Below, piece after piece: positions 1-64,000 of a DNA stretch of 64,000 nt (the first letter of the stretch is position 1; each line of letters opens with the position of its first letter). Source of the stretch: Christensenellaceae bacterium (GTDB lineage: Bacteria > Bacillota > Clostridia > Christensenellales > UBA1242); contig JAISKJ010000003.1 of the NCBI GenBank assembly GCA_031260975.1, positions 723,109 to 787,108 of the forward strand, read 5' to 3'. The notes below the pieces were generated by a model, which saw nothing but the letters and a program-made list of their open reading frames with translations, did not search any database and was not told where the DNA came from. A program made the position numbers and the translations under genes.

Positions 1-2215
1 CGTTAAAGTCTTTGTTTTTAATAATCTCGTTGTCAAGATACTTAAACACCAACAACATTTGTGCGTTTGCGATTATTTCGTTACGGTTGGCAAGCAGACT
101 TCTGAAGTTAAACGTTACAAAGTTTTCTTTGGTTACAATCGACATCGGCCCATTCCATAGGTTGCTGTTACGCCCGCCGGTCGCAAACTTAGAAATATAT
201 GTTTCCACCGTCTGCAGATTGCGTCTGTGATAATCGTCCTTTTCTTCCTTTATTTTTTGCAAAATAACCTTATAAAGGTCATCAAATATCGGATAATCTT
301 CAGGTTTCAGACCTTTAAGCTTGGTGGTGCTGTCAATACCCTTTTCGCGGTATACCTCAATAATAAGGTTGTTCAGTTTTTCAAAAGCGTCTGGGGCAAT
401 ACCCGGCAGGATTGTTGCAAAAAATTGCTCCAAAAACTGAAGGTGGGTTGAATAGTCATCAGCGGTTCCACCCTCGTCAGAGTCAAGCGTTGTGATTATA
501 TGAAATGGATTAAGCCTGCCGCTGATTGACGAACCTACGTCCAAAACCTTCCCCTTAAGATTGTATGAAAGCGGCGTGTACTCATCTTCAGGGTCAAGAA
601 TAAATACCTTGGTGTTGTCACAGGCAAGGTTAGCAAGAAGCGTCTTTGTAGCATACGACTTTCCTGAACCCGATTTTCCTATTATCATCATGTTACTGTT
701 TACGCGTGCTGCGTTTCGCACAAAAAAGTCTACAAACACAGGGTATTCATTATATCCTATATAAATCCCCTTCTCGTCCTGAAGCGCACTTGAAATAAAC
801 GGGAACAGAGCCGCCAGCGTGCTTGTCGGCATATCCCTCAGATATTGAGTTACCGTGTCAAGGCGAGATATGCTGCGGCTAATGAAAGCATCCACCTGAC
901 GTCCGAACATTTCGGCATATTTATAGCCGTATTGTTTAAGCACCGCTCTTACTTCTTTACGTGCATTTTCCTCACACGTAATGTGCATATTAACTTCATA
1001 AAGCTGCTCACCGTCATTCTTAAGCTGAGCCAGAAGTTCCTTAAGCGTTCTTAAGTGAGTATTGTTTTCAAGCTGCTTACTGCTCTTTGCCATCATCCCG
1101 AGCTTGCCTTCAAGCTCAACAATAGCCTTGTCTATTCGCTTCTCGGCCAAATGCCTCTGAACGGGCGTAATGTTTACCACCACATTGGTTCGGTCCAAAA
1201 GAAAGAACCCTGCGCCCCATGCGTTTCCTACAGTCAGCGGATAGTCAGTTATAACAAAGCTTCGATAACCCTGTTTATTTATAATCGTTCGGGTGGTTTT
1301 GAACTTAATCTGATTGGGCGTTGCCCAATTTATGTGCTTGTCTAAAGTTATGGTTTCAAGGTCACGCTCATCAAAGTCTTTGCCGTAGTTGGAGCGCAAA
1401 AACACTATAAGGTCACGCCCTATAAGCTTGCGGGTAGCCATGGGCACAACGCTGTTGGCCATGGTACTCATCATTCCGTCAACGGTGTTGTCAAGCGATT
1501 CACGGTCTTTGTCATAGACTACCAAATAGAAATAGTCTTTATAAATTTTTTCTTCGCGGTTCATAAGCTCAATCGTGCTTACACGTGCCTCAAACACCCC
1601 GCTTCGCGCCTCAACCTCAGACTCGGTCATTTCGCCCTCATACTGCAGTTCCATAAGGCTGTCAAACTTGCGGTCCTCGTTTTGAACATAATTATCAAAA
1701 ATTATCGCCTTGTTAAGCTTTACTACACTTGCGTTTTGCCCGTTTCCAAGACGCTTTAAGGCGTTTGCAAAGGTTCTTATTAACATATCCTGTTTATAAG
1801 CGTTAAGAAGCCCAAACTCAATAGGACTTACTTCAATAACCTCGGCATAATAATCCTTAAAGTCAATAAACCTTTCTTTATGCAGCCCTTCAAACGGCAT
1901 CAGCTGCCTTATGCTGGGATTGCCGTGCTTGTCCACATCTTCCTGTGAATACTTCTTCTTAAATGCAATAAATCTTACCAACAGCCCCATTGCGCTATAA
2001 AGCCTTACACCCTCGTCAACGGGGAAGTACATGGTTATAAATATCGCCAGCCACGCAACAGCCAGATACCAGTTATACCCGCCAAGGCCTTGAGAGGCAA
2101 TAAACAGCACGGCGCCCGCCACACCGATTACGCCCACAATAATATCACTAAGGGTGACACCCTTAACGAACTCCATTTTTACCTTGGTTTTTCGTGGAAT
2201 ATATCTTATCGCCAT
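1..2215 (-). CDS. VirB4-family conjugation ATPase with N-terminal PrgI/VirB3-like segment (3' end outside window)
   Basis: This is the cytoplasmic ATPase that powers a type IV secretion/conjugation channel. The start at 2215 has a good ribosome site (AGAGGAG, about 6 nt before ATG). The first 90 residues hold two hydrophobic segments followed by a basic stretch, like the PrgI/VirB3 proteins that are usually separate small membrane subunits. A long VirB4 N-domain follows. The Walker A motif GKSGSGKS lies near residue 511 (about 660-683), followed by DPEDEY as in TraC/VirB4 proteins. The reading frame runs off the left edge, so the C-terminus (Walker B onward) is not seen. It is preceded by its own predicted promoter and by repeat element A, and belongs with the TrbL-like, VirD4-like and pilin-like genes to the right. 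The family is certain; whether the machine conjugates DNA or secretes protein is unknown. Confidence 0.9.
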   Translation of the reverse strand, partial: MAIRYIPRKTKVKMEFVKGVTLSDIIVGVIGVAGAVLFIASQGLGGYNWYLAVAWLAIFITMYFPVDEGVRLYSAMGLLVRFIAFKKKYSQEDVDKHGNPSIRQLMPFEGLHKERFIDFKDYYAEVIEVSPIEFGLLNAYKQDMLIRTFANALKRLGNGQNASVVKLNKAIIFDNYVQNEDRKFDSLMELQYEGEMTESEVEARSGVFEARVSTIELMNREEKIYKDYFYLVVYDKDRESLDNTVDGMMSTMANSVVPMATRKLIGRDLIVFLRSNYGKDFDERDLETITLDKHINWATPNQIKFKTTRTIINKQGYRSFVITDYPLTVGNAWGAGFFLLDRTNVVVNITPVQRHLAEKRIDKAIVELEGKLGMMAKSSKQLENNTHLRTLKELLAQLKNDGEQLYEVNMHITCEENARKEVRAVLKQYGYKYAEMFGRQVDAFISRSISRLDTVTQYLRDMPTSTLAALFPFISSALQDEKGIYIGYNEYPVFVDFFVRNAARVNSNMMIIGKSGSGKSYATKTLLANLACDNTKVFILDPEDEYTPLSYNLKGKVLDVGSSISGRLNPFHIITTLDSDEGGTADDYSTHLQFLEQFFATILPGIAPDAFEKLNNLIIEVYREKGIDSTTKLKGLKPEDYPIFDDLYKVILQKIKEEKDDYHRRNLQTVETYISKFATGGRNSNLWNGPMSIVTKENFVTFNFRSLLANRNEIIANAQMLLVFKYLDNEIIKNKDFN

Positions 2216-2332
2216 ATTATACTCCTCTTTCCTTCCTTTTCTTCTACTCTCAGGCATTGCCTAAGAATTTACACGAACACTCACATAGGCGCCAACAGCG
2301 CCGAGTCCTCGCCTTTTCCTTCTCTTCTCCAC

Positions 2333-2422
2333 TAAGGGCGTTATATAAATGTTTCTGAACGATCCTGCAGACACCACAGGTGTCGAAGCCTTAGTGAAGA
2401 GACATTATATACAATGCCCTTA
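2333..2422 (+). repeat. Structured intergenic element, copy A
   Basis: One of six related elements in this window. The outer arms TAAGGGC (2333-2339) and GCCCTTA (2416-2422) begin an imperfect stem of about 20 bp. The core carries CTGCAG, then the hairpin GACACC-aca-GGTGTC, then GAAGCCTTAGTGAA. It lies between a terminator and virB4. The predicted virB4 transcription start (about 2423, minus strand) falls at its edge, so it would form the 5' end of that mRNA. However, G-T pairs in the stem favour the plus strand as RNA sense. Confidence 0.75.
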
Positions 2423-2429
2423 CAAATTT

Positions 2430-2458
2430 ATTATACACCAAATGATATAAAAAAACAA
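2430..2458 (-). promoter_or_regulatory. Predicted promoter for virB4
   Basis: Read on the minus strand: TTGTTT (2453-2458), 17-nt spacer, TATAAT (2430-2435). It lies just downstream of the terminator at 2493-2518, so virB4 would have its own transcription unit with a leader of about 200 nt that includes element A. Confidence 0.6.
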
Positions 2459-2492
2459 ATAAAGAAACAATATAATTTGTTTTCCGCTCACC

Positions 2493-2518
2493 AAAAAACA
2501 ACCCGCAGGTTGTTTTTT
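2493..2518 (-). terminator. Rho-independent terminator after the TrbL-like gene
   Basis: Perfect 11-bp stem AAAAAACAACC / GGTTGTTTTTT with a 4-nt loop. It has T-runs on both strands. It lies 40 nt past the stop of the 2558-5698 gene. Confidence 0.85.
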
Positions 2519-2557
2519 GTTTAGCGTTTTAGCTATGATCTTCTTTAGCTTTTGTTA

Positions 2558-5500
2558 TCAGCCTCTGAAAGTGCCTCTATTATCAGGACCGCTGGTCGGG
2601 TTTCCGTCCTGATCTATTTTTCCGCTGGCAAACAAACTCATCACAGTTGTCTGGAACTCCTTAAAGTCTCTGGATATCTCAGACCACATCTTGTGCTCTT
2701 CCATCTTGTTCCTGTCTTTTCCTGAATAAGTCTTGGCTTTAGGAACATTGCTGTTTATCTTTTTTACAATCTCTTCAAGCCTTCTTGACTGACTATCCAT
2801 AAGAGTTTTAAGTCTCTGCATAAATTCATTAATAAACTGCTGCAGGTTACTGATGTCTACCTTAGTAGGCGTAGACGGTAGCGGAGCCATCATCCTGTTA
2901 ATCATCGAGTTTTGCTTAATATTGCTGCCTGTTCCTGACCCCACACTTCTTCCCGTTGCATTACTCAAAGCTGACATGCCTCTTGCTATGTTATCGCTTG
3001 CGGCATTATCCTCAGCAGCCCTCTGCTCATCAGACAAGCTTCTGCGTCTATCTCTTTCTGCCCTTCTGATTGCTTTTCTGTCTGCAGCACTCGGTATTGC
3101 TGGGCTAGAACCTCCATCGCCTCCGCTGCCGGTATCCCCGCCTCCCGTAGTAAACGAAGATGTATCTCCGCCTCCGCTGACGGTAGAAGTAGTAAACCCT
3201 GTGTCAGAGAAGGTGAATGATGTCGGTCCCTCAACCTCTATTTCAGCGCCTCCGCTGGTATTGCTCACCTGAGGTGTTGCAGTTGGTGTCGGTGCCGGTG
3301 CCGATGGGGGCGAATTTCTCACATTATCAGGTATTGAACCGCCTTTCTTATTTGCATTTTTCATATCCTTGTTCATGTGCTGGCCATACCACATCCTTGC
3401 GTTATGATCACGAGCATCCTTCCATTCCTTAGGCTCATCAAACTTAACAGCTTTACTCATTCCGTCAAGCTTAGCTCCCTGACCCATCATGTCCTTTGCA
3501 AGCGCGCTGTGATCTCCAAGCACCTCTGCAAGCACACCTTTGCCCTTCCACATATCCGCAATGTCAAGTCCGCTTTCATGCAGGTTGTCAAAAGCACGCT
3601 GCTTCTTTCCAAGATAGCTAGCAGGGTCGTCTTTCTCGCTGCCAATGTCGCGTTTTTTGCCATCAGCACCTATCCTTTGTCCACTGCCATCACTCGCTTC
3701 TACTCCTTTGCCTGCCATATAAGCTCTGCGGTCTCTGCCTCTTTCAAAAATATTTTTATCTGCATTGCTCAACGCCATCATTTCTTTGATTTGTTTGTCA
3801 CCCGATTCAGTGTTTACTATGTTCTGCATAGTGTATTCTCTTCTTTCTTCGTCACTCATACCCCTATAGCCTTGCGAGTAGTCATTATTTTGATCATAAT
3901 CACCTCTGTCTTGGGCTGACCGAATTGCTGCCTTAGTATAATGCTGCATAGCCTCAGATGGACCTACTATATTACCATCTGTATCCTGTTCTTCACTCAT
4001 AGCATCATCCAATCTCTTTTCTCTATTCATACCATAATCAATGGCTTCATTCTTTTTGCCCTTGGCCATCAAACTACCCGCAGCACCCCCACCCAGCTTC
4101 ATGCCGGTTTTCATCATCTTGTCGGGGTCAGCAAAGCCCTGCATAGTTTTGTTAATTCCGCCCACGGCATCTTTCATCATGTCATCCATACCAAGTATAG
4201 ACGCCAGAAGAGAGCCCGCACTTTCAATAACCTGAAGTCCGCAAATTGCAAACAGGAAATAGAAGAACATATTAACTACACCGTCTGTAACGCCCGAAGC
4301 CCCGCCGTTGGCAGCAAGCATACTTGAACCTACAGCGGCCGCTGCAACAGTGTCTGAATTATAACCCATCGAAGCGGCAACAGATGCCTCAGACCCGAGG
4401 GCCGACACGGCCATAACTTGGTCACCTTGCACCATCGTGGTGCCGTCATAGTCAATAACAAACTCAGTTGTGCCCACCGACACCGCCACAGGGGTTTGGT
4501 CTACAGAATAATTTACGCTGAGAGTGTTGGCAAAGTCAACATCTTCTAGGGCGTTCATCATAACAAAATACATATTGATTGCAAATATTGGGCCCAAAAT
4601 CATAATTACACGTCTTATAAAGTTCTGCTGCCACTGCTTAGCAGCGTTTCCGTTGTCAAGAGGAGCTATCGAGTGCATAGGAGCCGCCAAAAGCATTAAA
4701 AGGACGATTTCAAAAATACGCTTAATAAGCTGACTGCAAAGCTTAAACATTATGTATAGCATAAACAAACCGCTCAAAAAGCCCATTATATAGTTCATTC
4801 CCGTATAACTATAATAATATGAAACTATACCTATATCCCAAAAACTATACTGCGTACCGCGTGTTGGGTGTATAAGAAGATTGTCCCGCTCAAGATTAGG
4901 ACTTCCGGCCGAACCTGACAGTCCAAGAAGCTTCCACCTATTGCCGTTCATGTCGGTATTTTTTCTAAAAGCATCATCAATTTGTGTGGAAAGCTCAGCT
5001 TGAATCACATCTATATCGTTACTATTGACCTTAAAACCGCCGCCGTTGTTATTATAATAAGTATTATCACTTGCCCACGGGGCATTGTGAATTTCCCCGT
5101 TTATGTATTTGGCAAAATTCTCATTATTTTTGGCCTTATTTGCGTTGGAGGCTGTCAAATAAAGCACTTGCTCGGCAATTCCCGTGTCTTCGGCGTTAAA
5201 CATTCTCCACACAGCCTGACCCAAAACACAGGTCATGATAAGACCAAAATATGCCACCACCGGCACAATAACAAACATCGCAAGTGACTTTAGCGCCCGG
5301 GCTATTATCGGCCCCTTGGCGCTATTTTTAACATCCATAGTAAACTCTGAACGTATGATTGCAATAAATGTGAATATGAACAGTAATAAAACCGACAAAG
5401 CCAAAAGTGAAATAAATACATTTCTCACAGGCTCGCTAAACAAAAACTGACTTATAAGGTCATTAAACAGCGGCTCACCGTTGGTCGGGTCACCCGGATT

Positions 5501-5698
5501 TGCAAAGTTGGTGTCTATTCCCAGGAGTTTTTTGAATATAACTTCGGCAATCTTAATAAACTGAGCTATGGCCCAGATAATAAGATAAAACATACATGTT
5601 ATCACAGCCAGCAAGCTTTGGAAAATACAATCAAACAAACCTATAATCCAATTGACCAAACCGTCAAAAAGTCCACCTAACAATGATTTAGAAACCAT
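2558..5698 (-). CDS. TrbL/VirB6-like polytopic conjugation membrane protein with long soluble tail
   Basis: 1046 aa. The first half is rich in membrane segments (about residues 10-60, 95-120, 135-160, 300-345, 370-395 and 470-510). This pattern fits the VirB6/TrbL inner-membrane channel component of Gram-positive T4SS loci, including the Mbov_0396-type ICE proteins. A tryptophan-rich extracellular loop lies between the third and fourth segments. From about residue 520 the protein is soluble and charged; a Ser/Thr/Gly/Pro-rich low-complexity linker (about 800-880) leads to a basic, probably coiled-coil C-terminus. The ribosome site is GGGAGAT before 5698. It follows the lipoprotein gene after 174 nt and is followed by a strong terminator. 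The TrbL/VirB6 call rests on topology, size and neighbours, not on a sharp motif. The large tail is unusual and may bind the ATPases. Confidence 0.7.
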   Translation of the reverse strand: MVSKSLLGGLFDGLVNWIIGLFDCIFQSLLAVITCMFYLIIWAIAQFIKIAEVIFKKLLGIDTNFANPGDPTNGEPLFNDLISQFLFSEPVRNVFISLLALSVLLLFIFTFIAIIRSEFTMDVKNSAKGPIIARALKSLAMFVIVPVVAYFGLIMTCVLGQAVWRMFNAEDTGIAEQVLYLTASNANKAKNNENFAKYINGEIHNAPWASDNTYYNNNGGGFKVNSNDIDVIQAELSTQIDDAFRKNTDMNGNRWKLLGLSGSAGSPNLERDNLLIHPTRGTQYSFWDIGIVSYYYSYTGMNYIMGFLSGLFMLYIMFKLCSQLIKRIFEIVLLMLLAAPMHSIAPLDNGNAAKQWQQNFIRRVIMILGPIFAINMYFVMMNALEDVDFANTLSVNYSVDQTPVAVSVGTTEFVIDYDGTTMVQGDQVMAVSALGSEASVAASMGYNSDTVAAAAVGSSMLAANGGASGVTDGVVNMFFYFLFAICGLQVIESAGSLLASILGMDDMMKDAVGGINKTMQGFADPDKMMKTGMKLGGGAAGSLMAKGKKNEAIDYGMNREKRLDDAMSEEQDTDGNIVGPSEAMQHYTKAAIRSAQDRGDYDQNNDYSQGYRGMSDEERREYTMQNIVNTESGDKQIKEMMALSNADKNIFERGRDRRAYMAGKGVEASDGSGQRIGADGKKRDIGSEKDDPASYLGKKQRAFDNLHESGLDIADMWKGKGVLAEVLGDHSALAKDMMGQGAKLDGMSKAVKFDEPKEWKDARDHNARMWYGQHMNKDMKNANKKGGSIPDNVRNSPPSAPAPTPTATPQVSNTSGGAEIEVEGPTSFTFSDTGFTTSTVSGGGDTSSFTTGGGDTGSGGDGGSSPAIPSAADRKAIRRAERDRRRSLSDEQRAAEDNAASDNIARGMSALSNATGRSVGSGTGSNIKQNSMINRMMAPLPSTPTKVDISNLQQFINEFMQRLKTLMDSQSRRLEEIVKKINSNVPKAKTYSGKDRNKMEEHKMWSEISRDFKEFQTTVMSLFASGKIDQDGNPTSGPDNRGTFRG

Positions 5699-5821
5699 AT
5701 TCTATCTCCCTCTACTTTTTAGTTTGTCCAACACGAAATTTTTATTCCTTGTTTTTGCTGACTACCAAATGTTTCGCAATCTTAAATGTTAGTCTTCCTT
5801 CAATTCAACATTATAACAAAA

Positions 5822-5885
5822 AAACCTCTTTTTGTAAACAAATTAGTTTACATTTCTATATTTTTTTCAAAATTAAACGAGGTTT
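5822..5885 (-). terminator. Nested inverted repeat, possible terminator of the lipoprotein gene
   Basis: The outer stem AAACCTC/GAGGTTT (5822-5828 and 5879-5885) encloses a perfect 7-bp hairpin TGTAAAC/GTTTACA (5833-5852). Read on the minus strand the outer stem is followed by a run of T. It overlaps the stop codon of the 5873-8440 gene. The large loop makes it an atypical terminator. Confidence 0.4.
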
Positions 5886-8440
5886 CCGCATATTTGAGTT
5901 ATCATAATCTGCAAGCCATACATAAAATCATAGGGCCGCCCGTTAAGCTCTGCCGAAAAAGCAATTTCAAAGTATGAAAATCCGGTATAGTTTGACACAT
6001 ATCCGGGACGCGTGCCCGTGCTGTATTTACTTTCTTCAAAAAAATCATCAAATACTTCGGTTCCTATGCTTTGTCTGCCAAAACCGATATTTTCGGTATA
6101 AAGGTCATAACCTCCTTCACCGTTCATTCCGGGGCCGGCGAATTGGTCCAGCGTTACAGTAAAGTTATTGTTGTCCAAAAGCTGTCCGTCAGGGCTCAAA
6201 AACTGAAGCGTGGTTATGTCAAACTCAACATCCCATATGTCGCCCGGGCTAATCCCCCACTCATCAATGGTCACAAACATATTTACAACAGGCGCCAAAC
6301 ATTCATAAACCGTCATGGTGCCGGCCAAGGGGTCCCATTGGTGATATCTGAATATAGTATTGATTTTTAGTTTATCCAGATTGGGATATACACTGACATC
6401 TCCGGTTATCATATACTCATCATTGTGCTGAGCGGGCTCAAGATAGCTGTATTGCGGCTGCGGATAAGTAAGCGGCTTTGTTGTTGGCATAATTCCGAGG
6501 CCAACATAAGACAAATCAAAAGCAGTGTTGGGCATAATAATAATTGACTGCATTCTACCGGTTATATACGGGTCAGGAGTAATATCAAACTCGCCAAAAC
6601 CCCAATCGCCTTCTTCATCCGTTTCAAGGTCAATTTCCTCTTCTCCTCCAAACATCTCAGGACCGTTGATATAATAAGTACCCACATCAAGATACTCCAA
6701 AATTCCGCGTGACATAAATCTTTCCTGCTGTTTAATCTGGTGCATTACGGCATAAACCGTAGTACGATAGTTTTTAAACTCGGGCATACTCTTGTCATAT
6801 TTACCGTTATAAGCCAAGGGCGTGTCCCCCAAACCTGGGTAATAATCCGTTGACACAGCTGCAAACTTAATCTTGCTGAACACATCATTATAACCGCCGT
6901 CCTCAAGACCTGCTCTTAGGTCAATAGGGCTATATCCCTCTATCAATTCTCTATACTTAACGATTGTATTTCCGTTAAAAACCGCTTCGTTGGTGTTGTA
7001 GGTTACAGTTCCTGCATCAGTTGTACCGTTTGGCAAAATCTTAGCGTCATCCGCCGCTATAAGACTGTCGCCTATCACTTCACTCATAATATATTCAGCC
7101 AGAGCATCAGCCTCACCAACTGACAATCCCCAATGGTCAAGATAAATCGACGCAAAATTTAGGAACCTGTCCATTGCAACTGTCGCCAAGGGATTTAAAA
7201 CCATCTGACTGCTTATAGGGTTCCAGATCATTCCGCCATAAGTTATGATTGTATTATAATCCTGCAACGGATTAAAGGTAAGCTCCTGATATTCATTCCA
7301 CCACCAAAATGGCATCTCTCTGAGTCTCACCACAATCTCACCGCTAGGAATAGGCTGATCGCCAAATACCATAATTCTGAGTATTTCTACCTTAAGTTTT
7401 TCTTTATAGGTCATAATAAGCGCCTGTAAAAACAGTTCGTCTTCAGCTCCAACAACACTGCCGGCACTTGACATGAGGCTTGAAAGCGCAGATAAATCAT
7501 TCCATAGCCAGCCGGTGCCGTTGTCAGTCCTTATGGCATCAGAATGGGTGTCAATTGCAAAACCCGTGTATCCCACTATGACATAATCAACATAAGTGTG
7601 TAAAATTCCGTGATATTCTATCCTATAAGCCCCGGGCGGCGGAGAAGTTATCGTAGCGGTATCCGTGCCCAGCAATGACTCTGAAATTAAACTCGAAAAG
7701 TCGTCGCCCGTATTCAGGTTTACTATATAGTCAATATCATAACCGCCCTTATATTCAAATTCTATAGTTCCGGCAGTGGTTATGGTGATAGTAGTATCCT
7801 GATAATCATCTATTGACCTGCGGCTTTGCATTATATAATAATCTACACCCGCTTCTTGCATATGTACAATTGTTGTAGGGTTAATTGCCAGCATTTCACT
7901 ATCATATTGCTGAATTTCAGACTGCGTTGCAGCCATCCCTCCCAGCGTAAAGCCCAACCCTGCATAGTTCATTGAAACAAACGGATTAGTGTTGGTATAC
8001 CTCCAGCCCAAAATCTCCAAATTGTCAATTGCGCCCTGACTGAGCTCTTTTACGCTTGGGCCATACTCCGCAACCAGACCCTTCAAAATCTCCTCGGCAA
8101 GTGCGTCTATATCCTCGGTCAGTTTTTCTTTTATATACGCCATATCCTCAACAGTGCGGGCATCTTTTTTGAGTATCATACGTATGCCGTCCATATATTC
8201 ATCCATATCCTGATAATTGCTACCAAAACCCCTGCTGTCGTTGGGGTCAGGATCAATTTCAACAACTGCCGGCGGCCGTGGGCCGCTTGGAGGTGTAGGG
8301 TCGTCGTTATTATTATTGTTGCCGATACTGTTGGTGCCGCCGCCGCTTTCACAGCCGGCAAAAATAAACATCACACCAATCAATATGCAAATCACAAACT
8401 TATTCAGCATTTTTGCTAAGCGTTGCTTGTTTCCTTTCAT
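5873..8440 (-). CDS. Large predicted lipoprotein of unknown function in the T4SS block
   Basis: 855 aa. The N-terminus is a lipoprotein signal peptide: basic start, hydrophobic segment and lipobox FAGC, giving a lipid-anchored Cys30. A Gly/Asn/Pro-rich flexible linker (about residues 31-60) follows. The rest has no family I recognise. It is acidic and rich in aromatic residues, with many short beta-prone stretches, and has no further membrane segment, so it should sit outside the membrane. The ribosome site is GAGGGGAAAT before ATG 8440. It lies directly upstream of the TrbL-like gene on the same strand, so a role as the extracellular part of the secretion machine (surface assembly, mating-pair contact) is a reasonable inference from context only. 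Confidence 0.65.
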   Translation of the reverse strand: MKGNKQRLAKMLNKFVICILIGVMFIFAGCESGGGTNSIGNNNNNDDPTPPSGPRPPAVVEIDPDPNDSRGFGSNYQDMDEYMDGIRMILKKDARTVEDMAYIKEKLTEDIDALAEEILKGLVAEYGPSVKELSQGAIDNLEILGWRYTNTNPFVSMNYAGLGFTLGGMAATQSEIQQYDSEMLAINPTTIVHMQEAGVDYYIMQSRRSIDDYQDTTITITTAGTIEFEYKGGYDIDYIVNLNTGDDFSSLISESLLGTDTATITSPPPGAYRIEYHGILHTYVDYVIVGYTGFAIDTHSDAIRTDNGTGWLWNDLSALSSLMSSAGSVVGAEDELFLQALIMTYKEKLKVEILRIMVFGDQPIPSGEIVVRLREMPFWWWNEYQELTFNPLQDYNTIITYGGMIWNPISSQMVLNPLATVAMDRFLNFASIYLDHWGLSVGEADALAEYIMSEVIGDSLIAADDAKILPNGTTDAGTVTYNTNEAVFNGNTIVKYRELIEGYSPIDLRAGLEDGGYNDVFSKIKFAAVSTDYYPGLGDTPLAYNGKYDKSMPEFKNYRTTVYAVMHQIKQQERFMSRGILEYLDVGTYYINGPEMFGGEEEIDLETDEEGDWGFGEFDITPDPYITGRMQSIIIMPNTAFDLSYVGLGIMPTTKPLTYPQPQYSYLEPAQHNDEYMITGDVSVYPNLDKLKINTIFRYHQWDPLAGTMTVYECLAPVVNMFVTIDEWGISPGDIWDVEFDITTLQFLSPDGQLLDNNNFTVTLDQFAGPGMNGEGGYDLYTENIGFGRQSIGTEVFDDFFEESKYSTGTRPGYVSNYTGFSYFEIAFSAELNGRPYDFMYGLQIMITQICGNLV

Positions 8441-8499
8441 ATTTCCCCTCTCTCAAAATTTCCGCCGCTTTTATCTTTCTTGCGGTAGTGTGTGCGCAT

Positions 8500-8725
8500 T
8501 TGACAGTGTGTATGTGTATCATTGAACATTTCTGTAAATTCACATAAGTTTTAATCCCCAGGCCGCTTGCAAATAGTCAAATTCCGTCCTTCTAATCTTT
8601 ACAGGTAGTGCATATGTCATTAAACGCTCCTACAGATATAAACTTTTTGTAATAAAGTACTTATTTAATACCTCTGCCGCCTGCAAATGGTCAAAGCCTC
8701 AGTGAGGTGATATATATACACCACC
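8500..8725 (+). repeat. Structured intergenic element, degenerate copy F (with a second partial copy)
   Basis: The 405-nt gap between the lipoprotein gene and the acyl-CoA synthetase holds two decayed relatives of the element family. 8604-8725 keeps both outer arms (GGTAGTGCATATGTCATT and GGTGATATATATACACC) and parts of the core (CGCTCCTACAG and AAAGCCTCAGTGA), but the central hairpin is replaced by about 45 nt of AT-rich sequence. 8500-8580 repeats part of the same pattern (CATTGAACATTTCTGT and GCTTGCAAATAGTC). Confidence 0.5.
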
Positions 8726-8788
8726 TTTTTCTATAATTATATCTAAAACCGCATTAAAAAGCAAGTTATTACAAAGAATAAAATTCAG

Positions 8789-8817
8789 TTGCTTAAAAAT
8801 ATTTGTTAAGTTATAAT
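8789..8817 (+). promoter_or_regulatory. Promoter of the acyl-CoA synthetase gene
   Basis: TTGCTT (8789-8794), 17-nt spacer, TATAAT (8812-8817). The predicted transcription start at about 8824 rules out the in-frame GTG at 8825 as the start codon. It supports ATG 8846, which has AAGGAGA upstream. Confidence 0.75.
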
Positions 8818-8845
8818 ATTTTTCGTGAAGGAGAATGAAAATTTT

Positions 8846-10951
8846 ATGAAAAATCAAATTGAAAGCCTGCTTAACCCTAAATCTGTGGCAATCGTAGGAG
8901 CATCTTTGACAGAGAGCTCGGTTGGCTTTGTAGTACTCAAAAATATCAAAGAATCAAGCTTTGAAGGGGAAATCTACCCTATCAATCCAAAATATGTTAA
9001 CGGAATGGGCCTTAAATTTTATCCAAGCATTTTAGATACCCCAGAAATACCCGACTTAGCAGTGATAGTAATTAACTCAAAGCTGGTGCTTGACGCCATA
9101 GAAGAGTGTCACAAAAGGGGCATAAGAGGTGTGTATATCATAAGTGCAGGCTTTAAAGAAGCCGGCCATGACGGAGCCGAGCTTGAAAAGCAACTGAGCA
9201 ATAAGCTTAAAGAATACGGCATCAGAGCCATCGGGCCAAACGGAATAGGAATACTAAATAACTGCCCCGAAAACAAGATAAACGCCTCTTTTGCTGACAA
9301 TAATACCACATTCGGAAAAACCGCCTATATCAGCCAGAGCGGTGCGCTCGGGTGCGGAGTTCTCAACATGCTGAGCGACATGGGTCTGGGTCTTGCGTAT
9401 ATGGTATCTCTTGGAAATCAGTGCGATATCACTACCACCGAACTTATTGAATACTTTGGGGATAACAAAAATGTTGACCAGATTTTGCTCTATATCGAAA
9501 CCATCAAAGATGCCGACAAGTTTAAAGAAGCTTGTCAAAAAGTAAGCAAAACTAAGCCCATAATCTGCGTAAAATCAGGCAGAAGCGACAAGGGAGCCGT
9601 GGCCACAACCTCTCACACGGGCTCGCTTGCAGGCTCCGAAATTGTTACTGAAGCCTTTTTGAAACAATGCGGAGTACTACGCCAAATTTCGCTTAGTGAT
9701 ATGCTCACAACCAGCTTTGCAGTTTCAAAAACCTGCGTGCCGGCAGGAAATAAAACTGTCATTATGACCAACGGCGCGGGCCCTGCAATCCTGGCCGTTG
9801 ACAAGCTTGTTGACCTCGGAATCGAGCCCATCAAAATTCCCGATAACCTCATAGAGACACTCAAAACTTTTAACTCCCCTCTTGCTTCCTACAACAACCC
9901 AATTGACATGATAGCCTCCGCAACACCGGAAGTTTATCAAAAAACTCTGGATGAGTGCCTGAAGCACAGTGAGGTTGATATTGTTTTACTAATCCATCTT
10001 GAGCTTCTGGGCTACAAAAGTGAGGATATAGCAAAATCCACCATGACCGTTGCCAAAAAATATCCTAAAAAGACGGTGCTGAGCGTATATATCACACCTG
10101 AGCAAAACTTTGACAGAATTATAAAATCAAACCCCACTATGCCTGTATATAAAACTGTTGACGAAGCAGCGCACGCCATAAAACAACTGCTACGCTATAA
10201 AAACTGCCGTGAAGCCGATATAAAACCTCTATCCGGCATCAAACTAGACAAAGCAAAAATCAAAGCCATTCTGGACGGCGCCAAAAAAGAAAATCGAACG
10301 CTTTTGACCACCCACGAATCACTTGAAATATTCAAAGCATGCGGGCTTAATGTATGTAAGTCTATGCTTGCAACAACCGAAGCCGAGGCCATTAAGCTAG
10401 CCAATGAAATCGGCTACCCCGTTGTTTTAAAAGCCTCGTCAAAAGTTATGACCCACAAAAGCGATGTCGGAGCGGTTAAGGTAAACATTAAAAACGACGA
10501 CGAGCTTAAGAAAAATTACAGCCAAATCATAAAATCTCTATCCGAGCACGGATACAGCGAGGGCCTCGAAGGCATTTTGGTGCAGCAGATGATAAAGCAC
10601 GACAAAGCCTTTGTGGTTGGCCTTAGCACCGACCCGCTCTATGGCAAGGTTTCAATGTTTGGCTTCGGCGGTGTATACGTTGAAGTTTTCAAAGATGTTT
10701 GCTTCAAAACCTTGCCGCTCACAACTGAGGACCTTCATGAGCAGCTTTATACCCCAAAATCAAGCAAGCTACTGATGGGGGCCCGCGGTGGCGTAAAAGC
10801 CAAAATGGAGCAAATCGAAAAAGCTCTTGCTGCTGTCAGCGAGCTGTCACAAGCCTTCCCGAGCATTCAGGAGTCGGATATTAACCCGCTCGTAATCGAA
10901 GAAGCCACCGGCAATGCAGTTGTAGTTGACGCCAGATTCGTAAATAGTTAA
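8846..10951 (+). CDS. ADP-forming acetate/acyl-CoA ligase (fused alpha-beta acetyl-CoA synthetase)
   Basis: 701 aa from ATG 8846. The enzyme converts acyl-CoA + ADP + phosphate to acid + ATP + CoA, so it yields ATP in fermentation. Domains in order: CoA-binding Rossmann domain (about 1-130), succinyl-CoA-ligase-like domains (about 150-450) and a C-terminal ATP-grasp domain (about 480-695, with PVVLKASS and the closing VVVDARF). The phosphohistidine motif SHTGSLAGSE is present with the active residue at His257. A fused single chain is typical of bacterial and some archaeal members. It is transcribed alone, opposite to the conjugation genes on both sides. It is followed by a REP-like hairpin, with no obvious terminator. 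The substrate (acetate, propionate or aryl acids) cannot be read from sequence. Confidence 0.9.
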   Translation: MKNQIESLLNPKSVAIVGASLTESSVGFVVLKNIKESSFEGEIYPINPKYVNGMGLKFYPSILDTPEIPDLAVIVINSKLVLDAIEECHKRGIRGVYIISAGFKEAGHDGAELEKQLSNKLKEYGIRAIGPNGIGILNNCPENKINASFADNNTTFGKTAYISQSGALGCGVLNMLSDMGLGLAYMVSLGNQCDITTTELIEYFGDNKNVDQILLYIETIKDADKFKEACQKVSKTKPIICVKSGRSDKGAVATTSHTGSLAGSEIVTEAFLKQCGVLRQISLSDMLTTSFAVSKTCVPAGNKTVIMTNGAGPAILAVDKLVDLGIEPIKIPDNLIETLKTFNSPLASYNNPIDMIASATPEVYQKTLDECLKHSEVDIVLLIHLELLGYKSEDIAKSTMTVAKKYPKKTVLSVYITPEQNFDRIIKSNPTMPVYKTVDEAAHAIKQLLRYKNCREADIKPLSGIKLDKAKIKAILDGAKKENRTLLTTHESLEIFKACGLNVCKSMLATTEAEAIKLANEIGYPVVLKASSKVMTHKSDVGAVKVNIKNDDELKKNYSQIIKSLSEHGYSEGLEGILVQQMIKHDKAFVVGLSTDPLYGKVSMFGFGGVYVEVFKDVCFKTLPLTTEDLHEQLYTPKSSKLLMGARGGVKAKMEQIEKALAAVSELSQAFPSIQESDINPLVIEEATGNAVVVDARFVNS

Positions 10952-10978
10952 AGATGGAAATTGCTTTGTTATTTCATT

Positions 10979-11040
10979 CCTCGCAATGACATAAAACACG
11001 TCATTGCGAGGGGTGCATCGTCACGACGCGACAATCCCAA
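10979..11040 (+). repeat. REP-like palindrome (GTCATTGCGAGG type)
   Basis: Perfect 12-bp stem CCTCGCAATGAC / GTCATTGCGAGG with a 9-nt loop. It is followed by GACGCG and a CAATCCC tail. This sequence type is a known dispersed palindrome in many unrelated bacteria. Related sequences occur here at 44701-44782, 24180-24216 and, weakly, at 14012-14045. Confidence 0.75.
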
Positions 11041-11163
11041 ATTCTATCCTTACATTGCATAAAATCACAACTCGGCACAAAAAATAACCACTTTAACACT
11101 AAAATATAGCATTATTTAATAAGCGACCATACGGTCAGCCAAACCGACCGAGCAGTCTGACAC

Positions 11164-11192
11164 AAAAAAAGACCCTTTGGGGGTCTTTTTTT
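11164..11192 (-). terminator. Terminator of virD4
   Basis: Stem GACCC/GGGTC flanked by A- and T-runs. It overlaps the virD4 stop codon and would work in both directions. Confidence 0.8.
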
Positions 11193-13198
11193 TAAAAGTC
11201 ACTCATTCGAGAGAGAATTTTTCTGTTTCTCTCAATTATGCTATATGACACTCTGGCCTCGTCAAGCGCACGGCTGGGAACATATCCCTGAACAGTTTGG
11301 CTTGTGTCAAACATAGGCGTTGCCCAAGCGTAGGTGCTTTTGCATTTGATAGGAAATTCATTTAGAATTTTTACAATTATAGTACCCGTCTTATCTCTGG
11401 CACCTTCAAGGTGACCCAGCTCATCCGGATAAATAAGCGGACGGGATACCATGCTGACATTGGTGGTCTTAGAAGTATCTTCTTTCTGTTTGGTTTTGCT
11501 TTCGGTTTCCATCTTGATTGAAATGTCACCGCAGAGCTTGCTGAACTCTTCACAGGTCGGATGGTCGTCGGTACCTACGAATATTTTAATCGGACAGTTG
11601 CCCTTCAGCACCGCAGCTACATCATCGCCGTATTTAGCGTTGAGCTGACTGAATGACTGAAGCACAAGAGCAAAGAATATGTTTCGGCTTCGCGCTACCG
11701 TTATCATGCCGGCAATCTTTTCAATCTTTGGCAGGTTTGCAAATTCATCCATCATAAAATATGTGATTCTCGGCAACTTTTGTTCAGGATATTTGTTGGC
11801 AAGATCCACAAGCTTGTTATAAAGCTGAGATATCATCATAGTTGCAATACCGTGACGGCTTTCTTTTTCATCGGGTATGATTATGAACAATGCTGTAGGT
11901 TTGTCGGCATAACTGTCAAAATTCATCTCATTTTTGCTTGTTGCAAAACACATACCTGTGTCATTAAACAATCCAATCTTTGCCCCCACTATACCCATAT
12001 ATGACCTTGTGGTGGTCGGAGCATTGTTTATGGCTGTGGTAATAAGCTGACCGACCTTGCTGAACTTGTCTCTGCCCAAAAAGTATTGCCGCAACGTTTT
12101 ATAAGGGTTTTCAGGGTCAGCGTCTTTATAGTTACATATTTTAGATAGGTTGTAAAAATTAAAGCGCTCTCTGGTCATTCCAAGGTCGGGGTTCATACTG
12201 TCCTCAAGCATAGCAAGCATAGTTCCGTAAATAAACTCCTGTGCTCCCCTCTCCCAGCTACTGTCCTGCTTGCTTTCAATCGGACACAAAACACCCGCAA
12301 TTTCTCTCAACTCATTTTCGGCCAAGTCAATAAGCTCAGCTTTCTTAGCTTCAATGTCCCCCAGCACGCTCTCTTTGTTTGGATAGGCCACGCCTCTAAA
12401 CTCATACCATTCATAGTTATATTCACGGGCAATAATCTTAAGCCCCAGGTCAGCCGGATTTACGTTTGTATGTACCTTAACTTCTTTCTGAAGCTCGTGC
12501 GCCTCGTGATACATCATATATGAATTGTCAAGCGGGTTCCAGCAAACCGATGCGTAAGGCTGCCTCAGGTTAAATACCTTCACGTCATAGCCGCATTTTT
12601 GCAGGTGGTTGTTGTTTTTTGCATACAGCTCACCCTTAGGGTCGGTTATAACAAAGCTGGGTTTACTTTTGGTTTTGGCCAAAATTTGTATCTGCGGAAT
12701 GATAAATCTCTCGGTTTTACCGGTTCCGGTGGTACCGATTACCATAGTGTGGATAGCTTTATACATATTTATATGAAGGTTGTTGCCTTCAAGCTGGCTT
12801 CGCAGAAGCATTCCGTCTTTACTTTGGCTGATGGTGCTCCATGTGCAATACATAAACTGTTTTTCGGTCCGTAGCTCCTTTTCGGTTATCCATCGGCTGT
12901 CAAAATATTGTTCCAGATTGTCGCCCTTTTTGGTCTGGGTCTTAATTCCGCCTTTACCAGAGCCGCTGCTACCCAACTTATCAGATTTTTTGACAATCCA
13001 AATCAAAAGGAAAATTGCAACTGTTGCCCCCACAACCCCCAAGAACATTCCGTTACTAAATACAGCCCCGGGGCTTAAGTCTCCATTATTAAAAAGAAAC
13101 CCCGTTACTACATAGGCAATAATAACAATGATAATAAGAAAGAACAATCCATAAAGTAAATTGCCTCCAACCTTTTTCTTGCCGCTATCATCCGCCAT
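11192..13198 (-). CDS. VirD4/TraG-family type IV coupling protein
   Basis: 668 aa. This is the membrane-anchored ATPase that brings substrates to a type IV secretion channel. Two N-terminal hydrophobic segments (about 12-35 and 48-70) are followed by the Walker A motif GTTGTGKT (residues 155-162), VITDPKGELY about 35 residues later, and Walker B FMMDEFANLP near residue 455. Length and motif spacing match the TraG/VirD4 family; there is no truncation. It has its own promoter (13287-13315), a leader hairpin and a terminator. It is divergent from the pilin-like gene. Its normal partners would be a relaxase or protein effectors; none is recognisable in the window. Confidence 0.93.
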   Translation of the reverse strand: MADDSGKKKVGGNLLYGLFFLIIIVIIAYVVTGFLFNNGDLSPGAVFSNGMFLGVVGATVAIFLLIWIVKKSDKLGSSGSGKGGIKTQTKKGDNLEQYFDSRWITEKELRTEKQFMYCTWSTISQSKDGMLLRSQLEGNNLHINMYKAIHTMVIGTTGTGKTERFIIPQIQILAKTKSKPSFVITDPKGELYAKNNNHLQKCGYDVKVFNLRQPYASVCWNPLDNSYMMYHEAHELQKEVKVHTNVNPADLGLKIIAREYNYEWYEFRGVAYPNKESVLGDIEAKKAELIDLAENELREIAGVLCPIESKQDSSWERGAQEFIYGTMLAMLEDSMNPDLGMTRERFNFYNLSKICNYKDADPENPYKTLRQYFLGRDKFSKVGQLITTAINNAPTTTRSYMGIVGAKIGLFNDTGMCFATSKNEMNFDSYADKPTALFIIIPDEKESRHGIATMMISQLYNKLVDLANKYPEQKLPRITYFMMDEFANLPKIEKIAGMITVARSRNIFFALVLQSFSQLNAKYGDDVAAVLKGNCPIKIFVGTDDHPTCEEFSKLCGDISIKMETESKTKQKEDTSKTTNVSMVSRPLIYPDELGHLEGARDKTGTIIVKILNEFPIKCKSTYAWATPMFDTSQTVQGYVPSRALDEARVSYSIIERNRKILSRMSDF

Positions 13199-13228
13199 AA
13201 AGCACCCCCCTCAATATAACTTATATTA

Positions 13229-13266
13229 ATGCATGTACATTTATCATTAAATGTATATCATTGCAT
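13229..13266 (-). promoter_or_regulatory. Stem-loop in the virD4 leader
   Basis: TACATTT/AAATGTA hairpin with a 6-nt loop, extended by outer ATGCA/TGCAT arms. It lies in the 5' untranslated region (about 80 nt) between the predicted transcription start and the virD4 ribosome site. Confidence 0.45.
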
Positions 13267-13286
13267 CAATTTAGTGTGTTATAGCA

Positions 13287-13315
13287 ATTATAATATATAA
13301 TCAGCCTATTGACAA
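13287..13315 (-). promoter_or_regulatory. Promoter of virD4
   Basis: Minus strand: TTGTCA (13310-13315), 17-nt spacer, TATAAT (13287-13292). The rest of this 389-nt gap (13199-13587) holds the pilin promoter and an AT-rich stretch containing short AATGAC/GTCATT repeats. Confidence 0.7.
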
Positions 13316-13523
13316 GTCTTTTATATGATTTTGTATAGATTCGTTACTCAAAGCCGATATATAATAATGACGAGGATTTTGTCATTTTGAAAAATGACCG
13401 AATTAGATTGTTTGATAGATAGCATAGCGACCGATAAAAACTCCTCCTTATGTCACTTTTTTCTTCTTTTCATCAAAATTTTCAAAAAAAAATTAAAAAA
13501 TGCAAAAAACTTTGTAAAACGTT

Positions 13524-13551
13524 TTGATTTCTTGTATTTTTATGTTATATT
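13524..13551 (+). promoter_or_regulatory. Promoter of the pilin-like gene
   Basis: TTGATT (13524-13529), 16-nt spacer, TATATT (13546-13551). A strong ribosome site AAGGAGG (13573-13579) precedes ATG 13588. Confidence 0.6.
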
Positions 13552-13587
13552 ATTCTCATAATAAATCTTGGTAAGGAGGAAAGTTTC

Positions 13588-13935
13588 ATGGCATTTCTTA
13601 CTCAATTGGCAAGTTTGATAATAAACAAGTCTTTTTTGACCGGTATTTTCTTTAATCCGGACAATTGGCCTACGGGTGAAAAATGGGGCTGGCTCGGAGG
13701 AGTTGTAGAATTTATTGACAGCGCGTTTGTTCCTATTTTGATTATCCTTGGTGCAGTGGGCGGAGTTTGGTGTATATTCCTTGGTGTAAATTTGGCCCGT
13801 GCAGAGACCGCCGACAAAGCTGATGAAGCAAAAAAGAGACTTATTAACGTAATTATTGCCGTTATTGCAAGTGCCCTATTGATATTCTTGCTGGCACTGT
13901 TTGTTGCAAACATACCGAACATCTTCGGAGAATAA
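13588..13935 (+). CDS. Small two-helix pilin-like conjugation protein (VirB2/TrbC-like)
   Basis: 115 aa. A hydrophobic N-terminal segment is followed by two clear membrane helices (about 46-68 and 90-110). They are joined by a charged cytoplasmic loop rich in Ala/Glu/Lys that ends in KKRLINVIIAVIA. Small size, this topology and the loop match the Mbov_0395-type pilin-like proteins and VirB2/TrbC pilins that accompany TrbL-like, VirB4 and VirD4 genes. The very strong ribosome site fits a subunit needed in many copies. It is divergent from virD4 and followed by a terminator, then by the giant surface-protein gene. The pilin role is inferred from size, topology and context. Confidence 0.7.
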   Translation: MAFLTQLASLIINKSFLTGIFFNPDNWPTGEKWGWLGGVVEFIDSAFVPILIILGAVGGVWCIFLGVNLARAETADKADEAKKRLINVIIAVIASALLIFLLALFVANIPNIFGE

Positions 13936-13961
13936 CTACAACAAAAACCAGCACCTTCATT

Positions 13962-13990
13962 AAACCCGACTATGTCGGGTTTTTGCTTTT
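13962..13990 (+). terminator. Terminator of the pilin-like gene
   Basis: AAACCCGAC/GTCGGGTTT stem with a 3-nt loop, then TTGCTTTT. A second hairpin with a T-run follows at 14060-14084 (AAGGCAT/ATGCCTT). Between them lies a decayed REP-like sequence (about 14012-14045). Confidence 0.8.
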
Positions 13991-14180
13991 GCGGGGCAGG
14001 ATGTCAATTAAAAGGCGATTCTATCGATACGCTCCGGAATGACATTTGTTTTACCCATTAAGGCATATTAAACATGCCTTTTTTGTTTGCTGTTTTGTGC
14101 CTTAATATGATATATTATATATAATTATATATTATATACAAATACTAACCATGATGGGGACCAAAACAGAGGAGTATTTT

Positions 14181-17100
14181 ATGAAAACAATAAAAAAAGT
14201 CTGGGTTTCAACAATTTTTGTGGGTGTGATAATGGCGCTATGTTCAGCGCTATTTGTTGACATTAATGTTCAAAGGAACCCATCCGCTACGGCTGGATAC
14301 GGAACATCAGAGGCTGTGACCAGCGAAGCAGCGGCATGGCAATATATAAACTACGGCACTGCGCAGAACCCTATAAATCTGCCTTATGCGTTTTATTTGC
14401 ATAACGCAAACTACGATCAGGGCCCTCCTGCCAATCCAAACGGATATTATGTGCAGCCAAACAACTATAACGCCACGACCAACACCGTCTCGGACCCCGT
14501 ACATATACCTCTGGCAACCGAACCTACCGACGAAACCAATCCCGAACTTAATCCTCATGGCCCTCTTGATCCTTATAACTCAAATGTTAGCATAAGGTTT
14601 GGAAGCGATGATGCAAACTATTCTGTCAAGGTAACTCAACTGACCGTTACCGGATTTGTGGGTAGCACAGAGCTTGACCTCAGCACCGCTGTCACCACCG
14701 GCTATACAACCACCAGCCAAGGTGCTACTATTCCTTATCAATATTTTGAATATGACATTTCTTTGCATGAAATAGGCAGTATTATCAGCCCGTCTGGCAC
14801 TTTCGATACCGGAACAGATATGCTTAAAAAGACACAATTTGGGTCAGATCCGCTTTTGCCGCACGAGCGTATAGGAACATATACCTTTAACTTCTCATAT
14901 GCTTATTCCTATCCAAACGGTGTATCGGGCACAACAAATTATAAATTTCAGTTTAACATAATCAATGAAGACATTTACACCGCCTTTTCTCCCCAAGTTT
15001 ATGGGGCCGACAAAGTAGGGAGTTCAAACTATTACGTTTACAACTTTAATCAAGATACCACCCCCACCATGGGCTTTGACGCAACCAAGTTTGCGCCAAG
15101 TTTTACGCTTTCTAAGAAGTCCAGCAACAGCATAACCTCAAGCACAGATTACACTTTTTCTCAGTTTATCAAAACCAATTCCAACCCTTCGGGCGTTGCT
15201 GCCACTCAACCAAGAACTTCAGCGACACCCACCGGTGAAATTCAGCTGAGCGGAAACCAGAAGATTTATACATACAAACGCTACTTCCCTATCATTCCTG
15301 CTGACGGAGGCACCCCCATAGACAAAAACAACCCGTCAACATATATCATTACTGACGACTACTCTACTATTGACTTAGGTGACCCGCTAACTTATATAGT
15401 TGTGGATTATTACGCAGAGTTTAACCCACAAAGTTTCGGTGATTATACACTTAATATACAGTATTTAATTGAAGGCTCTTCAAACAATTATATTATAGCA
15501 GAAATCTCAGAATCAATAACAAGTCTAAAGACCAGATACCTTAGTATCTTTGGTTTTGTTGCCGATTACTATAACCAAGGTGTTAATCCAAAGGCCTACA
15601 CCGAGCTTAAAAATAATTACACACAGGCCAACGCTTATGCCGTAAATATGCAGACAAGCAATATCTATTCATACTTTTCTGGTGCCGCAGGCGACAACCA
15701 TATTTTTGCTTCAACCCCCACAATCAACACCGCCAGAGATATTCCTGTTACAAATCAGGCTCCGATAAGGTTTGAGTTTTACGGCACGCTAGGCTCGGGC
15801 TCTCAATTCTGGACATACACCGACAATTCCACCTACACCGCCAAAGAACAGGCGCTCATGGCGCTGAACAACCCCTCTGCTCTTTTGGGCGGACAGACAT
15901 ACTACTCGGGCGCAACATTTACGCAAGAAGGCATTTATCTTGTTCAAATAAACTATACTCTAAGCTCTTCACTTAACATAGCGGCAGTTCCACCCTTGGG
16001 TGTAAGCGGCACGCAGTTTTTTGTGTTTGAAATCAACAACACCCCGCCTCAGATTTTGGTGCAGGCAATAAGCGACGGCCCAAGCAGCACCAGAGTTGCG
16101 ACTACAATGACAACAAAATATACCAACCAAGACCTTAGAATTCTGTTGCCTACCTACACCTATACTTTCTTTGCGCCTGTATCTGTGCAGGGGCAAATTT
16201 ATAACGCCTTTAACCTAAATACCAACCCCAACAGCCAAACTCTTTATAAAAAGACCGAAACCAGCGGCATTGACACCACAGTAAATATAGGCGGCACAGA
16301 TTACAATTATTATGTCCGAAATCAGGGCAGCGTACTCGATTACACCTACTCTAAAGATACCTATGGCTTTGTATACGTAAACATTACATACGGCGCAAGC
16401 AGAACAACCTATACCGTGCGCTATATAGTTGACAATTCAAACTTCAGCGCGGTAGAACTAAAGACTGTGCAATACAACGACACCAACTACGTAAAAGAAA
16501 ACACCTTTGACCCTTTGTGGGTTTCGCAGTTGACAAGCGGACGCGCCGTTGATTTGCAAGCCTTAATAAACTCCGCCTTCTCTCTTGATTGGAACGAAAA
16601 GCTATGGGCACAGTATGAACCAGACGGCCTTTCTTCAAACGTTACGGCCTACAGACTGCCATTTGAAAACTTCGGAGCTACACCTGAGGCGTTGCTTGCT
16701 TCCAACGGCACTGATTATATGGTGGCAAACGGATATCAGACTACCTCTATAGAACCGGTAGCATACAAAAATAGCAAAGGCAGCAATATCGTAAACAGTG
16801 ACAATTTTGTGTCGGCAAACGGCGTATACCTCTTTTATGTAGAGGACTATGCCGGAAACAATTTCTGGCGCATGGTCATGCTTGACAAAACCCGAGCTAT
16901 GGTTATTCAAAAAGATAACAGCGATACTGTATACGTTCCTTCAACAGGTATGCCCAACTTTGTAAATGAAGAAACCAAGCTTATATTCGGAACACATAAA
17001 GTCATTGAAATAACGAGCACTGCCCCTTCCAGCATGGAATATACTATAAACGGCATAACCTATAACCTGCTGGGTCTCAGCGGTGCAAACAGCGTAGGAA

Positions 17101-20100
17101 AGCTTCAGAATACAAGCTTTTTTAAGCCTGACACTGCTTTTGACAGCGCAACCTCCTCATATTTGTCGGTTGCTATCAACAAAATTGAATATCAATCCAC
17201 CGACACTAGTGAGAGCAGCACAGATGTCGGCAGCGAAGGTCAAATAAAAACTTTGCCGGTCGGAAATTCTATGATAACCATTTATCCGCCGCCGCCGCAA
17301 ACCGGAACTGAATTTTATGGCGAATACCGATATAACTTCAAAATATTTCCTAACAACAACAAAATCATTTCGCTTGGCCGCGACATAACCAGTAACTATG
17401 AAGTTCAGATGAATATGGATCAGGCTCAAGGCCAATATTGGGCATATTCAAACGAAGACAACCTAACAAACAACAAATATATTCCGACCAAAACAGGTAC
17501 CAACCTTAATCTGCTAAAATTCCTGTTTAAGCAGCCCGCTCCGGGTGCAGCAACTCACATTGAACAAGTCTCTTATGACTACTACCCCTTTGACTACAAC
17601 GCTGCATCAAGCTACCCCTTTTCTTCGGTGGCGCTTGAAAGCAGAACCGATGTACTTGACTATGCTATACCCAACGACCCCACTCAAATTCCTGCACCAA
17701 CTGCTCAAAACTTTTTAGTATATTATGTTGACAACGGAAATAATCCGTCTGTGGCGCAGACATTGCCCGGAAAATATGTGTTTAGCAGAACCTACGCATA
17801 TAGCCCCAGCGGCTACGGACTTGATATCCAAACCAGGACTTACACCGTTTATGTTGACCAAAACGGAATAATATCATCAACATACAACGGCAACTTGCGT
17901 GAAGTGGGCGACAATATTTCAATTATTCTGGGGGCAGAAACCTCCAATCCTTATACCTTTAAAAACTTCTTCCGAACAACAGGCGAGGTCGACCGTCAGG
18001 GCAACCCCATTATTTTGTCGACAAACAAAATGCCCGTGCAGCTTATGATTCCTGCATTTAAATACTACAACTCTCCGCGTATATCATCGGCATACGCGTT
18101 CAGCCGTCTGGACGTAAATATTTTGTATACCAGCCCCAACGCATCTGCTATGAGTCAGGAAACACTGTTTAACCGAAACTCCTCGCTCTATAACATCCTA
18201 AACTTTGCTGAAAACAACGTATACTACTCTGCCCCGGGCAACGCCTCGGCGCTTCCCACATTCAGTGAAGAAGGACTTTATACCATCACCATAACCGACA
18301 ACACCGGTTACACCGACCGTATAAACAATGGCTGGGAAACTATCACAAACGTAAATCCCAAAAAGATTGTGTTTGCATTCAGGATTGTTCATTCAAGGCC
18401 CACAGCTACCTTTGAGGTAGCTCCAAACAGCGGTTCAAAATATACGCTTACCGAGAGCTTAGACAACGACGGTCATACCTTTGCCACCAACGCAAAGCAC
18501 GGTGAAGCAGCAGTAACCATGAGCTGGCAGGATCCGGCTGACCCGTATACTGCCAAAGTAGCTCAGGTAAACGTAAGCAGCAACAAAAGCGCTGTAACTG
18601 AAACCTTTAACCTTTCGGATATCAATATTGAAGCCCTATTGGCTACACGGCCAAACGGTGAACTTTTGGGATATAACGGAATTATATCACCGTCATATCT
18701 GGTGTCATTTAAAATAGCCCGAATAGCAACCAATACCTTCTATGACACCAAAAATGGCACAATATATTATCAATATAGCTATACAATGCAGTTTAACATT
18801 GAATATGAGTGTATATATACAATTGAGCTGCGATATGCAAAATTGGGCGAACTCAACCATGGCTTCGGCAACTTTGTAAACAACACTTATACCCTTCAGA
18901 TAGACCGAACCAAACCCACTAACAATATAAGCAACCTACTTTCGACAGATTCTTATTTGGTGAGCTCAGGCTATTATGGCAGCAGCGACACTACCTATCT
19001 GCTGTCAACCTTTGCAAATGAAAACCAACTGCCGGGGCTTGACCAAACTCAGGGGCAAGCAGGACGTCCGATTATATATGATTACTCCTTCGGAATTCAA
19101 AATTCATACGCAATGAATTACAACGCATCCGATGCCCTCAAAACCTTCTATGTAAGAAAGTATAACAAATATGACGCAAACTCCGGAGCCAGCGCAAACG
19201 CATCTTTGACGCCCGACAACCCTCTCTATACTTCCGGACTAAACTATCTGCAGTTTAACCCCTACACCTACCTCAGCGACGGATATATCGCGGTTATGCG
19301 TGACGGCAGCAGATTTGTAAACATGAACGACAATCTCGGGTTTGCCGTAAACGGAACAACCTTCAGAGCAGCAGTTATGGCAGCGCTTAAATATACCTCT
19401 ACCGCCACTGCAGTCGAAATAAGCGGCTTCTATGAAATAATCGAGCGCGACCTTGCCGGAAACTACAGAGCCTACACTATATATATAGGCGACGGAGCAC
19501 AAAACTTTAACCTTTTTGAGCTGGTGGCGTCTGACGGCACCAATCCGCCGCAGCCATTTAATAATGCAATAGCCGACCCGACAATCTATAGAACCCTGAA
19601 TGTCACCGACTATAAGGCGAAGCTTGGCTGGGCTCATGTGTCACTTCAAAATATGAACACCGAAACCATACTCATAAATAATGTCGCAATTACACCATAT
19701 GACCCCAAAAACCAAAACAGTGAAAGCATAAAATATCTAAATCAATTTAACAATGCTTTCATGGCAATTGCTTCAAACAGCAAGTTCATGCTCTCTTCAA
19801 GCACAACAGGTTTTGTTGCAACTCAAAAGACAATAAATATTATTGTGCAATATGCTAAGTTGCCGCCACCCGAAGTTCTGAGTATTACAAGCTCCTCAAT
19901 GAAGCGGCTGATATTTCCTAAAAAAGACTCTTCCGACCCGAATATAACCACCTACCCCATGACAATCGCTATATATGGTTACAACTCAGTGTCGGGCACA
20001 TATAGCAATCTCATCAAATACTTTGACAGCATACCCGATGACGGCGACCCCTCAACCGAAGAATTTGAGGACATTCCAAACGGCCTTGCTGCCACCTTTG

Positions 20101-22688
20101 ATGTAGATGTGGGCACATACCGAATTGTTTATACCGACAACTTCACCTCTACTCCTTATGAATATATCATAAACCCCGGCATTGACGACGTAGACAACAA
20201 CAGCAGATATATTCCCGTTGCAGGCAGCAGAGTAAGTGAAGGCGGAAATTGGTTTATGGGCCACCCTGTTACAGTAAACTATCAGCCGCTGATTTTCAGC
20301 AGTATAATAGTTCAGCGAAACGGCATAGACTTTTTTACCAGCAGCAATGGTGACGCAATCTCAACCATCAACAGTGCGTATAAGAGCTTTGTGTTGCCGG
20401 CTACCCCGATTAACACAGGCTACTATCTCGCTGACGAGACAATCGGCGGAAAGGAAATTTATACCATAAAATATTATGACAAAGGCGGAAATCTAGTTGA
20501 AAGCTTGTCTACAACCATTACCATTTACAACGAGCTTCCGGCAATCAACCTGCGCGACCGCGACCTGCTTACGCTGCTTACCGAAAACAAACCCGCAGGC
20601 AGCACCATAACAACCTCTACTCCTGTGCGCATTGAGCTACCTGAATTTAGTGCAAACGGAAAGTATTCTCCTGTTTTGGAGCTTGAACAATGGACTTTGG
20701 CCGGTGACAAAATAGGAGCGCCGGTACCGGCTTACAACGGATATGTCGTAACCCTTCCCGGAATATACACCGTAACCCTTATTAATGACACATTCGGAAA
20801 CTCACGTCAGATCAGATTTATAATCAGAGAAGGAGACAGTGCTTTCTATAGTGTAACTAAGACTGATGGTAGCGAAGTTGAGCTTATGCCCTCACCCGTA
20901 AAGCTTGACCTGACAAGACCTATATCAGGAGGAGGCAGCAACTCGATTGTAACCGAAATCAAAACCCGACTTCAGTCAGGCAACACACAATATACGGATC
21001 TCACTCTTCGAGGCACTCTCATAAACAAGTTCAACTCAGCAAACACCATAATTGACCAATACTTTGTGCTGAGAGGCAGCAGCTTCAATACAAGGGCTGC
21101 CGAAGTCAAGCTGGATGCCTCCAAAAACCTAGAGATAGCAGAATTTAGATTCTTCAACGATGCTTTTGACGAAGGAATGATAAACCCCGTAAACAGCACA
21201 TATATCACATACATTTATCTGATTTATGGAACGGATGACCCAATATACTCAAAAGTTATCGCAGTAACCGAGGTCCCGGCAACCGAAAACTTGGTTACCA
21301 GCTTTGGATACTTTGAACCCAACTCATCATTTAGTTCACTTGGAAATGCCTATGAAAAGATACTTTATAAAAACAACGTAAACGAAGACAGCTCTACTAC
21401 CATCAGGTGGAACACCTCGGCCGGAAGCAGCAACGTATGGTATAGAGCCGGCAATATAGTGAACCTAAAATATACTTTTGGCACAAGCAGCAGCACCGGC
21501 TCGGGCACCATGCCAATCAACGCCAATGGCACGCTTCAAACCCCTGCTCCAACCAATTATAGCACTAGCAAAATTCAGGGCACGGGACGGCATATAATCA
21601 ACTTTGTGGATATGGCAGGTAACTCACAGGTATTCAAAAACGCAAGCGCTATTCCAAACTCTTTCTTCAGTCTGGTGATTTTAGACAGAGTAATATTCAA
21701 CGTAGATTATAAAGATATAGACGGCGAAACAATGGTTAATCAAACACCTATAAGCTACATGACCTTTAACAGTACAGTAACGCTTAAACTCGACCCGACC
21801 TTCCAAAACTACTACACCACTCCAGAGGTTATAGTGCTCCTCAACGGTCAGCCCATTCAGGTGACCAAAGACAACACTGTAAACGGTTATGTGTTTGAAC
21901 AGAGCGGAAGATATCAGGTAAGCATAAACGCCGACTCAAAACAATCAACAGGAACACCCGAAGAAAAGAGGCTGCGAACAGCAGTATACAACTTCACCAT
22001 CCTCGAAAAAACTTCGGCAAGGCTGGCGTATGAGTTTAATGAAATGACAGGCTTTGAGATTGTGCGTATTGTAAAAGACGGCGTAGATATCACCAACCAA
22101 ATCAAAAAAGAACAAATAGGCAACCCCGGGGCAACTCTTACGCAGCTTGACGCCTATATAATCAAAAATTGGTTTGTATCAGCTGACATCGGAACTTTTA
22201 CCAACGGACAATACAGAGTTATGGCATCAGTAAAATATAACGACCTGCTTGCTCCAAAACTCTATGAGTTTGGATTCTTCATAAGTAATGCTGTTCCGAT
22301 TATAACCACCGATCCCCAAAGCGGAGAAGCAACAAAAGGCACGATTACAATTTCATACAACTCTGCTGCAATCTATAACCAAATCGGAAAGGCGTATATA
22401 AAGATTTTGACCTATGACAGCAACAACAAAACATTTAACGAATTTAGAATTGAAGAAATCAACGAAGAAACCCTGACAAACATCATAACCACTATATCCA
22501 TCAACCGTACGGGCGAATATTATGTTCAGTTGGTAAGTGACAGCGGAAACATACTTTCAAGCTTTAAGGTAACCAGACTTGAACCTCTTAACACAATTGC
22601 AATAATCGTAATCGTATTAGGGTGTCTGGCGGCAGTGGCACTGACAATAGTCATCATCAAGCTACGAACCCGCATGAAAGTAAGATAA
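14181..22688 (+). CDS. Giant cell-surface protein with Ig/cadherin-like repeats
   Basis: 2835 aa from ATG 14181, chosen because GAGGAG lies 6 nt upstream and the product then begins with a typical signal peptide (MKTIKKVW, hydrophobic core, cut near residue 38). An in-frame ATG at 14151 has no ribosome site. The mature region is acidic and rich in Asn, Thr, Ser, Tyr and Gly. A recurring strand pattern of the form G-x-Y-x5-D-x-x-GN is seen near residues 886, 1370, 1750, 1978, 2092, 2195, 2472 and 2778, as in bacterial Ig-like and cadherin-like modules. The C-terminus has one membrane helix (LNTIAIIVIV onward) and a short basic tail; there is no LPXTG motif. It probably is a membrane-anchored adhesin or contact protein. 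It lies next to the T4SS genes and may help in mating-cell contact. Confidence 0.8.
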   Translation: MKTIKKVWVSTIFVGVIMALCSALFVDINVQRNPSATAGYGTSEAVTSEAAAWQYINYGTAQNPINLPYAFYLHNANYDQGPPANPNGYYVQPNNYNATTNTVSDPVHIPLATEPTDETNPELNPHGPLDPYNSNVSIRFGSDDANYSVKVTQLTVTGFVGSTELDLSTAVTTGYTTTSQGATIPYQYFEYDISLHEIGSIISPSGTFDTGTDMLKKTQFGSDPLLPHERIGTYTFNFSYAYSYPNGVSGTTNYKFQFNIINEDIYTAFSPQVYGADKVGSSNYYVYNFNQDTTPTMGFDATKFAPSFTLSKKSSNSITSSTDYTFSQFIKTNSNPSGVAATQPRTSATPTGEIQLSGNQKIYTYKRYFPIIPADGGTPIDKNNPSTYIITDDYSTIDLGDPLTYIVVDYYAEFNPQSFGDYTLNIQYLIEGSSNNYIIAEISESITSLKTRYLSIFGFVADYYNQGVNPKAYTELKNNYTQANAYAVNMQTSNIYSYFSGAAGDNHIFASTPTINTARDIPVTNQAPIRFEFYGTLGSGSQFWTYTDNSTYTAKEQALMALNNPSALLGGQTYYSGATFTQEGIYLVQINYTLSSSLNIAAVPPLGVSGTQFFVFEINNTPPQILVQAISDGPSSTRVATTMTTKYTNQDLRILLPTYTYTFFAPVSVQGQIYNAFNLNTNPNSQTLYKKTETSGIDTTVNIGGTDYNYYVRNQGSVLDYTYSKDTYGFVYVNITYGASRTTYTVRYIVDNSNFSAVELKTVQYNDTNYVKENTFDPLWVSQLTSGRAVDLQALINSAFSLDWNEKLWAQYEPDGLSSNVTAYRLPFENFGATPEALLASNGTDYMVANGYQTTSIEPVAYKNSKGSNIVNSDNFVSANGVYLFYVEDYAGNNFWRMVMLDKTRAMVIQKDNSDTVYVPSTGMPNFVNEETKLIFGTHKVIEITSTAPSSMEYTINGITYNLLGLSGANSVGKLQNTSFFKPDTAFDSATSSYLSVAINKIEYQSTDTSESSTDVGSEGQIKTLPVGNSMITIYPPPPQTGTEFYGEYRYNFKIFPNNNKIISLGRDITSNYEVQMNMDQAQGQYWAYSNEDNLTNNKYIPTKTGTNLNLLKFLFKQPAPGAATHIEQVSYDYYPFDYNAASSYPFSSVALESRTDVLDYAIPNDPTQIPAPTAQNFLVYYVDNGNNPSVAQTLPGKYVFSRTYAYSPSGYGLDIQTRTYTVYVDQNGIISSTYNGNLREVGDNISIILGAETSNPYTFKNFFRTTGEVDRQGNPIILSTNKMPVQLMIPAFKYYNSPRISSAYAFSRLDVNILYTSPNASAMSQETLFNRNSSLYNILNFAENNVYYSAPGNASALPTFSEEGLYTITITDNTGYTDRINNGWETITNVNPKKIVFAFRIVHSRPTATFEVAPNSGSKYTLTESLDNDGHTFATNAKHGEAAVTMSWQDPADPYTAKVAQVNVSSNKSAVTETFNLSDINIEALLATRPNGELLGYNGIISPSYLVSFKIARIATNTFYDTKNGTIYYQYSYTMQFNIEYECIYTIELRYAKLGELNHGFGNFVNNTYTLQIDRTKPTNNISNLLSTDSYLVSSGYYGSSDTTYLLSTFANENQLPGLDQTQGQAGRPIIYDYSFGIQNSYAMNYNASDALKTFYVRKYNKYDANSGASANASLTPDNPLYTSGLNYLQFNPYTYLSDGYIAVMRDGSRFVNMNDNLGFAVNGTTFRAAVMAALKYTSTATAVEISGFYEIIERDLAGNYRAYTIYIGDGAQNFNLFELVASDGTNPPQPFNNAIADPTIYRTLNVTDYKAKLGWAHVSLQNMNTETILINNVAITPYDPKNQNSESIKYLNQFNNAFMAIASNSKFMLSSSTTGFVATQKTINIIVQYAKLPPPEVLSITSSSMKRLIFPKKDSSDPNITTYPMTIAIYGYNSVSGTYSNLIKYFDSIPDDGDPSTEEFEDIPNGLAATFDVDVGTYRIVYTDNFTSTPYEYIINPGIDDVDNNSRYIPVAGSRVSEGGNWFMGHPVTVNYQPLIFSSIIVQRNGIDFFTSSNGDAISTINSAYKSFVLPATPINTGYYLADETIGGKEIYTIKYYDKGGNLVESLSTTITIYNELPAINLRDRDLLTLLTENKPAGSTITTSTPVRIELPEFSANGKYSPVLELEQWTLAGDKIGAPVPAYNGYVVTLPGIYTVTLINDTFGNSRQIRFIIREGDSAFYSVTKTDGSEVELMPSPVKLDLTRPISGGGSNSIVTEIKTRLQSGNTQYTDLTLRGTLINKFNSANTIIDQYFVLRGSSFNTRAAEVKLDASKNLEIAEFRFFNDAFDEGMINPVNSTYITYIYLIYGTDDPIYSKVIAVTEVPATENLVTSFGYFEPNSSFSSLGNAYEKILYKNNVNEDSSTTIRWNTSAGSSNVWYRAGNIVNLKYTFGTSSSTGSGTMPINANGTLQTPAPTNYSTSKIQGTGRHIINFVDMAGNSQVFKNASAIPNSFFSLVILDRVIFNVDYKDIDGETMVNQTPISYMTFNSTVTLKLDPTFQNYYTTPEVIVLLNGQPIQVTKDNTVNGYVFEQSGRYQVSINADSKQSTGTPEEKRLRTAVYNFTILEKTSARLAYEFNEMTGFEIVRIVKDGVDITNQIKKEQIGNPGATLTQLDAYIIKNWFVSADIGTFTNGQYRVMASVKYNDLLAPKLYEFGFFISNAVPIITTDPQSGEATKGTITISYNSAAIYNQIGKAYIKILTYDSNNKTFNEFRIEEINEETLTNIITTISINRTGEYYVQLVSDSGNILSSFKVTRLEPLNTIAIIVIVLGCLAAVALTIVIIKLRTRMKVR

Positions 22689-22698
22689 TCTCTTCAAC

Positions 22699-22730
22699 AA
22701 AAAACATATCACAAATGTGATATGTTTTTT
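22699..22730 (+). terminator. Terminator of the giant surface-protein gene
   Basis: Perfect 14-bp stem AAAAAACATATCAC / GTGATATGTTTTTT with a 4-nt loop. Confidence 0.9.
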
Positions 22731-22743
22731 TATTGCAAAAATA

Positions 22744-22771
22744 TTGACTTAACATTTTTTATGAGTATAAT
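22744..22771 (+). promoter_or_regulatory. Near-consensus promoter for a small RNA candidate
   Basis: TTGACT (22744-22749), 16-nt spacer, TATAAT (22766-22771) on the plus strand. No reading frame of useful length with a ribosome site follows. The transcript would run into the 3' end of the convergent Rho-like gene. Confidence 0.65.
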
Positions 22772-22777
22772 ATTTGT

Positions 22778-22867
22778 AGAGTGTTTGGAGATATGTAGAA
22801 TTAAGTTTCTATGTCCCGTAATCACAACCAGCGCAATATGCCCGTGTCGTGCCACTCTTTTTTTTTG
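22778..22867 (+). ncRNA. Candidate small RNA of about 90 nt
   Basis: The predicted transcription start (about 22778) coincides with AGAGTG. The complementary CACTCT ends at about 22858 and runs directly into nine T residues, so the two ends can close a stem followed by a U-tract, as in a compact sRNA gene. An internal hairpin ATGTAGAA/TTCTATGT (with two G-U pairs) is also visible. I do not recognise the family; it is not 4.5S SRP RNA by sequence. Strand is set by the promoter and U-tract. Confidence 0.45.
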
Positions 22868-22880
22868 TTCTCACATATTT

Positions 22881-23981
22881 TTAATTGATAGTGACGGTAT
22901 TACTTACCATTGTCTCAAGTCCCTCTTTTATAGCAGTCAAAAACTCATTATTTTCTTTTTGCAAGCAAAGCGCCAGCACTGTAACACTGCCCCCTTCAAG
23001 CTGACGTGCTACTGCCAGCAGTTTTTTGCTGATGCTGAATGAACCTATATCATATATATGTCTGCCTGCTTCCAAATTCTGACTTCGAACAACTCTGTCT
23101 ATTCCATTAACAACAAGCAAAACATCTTTATTTTCACATGCAAGGCTCTTTGCTCTGCTTATTACAAAATCAATCAATCTCAGATGTTCACTTGGATTTT
23201 GCTCAGCAGTAGTATAAAAACATTCGGTATTTTCAAAAGCCTTACACATAACAATTTCTTCGGGAAAGCAGTCTATGCCAATAAATATTTTAACAAATTC
23301 ACTTTTTCTGTCAATCTCTTGCATAAATTGAACAAACGTATCATCCACTTTTTGATAAAAACCTATCGCTCTCGTCCCTATTTTGGCAACAAGCTTTGAC
23401 AGCTGCAAAGGCTTTGACAATGGCTTTATCTCCAACTCATCAAAAGTGTTGGGATTATGTTCAGTTGGAGCCTTTCCGTTTATTTCCTCAACCTTAATCA
23501 CAATCGGCATATCAGCCATCGGGCTTGACTTTGCCATGCCGCGTATGAAGTCTCCTAAGCCCAGACCGTGACGCAAAAGCTGCTCATTTGATATCCGGCA
23601 AATTTGTTTGAGATTATAAAAATTTCCGCCGCCGCCCCGCACATAAGCCTCTTCACCTCTGTTGTCAACAAATCCCATAACTTCAACATCACTGCCTGAG
23701 TCAATATTGTCAAGGCTCACCCTGCTCTCTCTCAACATGCTTACACCAATTATTTCGGTGCTGTATACGTTTTCTTTATAATTGCTCTTAGGCGGTCTGC
23801 CTCGCTTGCTCAGCGGAGTATAAGGATCGGCCTCGCCCCTTATGATACGCAGCATTTCCTCTATCATAACTTCTTTAGTCAGCGTCGTGGGTGAGCGTAC
23901 ACCAAGGTCGCGCGCCATATTTCTCAGCTCAAAAATTCCGAGCCTCAGCAGCTTATTTCTCTGTATATCTTGTTGTGTCAT
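22881..23981 (-). CDS. Rho-like protein lacking ATPase residues (pseudo-Rho)
   Basis: 366 aa from ATG 23981 (GGAGGAG just upstream; an in-frame ATG at 24023 has no such site). It is homologous to transcription termination factor Rho: Rho N-terminal helical domain (about 10-46), an AT-hook-like RGRPPK linker (60-65), a primary RNA-binding-like domain (about 97-150), then a RecA-like core whose IDCFPEE, KDVLLVV..IDRVVRSQN and LEGGSVTVLAL segments align with Rho's IDERPEE, KDVIILLDSITRLARAYN and EEGGSLTIIAT. The Walker A loop (expected near 203-212) is absent, the catalytic Glu of DERPEE is Cys, and the Walker B Asp is Asn. The sequence stops before the Rho region that carries the arginine finger. 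It should not hydrolyse ATP. The reading frame is intact, so it is probably a repurposed paralogue, perhaps RNA-binding. Confidence 0.8.
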   Translation of the reverse strand: MTQQDIQRNKLLRLGIFELRNMARDLGVRSPTTLTKEVMIEEMLRIIRGEADPYTPLSKRGRPPKSNYKENVYSTEIIGVSMLRESRVSLDNIDSGSDVEVMGFVDNRGEEAYVRGGGGNFYNLKQICRISNEQLLRHGLGLGDFIRGMAKSSPMADMPIVIKVEEINGKAPTEHNPNTFDELEIKPLSKPLQLSKLVAKIGTRAIGFYQKVDDTFVQFMQEIDRKSEFVKIFIGIDCFPEEIVMCKAFENTECFYTTAEQNPSEHLRLIDFVISRAKSLACENKDVLLVVNGIDRVVRSQNLEAGRHIYDIGSFSISKKLLAVARQLEGGSVTVLALCLQKENNEFLTAIKEGLETMVSNTVTIN

Positions 23982-24179
23982 ATCTCCTCCAATGCATTTT
24001 CTTATATGCTGTTTCAAAAACAAAAGAAAATACTTATTTTAAATAATAACATATCACACGTCTTATGTAAAGTCCAAACTCGAAGAATATCGTATTTTTG
24101 TAAAATATTATGCAAAATGACATATTTCGCCGCCATTTGTTACTGCAAAAATGGCTTTGCTCGACTACCATTATTAGCC

Positions 24180-24264
24180 GTCATTGCAAGGGAAGCTTAA
24201 AAAGACGCGGCAATAAGACCTGTTGAATCACTTAACTATGGGATTGCTCTTAACCCATAGTTAG
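24180..24264 (+). repeat. Decayed REP-like sequence and a 10-bp hairpin
   Basis: 24180-24216 resembles the GTCATTGCGAGG-type palindrome (GTCATTGCAAGG ... GACGCGGCAAT). It is followed by a perfect hairpin TAACTATGGG/CCCATAGTTA (24233-24263). These lie in the 354-nt gap between the pseudo-Rho and ypeB genes; the rest of the gap is AT-rich with nothing else seen. Confidence 0.5.
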
Positions 24265-24286
24265 AGAAAAAAGGAGCTTTAAGCGC

Positions 24287-24311
24287 AAAAAAAGGGCCTA
24301 TGCCCCTTTTT
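24287..24311 (-). terminator. Terminator of sleB-ypeB
   Basis: AAAAAGGGC/GCCCCTTTTT hairpin 25 nt past the ypeB stop. T-runs on both strands. Confidence 0.75.
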
Positions 24312-24335
24312 GCTTAATATGCTCATATGCCCATA

Positions 24336-25685
24336 CTATAAAATAAGATTTCCCTGAGTGGTTTTAATTACCCTCATAATTCTTATCTGCTCGTTGGTGC
24401 CCGCATCAATATATACATAATATGTGTGTCCGTTTGCCTCAGCCTCAAATTCATAGGCCATTGTTTCGCCGCCAGACTCAAGCGGAATTACACACAGTCT
24501 GTCGTTCTTTATTTCAAGCTTGTCACTGACCTGGCTTTGGGCCTGCTCTTTGGTATTTTTGGGTTCGGGGAGCTTTCGGTTGGTGTGATTGTTAGCATAA
24601 CTGCTGGCTTCATAACCCATAACATTGCCTGTTACCATGTCTACCTTAACCTTAATCAGGTCAGGATAAATTGTAATATCATCAATTACCGGTGCTAGAT
24701 TGATATATGCTATGCCATCAGCCTCAGCCGACCACACACGCTGCATGTCCTTTATTCCAAGCTTTTCAACCATACCAAGCGCACGCTTCAAAGCTTCTTC
24801 GCTGTCAATTTTGGCAGCTCCGGTCTGAGCGTCCGCACTGACTGTAAGCAAGAATTTACCTTTCTTGGTTACTTGCACATAATAATCGTTTTGGTTGGTG
24901 TTTATCTTATAGTCATAGGTCTTAAAGTTTCCGTTGGTTTCACCTAAATATTCTATCTGCGAGTTTTTGCTGATGTCAAACACCTCTTTTACAAACTCTC
25001 TAGCATCCCCTTCAGATGTTTCGGTGTTGGGTATACCTCTAATTTCTTTTTTAAGCATACTTTCAGAAAAAGGACCGTCATAAATCATCGAAGGATATTC
25101 TATGCTGTCGCTGCTAATTCCGGCAAAGTTGAGCGAAAAACCGTCAACTTCGACCGAACCGTCAAGGTTATCCATTATTCTGTAACCGTTTGAAAGCTTG
25201 TAGGACACCTTGTTCAGCTCTCCCTGAACCTTGGTAATGCTGTCATAAATGTCATATATTACATCATACTGATCATCCGGTATGCCTCCCTGACGCTTTA
25301 AAAGCGATGTAAAATATCCGTTGAGCTGGTTTATAAACCCTTCGGTCTGATTTATCATATTGCTGCTAAACGGCAATCTGCTCAGGTTTGAGCTGGCATC
25401 AGCCGACTGCTGTTTTATTGTCAGCAGTGATTTGTGCTGACTGTCCTCATTTTTAGTGACCATAAGCTTGCTCACTTCGTTTTCAAGAGAGTTCACATTT
25501 TCAACTAGGTCATAAAATGACCGCTGATAAACCCCTTCAAGACTCATGCTCTGCTGAGTGAGCCCATTAGTAGTAAAATATAGCCCTATCCCCATGCCGA
25601 TTACAGCAAGCCCCAATATACTGCTGACAATGGCAAGCGCAATTTTGGCACCCTTACCTGTCTTTTTTGTTTTTGTCTCTTCCAT
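24336..25685 (-). CDS. ypeB: Spore germination protein YpeB
   Basis: 449 aa. YpeB is needed for the cortex-lytic enzyme SleB to be stable and held in the dormant spore. One N-terminal membrane helix (about 14-36) is followed by a long helical region (about 40-190, with many Leu/Ser/Asn), and then by three PepSY-like repeats that reach the C-terminus (the last ends near IYIDAGTNEQIRIMRVI). Length and layout match the family. The gene starts 10 nt after sleB, with the ribosome site AGGAGGTGAAAT, so the two form the usual germination operon, ended by a terminator. Expression in the forespore is expected from the family; no sigma-G site was assigned. Confidence 0.93.
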   Translation of the reverse strand: MEETKTKKTGKGAKIALAIVSSILGLAVIGMGIGLYFTTNGLTQQSMSLEGVYQRSFYDLVENVNSLENEVSKLMVTKNEDSQHKSLLTIKQQSADASSNLSRLPFSSNMINQTEGFINQLNGYFTSLLKRQGGIPDDQYDVIYDIYDSITKVQGELNKVSYKLSNGYRIMDNLDGSVEVDGFSLNFAGISSDSIEYPSMIYDGPFSESMLKKEIRGIPNTETSEGDAREFVKEVFDISKNSQIEYLGETNGNFKTYDYKINTNQNDYYVQVTKKGKFLLTVSADAQTGAAKIDSEEALKRALGMVEKLGIKDMQRVWSAEADGIAYINLAPVIDDITIYPDLIKVKVDMVTGNVMGYEASSYANNHTNRKLPEPKNTKEQAQSQVSDKLEIKNDRLCVIPLESGGETMAYEFEAEANGHTYYVYIDAGTNEQIRIMRVIKTTQGNLIL

Positions 25686-25695
25686 ATTTCACCTC

Positions 25696-26352
25696 CTACT
25701 TTGCAAACACATGTTTGCCTATCCTAACTATAGTCTGTCTTGAATATATCCATTTGCTGGTGGCTGTCGCCGGGTTATAGTAATATATTGAGCCATATGA
25801 TGGGTCCCAGCCGTTCATAGCGTCCCTTGCTGCGTTATAAGCAGTTTGATTAGGCTGAAAATTTATCTGTCCGTCGTTTACACAAGTAAATGCCCACGGC
25901 TGATAAATCACGCCCGAAATACTGTTTGGAAAGTTCGCATTTTTCACTCTGTTAAGAATTACCGCAGCTACAGCTACCTGACCCGTATAAGGCTCTCCGC
26001 GCGCTTCGGCGTATACACACTTAGCGAGAAGATTTAAATCCCCCGAATTCTGTGTCGGCGAACTTATTTTGAGCGCCGCTGCAGTTTTGCTGCCCACAAT
26101 TCCGTCAACAACAAGACCATTGTCTTTTTGAAAGGCTTTTATTGCGGCAATTGACTTCGGACCTATAACCCCGTCTACGGCCGCTTTATAATACCCCAAA
26201 TCTTTCAGCCTCTGCTGAATCTCCTTGTTTTGTGAGACCGTAGCCGTATAGACTATATTATCACTCTCTTTTGGCAAAATTAACGTAAAACTAAACCCAA
26301 GGCCCATCACCAACACCAGACTCACACATAAAATAGCAATGTATCTTTTCAT
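25696..26352 (-). CDS. sleB: Spore cortex-lytic enzyme SleB
   Basis: 218 aa. The enzyme is a lytic transglycosylase that degrades cortex peptidoglycan during germination. A signal peptide (about 1-25) is followed by a peptidoglycan-binding domain (about 40-95; QQRLKDLGYYKAAVDGVIG) and a cell-wall hydrolase domain (about 105-218). The hydrolase domain begins LLAKCVYAEARGEPY and holds the expected catalytic Glu in AEARGE and the conserved AVAAVILNRV. Full length, with the strong ribosome site AAGGAGGG before ATG 26352. First gene of the sleB-ypeB operon. Confidence 0.95.
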   Translation of the reverse strand: MKRYIAILCVSLVLVMGLGFSFTLILPKESDNIVYTATVSQNKEIQQRLKDLGYYKAAVDGVIGPKSIAAIKAFQKDNGLVVDGIVGSKTAAALKISSPTQNSGDLNLLAKCVYAEARGEPYTGQVAVAAVILNRVKNANFPNSISGVIYQPWAFTCVNDGQINFQPNQTAYNAARDAMNGWDPSYGSIYYYNPATATSKWIYSRQTIVRIGKHVFAK

Positions 26353-26511
26353 TTTTCCCTCCTTAAAGTTAAGGTAGTAATGCGCAAAAAAAATATTGAT
26401 TATTCATCTTCTTAAACAATTTGTCAGTTCCCGACCAAAACCCGCCAAACTACCAACTAAAAAAACAAAAACCTCCGTCTGAAAAACAGTTTTTCTGTAA
26501 ATATTATCAAT

Positions 26512-26637
26512 ATGAAAAAATTCCTTATCCTTACTGTATTATTTATATTACTCGGCGTTGTAATCTATTTGGGATTTGGCAGCGGCGGAGATGCCGCCGG
26601 CAATATTTGTTTTACGTCAAAATCAAATTATTATTAA
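26512..26637 (+). CDS. Possible 41-aa membrane peptide
   Basis: A short plus-strand frame opens with MKKFLILTVLFILLGVVIYL, a good membrane or signal helix, followed by a Gly/Ala-rich hydrophilic tail ending in NYY. No ribosome site is visible upstream and there is no homology I recognise. It is the only coding-like signal in the 384-nt gap between sleB and the SPOCS gene. It may be chance. Confidence 0.25.
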   Translation: MKKFLILTVLFILLGVVIYLGFGSGGDAAGNICFTSKSNYY

Positions 26638-26694
26638 ACAGTAAAGTAACCCAACACGATTTTTTCGGCAAAATTATAACACATCAAAAAACAG

Positions 26695-26720
26695 AAAAAA
26701 CCCAAAGATTGGGTTTTTTT
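26695..26720 (-). terminator. Terminator of the SPOCS/LysM gene
   Basis: AAAAAACCCAA/TTGGGTTTTTTT hairpin with a 3-nt loop, 17 nt past the stop. Confidence 0.85.
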
Positions 26721-26736
26721 GTTTTAAGTTATTCAC

Positions 26737-28266
26737 TTAAAAATCTGTTTTACGTTTATGATAGCACACTACCTTGTCGCCCACAGCAATCGGCAGTGTA
26801 AGCTCGGCATTCTGTTCAAGCAGTTCTTCGGTTGAAATGTTCAAATGCTTTGCAATATCCCAAATGGTCTGGTTTTCTCTTGCCACAAAAATTTCAAGTG
26901 CAAAGTTGCGCTCAGATTTGGCGTCTCCAAAGCTTATGTCGGTGGCAACAGCACTTAAAACTTGTCTGTCAAGGTTGTAGTTTACCTTTATATCAGCTAT
27001 CACTTCAAGCTCGCGGCCCTTGCGGTTTTTGAGAGTTATCTCGCCCATCACAACCTGTGCCTGCACATTGTCACCTTCCTGAGCTTCAGGCACGCTAAGC
27101 AAAGCTGAAAAAGGCACATCAACCGTCATAGCATTTAAAACATTATTTCCGTCATCATCCTCGCTGAAGTATACAATATTAATACCCGCAATACCCTCCG
27201 TAACAACCTCGCCATTCTTAGTAAGTGCATTGGTAATATTTATCCCGCCGCCGGTTACTGACAATATCTTTTCTATCCTAGGCTTATCTTCGGGCACACT
27301 GAAGCTTGCCACAACACTCTCTTCGGCACTTTTGCCGGCAAACACCTGCGTCTGTTCAAACGAGGAAGTGGTCAAATTAACTTCTTTGTCAACCGAATAA
27401 GCATCCACAATACACTCTCTGCGGCTCTGGTCATATATATCCGCCGTCAAAGCATACGGCACCTCAAAATATAGCACTCCGCCGCCCTCACCGTCAACAT
27501 TATTTACATTTGCACTGCCGCTTGCAACCGTTCGCGTCTGAATGATATGCTCACGGCAAAGTCCCACCGCTTCAATCTCTTCGCTGAAGTCTACATTTTT
27601 TATAAAGCTCTTTAAAACGCCGTCCTCACACTCATAAACCGCGCTTACAACAACACCTCCGGTCACACTTAAATAATCATTATTTGGCACAGTGTTTTTT
27701 AGGTATACCTGATGGTTGGCAAAAAGCAACGCTTTAAACTTGCTGTCCTTCGGCTCTTCAAAGGATATGTTACCTTTGTGGGTTACAGTTTGTTTATAGC
27801 TGTTTATTTCAATATCGCTTTCTTTAGTATATATGTCGTCATCCACAACAATACTCTTAACGCTGATATCGGCATCTATCATATAGACCTCACTGTTTAA
27901 AACAGCGCCAAAAATCAGCTCGCTGTGAGAGACGGCGGCCGTTATATCTACAGCCTGCGTCAAAAAGCTTGCCGTCTGTCCGGGTCTGAGCATAGCATTT
28001 TCTATGCTGCACCTGATATTACTCTGCCCCTTAACACTCCCAAAACTACCGTCGGCAAAACATACCAAAGCCATAAAACTCACGCTCATGTCAGCCTTTG
28101 CCTCGGCATTTAAAACCTCTGTCGAAACAACATGAGGCTGGGCATTAACCCCCAGCACTTTGGCTATCTCCTTCTCTTGTGTGTCGCTTGTGGCCGACAC
28201 CTTAATCTGATTGCTACCCACTCTCTTTTTCGTACATACCTTAAAACCTTCACCCGTCTGTGACAT
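26737..28266 (-). CDS. SPOCS (DUF3794) and LysM spore-coat morphogenesis protein, SipL-like
   Basis: 509 aa. Repeated SPOCS/DUF3794 beta-domains fill most of the protein (about 20-440); the VxxDIxVKSI and YxLxADIYDQ patterns recur. A C-terminal LysM domain (about 455-505; ENQTIWDIAKHLNI) completes it. This is the architecture of Clostridium difficile SipL, which links SpoIVA to the cortex during coat assembly. In clostridia a gene of this type commonly lies beside veg and rsmA, as here. The ribosome site is GGGGGTTC. The family is secure; strict orthology to SipL is inferred from domain order. Confidence 0.88.
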   Translation of the reverse strand: MSQTGEGFKVCTKKRVGSNQIKVSATSDTQEKEIAKVLGVNAQPHVVSTEVLNAEAKADMSVSFMALVCFADGSFGSVKGQSNIRCSIENAMLRPGQTASFLTQAVDITAAVSHSELIFGAVLNSEVYMIDADISVKSIVVDDDIYTKESDIEINSYKQTVTHKGNISFEEPKDSKFKALLFANHQVYLKNTVPNNDYLSVTGGVVVSAVYECEDGVLKSFIKNVDFSEEIEAVGLCREHIIQTRTVASGSANVNNVDGEGGGVLYFEVPYALTADIYDQSRRECIVDAYSVDKEVNLTTSSFEQTQVFAGKSAEESVVASFSVPEDKPRIEKILSVTGGGINITNALTKNGEVVTEGIAGINIVYFSEDDDGNNVLNAMTVDVPFSALLSVPEAQEGDNVQAQVVMGEITLKNRKGRELEVIADIKVNYNLDRQVLSAVATDISFGDAKSERNFALEIFVARENQTIWDIAKHLNISTEELLEQNAELTLPIAVGDKVVCYHKRKTDF

Positions 28267-28409
28267 TTCAGAACCCCCTTAAAATCAACTTAATACATGA
28301 TATTAAGCTAGGCCCCAAATTATTACAACAAACTAAATAAGAAGGGAAACTTCCCCTCTTCTCAAAAAAGCATACAATGCAAACTAAGCAGACTTATCTA
28401 TAAGCCTTA

Positions 28410-28655
28410 TTAGACCTGCGGCTCATTTATCTTTACATCTCCGCAAAGCACATCACTGTATGAATAAGTCGCCATATCCCCCATCACCCGCCCCGCAAGC
28501 TTGACAGTAAACACCGAGGGATAGATATTATCTATCACCCCGCTATAGTTTTCTATCTTCTTGCGACCTCTGTTCACCTGCATGTCAACATCTTTACCCT
28601 TGAGCATAGTTATCTGCTGTTTTATTTCCATTAGGGTTACACCTGTTTTTCGCAT
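28410..28655 (-). CDS. veg: Veg family protein
   Basis: 81 aa. It matches the small Veg/DUF1021 proteins: an N-terminal helix (MEIKQQITMLKGKDVDMQ), the conserved NRGRKK, then a beta-barrel with YPSVFTVKL and YSYSDVLCGDV. In Bacillus subtilis veg lies next to rsmA/ksgA and the product affects biofilm matrix expression. Here veg also follows the tatD-rsmA region with two unfamiliar genes inserted. The ribosome site GGAGGTAATT supports the start. Confidence 0.92.
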   Translation of the reverse strand: MRKTGVTLMEIKQQITMLKGKDVDMQVNRGRKKIENYSGVIDNIYPSVFTVKLAGRVMGDMATYSYSDVLCGDVKINEPQV

Positions 28656-28702
28656 AATTACCTCCGTCTGATTATATCCACAAAACAGCCTCTCTAACCC
28701 AC

Positions 28703-28737
28703 AAAAAAACCATCTGTATTTATGCAGATGATTTTTT
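28703..28737 (-). terminator. Terminator of the 28746-30089 gene
   Basis: CATCTG/CAGATG stem (28711-28730) flanked by A7 and T6 runs, 9 nt past the stop. Confidence 0.85.
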
Positions 28738-28745
28738 GTATGCTT

Positions 28746-30089
28746 TTATTCTTCAACTTTTACATCGGTCTCGTCGAGCACTCCTATAAATTTTGAAAAC
28801 AGTTCACTCTCTTCATTCTGCGCGCCTATCTTTATCATATGCAAGTAACTAAACAACTGATTAGAGTTTTCTACAGTATTAAAATAGAAGATATATTCGC
28901 CGTCGCAGTCAAAGTAGTTTTTGGAGTTGATTTGAAGACTTATAGAATTTATAACAACTTCTTTTGCCCCGCTGCCGTCAAACCTGATGCGAAAAACTTG
29001 TTCGCTGCCGCTTTGCTTGAAATAAACAAACTCACCCACAACTGTCAAAATTTCAGAAACACTGTTTTCTATAATATAATATTGGCTGGTGCTCACAAAC
29101 CTCACAAGCTTGCTCTCATAGTTAGTAACTATTCCTCTGTTTACACCATTCTGGTCACCCAGCACAAAATACGGTGTAATTTTATCGGTTCCGCTGCTGG
29201 CATACTGATGACTTGTAACAAAATTAGTAGTTGAATAGAGCTTGCTGCCGAATTCATAATATATTCTGCTGTTTTTAACATTATTAAGAGTAAGATTGTC
29301 GGTAACAGATCTTATTACATCGTCTTTAACCGAGCCGTCAAACTTGGAACGCATTATCTGATATCCATCAAATCCGTTATCTGCTATTGTGGCAGTCTTG
29401 GTGTAATAAACATATTGTTCAAAAGAGCTTGTATTTTTGTCGCTTTGGCTAAACGCCACCGACACCACATCCTGAGCCAGAATACGGTTATAAACCTTGT
29501 CATTTTTAAGACCCACTTCAACTGACCGTACTTCGGTGCCGTTTCTTATTATAATATATACAAACTCACCCACCTGCTGATAGACTACCTGAAAGTTGCT
29601 TGAAACATTATCAGCAAAGTATAATGTCTTGTGCTCTGTTCCGTCAAGCTTAACCCGTTCAAAGCTATATAACCCTCTTTGAGCTACACCGGTTTTGTCG
29701 TTTAAAGTTTTTGGAGTACTATAATATATATAATCTCCAAAAATGTATATCCCGCCGTTTTCATAACCCGCTATCTGCGGAACCACAAGCTCCGCTCCAA
29801 CAGGCATGCCATCATCGTCAGTTTCAACCAGACCGTTTGCGTTGAGTTTAGTTCGATAAATCCCGGAAAGCTTTTCGTCTCCGAATTTATTTCCGTTTAC
29901 ATTCACAGTTTCATAGCTCTTAAATGCATTAACAAAATAGAGCCATTCGCCCTTTCGTACTGCAAGCGAGCCATTGCCGTAAATCGGGTCATTTGCCCCC
30001 GGACCGCCGCTAAGTGCTATTCCACAGCCGGCAAATGCCATAACCACAGTCAAACACATTGCCGCCAAAAATACTAATTTCTTTTTCAT
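28746..30089 (-). CDS. Predicted lipoprotein with DUF5050/propeller-like repeats
   Basis: 447 aa. The signal peptide ends in the lipobox FAGC with the lipidated residue at Cys22. Repeats of the type GDYIYYSTP, GEFVYIIIR, SRIYYEFGSKLY and GEFVYFKQSG, each followed by a basic-Asp-Gly turn (VKLDGT, SKFDGS, IRFDGSG), are spaced 40-60 residues apart. They resemble DUF5050-type beta-propeller blades. It is probably anchored outside the membrane and binds a ligand or protein; the function is unknown. It lies between veg and an unknown gene in the rsmA-veg neighbourhood. Confidence 0.75.
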   Translation of the reverse strand: MKKKLVFLAAMCLTVVMAFAGCGIALSGGPGANDPIYGNGSLAVRKGEWLYFVNAFKSYETVNVNGNKFGDEKLSGIYRTKLNANGLVETDDDGMPVGAELVVPQIAGYENGGIYIFGDYIYYSTPKTLNDKTGVAQRGLYSFERVKLDGTEHKTLYFADNVSSNFQVVYQQVGEFVYIIIRNGTEVRSVEVGLKNDKVYNRILAQDVVSVAFSQSDKNTSSFEQYVYYTKTATIADNGFDGYQIMRSKFDGSVKDDVIRSVTDNLTLNNVKNSRIYYEFGSKLYSTTNFVTSHQYASSGTDKITPYFVLGDQNGVNRGIVTNYESKLVRFVSTSQYYIIENSVSEILTVVGEFVYFKQSGSEQVFRIRFDGSGAKEVVINSISLQINSKNYFDCDGEYIFYFNTVENSNQLFSYLHMIKIGAQNEESELFSKFIGVLDETDVKVEE

Positions 30090-30266
30090 ATAAAGCCCTT
30101 TTTAATAAAGATTATTGCACTAAATATAACAAAAAATAGCACAAAAGTCAAATGAAATATCCCTATTGTCATTATGATTTGCCGGCAGCCTGTTACTTGG
30201 CTTTTAACAGTGCGACAAAAGCAACAAGAATACTCAAAGATTTTGCCTTACGATTAAAATCCAAGT

Positions 30267-30299
30267 AAAAAGAAAACCGTAAATGCGGCTTTTCTTTTT
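30267..30299 (-). terminator. Terminator of the 30459-31469 gene
   Basis: AAAAAGAAAACCG / CGGCTTTTCTTTTT hairpin with one bulge. It lies after repeat element E, so element E would be inside the 3' untranslated region of the gene. Confidence 0.75.
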
Positions 30300-30375
30300 A
30301 TAAACTAAGTATAACGAGGTTAAACATGATTTTCTCTTCAATGTTTAAATAATTCGCATTTTCCCCACTTCTTAC

Positions 30376-30455
30376 AGCTATGCATATATGCCTCTGAATA
30401 ATTCCGTAGACCACAAAGTGGTTGAAGCCCTGATGAAGAGAATATATGCCCAGCT
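30376..30455 (+). repeat. Structured intergenic element, copy E
   Basis: The arms AGCTATGCATATATGCCTCT and AGAGAATATATGCCCAGCT close the core. The central hairpin is GACCAC-aaa-GTGGTT (a G-U pair if plus-strand RNA), followed by GAAGCCCTGATGAAG. It lies 3 nt past the stop of the 30459 gene and before its terminator. Confidence 0.75.
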
Positions 30456-30458
30456 TGT

Positions 30459-31469
30459 TTATACCACCTCTTCCATACTGATATTTTCGCCGCTCAAAGC
30501 ATCCTGATAAACCACCCAATAACCCCGCCCTATCGGATCATCAGTAACGGGCAGCCACTGAGCATATTCGCGAAGGTCAGCAGGCGGAGTACTCTTGCTG
30601 TCACTTGAGAGGCCATAAGCAATATACTTAACCTCTTCGTTTTGAAAAATCAAACCCAGCACATAAAAACTGTCATCTTGCTCATAATTTACACGTATCC
30701 ATTTTGACCCCTCAATCAGGGCTTCAAGCTCTTCATCCTTAGAATGTTTTTCAAACATATCGTCAATTTGCCCCTTTATTTGATCCAAAAAGCCCGCAGC
30801 CTCTTTTTCTTCCCTTGCCTCATCCTTTTTGATTATGCCCTTTAAAGGTTCGTTTGAGCACACTGCTGTGTCAAAAGTTTCAAAGCACCATGCCGTTTTT
30901 GCGTTAAAGCTTTCGAGGTTTTCCTCATCCTCCGCGTCCTTTCCTTGAAAATCTTTTTCAGACTCTTCTGCGGTTTGTGCACTTTGTGGCTCTTCATAAA
31001 ATGCCTTTTTATATTTACATTCGGCACAGCTGTCGCAGCTCTGGTCATCATAAATTTCTCTGTCAATAAGCTTTTCAAGTTCCTCTTTGCTCTCGGTTTC
31101 ATAAAGCTCTTCATTATTGACATTTTCTAAAAATGCAGCCTCAACAAAGCCATAGTCGCTCTGGGTTGTAATCCCGCCCAAAATCACTTCGGGATACCTT
31201 GAGTGCGTAAGATCAACCAGCGCGCATGTGAGCTTTTCATCGAGATTTACATACTTATTTGTTTTAAAACTGCAGACACCCCCCTTAAACTCAAGTGGTA
31301 TCTTTATAACATCGTCTCGGTCATAAATACCTACGGCAAGCTTGCCAATGTCACCAAAGTTAAACAGCTTCACTTCTCCGCTGAGCACCTCTCCCCCATT
31401 TAAATTAAGCACCGCTTTTCTGGTATCGCCCTTTGTCAGTGAATTTAAAATTATAGTGCGTTTAAACAT
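30459..31469 (-). CDS. Hypothetical protein with a Cys cluster and acidic linker
   Basis: 336 aa from ATG 31469, chosen because AAAAGGGG lies upstream; the extended in-frame start at 31571 has none. An N-terminal beta-rich domain (about 1-105, MFKRTIILNSLTKGDTRKAV onward) is followed by a short segment with four cysteines (CDSCAECKYKK, with a leading SC), which may bind metal. A long acidic, low-complexity linker follows (about 155-240). A C-terminal domain (about 250-336) includes WIRVNYEQDDSFYVLGLIF and ends with a GRGYWVVYQDA segment. I do not recognise the family. It is upstream of the DUF5050-like lipoprotein gene on the same strand, but separated by a terminator. Confidence 0.65.
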   Translation of the reverse strand: MFKRTIILNSLTKGDTRKAVLNLNGGEVLSGEVKLFNFGDIGKLAVGIYDRDDVIKIPLEFKGGVCSFKTNKYVNLDEKLTCALVDLTHSRYPEVILGGITTQSDYGFVEAAFLENVNNEELYETESKEELEKLIDREIYDDQSCDSCAECKYKKAFYEEPQSAQTAEESEKDFQGKDAEDEENLESFNAKTAWCFETFDTAVCSNEPLKGIIKKDEAREEKEAAGFLDQIKGQIDDMFEKHSKDEELEALIEGSKWIRVNYEQDDSFYVLGLIFQNEEVKYIAYGLSSDSKSTPPADLREYAQWLPVTDDPIGRGYWVVYQDALSGENISMEEVV

Positions 31470-31718
31470 CTTTTTTCCCCTTTTAAAAATTATTAAATAC
31501 CCAATTGAAATTATAACACCGCTTGCAAAAAACAAAAACCCTTCATCATGCCGGTTTATAAAAAATACCAACCAATTTTGTCGTAATATGCATTAAGGCG
31601 GTATTTCAAATCTTAATAAGGCATAGCTGTCATGAATATAAAATCCTGCCTTATATATATATGACAAAAAAACAAAAAAGATACTACTCTCCCGCAAGGC
31701 GGTCAATAACAAAAATAA

Positions 31719-31750
31719 AAAACAGATGTTTAAAATCACATCTGTTTTTT
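31719..31750 (-). terminator. Terminator of tatD-rsmA
   Basis: AAAACAGATG/CATCTGTTTT stem overlapping the rsmA stop, followed by T-rich sequence on both strands. Confidence 0.75.
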
Positions 31751-32536
31751 TGTTTTCAGATACTCAAACAGCCTCACAAACTGACCGGTATTCAGCTCTT
31801 CGCCTCTGACGCTATCTTTAAGGCTCATGTGTGCATAAGCGCATTTGACGCTGTCTTTGTCAAAACCTCCGTTGTGAGTGAGGTTGTTTATCAGGGTTTT
31901 ACGCCGCATAGCAAGAGAACGCTGCACAAAAGCCGAAAATGCTTTGAAATCAACATTATACTTATCACGCTTAATATCAATTTTGACCATGCACGAGTCA
32001 ACCTTGGGAACAGGTTTAAAATTTGTTTTAGAAATTTCCTTGGTAACTTTGGCGTTGCCTATACAATCAACCAGCACTGACGGAATTCCATATTCCTTCT
32101 CTCCCGCTTTGGCCGACAGCCTGTATCCAACCTCTTTTTGCACCATAATATACATAGTTTTCAGCTTTTTTGACTCCAAGAACTTGAATATAATGGGAGT
32201 AGTTATATAATACGGAAGGTTTGCCACCAGATTATACTCATCAAAATCCTTTTCGATTACGTTTAGAGGCACGTCTAAAATATCCTGATATTTTATAGTG
32301 AGGTTTTTAAGCCTGAGACCATCTAAAACAGGCTTCAGTTCGGCGTCAATCTCATATGCCACCACCTTAGGCGCTCTTTCGCACAACTCCTGTGTCATAG
32401 TTCCGGCACCGGCGCCGATTTCCAAAATAGGCAGACTATCATCAAGTCCGCCCTTATCAAGTATGCTTGCTATCAGGTTTTTGTCAAATATAAAATTCTG
32501 CCCAAACTTCTTTTTAAATTTAAACCCTTCTATCAT
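31736..32536 (-). CDS. rsmA: 16S rRNA dimethyladenosine transferase RsmA/KsgA
   Basis: 266 aa. The enzyme dimethylates A1518 and A1519 of 16S rRNA late in 30S assembly. The KKFGQNFIFD start, the SAM-binding LEIGAGAGTMTQELC (about residues 40-55), YEIDAEL and the catalytic NLPYYITTPI (about 105-115) are all intact, followed by the usual small C-terminal helical domain. It overlaps tatD by 4 nt (ATGA), so the two are translationally coupled. The ribosome site is GGAGCGAA. RNase M5 (rnmV), which often lies between these two genes in Firmicutes, is absent. Confidence 0.96.
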   Translation of the reverse strand: MIEGFKFKKKFGQNFIFDKNLIASILDKGGLDDSLPILEIGAGAGTMTQELCERAPKVVAYEIDAELKPVLDGLRLKNLTIKYQDILDVPLNVIEKDFDEYNLVANLPYYITTPIIFKFLESKKLKTMYIMVQKEVGYRLSAKAGEKEYGIPSVLVDCIGNAKVTKEISKTNFKPVPKVDSCMVKIDIKRDKYNVDFKAFSAFVQRSLAMRRKTLINNLTHNGGFDKDSVKCAYAHMSLKDSVRGEELNTGQFVRLFEYLKTKKQM

Positions 32537-33312
32537 TTCGCTCCTTTCATCTTAAAAAACACCGCCAGAACATTTTTGCCTGTCTGCTCTATCACTTCGC
32601 ACGCAGCTATGTTTTTAATCCTAGCTATTGCTTCAGCAACAAGCCTGACGTTTTTAGGCTCATTTCGGTGCCCCCTATAAGGTTCGGGGCTAAGATATGG
32701 GCTGTCAGTTTCAAGCAAAATTCTATCAAGCGGCAGTGCTGCAATTACGTCATCTCGCTTAAAATTCTTAAACGTAACCGTTCCGTTGATGCCAATAAAA
32801 AGCCCCAGTGCCATAATCCTTTTAGCAGTCTCTATATCGTCACTAAAACTATGTACCACACCTCCGTTAGTCAGCAAGTGCCTATTCTCTTCTAATATCT
32901 TCAAAAAATCTTCCTTGGCGTCCCTCAAATGGAAAATCACCGGAAGCTCCGCCTCGTGAGCTATCTTAAGCTGCTTTTTAAGTACTTCCTTTTGAATGTC
33001 CCGCGGGCTGAGGTCATAATAATAATCCAGCCCAATCTCGCCGATTGCAACAACCTTTGGGTTTTTTGAGTTTGTCTTAAAAAACTCTGCGTATTCATCT
33101 TTAAAGTCTTTTGCATTGTGCGGATGAAACCCGATGGCAGCAAAAATCTCGTTATATGCACTTGCTATTTCAATTGCTTTTTCAGAAGTTTTTATATCCT
33201 CACTGTTGCAAATAATAAACCTCAGCCCATTTTCCTTCAGGCTACCGGCAACCGTATTATAATCCTCATCAAATTTTGGGTCATTCAAATGGCAATGACT
33301 GTCTATCAACAT
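32533..33312 (-). CDS. tatD: TatD-family metal-dependent DNase
   Basis: 259 aa. Metal-dependent hydrolase of the TatD family (3'-5' DNase/RNase). Metal-ligand motifs are in place: DSHCHLND at the N-terminus, GEIGLDYYYD (about residue 90), IFHLRDA, VVHSFS and LLETDSPYLSPEPYRG (about 200-215). It is the first gene of a tatD-rsmA operon. No Shine-Dalgarno sequence precedes the ATG, and the -10 box ends 6 nt upstream, so the mRNA is probably leaderless. Confidence 0.95.
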   Translation of the reverse strand: MLIDSHCHLNDPKFDEDYNTVAGSLKENGLRFIICNSEDIKTSEKAIEIASAYNEIFAAIGFHPHNAKDFKDEYAEFFKTNSKNPKVVAIGEIGLDYYYDLSPRDIQKEVLKKQLKIAHEAELPVIFHLRDAKEDFLKILEENRHLLTNGGVVHSFSDDIETAKRIMALGLFIGINGTVTFKNFKRDDVIAALPLDRILLETDSPYLSPEPYRGHRNEPKNVRLVAEAIARIKNIAACEVIEQTGKNVLAVFFKMKGAK

Positions 33313-33318
33313 GCTTGT

Positions 33319-33346
33319 ATTCTAACACAAATTTACTTTTTTTCAA
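33319..33346 (-). promoter_or_regulatory. Promoter of tatD (leaderless arrangement)
   Basis: Minus strand: TTGAAA (33341-33346), 16-nt spacer, TAGAAT (33319-33324). The -10 box ends 6 nt before the ATG, so the predicted RNA start falls at or within 1 nt of the initiation codon. Confidence 0.55.
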
Positions 33347-33576
33347 ACAACTTTAAATATCTCCGCATCTTTTTATCCACAGATTTTACCGGCGCAGTTA
33401 TTAAAAATGTGAGAGCATAAAAATTTTACACCGCCTTTTTCTTTCAAAAGAATTGTTGCATATATGTTTGGGCCAATGAAGCGTATGAGCAGCAGGGTAT
33501 TACAGCTGCCTTAAGTTTATAGACTTAAATGCAACACCCTCACATAACTTGTCCACACACTTGCATATATTTTAAT

Positions 33577-34137
33577 ATGAACAAAATCTGGTTTTTCCTT
33601 ATGCTGGTCAGCTTCGTATGGCTGCTGTTTACAGGACCCGATAAATTGCTTCCGGCACTTCTTAGTGGCAGCGGCACGGCTGTGCAGCTGTGTCTTACGC
33701 TTATTTCGGTCTATGCCGTGTGGATGGGCTTGCTTCAGATTATGGAGGATAGCGGAATGACGACAAAGCTATCAAAGGTACTCTCCCCTATTTCTTTCAA
33801 GCTTTTTGGAAAGCTCGACTCCAAAACACAGGAATTTGTATGTATGAACATATCCGCAAATATGCTTGGTATGGGCGGCGCTGCAACACCTTTGGGAATA
33901 AAAGCCATGAAAGGTATGGATGACGGCAACGGGGTTGCCACAAAAGCTATGATAATGTTTTTTGTTCTAAATGCCACTTCTCTGCAGATTTTACCTACAA
34001 CTGTAATGGGACTGCGGGCAGCCGCCGGTAGCGTGTCCCCCAGCGACATAATTCTGCCAAGCATAATAGCCACCGTAACTTCAACCGTTATCGGTGTTCT
34101 TTTAGTGATTATTTTTGCTAAAGGGAGGAAAAAATGA
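33577..34137 (+). CDS. spmA: Spore maturation protein A
   Basis: 186 aa from ATG 33577. SpmA is a polytopic membrane protein of the nucleoside-recognition (Gate) fold that acts with SpmB in dehydration of the spore core. Conserved signatures are VWMGLLQIMEDSG, NISANMLGMGGAATPLGIKA and LPTTVMGLRAAAGS. The chosen start aligns with the known MVNIIW-type N-terminus; an in-frame ATG at 33529 would add an unrelated hydrophilic extension. No clear ribosome site is seen at either ATG. It overlaps spmB by 4 nt. The upstream gap has no recognised promoter; a sporulation sigma factor is likely. Confidence 0.93.
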   Translation: MNKIWFFLMLVSFVWLLFTGPDKLLPALLSGSGTAVQLCLTLISVYAVWMGLLQIMEDSGMTTKLSKVLSPISFKLFGKLDSKTQEFVCMNISANMLGMGGAATPLGIKAMKGMDDGNGVATKAMIMFFVLNATSLQILPTTVMGLRAAAGSVSPSDIILPSIIATVTSTVIGVLLVIIFAKGRKK

Positions 34138-34640
34138 GCATTTATATCCTTCCCGTTCTGTTTATATTTATATTTATTTACGCCCGCATAAAAAAAGTAA
34201 ATACCTATCAAAGCTTTATAAATGGCACCAAGGGTGCTATTCCGCTGGTAATAGATATCTTTCCCTATCTTGTGGCCATTATAATGATGGTGCAGATTAT
34301 GCGTGTGAGCGGCCTGAGCGGACTTTTGTCAACCGGACTTGCTCCTATATTCGGTTTTATGGGTATACCCAAAGAGCTTGTGGAATTGGTACTTCTTAAA
34401 CCCTTCAGCGGCAGCGGAGCTCTGGCACTTTTGAGCGATATCTACACTCAATACGGCACAGATAGTTTTGTAGGCAGGGCTGCCAGCGTAATAATCAGCA
34501 GTAGCGATACAGTCTTCTATATCTCCACGCTTTATTTTTCGGGCACTAGTATAAAAAAACTATCCTATGCTATCCCCGTGGCACTTCTTGCTTCCCTTGC
34601 AGCCGTAGTTGTAAGCTGTCTGATTTGCAGGGTGATGTGA
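34134..34640 (+). CDS. spmB: Spore maturation protein B
   Basis: 168 aa. Partner of SpmA with the same Gate-type fold: several hydrophobic segments, GLSGLLSTGLAPIFGFMGIP and the conserved LLKPFSGSGALALLSDIY. The start lies in the ATGA overlap with spmA; GGGAGG provides the ribosome site. Both genes are complete. They lie between tatD and yabB, interrupting the otherwise conserved holB-ricT-yabB...tatD-rsmA order. Confidence 0.95.
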   Translation: MSIYILPVLFIFIFIYARIKKVNTYQSFINGTKGAIPLVIDIFPYLVAIIMMVQIMRVSGLSGLLSTGLAPIFGFMGIPKELVELVLLKPFSGSGALALLSDIYTQYGTDSFVGRAASVIISSSDTVFYISTLYFSGTSIKKLSYAIPVALLASLAAVVVSCLICRVM

Positions 34641-34661
34641 GCCCGATAAAACTTCGGGCTT
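34640..34661 (+). terminator. Short hairpin after spmB
   Basis: AGCCCGA/TCGGGCT stem directly after the spmB stop, merging into the -35 box of the next gene. There is no strong T-run, so termination would be weak. Confidence 0.4.
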
Positions 34662-34687
34662 GACAAAATGCAAGCAAGTGATATAAT
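34660..34687 (+). promoter_or_regulatory. Consensus promoter upstream of the 34716 gene
   Basis: TTGACA (34660-34665), 16-nt spacer, TATAAT (34682-34687): both boxes match the consensus. The predicted start near 34694 means the ATG at 34668 cannot be used. Confidence 0.8.
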
Positions 34688-34715
34688 TAGTCAAGAAACT
34701 AAATGGAGAAAACAA

Positions 34716-35180
34716 ATGGAAGAAAAAATAAGAGAATTACAAAAAAAATTACAACCATTATTTTTGTCAGCATTTAAAAATGCACAAAAAAATGTTGACC
34801 AAAATGGTTATACGTGGCTGCCAAATGATGGTAATATATGGGTATCCCATCTTAATAACAGAACTAATACGGAAAACCTGAAAGTCGATGGTTATTTATA
34901 CAAAGACATTGGGGAAAACCATCATGATTTTATTCAAATTGTTGACAATTGGGGAAGATGTTATTACTATTATAGCGACCAAAATGACTCTTTCATATTA
35001 GCTTTATTAAACGATGGCAGCAAAACATCTTGTGGCAATACTTTTGAAATATTTAAAAGTGATGAAGAAAAAAATATTCAGATGACAGAAGACGATGCTT
35101 TGCGTTTTATAATGAAAAGCACCGCACCCGAACTATTGCCGCAATTTGAAGGAATACTGATAGCACCGGAATTTAACTAA
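34716..35180 (+). CDS. Hypothetical cytosolic protein
   Basis: 154 aa from ATG 34716, set by TGGAGAAAACAA upstream and by the promoter position. An N-terminal amphipathic helix (EEKIRELQKKLQPLF) is followed by an aromatic, Asn/Asp-rich alpha-beta domain (NWGRCYYYYSDQND) and a short acidic C-terminal helix. No signal peptide, membrane segment or family that I recognise. It is more AT-rich and Asn/Lys-rich than its neighbours and has its own strong promoter just behind spmB, which suggests a recent arrival. Small size and context would suit an immunity or antitoxin-type protein, but nothing shows this. Confidence 0.6.
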   Translation: MEEKIRELQKKLQPLFLSAFKNAQKNVDQNGYTWLPNDGNIWVSHLNNRTNTENLKVDGYLYKDIGENHHDFIQIVDNWGRCYYYYSDQNDSFILALLNDGSKTSCGNTFEIFKSDEEKNIQMTEDDALRFIMKSTAPELLPQFEGILIAPEFN

Positions 35181-35232
35181 AAAACAAGAGGTAACTTCAT
35201 GCCGACTATGTCGAGTTCTAAAGTGACATTTT

Positions 35233-35263
35233 AAAAAGCAGGGTTTATATTCCCTACTTTTTT
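35233..35263. terminator. Bidirectional terminator between convergent genes
   Basis: AAAAAGCAGGG / CCCTACTTTTTT hairpin between the 34716 gene (plus) and yabB (minus). Repeat element B lies between it and yabB. Confidence 0.65.
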
Positions 35264-35279
35264 CTTTATTCTTAAGGTT

Positions 35280-35353
35280 ATGTATACATATCACTGAACC
35301 CTTCTGCAGACCACATAATGGTCGAAGCCTTGGTAAAAAGAGCATGTATGCCT
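35280..35353 (+). repeat. Structured intergenic element, copy B
   Basis: Arms ATGTATACATATCACT and AAAGAGCATGTATGCC. Core CTTCTGCAGACCA-cataa-TGGTCGAAGCCTTGG. The small hairpin sequence differs from copies A and C but still pairs. It sits 5 nt past the yabB stop, before the shared terminator. Confidence 0.75.
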
Positions 35354-35357
35354 TTTG

Positions 35358-36026
35358 TTACATTTCATCAATAACAATGGGGGCTCGCACCCTTACCCCA
35401 AATTTAGCGCCTTTGACGGCTTCAATCATAATAAGATGCGCTTCTTTATCTTTTTTGGGCTGCACAATCTGCAGCACCTTGGGATTAAGATTATATTTCA
35501 TAAGCGTCACAAAAATTTCGTCTATCCTATCGGCTCTATGAATTAAATAAAACTTTCCGCCAAACTTCAAAAGCTTAGCGGTGCTTATCATTAGTTCTTC
35601 CAGACTCATTTTAACTTCATGACGCGCAGCGGCCACTTCGGCGCTTAAGTTTTGCTGATTATTTTTGTTATACGGAGGATTACAAATCACCGCAGCAAAT
35701 TCTTTTTTAAAATAATTCGGTGCTTCTTGCAGACTTATATTTACAAAATCCACTTTTCCCACAAGGCCGTTAATCTCACTCGTTCGGTTTGCCATATCAC
35801 AAAGTCGCTCTTCTATCTCAACGCCTACAATCTTCTTAGGGCCATTTTTAGCGTATGCTAAAACACTTATAACCCCGCTTCCCGAACACAACTCAATGGC
35901 TTCGTCGCTATACCCGAGCTTTACGAAGTTTGCAAGCAGCACACTGTCAGTGGTGAAAGCATAACCGAGCTTATCCTGAATTATTTTATACCCCTTACAC
36001 CCCAAATCATAGATATGCTCACTCAT
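35358..36026 (-). CDS. YabB/TrmN6-type tRNA (adenine-N6) methyltransferase
   Basis: 222 aa. SAM-dependent methyltransferase of the family that methylates A37 of tRNA(Val) in E. coli. It shows FTTDSVLLANFV, AIELCSGSGVIS (SAM-binding motif I), VEIEERLCDMA and the catalytic CNPPYNK motif. It overlaps ricT by 8 nt and follows holB-ricT as in the Bacillus holB-yaaT-yabA-yabB cluster; yabA is missing. The exact tRNA target is not determined by sequence. Confidence 0.88.
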   Translation of the reverse strand: MSEHIYDLGCKGYKIIQDKLGYAFTTDSVLLANFVKLGYSDEAIELCSGSGVISVLAYAKNGPKKIVGVEIEERLCDMANRTSEINGLVGKVDFVNISLQEAPNYFKKEFAAVICNPPYNKNNQQNLSAEVAAARHEVKMSLEELMISTAKLLKFGGKFYLIHRADRIDEIFVTLMKYNLNPKVLQIVQPKKDKEAHLIMIEAVKGAKFGVRVRAPIVIDEM

Positions 36027-36849
36027 GGTTGCCGCCCTTTTTAAATTTTATATCCGCAAGTGCATAGTCTTTATAACTATAAACTCCGTCACTGCTCTCA
36101 ACACGAGCGGTGATTTTTTCTCTGAAGAGATCCAAAAAGCTTACTGTGCCTTTGCCGTCTGGAGTAATAACTTCGCTGTTAACCTTGGGCATTTTTGAGA
36201 GCATTTGCTGATAATAATCGTTTTCATAATCAAGACAGCACATAAGCCTTCCGCACATTCCACTTATTTTGGTGGGATTAAGCGACAGGTTTTGATTTTT
36301 TGCCATCTTAATAGATACCTTATCAAAGCTGTTTAAAAACTTTGAACAGCAGCACTCCAACCCACATATACCAATAGCCCCAACCGTGCGTGCCTGATCT
36401 CTTATGCCAATCTGGCGCAGCTCAATTCTGGTCTTTAACCTTATAGCAAGATCCTTTACCAAGTCCCTGAAGTCCACCCTGTTGTCTGACACAAAACTAA
36501 TAACAACTTTGCTGCCGTCAAAAGCAAACTCAGCATCAACAAGCTTCATATCCAGCTTGTGCTTTATTATCAGTTCTCTGGCGGCCTTAAGTGCGTCCTC
36601 GGCCTTTTCAAGATTACTCTGATACTTCATTTCGTCTTCCGTTGTAGCCTTTCTCAAAACATTTTTAAGTGGTGACTTAATTTCCTTGTCAGTCAGCTTT
36701 ATTATGTTTGTGGCAACAATTGCATACTCGTCACCATTGCTGGTGCCGACAACAACGCCATCACCTATTTTAAGGTCCAGCCTGTTAGGGTTAAAATTAT
36801 ATACCTTGCCGGCGTTTTTAAATCTTACGCCTATCACATCAAAATTCAT
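36019..36849 (-). CDS. ricT: PSP1-domain protein RicT (YaaT), stage 0 sporulation protein
   Basis: 276 aa. In Bacillus subtilis RicT forms the RicA-RicF-RicT complex that carries Fe-S clusters and stimulates RNase Y-dependent mRNA maturation and Spo0A phosphorylation. The PSP1 domain is clear (RTIELRQIGIRDQARTVGAIG-type region, near 140-165), followed by the Cys-rich segment GICGLECCCSKFL and MCGRLMCCLDYEND. It overlaps holB by 4 nt and yabB by 8 nt, so the three genes form one operon. Confidence 0.94.
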   Translation of the reverse strand: MNFDVIGVRFKNAGKVYNFNPNRLDLKIGDGVVVGTSNGDEYAIVATNIIKLTDKEIKSPLKNVLRKATTEDEMKYQSNLEKAEDALKAARELIIKHKLDMKLVDAEFAFDGSKVVISFVSDNRVDFRDLVKDLAIRLKTRIELRQIGIRDQARTVGAIGICGLECCCSKFLNSFDKVSIKMAKNQNLSLNPTKISGMCGRLMCCLDYENDYYQQMLSKMPKVNSEVITPDGKGTVSFLDLFREKITARVESSDGVYSYKDYALADIKFKKGGNHE

Positions 36850-37814
36850 GTATGTTCTACCTCCAAAATATACAGCAATAAATTATCTATCACGCCGGTT
36901 GGGCTGCAATTTAGCGACAACTGCCGCTTAATCAGATATAGTCTTCGAATTATCAGGTCAGCCATAGGTGCAGTTATCATTTTTGCTATTTCTTCTATGC
37001 GCGCATCGCGGCTTTGCATCAGCTCTTTTTTGTTAAGCCTAAGAAGTATTACTTCCCGTAAAACCGTCTCAAAGATTTCTATAATATTTTCTATCTGCTC
37101 TTTTTTTTCATTGAGCTTACTCGAGAGTAACAGCATTGTACCGCTGCTTTTTAGGCTACTTAAAGTATCCAGAACCAGATTATAGTTTTGCATGTAGCCT
37201 ACGCTTATAAAATCAATAGCCCGCTGCAAGTTGCCTCCGCAAAACTTTGATATGGTGTCAATATCCTTAGCATTAGGGACAGTCTTATTCAGATACTTTT
37301 TTATATCCCCTTCTGAAAGTTGATTTAATCTTATTCTTTTACATCTCGAATGAATTGTAGGCAGCACCGTTCGCTCATTTGACACGCATAAAATAAATGT
37401 TACGCTGGGCAGCGGAGTTTCTAAAAGCTTAAGAAGCTTGTTTTGAACAGCAGTGCCTGCAGTGTCAAACTTATCAAGAATATATACCTTGTTTGCGCCC
37501 TCTAACGGAACCAAATTACTGTTATGGCTGAGCCACTCAACCGTAGACACCGAATATTTGTCTTCCTTAGGCAAAATACACAAATCAGGATGAGAGCCTA
37601 AATTATTCTTCTGACAGCTGACACACTTATCACATGGTGCACTGCTACCCTCACACATAACAAGCTTTGCAAACAGCTTTGCAAACTCACTCAAAAGCAG
37701 ACTGTCATGACTCATCAGCATATATGCATGAGTAAGCTTTTGATTCTTTTTGAGCCCTTTCAGTTCGGCATATTGAGGCATATGACCTATAATATCAAAA
37801 ATCTCTTCTTTCAC
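36846..37814 (-). CDS. holB: DNA polymerase III delta' subunit
   Basis: 322 aa from GTG 37814. Clamp-loader subunit at the replication fork. N-terminal AAA+ domain with a four-Cys zinc module (C..CDKCVSC, about 55-70), the KVYILDKFDTAG Walker B-like segment and the sensor SRCKRIR. The P-loop is lost: HAYMLMSHDSLLLSEF replaces the usual GPxGxGKT, as expected for a non-ATPase delta'. The GTG start gives the usual FDIIGH N-terminus. There is no ribosome site; a promoter ends 6 nt upstream. First gene of holB-ricT-yabB. Confidence 0.92.
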   Translation of the reverse strand: MKEEIFDIIGHMPQYAELKGLKKNQKLTHAYMLMSHDSLLLSEFAKLFAKLVMCEGSSAPCDKCVSCQKNNLGSHPDLCILPKEDKYSVSTVEWLSHNSNLVPLEGANKVYILDKFDTAGTAVQNKLLKLLETPLPSVTFILCVSNERTVLPTIHSRCKRIRLNQLSEGDIKKYLNKTVPNAKDIDTISKFCGGNLQRAIDFISVGYMQNYNLVLDTLSSLKSSGTMLLLSSKLNEKKEQIENIIEIFETVLREVILLRLNKKELMQSRDARIEEIAKMITAPMADLIIRRLYLIKRQLSLNCSPTGVIDNLLLYILEVEHT

Positions 37815-37820
37815 AAATAT

Positions 37821-37849
37821 ATTGTAACATAAATTACAGTCTTTTACAA
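37821..37849 (-). promoter_or_regulatory. Promoter of holB (leaderless arrangement)
   Basis: Minus strand: TTGTAA (37844-37849), 17-nt spacer, TACAAT (37821-37826). The -10 box ends 6 nt before the GTG start codon. Confidence 0.6.
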
Positions 37850-37945
37850 ATGAAACGACATGTAAACAAATATTAAAAAATCCTATAAGTTCACCAAAAA
37901 TTTATAAAAGCCGGAAGTCTTTGTCATACTATTATTGGGGTTTGC

Positions 37946-38046
37946 TTTACAAAACATACTTTATTATGTTATACTAAATTTATAAAATTACTGATACGTT
38001 ACCAAACTACAAACAATCGCCTGCGGGGGCATCCCCGCTTAGGAGG
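37946..38046 (+). promoter_or_regulatory. Promoter and hairpin-flanked ribosome site of the 38052 gene
   Basis: TTTACA (37946-37951), 18-nt spacer, TATACT (37970-37975). A GC-rich hairpin GCGGGG-gcat-CCCCGC (38023-38038) ends 2 nt before the AGGAGG ribosome site (38041-38046), an arrangement that could tune translation or protect the mRNA end. Confidence 0.6.
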
Positions 38047-38051
38047 CAGCT

Positions 38052-38333
38052 ATGGCAATAGACATAAATCTTGAAAAACAGATTATACAGCTTATGCAGA
38101 TGGGCCAGACCCGCAAAATGATAATGGAGCTGGGCATATTTTTCGCGCCCGGCGATTGGGCACGTATTGCCGAACGTCTTTCAATCTATATACTTCAAAA
38201 TTCTTCTACGCAAGACAATAAAGCAACCGAAACCGTATGCCGGGCAATAACAGCCATACGTAAAGAAAACGTAACCCCCTCACTTATAGAAGAGCTCGGC
38301 GAAGTAGTCGCTGAAATTTATGACAACCAATAA
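38052..38333 (+). CDS. Small helical hypothetical protein
   Basis: 93 aa, perfectly placed behind AGGAGG (6-nt spacing). The product is soluble and mainly helical, with no Cys, no signal and no repeats; it begins MAIDINLEKQIIQLMQMGQ and ends in an acidic helix. It is monocistronic with its own promoter and a strong terminator shared with greA. I do not recognise the family. A small regulatory or structural protein is possible; nothing more can be said. Confidence 0.7.
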   Translation: MAIDINLEKQIIQLMQMGQTRKMIMELGIFFAPGDWARIAERLSIYILQNSSTQDNKATETVCRAITAIRKENVTPSLIEELGEVVAEIYDNQ

Positions 38334-38354
38334 AATTTCTTTTCTTTCACACAA

Positions 38355-38386
38355 CAAAAAAAGCAGGGCTCATGCCCCGCTTTTTT
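38355..38386. terminator. Bidirectional terminator between the 38052 gene and greA
   Basis: AAAAAAGC..GGC / GCC..GCTTTTTT hairpin with T-runs on both strands. Confidence 0.85.
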
Positions 38387-38417
38387 AGTTTTACGCAAGA
38401 AAACTCTTTGAGTTTTC

Positions 38418-38897
38418 TTATGCACGTATACCTATAATTTTAAGTCTGATAGTAATATTATTTTCCGGTAACGTAACTTCAATAATATCGCCCTCTTTTT
38501 TGCCGAGCAATGCCTGCCCCACCGGACTTTCATTTGATATAAGTCCGCCGGCAGGGTCACTCTCGGTGCTGCCCACAATTCTGTATTCAAATGTGTCGTT
38601 ATAATCTAAATCTTTAACCTTAACAAAACAACCTGCTGTTACCTTGTCGGTCTTAACATTTTTTTCGTTGATGACTTTTGCCACTCTGAGTTTTTCTTCA
38701 ATTTCGGCAATCTCTGCCTCAATTTTTCCTTGAGCCTCCTTTGCTGCGTCATATTCACTATTTTCGCTCAAGTCTCCAAAGTCCCTGGCAATTCCTATTT
38801 GTTTTGCCACCTCTCCTCTTGCAGTGCCCTTCAGATACTCCAATCTTTCTTGCAGCTGCGTATAACCATCCTTGGTCAAATATACTTCTTTTGCCAT
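38418..38897 (-). CDS. greA: Transcription elongation factor GreA
   Basis: 159 aa. GreA rescues backtracked RNA polymerase by stimulating transcript cleavage. The N-terminal coiled coil carries the catalytic tip DFGDLSENSEYD (about residues 40-51). The C-terminal FKBP-like domain has SPVGQALLGKKEGD. Full length. The ribosome site is AGGAGG with 8-nt spacing. It is transcribed from a consensus promoter through a structured leader of about 150 nt (38898-39046), so attenuation or RNA-level control is likely. Confidence 0.96.
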   Translation of the reverse strand: MAKEVYLTKDGYTQLQERLEYLKGTARGEVAKQIGIARDFGDLSENSEYDAAKEAQGKIEAEIAEIEEKLRVAKVINEKNVKTDKVTAGCFVKVKDLDYNDTFEYRIVGSTESDPAGGLISNESPVGQALLGKKEGDIIEVTLPENNITIRLKIIGIRA

Positions 38898-38934
38898 CTC
38901 AAAGCCCTCCTTGTTTTGCTTTTAATAATGCCCT

Positions 38935-39045
38935 ATAATTAAAGAAACCTCAAAGGCTCTCCTAAAAAAATAATGTGCGGTCTTGCTGACTACACATAAT
39001 CAAGTCTCGGGAGATGCCACAAACTTTGTGCCCGTCTTTAATTAT
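38935..39045 (-). promoter_or_regulatory. Structured 5' leader of greA (riboswitch or attenuator candidate)
   Basis: Read on the minus strand, the mRNA begins at a perfect 11-bp closing stem ATAATTAAAGA/TCTTTAATTAT (39035-39045 and 38935-38945). Inside are a CACAA/TTGTG hairpin, a second stem GGC(A)TCTCC/GGAGAGCC, and a weak ATGTG/CACAT hairpin followed by TTATTTTTTT that could act as a terminator. The family is not recognised. Alternative pairing of the GGAGAG strand would suit an attenuator. Confidence 0.6.
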
Positions 39046-39052
39046 ATGCAAT

Positions 39053-39081
39053 ATTATATACTTATTCTGCATCAATGTCAA
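39053..39081 (-). promoter_or_regulatory. Consensus promoter of greA
   Basis: Minus strand: TTGACA (39076-39081), 17-nt spacer, TATAAT (39053-39058). The predicted start (about 39046) is 1 nt from the closing stem of the leader. Confidence 0.85.
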
Positions 39082-39226
39082 CTGTTTTTAAAAAGTTATC
39101 AAAGGTTATTTTTGGGCGTTTCTTTCAAAAAAATCTTTATTTCTCTGCATTTTTATAAGTAACACTAGTATATTCAGCAGACGGACAAAAATTACCTAAT
39201 TTTTTAAACGGATAAAAATAAACTTA

Positions 39227-39268
39227 AAATCAAAATCGTTTTGGTTTTAGGCTTGTTTGTGCTATACT
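39227..39268 (+). promoter_or_regulatory. Promoter with overlapping inverted repeat for the 39293 gene
   Basis: TTGGTT (39241-39246), 16-nt spacer, TATACT (39263-39268). An inverted repeat TAAAATCAAAA/TTTTGGTTTTA (one mismatch) covers the -35 box and could be a repressor site. Confidence 0.5.
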
Positions 39269-39292
39269 TCAAGAACAAAAAGGCGGTGACAT

Positions 39293-39550
39293 ATGCGCAT
39301 CTGGGCAAAAATTATGCTCAATCAAAAGATAAAGAAAGATACTATGCTTGAAGTTGCAGGTGATTATGACCCTGACAAATTTCAGGCCTATCTTGAGGCT
39401 ATTGCCTACAAACTGCATATCGGCACACCTATAATTTTGACCAAGCACCTCAATCATTTTCTGGAGTTTAACATCACAAGCTTTGGTCAGAGCGATTTTG
39501 CAGAGGTTATAGATTTTGACCAGCTTGTTATAGAAAGTGCTTCAAAATAA
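39293..39550 (+). CDS. Small hypothetical protein
   Basis: 85 aa, with AAAGGCGGTGAC before the ATG. An N-terminal beta strand (MRIWAKIML) with a DYDPDKFQAYLEAIAYKLHI helix follows, and it ends with an acidic FDQLVIESASK segment. Soluble, no Cys. I do not recognise the family. It has its own promoter and is divergent from greA. The following gap (39551-39786) holds a large hairpin structure. Confidence 0.65.
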   Translation: MRIWAKIMLNQKIKKDTMLEVAGDYDPDKFQAYLEAIAYKLHIGTPIILTKHLNHFLEFNITSFGQSDFAEVIDFDQLVIESASK

Positions 39551-39663
39551 GTTCTGCGGCCTTGCTTTCATTCATAAAACCATTTAAAAAAACTTTATTA
39601 CTTTTATTTTCACAAAAGGGTCGCAGGGTTTTTAATATTAACCCATTAGTTATAGACAATTAG

Positions 39664-39788
39664 AAACGGTGTAGGCGCATTATATGGGGTTAGCAGGCGA
39701 CAAGCACACGAAGAGAGTGTATAAGAAATACATGACCAAGTGGAATTGACGCACGCAGACCCTATATGGCGATGCATACACCGTTTTT
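39664..39788 (+). ncRNA. Long imperfect hairpin, candidate structured RNA
   Basis: AAACGGTGTA (39664-39673) pairs with TACACCGTTT (10 bp), continuing inward through GCAT/ATGC, TATA..GGG/CCCTATA and a broken GCG..CAA..CAC / GTG..TTGACGC stem. Small terminal hairpins are ACAC/GTGT and GTAT/ATAC. The right end reads CCGTTTTTAT on the plus strand, a possible terminator U-run. The structure overlaps the pfkA stop codon. No clear promoter was found. It could be an RNA gene, or a MITE-like inverted repeat. Confidence 0.4.
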
Positions 39789-40746
39789 ATGTGTTAAGTT
39801 TTTCAAACAACCGTAGCAACGCCTCATCAAAGTTGGTCTTGCTGTGGTTGGCTGTTTTCATATCAACATCAATAATTTTGTTGTCTTTTACGCCCACTGC
39901 CCTGTTAAACTCGCCCTTTTCAATGAGCTCCATCGCTCGCACAGCAAACTGCATGGCAAGCAGACGGTCTTTGGGAGAAGGTGATCCGCCCCGTTGAATG
40001 TATCCAAGAACATTGGCCTTAGTTTCTTTTTTGGTGTGAAATTCAATTTCGGCAGCAAGCTTAAAAATATCATAAAGGTGCTCACTCACAATCACCAGCG
40101 GGCTTGTAATTCCAAGAGATATGGCCTTTTTAACCCGTGCCACAATCTCCTCTTCACTGAGCGGATGCTCGTTGGTGGCAACAACCTCGCACGCGCAGGT
40201 GGAGGCCGAAAAAAGCGCAATTGAACCGCAAAATCTGCCCATAACCTCTACCACGCATGCCCTGTCAAGCGACGACATCGTTTGACTTATGCTTTCAATA
40301 GCATTCACCGCCACATTAACTGCGCTGTCAAACCCAAGAGCATTATCGGTATAATATAAGTCATTGTCAACCGTGGCAGGAATTGCCACCGTTTTAATTC
40401 CTTCATCATTAAGAGCGGTCAGTCCTCTAAACGACCCGTCGCCCCCTATCACAATCAGCACATCAATCTTGTGCTTTTTAATATTTTCAACTGAAGCCTT
40501 AAGACCTGCCACAGTGGTAAACTTACGGCTTCGTGACGACTTCAAAACCGTTCCTCCGACATGACTGACATTTCTGAATATCGCATAATCAATACGGCTG
40601 AACTCATCATCAATAAGTCCTTGAAATCCGTGGCTCACACCCCAAAACTCAATATTTTTATTAAAACTTGCTATTTTTGCAAGTACATTTATGCAGGTAT
40701 TCATACCCTGACTGTCCCCACCGCTGGTCAAAACAGCTATTCTCAT
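39787..40746 (-). CDS. pfkA: ATP-dependent 6-phosphofructokinase
   Basis: 319 aa from ATG 40746 (GAGGTGAG upstream; a longer in-frame start at 40902 would add 52 unrelated residues). It phosphorylates fructose 6-phosphate, the committed step of glycolysis. GGDGS at 101-105 has Gly104, the ATP-type residue (PPi enzymes have Asp). The catalytic segment PATVDND carries Asp127, though most PfkA enzymes read PGTIDND. The active-site EVMGRFCG follows. It is downstream of dnaE, a pairing common in clostridia, with a 303-nt gap that contains a nested inverted repeat. Confidence 0.93.
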   Translation of the reverse strand: MRIAVLTSGGDSQGMNTCINVLAKIASFNKNIEFWGVSHGFQGLIDDEFSRIDYAIFRNVSHVGGTVLKSSRSRKFTTVAGLKASVENIKKHKIDVLIVIGGDGSFRGLTALNDEGIKTVAIPATVDNDLYYTDNALGFDSAVNVAVNAIESISQTMSSLDRACVVEVMGRFCGSIALFSASTCACEVVATNEHPLSEEEIVARVKKAISLGITSPLVIVSEHLYDIFKLAAEIEFHTKKETKANVLGYIQRGGSPSPKDRLLAMQFAVRAMELIEKGEFNRAVGVKDNKIIDVDMKTANHSKTNFDEALLRLFEKLNT

Positions 40747-40928
40747 ACTCACCTCTTTCTCTTCTATATTATAACCATAATTGCTTTTAATGTAAAATGT
40801 TTTGCATAATAACCTTGAAGTTTCCGCAATATGTTCAAATACTCCGCCTTCTTGCTTACCACAATAAAATTGATGTAAGCTTATGTACTTTACTCTAAAC
40901 ACTTTTAAATTAATAAATCATTTATGCA

Positions 40929-41023
40929 TCAGGAGTTTTAAATTTGTGAACGCAGTAAAATTTATGCGTTAAAGCGTAGCAGTTTAACAAAATTTTACAA
41001 GTAAACAAATTTAAAACTCCTGA
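40929..41023. repeat. 95-bp nested inverted repeat (MITE- or cruciform-like)
   Basis: Perfect 19-bp terminal inverted repeats TCAGGAGTTTTAAATTTGT / ACAAATTTAAAACTCCTGA enclose a second pair GTAAAATTT/AAATTTTAC and a third GCGTTAAA/TTTAAC. No coding capacity, no T-run, no clear target-site duplication. It lies between dnaE and pfkA. No second copy was noticed in the window. Confidence 0.8.
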
Positions 41024-41049
41024 CGCCATCTAAGCATTGAAAAGACAAA

Positions 41050-44000
41050 TTACATCACTTTTATAAATTCCTCTTTAATTAACGCATTCAGCTCATTAAG
41101 CAAATAATTATCCACATTAACCTTGAGCCCTATCCTAAAGCTTTTGTCGGTTTGCCCGCATTTTATCAAAACGGGCACACTGCCAATGCTATTTTTCAAA
41201 ATCGTCATAATCTTTTGATGCAACAGCTTGTCGGTAGTGTCATACTTTAAATAAAGCGTCTGCGAAGACTTTTCTTCTTCTTTGGGTTTTTCCGGCTCTT
41301 CTTCAGTTTCCGCCGCCCAAAAGCCCATCTTTTCAACAAGTATGGTGGGGGTATCCCCCGGCCTCAGCGAAAGTCTGCCGCTTACGCTTATCATAACATC
41401 CTCTTTAAGCTTGTCTTTATATCGGTCATAAATATTTGGAAACATCATCAAATCCATAGAACCATACAAATCTTCAAGCTTGAGCATGGCCATTTCACGG
41501 TTGCCCTGCTTAGTATACATTTTTCGTATCTCCGTCACAATTCCGCCTGTATTTACCTGCATATCGTTGACAATATCCTGTTCAATAAATTCCATTTCGT
41601 GCATTTCGTCGTTGGCATTTATATCCTCACTCACAACCAGCTTTGACGAATTAAAGTTAAAATTCTTCATCTTGTCAGCATAATTATCAAGCGGATGACC
41701 CGAAATATATACTCCCGTCACCTGCTTTTCAAACTTAAGCTTGGCGGCAAGGCTATATTCCTTTATATCAGGATAAACCACTATATTAAGCTGCACCGCC
41801 TCGTTTTCAAACAGACTGAACTGCCCTGTCGCCTGCGTCTTTTTTGTGGAATATGCCATATCAATTACCTGATCAAACACCTCTATCAGCTGCGAACGTG
41901 CTTTGCCGAAGGAGTCCAGCGCACCGCTGTAAATCAGGCTTTCCATATACCTTTTGTTGACAGTCCCCGCAAATCTGGATATAAGGTCATAGAGGTCAGC
42001 AAACGAACCGTTTTTAGTTCTCTCTTCAATAATGCTGTCAGTCATACCTATTCCAACATTTTTGAGGGCCGCAAGACCAAACCTTATTTTGCCGTTTTCA
42101 ACGCTGAAGTATGTCTCACTCTTGTTGATGTCCGGAGGAAGAACCTCTATCTTAACTTCCTTTGCGTATATGAGATATCTTTTAATTTCATCAGCGTTTG
42201 TTATGCGGTTGTTTAAAACCGACACCAGAAACTCCACCGGATAATAACACTTAAGCCACGCTGTCTGATAAGTTAAAACTGCATAACCTGCCGAGTGCGA
42301 CTTGTTAAACGCGTATTTTGCAAAGTTTTCCATTTCATGAAATACTTTTTCGGCTACTTCCGGTTTGACACCGAGTGCAACAGCACCCGGGATACTTTTT
42401 TGTCCCTTGGGGTCCTGCCAGCCGTTTATAAACTTCTTACGCTCTGCGTCCATCTGGTCCACTTTCTTTTTGCCCATAATACGCCGCACATTGTCGGCCT
42501 GCCCCAGCGTATAACCCGCCATGACCTGAACAATTTTCATAACCTGCTCTTGATATACAATTACGCCGTAGGTTTCTTTCAAAATAGGCTCCAGACACGG
42601 ATGGTCATAGACTATATTTTTGGGGTTTTGCTTATTTTCCAAGAACCTAGGTATATAATCCATCGGCCCCGGCCGATACATCGAAATAGCAGCAATAATA
42701 TCTTCAAGACAGTCAGGCTTAAGCTTTCGCATCAAATCCTGAAAACCTGAGCTTTCAATCTGAAATATGTTGGTTGTATCGCCTGAAGTAACCAACTTAT
42801 AAACATTGGGGTCATCAACCCCCATGCTATCAAAATCAATGTCTTTATTAAAATTCTTTTTGATAAGCTTAACAGTTCTGTCAATATCCGTAAGCGTTCT
42901 AAGCCCCAAAAAGTCCATTTTCAGAAGTCCCAAATCCTCAAGCTCCACCATGCTGAATTGGGACGCTATTTCCTCGCCGTTTCGCAGCAGCGGCACAAAG
43001 TCGCTGACGGGTCTTGGTGTAATCAAAATTCCGCAGGCGTGTGTTGAGCTCTGTCTGGGCATGCCTTCAAGCTTTATGCCAAGGTCAATAACTTTTTTAA
43101 GACGCTCGTCGTTGTCATAATAAGCCCTCAGCTCGGGCAGAACATATTTCTGGTCCTCTTCTTTGCCCGTTGTTCCAAAATAATACTTCAAAACCGGCGG
43201 CTTTTTTATGCCGTCAGGCAGCTTGTTCGGGATAGACTTGGTTATCTTGTCAACCTCGGCATAAGGAATCCGCAACACCCTACCCACATCTTTTATGGCG
43301 TTTTTAGCGGCCATAGTGCCAAGTGTACCGATATACGACACATGATCCATGCCATATTTCTGTTTGACATACTCAATAATTTCCGACCTTCGGTCATAAC
43401 AAAAGTCAATATCAAAGTCTGGCATACTCACACGTTCTTTGTGAATAAATCTCTCAAACAGCAGGTTGTATTGCAGAGGTTCTACATTGGTTATGCCCAT
43501 GGCATAGGCCACAATACTGCCCGCTCCGCTACCTCTGCCGGGGCCCACAGGTATGCCTTGACTTTTGGCGTAGGCAACATAATCCCACACCACCAAAAAG
43601 TATTCTATAAACCCTCCGCTTTTAATAAGCTCCAGCTCGGTCTCGGCACGTTCTTCAAGTTCCTTGGTAATTTTACCATATCGTTTTTCAAGCCCATCGT
43701 ATACAACCTTTTTCATATACTCATAGTTATTCATGCCGTCCGGAGCCTTAAAAACAGGAATAAACGCCTCGCTGGGCTTTAGAACAGAATCCTTAGGAAT
43801 ACCCAACGACGAATCTATCTCTGCGTGACTCTTGGCCTTAATTGATACCTGACACTTTTCAACTATCTCATAGGGAGTTTCAAGTGCTTCGGGATAAGCC
43901 CCCAAAACCTGCTGCATTTCCTCCATATTTTTGATATAAAATTCTTCGGTTTCAAACTTCATGCGGTTAGGCTCGTCCACAAATCTGCCCGTCTGAATAC

Positions 44001-44658
44001 ACAGCAAAATATCCTGCATTTCAGCATCAGATTTGTTGATATAGTGAGCATCATTTGTAGCAACAGTCTTTACACCAATCTTTTTAGCAAGGTTATAAAG
44101 CGGCTCCAAAACCTCTATCTGTTCAGGAAGACCGTGATTTTGAAGCTCTATATAATAGTCGCCTTCATCAAACAAAGACTTATATTTAAGCGCAAGCTTT
44201 TCAGCTTCGTCAAAGCGGCGCTCTAAAAGCAGTTGCGGAACATGCCCCGCTAAACACGCTGATAGACAAATGAGCCCCTCGCTGTGTTTTTTCAGCACCT
44301 CATAGTCAATTCGGGGCTTGTAATAAAACCCTTCTACATGGGCAATGGAATTAAGCTTTAACAGATTCTTATATCCCGTATTGTTTTTGGCAAGCAAAAT
44401 TAAATGAAAAAGCTCGGGCTTACCCGATTTAACATGCCTGTTTTCGGCAATATAAAACTCGCACCCGATGATGGGCTTAATTCCTAATTTAAAACACTCG
44501 GCATAAAACTTGAGTGCGCCCATCATATTGCCATGATCGGTTATGGCAATGGCAGGCGCTCCCTGCTCTTTAACCTTTTCAACCAGCTTTTTGATGGTGC
44601 AGGCTCCGTCAAGCAAACTATATTCGGTATGCACATGCAAATGTATAAACGGTTTCAT
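41050..44658 (-). CDS. dnaE: DNA polymerase III alpha subunit DnaE
   Basis: 1202 aa. Replicative polymerase. The N-terminal PHP domain keeps its metal-site motifs (HLHVHTEYSLLDG, AITDHGNM, NDAHY). The polymerase core has GPGRGSGAGS and the catalytic Asp pair in MPDFDIDF (about 408-414), then MYRPGPMDYIPRF. A tandem helix-hairpin-helix and OB-fold region and a short acidic, Lys/Glu-rich linker near the C-terminus complete it. The length is normal. The ribosome site is GAGGGAT. In low-GC Firmicutes DnaE usually works beside PolC, which is not in this window. Confidence 0.97.
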   Translation of the reverse strand: MKPFIHLHVHTEYSLLDGACTIKKLVEKVKEQGAPAIAITDHGNMMGALKFYAECFKLGIKPIIGCEFYIAENRHVKSGKPELFHLILLAKNNTGYKNLLKLNSIAHVEGFYYKPRIDYEVLKKHSEGLICLSACLAGHVPQLLLERRFDEAEKLALKYKSLFDEGDYYIELQNHGLPEQIEVLEPLYNLAKKIGVKTVATNDAHYINKSDAEMQDILLCIQTGRFVDEPNRMKFETEEFYIKNMEEMQQVLGAYPEALETPYEIVEKCQVSIKAKSHAEIDSSLGIPKDSVLKPSEAFIPVFKAPDGMNNYEYMKKVVYDGLEKRYGKITKELEERAETELELIKSGGFIEYFLVVWDYVAYAKSQGIPVGPGRGSGAGSIVAYAMGITNVEPLQYNLLFERFIHKERVSMPDFDIDFCYDRRSEIIEYVKQKYGMDHVSYIGTLGTMAAKNAIKDVGRVLRIPYAEVDKITKSIPNKLPDGIKKPPVLKYYFGTTGKEEDQKYVLPELRAYYDNDERLKKVIDLGIKLEGMPRQSSTHACGILITPRPVSDFVPLLRNGEEIASQFSMVELEDLGLLKMDFLGLRTLTDIDRTVKLIKKNFNKDIDFDSMGVDDPNVYKLVTSGDTTNIFQIESSGFQDLMRKLKPDCLEDIIAAISMYRPGPMDYIPRFLENKQNPKNIVYDHPCLEPILKETYGVIVYQEQVMKIVQVMAGYTLGQADNVRRIMGKKKVDQMDAERKKFINGWQDPKGQKSIPGAVALGVKPEVAEKVFHEMENFAKYAFNKSHSAGYAVLTYQTAWLKCYYPVEFLVSVLNNRITNADEIKRYLIYAKEVKIEVLPPDINKSETYFSVENGKIRFGLAALKNVGIGMTDSIIEERTKNGSFADLYDLISRFAGTVNKRYMESLIYSGALDSFGKARSQLIEVFDQVIDMAYSTKKTQATGQFSLFENEAVQLNIVVYPDIKEYSLAAKLKFEKQVTGVYISGHPLDNYADKMKNFNFNSSKLVVSEDINANDEMHEMEFIEQDIVNDMQVNTGGIVTEIRKMYTKQGNREMAMLKLEDLYGSMDLMMFPNIYDRYKDKLKEDVMISVSGRLSLRPGDTPTILVEKMGFWAAETEEEPEKPKEEEKSSQTLYLKYDTTDKLLHQKIMTILKNSIGSVPVLIKCGQTDKSFRIGLKVNVDNYLLNELNALIKEEFIKVM

Positions 44659-44700
44659 TTATCCCTCTTTTTAAATATGATTTCCAATGACTATTCCTTT

Positions 44701-44782
44701 ATCATTGCGAGCCAAAAGCGTGGCAATCCCATAGTATAGGTCTTAACAAGGAGTTGCGGTCACCATATTCCTCGTAATGACA
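44701..44782. repeat. REP-like element pair (GTCATTGCGAGG type)
   Basis: TCATTGCGAG ... GGCAATCCCA, a central spacer, then GGAGTTGCGG ... CTCGTAATGA: two half-elements in opposite orientation, as in paired dispersed palindromes. It fills most of the gap between dnaE and the 44807 gene. Confidence 0.65.
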
Positions 44783-44806
44783 GCAAGCCTGCAGTTCGTC
44801 GAGCTT

Positions 44807-45529
44807 TTACTGCCATTTGATTTTTGCTCCCTCCATAATAAGAGAAGAATAGTGACCAAACATATCCAAGTCCTCAGGGCTCGTCAGTTGATGCCCTGCT
44901 CCATTTATGGTATAAATATGTGCTCCGCCGTCTAAAAGTTTTTGATAGTTTTTTATATCAACCATATCGTCATTTTCGCCGGCAATAATGTTTATCTTTG
45001 AATTTCTGCCTGTATCAAATGTTGTATTATTCGCATAATCCGAACACAGCTCAAGACTAAAGGGCTTATAGCTTTCCAAAGGTCCATCACCCGTAACCCA
45101 TTCGTTAAGAAATATTCCTTGTTTTTCAATCTCAGTTTTAACAACTGATGCCAAGTCAATTGCAGGGGCACGCAAAATAAGCACACTATACTTATCAGGG
45201 TCTTTTGCAAAATATTGCAACATCAAAAATCCCCCAAAACTGCTTCCAAACAAGCTTATATCGGAATTGGGAAAATTCAGCCGCGCCCATTCTTCAATTG
45301 TTTCAAACTGTTTTATATAATCTTCAGTCTGAAAAAGTTCTGCACCGCGCCCCAGAAGGTTAAAGCTCACAACACCCACCCCTTGCTTTTTCATGACCTC
45401 TTTAAGTTTCGTTTGAGTTTTTCCGTCCTTACTGCTGCCCATGCCATGAGCAGACAAAATAATCTGTCTGCATTTTTTCATATCTTCCAAGTCGAAATTG
45501 GTATCAAATTCAATATCTTCCATCCTCAT
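44807..45529 (-). CDS. Alpha/beta-hydrolase (serine hydrolase)
   Basis: 240 aa. The alpha/beta-hydrolase fold is clear: IILSAHGMGSSKDG near the oxyanion region, the nucleophile elbow GSSFGG (about 115-120), the acid in AGENDDMVD and the catalytic His in NGAGHQL. No signal peptide, so cytosolic. Esterase, peptidase or thioesterase activity cannot be told apart by sequence. The ribosome site is AAGGAGAAAACG. It follows whiA after 22 nt on the same strand and so is probably co-transcribed with it. Confidence 0.82.
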   Translation of the reverse strand: MRMEDIEFDTNFDLEDMKKCRQIILSAHGMGSSKDGKTQTKLKEVMKKQGVGVVSFNLLGRGAELFQTEDYIKQFETIEEWARLNFPNSDISLFGSSFGGFLMLQYFAKDPDKYSVLILRAPAIDLASVVKTEIEKQGIFLNEWVTGDGPLESYKPFSLELCSDYANNTTFDTGRNSKINIIAGENDDMVDIKNYQKLLDGGAHIYTINGAGHQLTSPEDLDMFGHYSSLIMEGAKIKWQ

Positions 45530-45551
45530 ACGTTTTCTCCTTTGCTTGTTT

Positions 45552-46517
45552 TCACAGCTCTTCAGCGAGCTTCATAAGCTTTCTCAGCTGATGATTGACG
45601 CCGCTTTTAGTGACATTTCCCATAAGCCCCGCCAGCCCCTCAATTGACTCTTCGGGATGAGCAAGCCTCAGCTCACACAACCTAATGAGTCCGTCACTTA
45701 AGCTGCCGAGGCCTCTCTTATTTTTTATCCTCTCAATGGCCGCAATCTGTTTCATAGCAGCCGTCGCCGTTTTTTCCACGTTGGCACTAAAGCAGTTATT
45801 CTGCCTGTTTATATTATTTCGCACCTGCCTCACAGTTATTTCATTCTGAAGCTTTAAAACGCTCTTAAAGGCCCCCACCATAGCAAGAAGGTCGCTTAGC
45901 TGCTCGGCTTCTTTTATATACAGCACAAACAAGTGTTTGCGCTTACTCTTTTTGCTGCTGATACCTTGACTGAAAAGCAATGCCGAAAAATCATCGGCAA
46001 ATTCCTCTTCTCTAAAAATAAATTCCAGATGATACCCGCTGAATTTACGGTCCTCATCGGGTCCGCCTTCAAATATCTTAATGCCTGCTGTGGAACTCGT
46101 TATAAAAACACCCTTGATATATGACAGAGCGCAGCAGGGGCTTTCGATAATATGTTCATCAATGCCCTTAATAAGTTCAAAATTGCCCTGCGGATTAATC
46201 CGAGCCAGCCCGCAGTCAAACAAAACCTCTTTGCTGCAGCTTGGCGGAACTGTTATAATATATCTTACCGATTTGTTTATGTTAAGGTCCTCGTCCAGCA
46301 TTATCTCGGCAAAGTCGCCATACAGCCGCTTAAGCGTGTCGTTGATTATGCCGTAAACCTGCTGCATGTCCGTTTTTATAACAACACTCATCTGCCCGCC
46401 GTTTATGTTAAGCTCGCCGCATGAATGCACAATAGCCGAAAGCTCCGAGAGCTTGCAGCATTCGTTTTGACATAAACTATTTATCACTTCAATTCTGGCG
46501 TCTCTGGCAAACGACAT
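45552..46517 (-). CDS. whiA: WhiA, DNA-binding regulator of cell division/sporulation
   Basis: 321 aa. WhiA has an N-terminal degenerate LAGLIDADG homing-endonuclease fold (SYIKGVFITS at the usual YLRGAFL position) and a C-terminal helix-turn-helix (VNHQLRKLMKLAEEL region, with ESIEGLAGLMGNVTKSG before it). It also has the conserved NRQNNCFSANVEKTATAA segment. In many Firmicutes whiA follows rapZ and yvcK; here neither is present and a PHP gene precedes. The ribosome site is AGGAGG. Repeat element D lies just upstream. Confidence 0.95.
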   Translation of the reverse strand: MSFARDARIEVINSLCQNECCKLSELSAIVHSCGELNINGGQMSVVIKTDMQQVYGIINDTLKRLYGDFAEIMLDEDLNINKSVRYIITVPPSCSKEVLFDCGLARINPQGNFELIKGIDEHIIESPCCALSYIKGVFITSSTAGIKIFEGGPDEDRKFSGYHLEFIFREEEFADDFSALLFSQGISSKKSKRKHLFVLYIKEAEQLSDLLAMVGAFKSVLKLQNEITVRQVRNNINRQNNCFSANVEKTATAAMKQIAAIERIKNKRGLGSLSDGLIRLCELRLAHPEESIEGLAGLMGNVTKSGVNHQLRKLMKLAEEL

Positions 46518-46545
46518 AATATCCTCCTTTTAAAAAATTCAAAAC

Positions 46546-46627
46546 TTATGACTTTTCTCACTCAAAACGCTCCGCAGACACCATGGGTGTCGAAGCCCTA
46601 GTGAAGAGACATATATACACAACTCCA
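46546..46627 (+). repeat. Structured intergenic element, copy D
   Basis: Core AACGCTCCGCAGACACC-atg-GGTGTCGAAGCCCTAGTGAAGAGA (about 46566-46609). The outer arms are weaker than in the other copies. It lies in the 184-nt gap between the PHP gene and whiA, both on the minus strand. Confidence 0.7.
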
Positions 46628-46701
46628 CCCCTGCACAATGCCGTAAAATTTTTGCAGTGAACAATTTTGACAGCTCCAACCTAGCTCCAAATTTAAGTGA
46701 G

Positions 46702-47490
46702 TTATTTTCTTTTATAATTTATAAACTCCGGCAGCTTATTAAGGTTTGATATATTTTCTTCAGGTATATTATAGTCCCTAATTACTTTCTCACCCGCCTC
46801 AAAATGCCCTATCCTCTCGGGTCTGTGCGAATCAGTGTCTACCACAAATTTTACACCCGTTTCAACCATCTTGTCAACCTCAGGTTTTGTCAGAAACATT
46901 GACTTACAATTAATTTCAATAAGCGTACCTCTTTGTTTGGCTACTTCTGCAACCCTAACAATATCCACCAGAAACGGCAGCGGCCTTGTGTTGGGGTGCA
47001 CCAAAACATCTATTTTGTTTTTGTTGAGCATATCAATATAAATTTGTGTGTTTCTCTCTATCAGGCGCTTTGCCTGACCGATAATGGCAAAAACCAGCGT
47101 CTTAAAAAACAACCTAAACGTATGCTTAAGCCCTGTGGCCCTTGCCACTCTGTGAAAGCCGCAAATAACAAAGTCCAGAACTTCCATGTCAGAAGGATGA
47201 ACATCAATATCGCCGTCAAGAGAAATCAGATTGGCCTCAACACCAATCAGAATGTTTATATTATATTTCTTACTAAGTTCCTTGGCTTCTTCTTTCAGGC
47301 GCTTTACTGTCTTTCTCCGCGTTCCAAAAAGTCCCTGATTAAATCCATGATCGGTTATACCGATTTCCTTAAGTCCCTGTTCAGCAGCAGCACGCACATT
47401 TTCCTCCAGCGTGCCCTTTGCATGTTTAACAGGAAACCACCATCTTTTGGCGTGTCGTGTGTGTGTGTGATAATCTCCAAAAAAATTCAT
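46702..47490 (-). CDS. PHP-domain phosphohydrolase
   Basis: 262 aa. Metal-dependent hydrolase of the PHP superfamily. Motifs in order: DYHTHTRHA, GITDHGFN, GVEANLI, DVLVHPNT, IEINCKS and VVDTDSHRPERIG, which together can bind the usual metal cluster. In clostridia a PHP gene of this kind commonly lies between murB and rapZ/whiA. It begins 16 nt after murB with an AAAGGAG ribosome site, so it is in the murB operon. The natural substrate is unknown. Confidence 0.87.
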   Translation of the reverse strand: MNFFGDYHTHTRHAKRWWFPVKHAKGTLEENVRAAAEQGLKEIGITDHGFNQGLFGTRRKTVKRLKEEAKELSKKYNINILIGVEANLISLDGDIDVHPSDMEVLDFVICGFHRVARATGLKHTFRLFFKTLVFAIIGQAKRLIERNTQIYIDMLNKNKIDVLVHPNTRPLPFLVDIVRVAEVAKQRGTLIEINCKSMFLTKPEVDKMVETGVKFVVDTDSHRPERIGHFEAGEKVIRDYNIPEENISNLNKLPEFINYKRK

Positions 47491-47506
47491 AAGTGCTCCT
47501 TTGTTG

Positions 47507-48415
47507 TCATTCCTCCTTTGGCGGAATGATTATAACTTCTCTTGTTAGTATTATACCAAATTTTTTAGAAACTGTCTTTCTTATTTTAGTAATTAATTTA
47601 AAAACTTGTCTGAATTTTGCGCCGCCGTTATTGACTATAAATCCGCAGTGCTTTGGCGAAATCTGAGCAGCTCCTGCAGATTTTCCTTTAAGACCCGTCT
47701 CTTCAATAAAAACCGGAGCCGGAGTATCCCCAAACTTTTTAAACACACTGCCCGCACTAGGCATGGTATACGGCTGAGAAGCTATCCTCTTCTGAAGATA
47801 CTCCTTGCATTTTTGCGTAACAGTTTTGGTATCGCTCTTTTGAATTTTAAATACAACTTTAAGGATAATCAAATCCTTACCGCAAAAACAACTCGTTCGA
47901 TAACCAAACTCCAAATCTGCTACACGTTTTATAAATACTTTATTTCCATCGGTGTAATATACCTTAAAAATCCACTCACTCATCTGTCCGCCATAAGCTC
48001 CTGCATTCATAAAAACCGCACCGCCGACTGTGCCCGGAATTCCAAAGCTAAATTCCATTCCCCCAAAACCGTTTTGCATAAAAAAAGCGTTTAACTTAAA
48101 CAACGGCACACCGGCACCGGCAACAACTCTATTGCTGCCCTGCGTTATCTTTTCAAAGCGGCCCGCAAGTTTAACAAACACATAGTTAAGCTTTTTATCA
48201 TGCGCCAGAATATTGCTGCCCGCACCCAACACAAAATATGGCTTGTTATACCTCCTGCAGGTTTGAAAAACAGTTTTTAGCTGTTCAAAATTTTCAGCCA
48301 GCGCAAATACCCTTGCCCGCCCGCCTATTTTGACGGTGGTATAGTCTTTTAGCTCCGCTTTTATCGTTTTAATTCCGGCAGCTTTCAGAACCTTTTCTAT
48401 CTTCAAAAAACTCAT
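47507..48415 (-). CDS. murB: UDP-N-acetylmuramate dehydrogenase MurB
   Basis: 302 aa. FAD-dependent reduction of UDP-GlcNAc-enolpyruvate to UDP-MurNAc in peptidoglycan synthesis. The FAD-binding segment YTTVKIGGRAR with PYFVLGAGSNIL and GMEFSFGIPGTVGGAVFMNAGA is intact, as is the type II MurB C-terminus (AGSVFKK, GLKGKSAGAAQISPKHCGFI). The start 48415 has AAAAGGGGAT upstream. The first clear gene of murB-PHP. Confidence 0.96.
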   Translation of the reverse strand: MSFLKIEKVLKAAGIKTIKAELKDYTTVKIGGRARVFALAENFEQLKTVFQTCRRYNKPYFVLGAGSNILAHDKKLNYVFVKLAGRFEKITQGSNRVVAGAGVPLFKLNAFFMQNGFGGMEFSFGIPGTVGGAVFMNAGAYGGQMSEWIFKVYYTDGNKVFIKRVADLEFGYRTSCFCGKDLIILKVVFKIQKSDTKTVTQKCKEYLQKRIASQPYTMPSAGSVFKKFGDTPAPVFIEETGLKGKSAGAAQISPKHCGFIVNNGGAKFRQVFKLITKIRKTVSKKFGIILTREVIIIPPKEE

Positions 48416-48477
48416 ATATTATCCCCTTTTAAAACCTTTGGCATAAAAATCTTGCAAATATGACCTGAAAACAACAG

Positions 48478-49545
48478 TTATGGCTCATATGCACTTGCAC
48501 CCACCTGAGCTATGCTGGCAGCTTTAGCCTGTTCTATTTCGGTTTTTGTCAAAAATACATTCACAGAAGTGAGCGGACCCGCCAAAACTTTTTCAAAAGC
48601 TTTCATATATCCCTCGGAGTATATATCGCCGTTGACGCTGAACATTCCGATGTTACTCAGCACACTTTGCGACTGCTTGCTGAGCACAAATTTTATAAAT
48701 TCTTGAGCTATAGCACTTTCTTTCATAAGGCCCAGATACTGCACAAGGTCGCTAAAACCTCCAAGATATTCATACTCACACGAAACAAAGATTCCGTTAT
48801 TTTCGCGGTTTTTTATTCTATATACATCCCGCTGCGTGCCCACTAAGTTAGTGAAATTTCCCTTTAAAAATCCCTCATAAACCTCATATGTAGTTCCGCT
48901 CATATATTGACCTATTCCGGTTATGCTTTTTGTTGTCAGCGCCTGCGCCGGATTTATAAACCCGTCCAGGCCCATTCCTACACCTAAAACCTGCCGTTTG
49001 CCCAAAACAAAACCTTGCTCAAAAATATTATCCTGCTGTGTTTTATTAAGATAATCGCTTCTGGATATTATTGCATACCCACCCAACATATAAGGCACTG
49101 CCAGCATTTCGCCTTCAATCTTACCGTATTGTAAAAGGTCATCACGCACATTAAAATTTAGCTCGGCAGGCAAAAGCCTGTCCTTTAAAATTTCCCCCGC
49201 CCCCACACTAAACGACACCATATCCGGCAGAAAATCAGCATTCAGCTCAAGCTGCTCTATTGTCATAGTTTTTACGTTTATAAACTTGCTGGGGTTTTGT
49301 TTGTTAAAGTCGCGAGCAATTTTTCTAAGATACTCTGCCCTGCTGCCGCTTCCTCCTTCAAAGCTTTCTATGTGCAAAAGCTCTAATATCTCAGGCTCCT
49401 GCGCTTCTGCCCTCAAAAAGCCTATTTCATAAAGCTCTTTATTCAGTCCTAAAATCCCAAACACCAACACAAAAATAAACAACAAAACAGCGGCCAGCAC
49501 ACGCCCAAAAAGTCTCCTCTTAAACTTGATTTTTCGCATATTCAT
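48478..49545 (-). CDS. Membrane-anchored extracellular solute-binding-like protein
   Basis: 355 aa. An N-terminal basic stretch and one membrane helix (about 10-33) act as a signal anchor; there is no lipobox. The remainder resembles family 1 solute-binding proteins: RKIARDFNKQNPSKFINVKTM, PDMVSFSVGAGE, LLAVPYMLGGYAII and AQEFIKFVLSKQSQSVLS. No permease or ATPase gene is nearby, so it may be a sensor or an orphan binding protein. It lies 29 nt after uvrC, but a hairpin with a T-run separates them. No good ribosome site is visible; ATG 49539 is an alternative start. Confidence 0.72.
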   Translation of the reverse strand: MNMRKIKFKRRLFGRVLAAVLLFIFVLVFGILGLNKELYEIGFLRAEAQEPEILELLHIESFEGGSGSRAEYLRKIARDFNKQNPSKFINVKTMTIEQLELNADFLPDMVSFSVGAGEILKDRLLPAELNFNVRDDLLQYGKIEGEMLAVPYMLGGYAIISRSDYLNKTQQDNIFEQGFVLGKRQVLGVGMGLDGFINPAQALTTKSITGIGQYMSGTTYEVYEGFLKGNFTNLVGTQRDVYRIKNRENNGIFVSCEYEYLGGFSDLVQYLGLMKESAIAQEFIKFVLSKQSQSVLSNIGMFSVNGDIYSEGYMKAFEKVLAGPLTSVNVFLTKTEIEQAKAASIAQVGASAYEP

Positions 49546-49552
49546 ATCTATG

Positions 49553-49585
49553 AAAAAAAAGAGAATTATATACCCTAACTCTCTT
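49553..49585 (-). terminator. Terminator of uvrC
   Basis: TAAGAGAG-type stem (49576-49585 with 49559-49568, one mismatch) followed on the minus strand by eight T. It overlaps the uvrC stop codon. Confidence 0.65.
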
Positions 49586-51374
49586 TTAACGCATCCTTTA
49601 TACGCCTAACTAAACCGATATCAAAACCCTTTAGTTTGACAATCTCAGCCTCTTCGGTTTCCTTTATTTTCTTTATGGTCTTAAACTCGTCAAGAAGCCT
49701 CTGTTTTTTAACCTTACCCAACCCTTCAATTTTGTCAAGAACACTCTCTGTCTGTTTCTTGCTTCTGATGCTTCGGTGATAAGTTATAGCATACCTGTGC
49801 GCCTCATCTCTTATGGCCTGCAAAAGCTTTAGCGCAAAGCTGTTTCTTCCCAAAATTATAGGCTGAACATTGTCTTCCACAAAGACCTCTTCCTCCCTTT
49901 TGGCCAGCGAAATCACTTCAATATCGTGGTCATACCCCTTTATAAGGGCTCTAACGGCCCCAAGCTGCCCCTTTCCTCCGTCTATGACAACAAGGTCAGG
50001 ACGAGACCCAAAGCTGATATCAGCACTGTTAAGGCGCTCAAGGCGCCGGCTTAAAGTCTCCGTCATACTGTCAAAATCATTGGGACCTTCCACCGTTTTT
50101 ATCCTAAAGTGCCTGTAGTGATTTCGGGCGCTTTTGCCGTTTATAAATACCACCATACTCGACACCGAATTGGTACCCTGCGTATTTGATATATCATAGC
50201 ACTCCATCCGCACCGGCAGATTTTTAAGCCCAAGTTTAGTTTTAAGTTCCTCCATAGCCCCAAAACTTTTTGCATATTCCTTCTTGTCCTGTTCTATGCT
50301 GTTTTCCAAAAAGTCCTCTGCATTGCTGAGTGCCTGTTTTATAAGCTGCTTTTTTATTCCTTTTTGGGGCACTTCAATTTCGGTGCTGCCAAGCGTATTC
50401 AAAAACTCCGTTAGTGCCCTCAGGCCTTCAACCCGCTCTTGCACCAAAATCTTCTTTGGCAATTTAGGGTTCTGTATATAATATTGCGTAATAAACGAGC
50501 TTATCACCTCATCAAAACCCAGACCCGTCGCATTATAATTCTTAGCCCCCATCATCTTTCCGCCGCGGATAATAAGTACGGTTACAGCACCACCCACTTC
50601 ATTTGAAACAAATGCAAACACGTCTATATCCATATCCTTTGTCAGCGCCGCCAACGTTCTGTCTTTAAGCCTTCCAAGCATACTCAATCTGTCTCTTATT
50701 TCAAGCGCAAGCTCAAAGTTTTCGGTGGCTGCGGCGTTATTCATCTTTTCGTTTAAAATATTATACAAGGCGCTGTCTTTGCCGTTTAAAAAGCTTATTA
50801 CCTTTTGCATAGTATTTCCATACTTAGCAGGGCTAACCTTGCCTATACACGGTGCGCTACATAGTCCCATTGAGTGATTAAGACATGCTCTGCCAAGCAA
50901 CTTTCCGCCTCTAAGCTTTAGCGTACACGTTCTTATAGGGTAAGCCAAGTTTACGGCCTTCAAAATCTCTCCCGCCGAAATACCGCTGAAATATGGCCCG
51001 AAACAAAGTGCTTTGTCTTTTTTCAACTTTCTCACAATTTCAAGTCTGGGGAAGTCCTCTGTCATATCAATCCTTATATACGGAAAATTTTTGCTGTCTT
51101 TAAGAAGTATATTATATTTAGGCTGATATTTTTTTATTAAATTATTTTCAAGAAGGAGTGCGTCAAATTCGCTGTTGGTTATGATATAATCAAAGTCGGC
51201 TATCTTTTCAACCATAGCGGCAACCTTAAAATGAGGCTGCTTGTTTTTAAAATACTGCCCCACTCTGTTTTTCAAAATTCTCGCCTTACCCACATAAATT
51301 ATGGTACCGGTTTTATCCTTCATCAGATATACACCGCTACTTTGCGGCAGGCTTTTCAACTTTTGCTCCAACAT
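49575..51374 (-). CDS. uvrC: UvrABC system subunit C
   Basis: 599 aa from ATG 51374. Makes both incisions in nucleotide excision repair. The GIY-YIG domain (SGVYLMKDKTGTIIYVGKA, about 14-32), Cys-rich linker (CLNHSMGLCSAPC), UvrB-binding region, RNase H-like 5' nuclease (RMECYDISN, DLVVIDGGKGQLG) and C-terminal helix-hairpin-helix (LDKIEGLGKVKKQRLL) are all intact. An in-frame TTG at 51392 lies inside the promoter, so it is not used. No ribosome site precedes the ATG. Confidence 0.96.
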   Translation of the reverse strand: MLEQKLKSLPQSSGVYLMKDKTGTIIYVGKARILKNRVGQYFKNKQPHFKVAAMVEKIADFDYIITNSEFDALLLENNLIKKYQPKYNILLKDSKNFPYIRIDMTEDFPRLEIVRKLKKDKALCFGPYFSGISAGEILKAVNLAYPIRTCTLKLRGGKLLGRACLNHSMGLCSAPCIGKVSPAKYGNTMQKVISFLNGKDSALYNILNEKMNNAAATENFELALEIRDRLSMLGRLKDRTLAALTKDMDIDVFAFVSNEVGGAVTVLIIRGGKMMGAKNYNATGLGFDEVISSFITQYYIQNPKLPKKILVQERVEGLRALTEFLNTLGSTEIEVPQKGIKKQLIKQALSNAEDFLENSIEQDKKEYAKSFGAMEELKTKLGLKNLPVRMECYDISNTQGTNSVSSMVVFINGKSARNHYRHFRIKTVEGPNDFDSMTETLSRRLERLNSADISFGSRPDLVVIDGGKGQLGAVRALIKGYDHDIEVISLAKREEEVFVEDNVQPIILGRNSFALKLLQAIRDEAHRYAITYHRSIRSKKQTESVLDKIEGLGKVKKQRLLDEFKTIKKIKETEEAEIVKLKGFDIGLVRRIKDALKES

Positions 51375-51380
51375 ATCTAT

Positions 51381-51408
51381 ATTATACACCAAATCAAGAC
51401 AAAATCAA
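51381..51408 (-). promoter_or_regulatory. Promoter of uvrC (leaderless arrangement)
   Basis: Minus strand: TTGATT (51403-51408), 16-nt spacer, TATAAT (51381-51386). The -10 box ends 6 nt before the ATG. A direct repeat TTGTCTTGATT lies over the -35 region. Confidence 0.65.
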
Positions 51409-51414
51409 GACAAA

Positions 51415-51762
51415 TCAAACAATATTAGCTTCCAGATAATCCACACCGCTAAGCAACACATCATTAATTATATGGTTGGATAAATCATAAAAAATCACTT
51501 TGCCAAGACGCATATTTTTGACTATCCCCATACTTTTGAGCAGCTTAAGTTGATGGCTGACAGTAGTCTGATTTATGTCAAGTGCCATCGAAATATCATT
51601 CACACACATACGTCCCATAGAAAGCGCCGACAATATCTTGAGCCTCGTGCCGTCGCTAAACACTCCAAAAAAATCTGCAAGTTGTTGCAAAACCTGTTTT
51701 TGCGGCATATAATACTCCAGATTTTTTATCATTTCGTCGCTCAGATTCATAAATTTATTCAT
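51415..51762 (-). CDS. ArsR/SmtB-family transcription regulator
   Basis: 115 aa. Winged helix-turn-helix repressor: FFGVFSDGTRLKILSALS, MCVNDISMALDINQTTVSHQLKLL (recognition region) and MRLGKVIFYDLS wing. The classical arsenic/cadmium motif (ELCVC) is reduced to a single Cys (RMCVND), so its inducer is not predicted by the known metal sites. The ribosome site is AAAGGGG. It precedes uvrC by 40 nt on the same strand, but uvrC has its own promoter. No metal-resistance genes are adjacent. Confidence 0.88.
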   Translation of the reverse strand: MNKFMNLSDEMIKNLEYYMPQKQVLQQLADFFGVFSDGTRLKILSALSMGRMCVNDISMALDINQTTVSHQLKLLKSMGIVKNMRLGKVIFYDLSNHIINDVLLSGVDYLEANIV

Positions 51763-51895
51763 ACCGCGCCCCTTTCAAAAATTATACTCCGCAAAACCAG
51801 CTTAGCCAAGCAAAACCACTTACGAATTTTGCAGGAAAACTGCCAAAACCCTCTTTGATTGTCAAAATAAATCCCCAAAACCAAAGGAGAACGCC

Positions 51896-52123
51896 ATGAA
51901 CCAAAATACCATCCTTTTAGTACTGCTTCTGTCAATTTTTACTGAGGCCGCCGATATAAACCTAAACACCAACGCAAACTTTTTGTTGCTTTTGCTTTTG
52001 GCGCTGGATGAAGGGAACAGGGACAGGGATAGAGACAGATGCAGATGCCGCTGTAATTGCAGCCGCAACCCAGACTTTGAAAACTTTGAACGTTTGCGTG
52101 CCGAAGCGACTGCAATAATATAA
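51896..52123 (+). CDS. Small protein with Arg-Asp/Arg-Cys repeat
   Basis: 75 aa. A convincing gene despite its size: AAAGGAGA lies 7 nt before the ATG, and a strong terminator begins at the stop. The N-terminal half is hydrophobic (ILLVLLLSIF and FLLLLLLALD). It is followed by a striking run of alternating residues (NRDRDRDRCRCRCNC) and a short charged end. Four Cys in the pattern CxCxCxC (with one more Arg between each) could bind metal or form disulfides. No known family; spore-associated small proteins sometimes look like this, but no link is shown. It is divergent from arsR. Confidence 0.7.
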   Translation: MNQNTILLVLLLSIFTEAADINLNTNANFLLLLLLALDEGNRDRDRDRCRCRCNCSRNPDFENFERLRAEATAII

Positions 52124-52152
52124 AAAAGTGAGGCAATCCCCTCACTTTTTTT
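52122..52152. terminator. Bidirectional terminator
   Basis: AAAAAAGTGAGG / CCTCACTTTTTTT hairpin with a short loop between the small plus-strand gene and the convergent AI-2E-family gene. Confidence 0.9.
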
Positions 52153-52155
52153 ATT

Positions 52156-53475
52156 CTATTCATCTGCTTTTTTGCGCCGTCTTTTTGGTTTCGCAGGCTC
52201 AGTTTTTTCTTCAATGTTCTCCTTAGTCTCAGGTTCTTGTATCTTTTTCTCAGCAACAGCCACATTTCCTACGGGAATAATATTACCCGCTACACCTTCC
52301 TGCGGCACTCCTCCCAAAGCAGGGATTTGCCTCAAACCCATACGCATTTCCTTAACCTTTATATTCTCCTGCCAGATTACCACAATCACTGCCGCAACAG
52401 GTGGAGCAAAGAACATTCCGAGCATTCCGAACATTGCTCCGCCTATGACAATTGACACCAGCACCAGCAGCATGCTCGACTTCATACGGTTGCCCGTAAT
52501 AAAAGGTGAAATAAATGTACATATAAGTGAGAATGATGTTACGCTCAAAATTACCGCCCAAAGTGCCTGACTCAGCGTTCCGAACACAAAGGTCACCAAA
52601 ACCACCGGCACAAGACCTATAATTATTCCAACATACGGAATTACATTAAACAGTGCCAAAATTATGGCCAATGCCCATGCATATGGCACTCCCAAAATCA
52701 TAAATATAATACCCGCCACAACCGAAAGCATCACAAACTCGATAAACTTACTTAAGAAATAGCCGTACAAAATCTCTTCCGAACGCTTTTTAACCAGCAT
52801 AATTTCACCGGCGCGCTCAGGTGAATGGTTTGCATAAATGTGTCTTGTTGCAAAGTTGACTATCTTTTCTTTGTCCTTCAAAATGAGGAAAGCCAAAAAG
52901 AAACTTAGAAGCGCCATTCCGAGCCCCAGCAGAATTGTTGTAGATATATCCACAATACTGTCTTGTATAGACACTATAGACAGTCTCACCCACTCAATAA
53001 TTGTGTCAACAATATCAGTGGCAATATCTCCGCCTGCTCCCAAGCTTTCAAAAATAGTAATCAGCTGTGCCCGCACCTTGGCAACATTGCCCTCAGGGTC
53101 GCCCACAACCTCAGTTACAACATCCACAATTCTGGGAATTAGCAACCACATAAACAATGTCAGTAGCCCCAGCACAAAAACTGTAACAATCGTAAGACTT
53201 ATGGCACGCTTAAACGGAGCCTTATATTTACTGTTTAAAAAGGCATTTTTTAACAATTTATTTTCAATAAAATTAACAAGCTTAGCCAGCAGAAAAGCAA
53301 TCAACGCTCCTGCAATAATAGCAGCACTTCCGGCAAGGAAAGCAAAGAACACGGTATTAAACCAACCGCCCCAGCCCGCGACAAGCGCCAATATCAACAC
53401 GATGACAATGCCCCAAGCCCAATTCCTATATCTGGGCGCACTGCCATTTGAATTTATTTCAAAATTTGTCGCCAT
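52156..53475 (-). CDS. AI-2E (PerM/YdbI) family membrane transporter
   Basis: 439 aa. Six to eight membrane helices in the PerM layout: two N-terminal helices, a helix near 105, a long extracytoplasmic amphipathic region (about 130-190), then the conserved GVPYAWALAIILALFNVIPYVGIIIG and closing helices. The C-terminus is a soluble Glu/Lys tail ending KPKRRRKK. Family members include the Na+/H+ antiporter-like YdbI and E. coli TqsA; the substrate cannot be assigned here. The ribosome site is AGAGGATTTT. Confidence 0.85.
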   Translation of the reverse strand: MATNFEINSNGSAPRYRNWAWGIVIVLILALVAGWGGWFNTVFFAFLAGSAAIIAGALIAFLLAKLVNFIENKLLKNAFLNSKYKAPFKRAISLTIVTVFVLGLLTLFMWLLIPRIVDVVTEVVGDPEGNVAKVRAQLITIFESLGAGGDIATDIVDTIIEWVRLSIVSIQDSIVDISTTILLGLGMALLSFFLAFLILKDKEKIVNFATRHIYANHSPERAGEIMLVKKRSEEILYGYFLSKFIEFVMLSVVAGIIFMILGVPYAWALAIILALFNVIPYVGIIIGLVPVVLVTFVFGTLSQALWAVILSVTSFSLICTFISPFITGNRMKSSMLLVLVSIVIGGAMFGMLGMFFAPPVAAVIVVIWQENIKVKEMRMGLRQIPALGGVPQEGVAGNIIPVGNVAVAEKKIQEPETKENIEEKTEPAKPKRRRKKADE

Positions 53476-53591
53476 AAAATCCTCTTAACTACAAATTAAG
53501 TATATACTAAATTACATTTTTTAGCAAATAAAACCAACCCCAAAATCGACAAAAACTGATCAAATCTCATGCTTCTTTATTTGTTTAACCT

Positions 53592-54716
53592 TCAAAAATC
53601 CTGCCCCATTCTAAGCTCTTCAGGAAACTCCTTAGCCAGAGAATTATTCTTAAATCTTTTATCCTCAGTAACTTCTTTTATTATGCTAAGATATAACGGG
53701 AAAATAATATCTTGATCCTCATGGCTCAGCTCAACCTCAAGTATTGCATTTTGAGAGCCCGGATAAATATCTACCTCAAGATATTGGTTTTCGTGAATAA
53801 GACAATATCTGGTTTTTCGCACGGGCTTAAGCTTTGGGTCAGCCTCCATCAAAAGCGTAAGATACTCCTGCTGGGTTATGCGCTCCTCCGTTTCAAAACG
53901 TGTCGCCCCCGAAAGCTGACGCTTGGTGGTTTTAGTATATTGATATTCTCCGTCTATACCGCGCTGCCTTACTCTAACCTCTTCATTTGGATGGTCAGAT
54001 TTCAAATATGTCTGCAAAATCTCCACCTTAGTGCAATTGTCACATCTGTCAAGATAGGCCTGTGGATTTTCTATCAAAAACTTCCGTTCAATCTCAAAAG
54101 GCTGAGGCTCCCCTAAAAAGTGTGTGACCTCCTGCAGAAGCTTTAACATCTTTCCGTCAAAATTACTGCTGTTGTCTATCATCCTCAAATGCGGATGCCC
54201 TGTCCATGCCCTAAGCGTTTTAGTATCAGCCGTCCTTGCTTGTTCGGCAGTTTCACAACGTGCGGCGTTGGTGGCCAGAGTATAAAACTCTTCAGCTCCC
54301 TTAGCCGCCGTAACCAAATGAAACACAGCGTCATATCGTTTGTCTCTGAGCGCCACTTCACTGACGCTATCCCCTTTCAAAAGCTGTGACCACAAAAGCG
54401 CCGAGCAATATGCCTTGCTATCCATAATACCCCTGTCAAAAAGCAAAATTATCTTTTTGTCGTCACACTCCTCACAGTGTCTGGTCCAAATTTCTTCAAG
54501 TGCAATTTGCGCCTCAAAAACTCTTTTCTGAAACTCTCTGTTGTCATCAGGCTTTGGTCTGATGCCGCTGCCAATCAGCATAGTAGCAGCCTCTGGTACC
54601 ACCACAACCTTATATCCAAGATTGCTGAGCGTCTGCTCAAGCTTGGCAAGAGCCGTAGTCTTTCCAGCACAAGGTCCTCCTGTCAGAACAATCCTCTGAA
54701 TACTTTTGTTTTCCAT
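53592..54716 (-). CDS. AAA_28 P-loop kinase/ATPase fused to a CYTH domain
   Basis: 374 aa from ATG 54716 (AGGGGA upstream; a GTG at 54767 lies over a -10-like box). The N-terminal domain (about 1-180) is an AAA_28/NadR-type P-loop fold: RIVLTGGPCAGKTTALAKLE, VPEAATML and ILLFDRGIMDSKAY. The C-terminal domain (about 190-374) is a CYTH/triphosphate tunnel fold: EIERKFLI (the ExExK motif), VRVRQRG, YTKTTKR and LEVDIYPGS. CYTH enzymes act on triphosphates such as thiamine triphosphate, polyphosphate or cAMP precursors. The fusion suggests an enzyme that phosphorylates and hydrolyses a linked substrate; the substrate is unknown. Confidence 0.85.
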   Translation of the reverse strand: MENKSIQRIVLTGGPCAGKTTALAKLEQTLSNLGYKVVVVPEAATMLIGSGIRPKPDDNREFQKRVFEAQIALEEIWTRHCEECDDKKIILLFDRGIMDSKAYCSALLWSQLLKGDSVSEVALRDKRYDAVFHLVTAAKGAEEFYTLATNAARCETAEQARTADTKTLRAWTGHPHLRMIDNSSNFDGKMLKLLQEVTHFLGEPQPFEIERKFLIENPQAYLDRCDNCTKVEILQTYLKSDHPNEEVRVRQRGIDGEYQYTKTTKRQLSGATRFETEERITQQEYLTLLMEADPKLKPVRKTRYCLIHENQYLEVDIYPGSQNAILEVELSHEDQDIIFPLYLSIIKEVTEDKRFKNNSLAKEFPEELRMGQDF

Positions 54717-54770
54717 TTCTTCCCCTATTTCTTGCAAATTTTCATCTTTAGAATCATTGTATAACACTCA

Positions 54771-54801
54771 AAAAACAAGCCCTGATTTAAGACTTGTTTT
54801 T
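54771..54801 (-). terminator. Terminator of the str operon (after tuf)
   Basis: AAAAACAAG/CTTGTTTTT 9-bp stem, 15 nt past the tuf stop, with T-runs on both strands. Confidence 0.8.
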
Positions 54802-54815
54802 CGTTTTTCTAATTA

Positions 54816-56018
54816 TTATTCTATAATTGACGCAACTACACCCGAACCTACAGTTCTTCCGCCTTCACGAATAGCAAATCTCAAACCTTGTTCGATAGCT
54901 ATTGGAGTAATAAGCGAAATTGTCATACTGATATTGTCGCCGGGCATAACCATTTCCACGCCCTTCGGAAGCTCGATTGAGCCGGTAACGTCGGTAGTTC
55001 TGAAGTAGAACTGAGGACGGTAGCCGTTGAAGAACGGAGTGTGTCTGCCGCCTTCTTCTTTTTTGAGAACATATACTTCGGCGGTAAATTTGGTGTGAGG
55101 TTTGATGCTGGCGGGTTTAGCCAGAACCTGTCCTCTTTCGATTTCGTTTCTCTGAATACCTCTAAGCAAAAGACCTACATTGTCGCCGGCCTGTGCCTGA
55201 TCAAGAAGCTTTCTGAACATTTCAACACCGGTAATAACCGTGTTTTTGTTTGAACCCATACCAATAATTTCAACAGTGTCACCAACTTTAATAACACCTC
55301 TCTCAACTCTTCCTGTTGCAACAGTACCGCGCCCCGTGATGGTGAACACGTCCTCGACCGGCATAAGGAAAGCTTGGTCAATCGCTCTCTTGGGGTCGGG
55401 AATCCATGTGTCAACAGCGTTCAAAAGCTCTTCAATACATTTGCATGCAGGGTCATTTGCCTTGCCTGCCTGAGCGGCCTCCAAAGCCTTAAGAGCCGAG
55501 CCCTTAATAATTGGAGTGGTGTCTCCGGGGAAGCCGTATTCGTTAAGAATGTCTCTTACTTCCATTTCTACAAGGTCCAAAAGCTCAGCGTCGTCAACCT
55601 GGTCAACCTTGTTAAGGAACACAACGATATAAGGAACGCCTACCTGACGAGCAAGCAGAATGTGCTCTCTTGTCTGAGGCATTGGGCCGTCGGTTGCGGC
55701 AACAACCAAAATTGCGCCATCCATCTGAGCGGCTCCTGTTATCATGTTTTTAACATAGTCAGCGTGTCCCGGACAGTCTACGTGAGCGTAGTGTCTCTTT
55801 TCAGTCTGATATTCAACGTGAGCGGTATTAATAGTAATACCTCTCGCTTTCTCCTCAGGAGTGCTGTCAATATCTTCATATCTTTTCTTTTCTGCAAATC
55901 CTTTTGCAGCAGACCACATGGTGATTGCAGCGGTCAAAGTAGTTTTGCCGTGGTCAACGTGGCCTATAGTTCCCACATTCACATGCGGTTTATTTCTTTC
56001 AAATTTTGCTTTTGCCAT
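54816..56018 (-). CDS. tuf: Elongation factor Tu
   Basis: 400 aa from ATG 56018 (AGGAGG upstream; the in-frame start at 56063 would add an unrelated 15 residues). Delivers aminoacyl-tRNA to the ribosome. GTPase motifs are GHVDHGKTT (G1), [12 protein letters not shown] (switch I), DCPGHADYV (G3), NKVDQ (G4) and GSALKA (G5), followed by the two beta-barrel domains. Last gene of the str operon. A 9-residue insertion ([10 protein letters not shown] region) is typical of the bacterial protein. Confidence 0.98.
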
Positions 56019-56096
56019 TTTTAAATTAAATCCTCCTAAAATTTTTTTTGATTGTATGCTCATTATAACAAATATATTTTGTTTTGCAAAGCATTT

Positions 56097-58178
56097 TTAG
56101 TCACCTTTTTTGTGTTTGCCAATAAGCTCTTCAGCGATATTTCGCGGAACTTCGGCATAGTGAGACATCACCATCTGAAAGGTTCCCCAGCCTTGTGACA
56201 TACTTCTCAGATCCGTCATGTATCCAAACATATTAGCTAGAGGTACATGCGCTCTGATAGTCTGACTGTCTCCCGTTGAGGTTGTGCCCAAAATCATACC
56301 GCGTCTGCCTGAAATGCTTCCGAGCACATTGCCCAAGAATTGGTCAGGAACTTCAATTTCAACTTCCATCACAGGTTCTAGAATTATGGGGTCAGCACGT
56401 CTCATAGCATCCTTAAAGGCCATTGAACCCGCTATCTTAAACGCCATTTCCGAAGAGTCAACCTCGTGATAGCTTCCGTCAAGCAAAGTAACTTTAATGT
56501 CCACAGTTGGAAATCCCGCCAGAACACCTGTTTTCATAGCTTCCTGAATACCCTTGTCAACGGCAGGAATGTATTCCCTAGGAATAGACCCACCCACAAC
56601 CTTATCTTCAAACACATAACCTGTGCCGGGCTCCTGAGGCTCCATATCAATCACACAGTGACCATACTGACCCTTACCGCCCGATTGTTTAATATATTTT
56701 CCTTCAACGTTTTTGGCAACCTTTTTGATTGTCTCCCTAAAGGCTACCTGCGGCTCTCCAACGTTACATTCAACGCCGTATTCTCTTTTCATTCGATCAA
56801 CTATAATTTCAAGGTGAAGCTCACCCTGTCCGCAGATTATAGTTTGCCCCGTTTCGGTGTTAGTAAACCTCTTAAACGACGGGTCTTCCTCAGCAAGCTT
56901 CATAAGCGCGTTGGCCATTTTTTCCTGGTCAGCCTTGGTCTTGGGCTCAACTGCCTGTTCAATAACCGGCTCGGGGAAGTCCATCGGATCAAGTATAATG
57001 GGGTTTTTGGGGTCACACAGAGTTTCGCCTGTGGTAGTGTCCTTAAGCCCTACTATAGCAATAATGTCGCCCGCATAAGCCTCTTTTTCTTCAATACGGT
57101 TGTTTGCATGCATACGCACAAGACGCCCTACTCTTTCAGTCTTTCCGTTAACGCTGTTTAGCACATATGAACCGGACTCAATCTTTCCGCTGTATATACG
57201 ATAAAAAGTAAGTCTGCCATACTGGTCGGTAGCTACCTTAAAGGCAAGCCCTGCAAGCGGCACGCTGTCGCTGGCCTCTCTTGTATCGGGTGTAACCTTG
57301 TCAAGCTTTGTTCCCTTAACAGGCGGAATGTCCACCGGGCTCGGGAAGTAGTCAACAACTGCATCAATAAGACTCTGCACACCCTTGTTTCTAAGGGATG
57401 AACCACAACAGATAGGAGTAATTGCAAGACTGAGTGTACCCTTTCGTATAGCAACTTTAATCTCGTCTTTACTAAACTCAACACCCGCAAAAAACTTTTC
57501 CATAAGCGCGTCATCAGTTTCGGCAATAGCCTCAATTAATCCTGCTCGGTATTTTTGGGCAAGTTCTTTTAAGTCCACGGGAATTTCAATTATGTCGCGC
57601 TCTTTTCCTTCGTCGTCTTTATAAACTATGGCGTTCATTTCAACCAGGTCAATAATTCCTTTAAAGTTTTCAGCCTTGCCGATGGGCAACTGAATGGGAA
57701 CAGGATTTGCCCCAAGCTTGGTTTTCATTTCGTCTATTACTCTAAAAAAGTCAGCGCCGGGGTTATCCATCTTGTTAATAAATGCAATTCTTGGAACATG
57801 ATATTTGTCAGCTTGACGCCACACATTCTTGGATTGTGTCTGAACGCCGCTTTTGGCACAGAATAGCTCAATTGCGCCGTCCAAAACCTTCAGGCTTCGC
57901 TCAACTTCAATAGTAAAGTCCACGTGTCCGGGGGTGTCAATAATGTTGATTTTGTGACCCTTCCAATAGATGGTGGTGGCAGCCGAAGTGATGGTTATAC
58001 CGCGCTCCTGCTCCTGTGCCATCCAGTCCATGGTGGCCGCACCCTCGTGCACCTCACCGATTTTGTGAATCTTTCCCGAATAATAAAGTATACGCTCGGT
58101 TGTGGTAGTTTTTCCGGCATCAATGTGTGCCATTATTCCGATATTGCGAATTTTTTTGATATCAATATCTCTCGGCAT
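56097..58178 (-). CDS. fusA: Elongation factor G
   Basis: 693 aa. Translocase GTPase. The G-domain motifs [39 protein letters not shown] and INKMDNPG are intact, and all five domains are present, with domain IV containing the [13 protein letters not shown] loop. The ribosome site is AAAGGAAAGG. It lies between rpsG and tuf in the standard str order. The gap before it (58179-58404) contains only AT-rich sequence and a short GCCC/GGGC hairpin. Confidence 0.98.
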
Positions 58179-58404
58179 AATTATTTTTCCTTTCCTTTTA
58201 TAAATTTCTAATCTCTTTATTCTAAATTATTAGTTTATGAATTTTTAGTGTTAAATGTAAATGGCGACTCCACGCCCTACGGGCTCTGAGTGACAGAAAG
58301 CAGGGCTCCGTATTTTAAGAACAAAACATAATCGCCAAATACTAATTAATTGATGTATTTTTCGTTCTAGTTTGCGCCAAATACAAAGTGTATGGGACGA
58401 AAAG

Positions 58405-58878
58405 TTACCATTTGTAGTGAGCGAATGCTTTGTTAGCCTCCGCCGTTCTGTGCATCTCTTCCTTACGCTTAATCGCACCGCCGGCGTTGTTATATGCATC
58501 AATGATTTCGGCTGCGAGCTTTCGATGCATCTCTTTTTCCCCGCTTCTCTTTCTTGCAAACAGCACAAGCCATCTGATGGCCAAGGTCTGCCTTCTATCG
58601 GGTCTTATTTCCATAGGCACCTGATAGGTAGCACCTCCCACTCTTCGAGGCTTTGTTTCCAAAAGCGGCTTTATGTTTTCGACTGTCTGATTAAACACGT
58701 CTAAGGCATCCATATTCAGCTTTTCTTTTACTACTTCAAAAGCATCATAAACAATGTTCTGCGCAATTCCGCGCTTTCCCTGCAGCATAATTTGATTAAT
58801 AAGCTTGGTTACCACGGTTGAATTATAAATCGGATCGGGCAACACTTCTCTCTTATCAGCAGCATTTCTTCTTGACAT
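58405..58878 (-). CDS. rpsG: 30S ribosomal protein S7
   Basis: 157 aa. Primary 16S rRNA-binding protein that starts assembly of the 30S head, and the usual translational repressor of the str operon. The [16 protein letters not shown] start, [25 protein letters not shown] and [24 protein letters not shown] are conserved. The ribosome site is AAAGGAG. It follows rpsL after 72 nt. Confidence 0.98.
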
Positions 58879-58950
58879 ATTATTTTCTCCTTTCTTAAAA
58901 TTTAAAATGAAAAATTAATAGCAATCTTTGCTATATTAAAAATTTTTTAA

Positions 58951-59322
58951 TTACTTGGGACGTTTAGCACCATATTTAGACCTGGCCTGCTTTCTCTTTG
59001 CCACACCGGCAGTATCAAGCGTTCCACGAATTATGTGGTATCTGACACCCGGAAGGTCTCTTACTCTGCCGCCACGCACCAGAACAACGCTGTGTTCCTG
59101 AAGGTTATGCCCCTCACCGGGAATATACATAGTTCCTTCGATGCCATTTGAAAGCTTTACTCTGGCTATTTTTCTGAGTGCTGAGTTAGGCTTTTTAGGC
59201 GTGGTAGTAGTAACCGACAAACAAACCCCTCTTTTCTGTGGGTTTTGCTTCAAAATCGGAGATTTACTTTTTTCCGTGGCCTTAGTCCTTCCGTGCCTTA
59301 CTAATTGATTAATTGTAGGCAT
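58951..59322 (-). CDS. rpsL: 30S ribosomal protein S12 (Arg at position 88)
   Basis: 123 aa. Decoding-centre protein and first gene of this str operon. [12 protein letters not shown] (Lys43 present) and [13 protein letters not shown] are clear. Residue 88 is Arg (codon AGA), where E. coli and most bacteria have Lys; Lys-to-Arg at this position is a known streptomycin-resistance change in other species. The ribosome site is AAGGAGG. It is transcribed from the promoter at 59565-59593 through a leader of about 240 nt. Confidence 0.98.
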
Positions 59323-59500
59323 TTAGTTTTTCCTCCTTGCTTTGGGTTTTTTGCCCTCTTTTTAATGAAACTTCAAATTGTTTGTGCCGTGCAACCTCTT
59401 ACAAGCACACAATTCATTCTTCATCAAATCTTGTGCGTTCTTAAACAAAATTTTGATGATATATACTTTTAAAGTAGCATTTACTGCGATTTTCATTCAG

Positions 59501-59518
59501 TTTTGAGCATGCTCAAAA
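59501..59518. promoter_or_regulatory. 18-bp palindrome in the str operon leader
   Basis: TTTTGAGCATGCTCAAAA, a perfect palindrome about 50 nt downstream of the promoter. A smaller ATACTTT/AAAGTAT hairpin lies next to the start site. This leader (59323-59558) is the only content of the 371-nt gap apart from the promoter and AT-rich sequence. A protein-binding site or RNA control element is possible. Confidence 0.45.
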
Positions 59519-59564
59519 GAACAAAATACACCCTCTTGGGGTATACTTTTGAAAGTATGCGTTA

Positions 59565-59593
59565 ATTGTATCAAAAACTGCACCGTTTGTCAA
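59565..59593 (-). promoter_or_regulatory. Promoter of the str operon
   Basis: Minus strand: TTGACA (59588-59593), 17-nt spacer, TACAAT (59565-59570). Confidence 0.8.
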
Positions 59594-59693
59594 CAGGTTT
59601 TTGCAGTATTTTCAGTGGATTGCTTATAATCAAAAATGAACACCTCTGCTCATTTTAATTTATACTCGAAATATTTTTATTTTCTTTTTAAAT

Positions 59694-59978
59694 TCAACTT
59701 GCGGCGGTTATATTTTCCTTCACCTCGGCTGAAATTAAAAGTACAATATTTCCTTTATGATGCTTAGCTGAATCCATATAGCTGCGGGGTTTCTCTTCTA
59801 CTTCTCCGTTGATTTTTATTGACAGCTTTACAAAGTCAGTGAACATTTTTTTTGCCATAATAAAGGCTTCTTCAACCGTTTTGCCTGTGCAAAAAAGGTC
59901 AACATCGTCAAACGCAACAACAAAACCGTCGCCTTCAATGTCTTTATAAAAAACTGCCGGAAAAATATACTGTTTCAT
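59694..59978 (-). CDS. HicB-like domain protein (stand-alone)
   Basis: 94 aa from ATG 59978 (GGAGAGGGTT upstream). It begins MKQYIFPAVFYKD and carries the HicB-antitoxin fold pattern: AFDDVDLFCTGKTVEEAFIMAKKMFTDFV, then a beta hairpin. The first 85 residues are paralogous to the N-terminus of the next gene (same MKxYIFPxVFYKD start). No HicA toxin and no C-terminal DNA-binding helix are present, so a toxin-antitoxin role is unlikely. The two were probably duplicated. They lie in the unusual insertion between rpoC and rpsL. Confidence 0.7.
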   Translation of the reverse strand: MKQYIFPAVFYKDIEGDGFVVAFDDVDLFCTGKTVEEAFIMAKKMFTDFVKLSIKINGEVEEKPRSYMDSAKHHKGNIVLLISAEVKENITAAS

Positions 59979-60063
59979 AACCCTCTCCATCTCTAATATT
60001 ATGACCAAAATTTTTGTTTATGCTTCATTTTTTTGTATAGGTTTATGCAATTAAGGACCTCTG

Positions 60064-60939
60064 TTATTTGCGGATATCAGGAATGTCCTCTCCTGTAAGC
60101 TTGCTGAAGTCTCCGATAAATCCACCCACAGCACCTCTTCCCTGTCCTTTATACGAAGTATCCACTTTGGGCGGCTCATCCTCGTCGTCGCTATCATCCT
60201 TATTTTGGGTTTCAGCAACTTCCTCTGTTTTCTCTGCAGTTTCCTCTTCGGTCTCCTGTTCTTGTTCAACTTCTGCCTGATGCGGCTGCTCAGTTGTCGG
60301 CTCTTCCTCTATTTCCTCTTCTTCAGGTTCCTGTTCCTCTTCCTCAGGCTCAGGCTGAGCCATAGGCACAGGTGTTGGGGCCTGAGCGGGTGCAGGTGCC
60401 GGTTTTGGTGCAGCTTTTGCCACTTGTGCTGCCGGCACCGGTTTTGTTTCTTTAGGAGGAATATAATTTCCAAGAGCTTTTGCTTCCTTTATGCTCTCAC
60501 GCTCAATAACATTTTTCATCCATGTAATTGCATTGTTGTCAAAACCTTTGGCCCTTATTATAATATCTTCTATATTACCGTTTTCAAGTTGATAAATCTT
60601 CCATGTTCTCTCTGGCAGTCCGCCTTCAATGGTTTCGGCCTCCACCACCTTTTTGTCGCCGGTGCTACTTTCAATATTTTTAACCTTAATAGACAAAAGC
60701 ATCACCACATTTCCGGGGTGTTTCCTTGCACTCTCCAAATAATCCTGAGGTTGTTCTTTTACCTGACCGCCCACCTTAATAGAAAGCTTTACAAAATCCG
60801 AAAGCATCTCCTCAATCACCGAATAAGTTTCTTCAAGTGTTTTTCCGTCGCAAAAAAGCTCTATGCCGTCAAATGCGGCAACATATTTTTGAGTTTCAGT
60901 ATCTTTATAAAAAACTACAGGAAATATATATTTTTTCAT
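60064..60939 (-). CDS. HicB-like domain protein with long acidic tail
   Basis: 291 aa from ATG 60939 (GGAGATTCTT upstream). Residues 1-90 are a HicB-like domain (MKKYIFPVVFYKD, AFDGIELFCDGKTLEETY). Residues 100-160 form a second small domain (PERTWKIYQLENGN). A Pro/Ala-rich stretch leads to a Glu-rich run of about 80 residues, and the protein ends in a conserved-looking VGGFIGDFSKL and ASP-ILE-ARG-rich tip. The acidic tail resembles nucleic-acid-mimicking or protein-docking tails; no function is known. It is followed by its paralogue at 59694. Confidence 0.65.
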   Translation of the reverse strand: MKKYIFPVVFYKDTETQKYVAAFDGIELFCDGKTLEETYSVIEEMLSDFVKLSIKVGGQVKEQPQDYLESARKHPGNVVMLLSIKVKNIESSTGDKKVVEAETIEGGLPERTWKIYQLENGNIEDIIIRAKGFDNNAITWMKNVIERESIKEAKALGNYIPPKETKPVPAAQVAKAAPKPAPAPAQAPTPVPMAQPEPEEEEQEPEEEEIEEEPTTEQPHQAEVEQEQETEEETAEKTEEVAETQNKDDSDDEDEPPKVDTSYKGQGRGAVGGFIGDFSKLTGEDIPDIRK

Positions 60940-61025
60940 AAGAATCTCCAATCTAAATATATCACAAAAAAGTCACATTTGTAAAACAAATATGCCACTT
61001 TCTTAAAATTTTTGTTGGCAACAAA

Positions 61026-61046
61026 AAACCGCTCTTTGAGCGGTTT
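61026..61046 (-). terminator. Terminator of the 61060 gene
   Basis: AAACCGCTC/GAGCGGTTT hairpin with a 3-nt loop. It is followed on the minus strand by TTTTGTT. Confidence 0.8.
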
Positions 61047-61059
61047 CTTTATTCTTTTA

Positions 61060-61719
61060 TTATTGACCAAACGGAACTTTTGCAGGCTCTTCTGCATTAA
61101 AAGCCTTACTTGCAGACACATGGTTTCCCTTATGACCGGGAGCTTTATATGCTTTATCCAGAAGCTCAGCTTCCACCTTTTCTTCAAATGGTTCAGCTGC
61201 CGCCAATATTTCGTCATCATTTACAACTTTAGAAACAAATTTTACTCTCGCAGCCTCTTGCTCACTCATAAAATAATTGTGGTCTATAATTCCCCTAATA
61301 TAGGCCATCTGTTCATTGGTCATACTTGTAATAGGTCCCCCGCCGAACTGTGCATTTATAAAGTCAACAAGTATTCGTGAATCTTTTACAGCACTACCCA
61401 ACTCAACCGCCTTTTCATATATCGCATTCTGTCTTGCCGATCTTCCTTCATCTTCAGTCGGTAAGCTCGAGGCCAATTCCGTTACGACCTGCATAAGTCT
61501 TTTAGCGCCTCTCTCTGCAGCCTGCGAATCAAGATTTTTCAGTCTTAAAACAGCTGTTGCATAGTCTTTAAATACCTTAGGATCGTCCATAAGAATACCC
61601 TCTATTATAAGGTTGCCCTTTATATCTTCCAGAGTATCGACATCTTCTTGACCACGGATACCGGTCAAGTCTTTTGCAAAATCCTTATCCAGATCAACAT
61701 CGTTACCATTTATTTTCAT
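61060..61719 (-). CDS. Hypothetical helical protein between rpoC and rpsL
   Basis: 219 aa. Very strong ribosome site (AGAGGAG) before ATG 61719. The product is acidic, soluble and predicted to be mostly helical, with long amphipathic stretches (AERGAKRLMQVVTELASSL, YEKAVELGSAVKDSRIL). It ends in a flexible Gly/Pro/His-containing tail (KAPGHKGNHVSASKAFN). No signal, no Cys, no family that I recognise. It has its own promoter (61884-61913) and terminator, so it is a separate unit between the rpoC and rpsL transcripts. Confidence 0.7.
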   Translation of the reverse strand: MKINGNDVDLDKDFAKDLTGIRGQEDVDTLEDIKGNLIIEGILMDDPKVFKDYATAVLRLKNLDSQAAERGAKRLMQVVTELASSLPTEDEGRSARQNAIYEKAVELGSAVKDSRILVDFINAQFGGGPITSMTNEQMAYIRGIIDHNYFMSEQEAARVKFVSKVVNDDEILAAAEPFEEKVEAELLDKAYKAPGHKGNHVSASKAFNAEEPAKVPFGQ

Positions 61720-61883
61720 ATATTCCTCTCCTCTCTAATCACTTAATTTTTACAAAGCTTTTGGCTTCGTTTTTCTTTTGGATACCTAATGATAGCATAC
61801 TTTTTCGGGTTTGTAAAGTGGTATTTTAAAAATATTTTATTCCCTCTATTTTAGCGGGATTGAGGGTATTTTTATACATATCT

Positions 61884-61913
61884 ATTATATGTAATATCCC
61901 AAGCTTTTGACAA
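61884..61913 (-). promoter_or_regulatory. Promoter of the 61060-61719 gene
   Basis: Minus strand: TTGTCA (61908-61913), 18-nt spacer, TATAAT (61884-61889). The rest of the 592-nt gap 61720-62311 contains element C, the rpoC terminator and a stretch (61930-62190) in which nothing else was recognised. Confidence 0.6.
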
Positions 61914-62191
61914 TTTTATTTCTTATTAAAAAATCAAAATCCCCCGACCTTTTGCCTTTCTCTTAGGGCATGGCAGACTGCTTTTTATGCGTATCAAATA
62001 AGACGGAGACGGTGAAAGTATTTATCTTTGTGAGTGTACAGAAATTATTCACTTATCACATCAAACGCCGCTTATTGGTTTTGCAGAATTTTTAAAACGA
62101 ACAAATTAAATATTTTTCGTGTGACTAGCTCCTCTCGTAAAATTAAATATCTTCACAGTCACCCGTTTTTAACTTCTCTACCCCCTATTGC

Positions 62192-62274
62192 GGGCGGTGC
62201 ATACGTATCACTGAACGGTTCTGCAGGCACCATAAGTGCCGAAGCCTTAGTGAAGTGATATGTATGCACCGCCC
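62192..62274 (+). repeat. Structured intergenic element, copy C (best-preserved)
   Basis: The arms GGGCGGTGCATACGTATCAC and GTGATATGTATGCACCGCCC pair for 20 bp with one G-T. The core CTGAACGGTTCTGCAGGCAC-cataa-GTGCCGAAGCCTTAGTGAA holds a 5-bp hairpin whose sequence differs from copy A (GACACC) yet still pairs. It lies 10 nt past the rpoC terminator. Confidence 0.85.
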
Positions 62275-62282
62275 AATTACAT

Positions 62283-62310
62283 AAAAAACAGGGCTGTGTG
62301 CCCCGCTTTT
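62283..62310 (-). terminator. Terminator of rpoC
   Basis: GGGGC/GCCC stem followed on the minus strand by TGTTTTTT, overlapping the 3' end of rpoC. Confidence 0.7.
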
Positions 62311-62311
62311 C

Positions 62312-64000
62312 TTACTCTTCTTCAAAAAGTTTATTCTGACCTGATGCAACACTCATGTCGATAGTCTGTTCATAGATATTATTGTCTTTTTTGTTTTCAA
62401 CCGGGAACAAGTCACGATATCTCTTCATACCTGTTCCGGCAGGAATAATCTTTCCTATAATTACGTTTTCCTTAAGCCCCATAAGCGGGTCAACCTTGCC
62501 CTTTATGGCAGCTTCAGTTAGCACGCTTGAGGTTTCCTGGAAGCTAGCTGCCGACAGGAAGCTTTCAGTTGAAAGCGAAGCTTTGGTAATTCCAAGCAAC
62601 ACCCTCTTGGCTGTAGCAGGCATTCCGCCCTTTGAAAGAGCTTTGGTGTTGGCATCTTCATAAGCGTATATATCAATCATATCACCGGCGAGAAGCTCTG
62701 TGCTGCCCGGGTCCTCAATTTTAACCTTTCTGAGCATCTGCTTGATTATAATCTCAACGTGCTTGGTGTTAATCTGAACGTCCTGCAAACGATAAACAAG
62801 TAATACTTCTTTCAAAATGTATTCCTGCACGCCCTTAAGACCTCGTATTCTCAAAATATCTGACGGAAACAGCGAGCCTTGGGTCAAAACCTGACCGATT
62901 TCAACATTGTCGCCGGTTTTAACGGCAATTACTACCTTGTTTTTGGGCGGTGTCATATATTCAATGTCGCCGTCAGCCCCGCGGACAGTAATCTTAAAGC
63001 GCTCGCCAGACTCCTCTACCTTAACCTTTCCGCTTACTTCAGAGATGATACCCTCACCCTTAGGCCTGCGGGCTTCAAAAATTTCTTCAACACGCGGCAG
63101 ACCTTTGGTTATGTCGCTGGTTGCAGCAACACCACCTGTGTGGAAAGTTCTCATAGTAAGCTGTGTTCCGGGTTCACCTATACTTTGGGCAGCAATTATA
63201 CCCACCGCTTCACCCACATTAACCATCTGGTTGTTGGCCATGTTGCGCCCATAACACTTAGCACACACACCATGCTTGCTCTTGCAGGTGAGGGCCGTTC
63301 GGATATTAACTTCCTTAATTCCGCTATTTACAATTTCTTTAGCTACTTTCGGCAAAATCATATTACCTGCCGCCACCAAAAGTTCTTTGGTTTTGGCGTG
63401 ATAGATGTTGTCAACAGCAACTCTACCCGAAATTCTGTCCTCAAGCTTTTCAATGACAGTTCCGTCCTCCATAAGGTCAGTAACCATCATACCCTTGGGC
63501 TTTTCACCCAAAGCTGCAAAACAATCGTCCTGGTTTATAACCACGTCCTGAGCTACATCCACCAAACGTCGGGTTAAGTATCCCGAGTCAGCAGTCTTAA
63601 GCGCTGTGTCAGCCATACCTTTACGTCCACCACGGCTAGACAAAAAGTAGTCAAGCGGAGTAAGCCCCGATCTGAAGCACGCCTTAACCGGCACATCAAT
63701 CTTCTGCCCTGAAGTGCTGGCCATAATACCACGCATACCGCTCAGCTGATTAATCTGGCTGGGGTTTCCACGCGCGCCGGAAATTGCCATCATCTTAATC
63801 GGGTTAAGACTGTCAAGTCCTCTTACCACCGCGTCTTTAAGGGCATTTGTGGTTTCATTCCATATAGCTATGTTTTTGTTTACTTTTTCATCATAAGCAA
63901 TAAGTCCGCGCCTATATGCCGCTTCATTTGCCGCAACTTTAGCATCAGCCTCAGCAATCAGTTGTGCCTTTTCAACGGGCTCTTTCATGTCAAATACATT
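62312..64000 (-). CDS. rpoC: DNA-directed RNA polymerase subunit beta' (5' part outside window)
   Basis: The C-terminal 560 residues of beta'. Visible: ISGARGNPSQINQLSGMRG bridge-helix region, the second zinc site (DDCF, then CKSKHGVCAKCYG), the trigger-loop segment SIGEPGTQLTMRTFHTGG, and the closing conserved NVIIGKIIPAGTGM region. The coding frame is open to the right edge. Length after the zinc site is normal. It ends in a hairpin terminator, so it does not continue into the three genes that follow. Confidence 0.97.
   Translation of the reverse strand, partial: NVFDMKEPVEKAQLIAEADAKVAANEAAYRRGLIAYDEKVNKNIAIWNETTNALKDAVVRGLDSLNPIKMMAISGARGNPSQINQLSGMRGIMASTSGQKIDVPVKACFRSGLTPLDYFLSSRGGRKGMADTALKTADSGYLTRRLVDVAQDVVINQDDCFAALGEKPKGMMVTDLMEDGTVIEKLEDRISGRVAVDNIYHAKTKELLVAAGNMILPKVAKEIVNSGIKEVNIRTALTCKSKHGVCAKCYGRNMANNQMVNVGEAVGIIAAQSIGEPGTQLTMRTFHTGGVAATSDITKGLPRVEEIFEARRPKGEGIISEVSGKVKVEESGERFKITVRGADGDIEYMTPPKNKVVIAVKTGDNVEIGQVLTQGSLFPSDILRIRGLKGVQEYILKEVLLVYRLQDVQINTKHVEIIIKQMLRKVKIEDPGSTELLAGDMIDIYAYEDANTKALSKGGMPATAKRVLLGITKASLSTESFLSAASFQETSSVLTEAAIKGKVDPLMGLKENVIIGKIIPAGTGMKRYRDLFPVENKKDNNIYEQTIDMSVASGQNKLFEEE

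Follow-up and report, generated by a model that had tools for sequence, protein, structure and literature searches.

A probable transcription attenuator in the greA leader of a small-genome clostridium and its recurrence in the family

Upstream of the gene for the transcription elongation factor GreA, a promoter followed by a premature terminator recurs in the family of small-genome clostridia to which the host of this DNA belongs. This is supported by sequence comparison: of the 52 family greA leaders that could be scored, 32 have the layout, compared with 33 of 386 control genes (Fisher p 2e-17), in line with the attenuation proposed in an earlier note. In the window (the whole stretch of 64,000 nucleotides that was analysed), the greA leader very probably works as a transcription attenuator. 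The overall explanation that we favour, with reasonable confidence, is an attenuator in which the share of transcripts that stop is most likely set by polymerase factors, including GreA. Attenuation of greA leaders is already known, so that the novelty is modest and lies in a new family example: we extend greA attenuation, with a quantitative control, to a family of small-genome clostridia, and add that the greA promoters of this family are unusually near consensus.

The greA leader in the window

The greA gene (38897-38418, minus strand) encodes a protein of 159 aa matching the NCBIfam profiles NF001263 (181 bits, cut-off 145) and TIGR01462 (175.5, cut-off 139), and its Shine-Dalgarno sequence AGGAGG (38911-38906, minus strand) stands 8 nt ahead of the ATG at 38897, so that both gene and site are as previously read. 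The acidic pair D42/E45 of the protein aligns with D41/E44 of Escherichia coli GreA; the role of D41 is described in PMC6829880, where E44 is named too.

A sigma-A type promoter, TTGACA-N17-TATAAT, occupies positions 39081-39053 of the minus strand and matches the consensus at 12 of 12 positions. Its spacing predicts an RNA start at about 39046-39047, ~1 nt from a closing stem, as the earlier note had stated. The exact pattern occurs at 33 sites in the 1.19-Mb genome and the same pattern read backwards at only 2, and we therefore regard the promoter of the greA leader as a real signal. Promoters of perfect consensus are common in the host's small genome (G000). Across the family, greA promoters are unusually close to consensus, with 12/12 matches in 25 of 52 greA leaders versus 5 of 386 control genes.

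The leader transcribed from ~39047 was confirmed to be structured, with a predicted fold of -38.3 kcal/mol against -29.2 (sd 3.4) for shuffled sequences (z -2.67; equalled by 1 of 200 shuffles). The closing stem, formed by a perfect 12-bp inverted repeat (39046-39035 / 38945-38934, ~1 nt from the expected RNA start), is real, but longer than the 11 bp originally counted. Its 5′ arm (UAUAAUUAAAGA; 39046-39035, minus strand) is paired in the minimum free energy (MFE) structure of the leader, and its 3′ arm (UCUUUAAUUAUA; 38945-38934, minus strand) would, if the leader is an attenuator, be transcribed only in read-through RNA. A helix of at least 12 bp at the 5′ end arose in 47 of 5000 dinucleotide shuffles of the leader.

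The T-rich, attenuator-like segment noticed before turned out to be the tail of a terminator-like hairpin, AUGUGUaGUCagcaaGACcGCACAU (38997-38973, minus strand; -8.7 kcal/mol), composed as AUGUGU-a-GUC-agcaa-GAC-c-GCACAU and directly followed on its 3′ side by the U-tract UAUUUUUUU (38972-38964, minus strand). The hairpin lies 49 nt after the expected RNA start and 75 nt before the ATG, which places this leader among the longer ones of the family. Since the adjoining upstream ORF (39293-39550) is encoded on the other strand, there is no same-strand gene directly upstream that the hairpin could terminate; on the same strand as greA, behind its own promoter and less than 300 nt from the greA start, it is a putative premature terminator of the kind considered by Naville and Gautheret (PMC2965389). 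Taken alone, the hairpin is only mildly unusual (55 of 1000 leader shuffles equally strong), and it is the comparison with relatives that gives it weight. The simple terminator rule of the promoter scanner did not flag it.

Additional pairing possibilities were observed towards the start codon. A Shine-Dalgarno-like copy, GGAGAGCC (38962-38955, minus strand), sits directly 3′ of the U-tract and resembles the true AGGAGGGC before the ATG; the leader strand GGCAUCUCC can pair with this first copy or with GAGAUG at the start codon. Likewise, UGGCAUCUC (39019-39011) possibly pairs with GAGAUGGCA at the greA start codon, with one mismatch.

Promoter and terminator in the greA leaders of relatives

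Of 99 genomes, among them that of the window, 94 yielded a greA gene, and we took up to 20 kb around the greA of each relative. The relatives listed comprise no other species of the host's genus. A single promoter and terminator detector was run on greA and on the remaining genes called in these stretches. The 94 loci were reduced to 72 by dropping six without a mechanical greA call (L213, L214, L219, L222, L226, and L228, all outside the family) and 16 with an upstream gap of <80 nt (6 from the family, 10 from the order). As controls we used mechanical ORF calls instead of annotated genes, without those at contig edges, those of <100 aa, and those with <80 nt upstream. The gene caller drops the 85-aa ORF upstream of greA for its length, and the window was consequently entered in the table of relatives as 'same, gap 889'.

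The layout was also enriched when only genes with a divergent neighbour were considered (12 of 23 family greA versus 13 of 175 controls, p 6e-7), a subset in which no terminator of an upstream gene can interfere, and when genes were matched for promoter (≥10/12) and leader length (30/48 versus 10/58, p 2e-6). The contrast between greA and controls persisted at stricter hairpin settings, and shuffled greA leaders displayed the layout in 10% of cases. Restricting the comparison to 12/12 promoters gave 17/25 versus 1/5 (p 0.07), with a very small control. No promoter-then-terminator layout was detected in the other 20 of the 52 family leaders. In the rest of the order, it was present in 8 of 20 greA leaders versus 18 of 215 controls, and in neither of the two greA leaders with a divergent neighbour. 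A terminator without the promoter condition separated the sets less well in the family (36/52 versus 170/386) and made no difference in the rest of the order (9/20 versus 91/215), a likely reason being that the 3′ terminator of an upstream gene falls within many of the control regions. A set of 80 named loci, mixing Bacillota and other phyla and lacking matched controls, had the layout in 20 of the 66 with ≥80 nt upstream.

In the 32 positive family leaders, the median distance is 11 nt from the expected RNA start to the hairpin and 32.5 nt from the end of the hairpin to the ATG; most of the relatives' terminators begin within ~20 nt of the expected start. Three of the five nearest leaders examined (L061, L003, and L004) keep a hairpin with a T-run while the letters of the stem differ, with energies of -9.5 kcal/mol in L061, at 71% GreA identity, and -6.9 in both L003 and L004. 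The nearest member of the surveyed family set (G036/L176, the same as L002) has a weak hairpin of -3.7 kcal/mol and no detected layout, and L062, the second-nearest overall, has no hairpin. Little or no sequence similarity links the window leader to the five nearest ones (23 to 406 of 500 shuffles scored as high), whereas L003 and L004 have clearly similar leaders (0 of 500). A DNA search of the 99 related genomes with the leader returned short, chance-like matches and no full-length relative.

Family leaders are on the whole more folded than their shuffles (mean z -2.2, n=42; 25 of 42 at z -2 or lower). However, when we looked for a 5′ closing stem in 18 further family leaders that have a promoter and measure ≥90 nt, none had one (lowest value, 14 of 100 shuffles), which rules it out as a conserved feature. 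The position of the terminator is kept in the family, but its sequence, the closing stem, and the antiterminator discussed below are not, which narrows the mechanism. The earlier note had named relatives without conserved structure as evidence against its reading; this is indeed the situation for the large fold, but the terminator survives.

Proposed mechanism and alternative explanations

These features of the leader are consistent with a bare terminator close behind a strong promoter. RNA polymerase would start often at the near-perfect promoter, and a share of the transcripts would halt at the intrinsic terminator, ~75 nt from the start, and end up as a short leader RNA of some 75-85 nt, while the others would read through into greA. 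The share that stops would most likely depend on RNA polymerase and the factors acting on it, GreA itself raising termination as it does for E. coli GraL, so that the GreA level would be held constant. In the read-through RNA, the 12-bp stem would close over the RNA's own 5′ end and could stabilise the mRNA. We infer both that termination takes place in the cell and that GreA is the signal: an autoregulatory element sensing elongation, one of the two options previously put forward, is possible and is the mechanism that we favour by analogy with E. coli, although we hold GreA-dependent feedback on this leader only tentatively. More speculatively, and with somewhat less confidence, the near-perfect promoters of the family and the weak terminators immediately behind them might form a ligand-free sensor of the elongation state of the polymerase, in which GreA activity sets the stop/go ratio and function preserves the terminator even as its sequence changes freely; the GraL loop could then be a convergent or an ancient version of the same homeostatic device.

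The other option, a riboswitch, fared less well. Rfam models gave no match in the window at gathering score, and the leader had none even at E values up to 5, so that a riboswitch of a known Rfam class is not supported. As a conditional attenuator of this or a similar type, the leader would use the strand GACggGCACA (39036-39027, minus strand), which nearly repeats the terminator 3′ arm and lies upstream of it, to pair with the terminator 5′ arm, and a ligand, a protein, or the ribosome would choose the fold. In the window this is not without appeal: the duplex (-8.0 kcal/mol) was equalled in 24 of 1000 shuffles, the pairing is present in the MFE structure of the nascent RNA at the stage where the 3′ arm has yet to be transcribed (-12.8 kcal/mol), in competition with the terminator state (-17.3), and, according to PMC2965389, Naville and Gautheret modelled an antiterminator in each greA/rnk cluster. 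However, among the 19 leaders with enough upstream room, that is, after removal of those with <12 nt between expected start and hairpin, the pairing was supported in one, the window itself, which speaks against the antiterminator as a general mechanism. Moreover, the hairpin is preceded by ≤11 nt in about half of the family attenuators, the nearest relatives share little or no leader sequence with the window, and, with a median room of 11 nt in the 32 family leaders and no full-length leader relative in the 99 genomes, no conserved aptamer was found upstream of the terminator. Because the closing stem is specific to the window, the antiterminator is confined to one leader in 19, and the hairpin follows the start so closely, with most relatives' terminators at ~20 nt or less, a riboswitch seems unlikely as a general explanation, and we consider a conditional attenuator unlikely also in the window. 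The short spacing between start and hairpin and the lack of a conserved antiterminator argue for a signal borne by the polymerase rather than for a ligand-binding RNA.

Two further readings were weighed. The leader might be constitutive and serve mRNA stability and translation, the 12-bp stem locking the 5′ end against 5′-end-dependent decay and the hairpin with its T-run being incidental. The stem does begin at the expected 5′ end, is rare in shuffles, and belongs to a leader that folds better than expected, but it is missing from all 18 other family leaders of sufficient length whereas the terminator does recur, and we judge this quite unlikely. Alternatively, the helices might be fortuitous, in an intergenic region that is AT-rich and has a good promoter; the hairpin alone arises in 5.5% of shuffles and the AT-rich stem in ~1%. 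Chance of this kind does not predict that the layout should recur before greA when compared with matched control genes, and it is in our view very unlikely.

Relation to known greA leaders

The best-known counterpart is GraL of E. coli (PMC6829880; Potrykus et al. 2010 cited therein), with which the window shares a promoter, a short leader with an intrinsic terminator, a long post-terminator stretch, and then greA, as well as a GreA with the acidic pair. As a positive control, our detector found the GraL terminator of E. coli K-12 (-18.6 kcal/mol, 102 nt before the ATG), and the likeness in layout drawn in the earlier note therefore holds, as does its remark that there is no obvious sequence relation (local score of 18, reached by 106 of 500 shuffles). 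The two leaders differ in that the E. coli hairpin is stronger (-18.6 versus -8.7 kcal/mol), that E. coli has two overlapping promoters according to PMC6829880 and the window one perfect promoter, and that the 12-bp closing stem was noted only in the window. Autoregulation has been observed in E. coli, whereas in the window leader it is proposed by analogy. As reported in PMC6829880, GreA raises GraL and lowers greA; this needs catalytically active GreA, the D41A mutant failing to repress, and in cells without GreA, greA transcription is up ~3.5-fold and GraL down ~4-fold. The feedback is described there as acting via the leader rather than the promoter, and as seen in vivo but not reproduced in vitro, with an unidentified factor suspected. 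The leaders of this family would allow GreA-dependent termination to be examined directly in bacteria other than E. coli.

In bacilli and Clostridia, greA attenuators had already been reported from the analysis of premature terminators by Naville and Gautheret (2010), in which, according to PMC2965389, the greA/rnk family ranks seventh among attenuated families. Those leaders and ours share a premature intrinsic terminator upstream of greA. The antiterminator, modelled there per cluster, is here possible in the window and unsupported across the family, and the coupling to near-consensus promoters is an addition of this work. The rimP-leader treated in PMC2965389 is distinct: it precedes another gene, has a conserved stem sequence, and is not homologous. 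The word greA does not occur as a whole word in the main text of two ncRNA surveys (PMC8632094, PMC11109978), and our literature search, whose coverage mostly excluded subscription journals and therefore does not prove absence, found no study of the greA leaders of this family.

Upstream neighbourhood

The next ORF upstream of greA (39293-39550, plus strand; 85 aa) is divergent and had no NCBIfam match. By eye, the upstream regions of six relatives (L002, L003, L004, L015, L020, and L024) contain a similar reversed start, MIRIWAQ-like, and a small conserved gene may therefore lie divergent to greA in several relatives.

Between this ORF and the 3′ end of a phosphofructokinase gene, we observed a near-perfect rod of ~130 nt ending in TTTTT (39655-39795, plus strand). 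It had no Rfam match at gathering score, and a search of the host's own genome with the 6S model found nothing. The rod is single copy in this genome, and its sole other DNA match in the 99 genomes falls within a coding ORF and is chance-like. Its predicted fold is strong, with an MFE of -58.7 and a z of -7.9 (0 of 200 shuffles as good).
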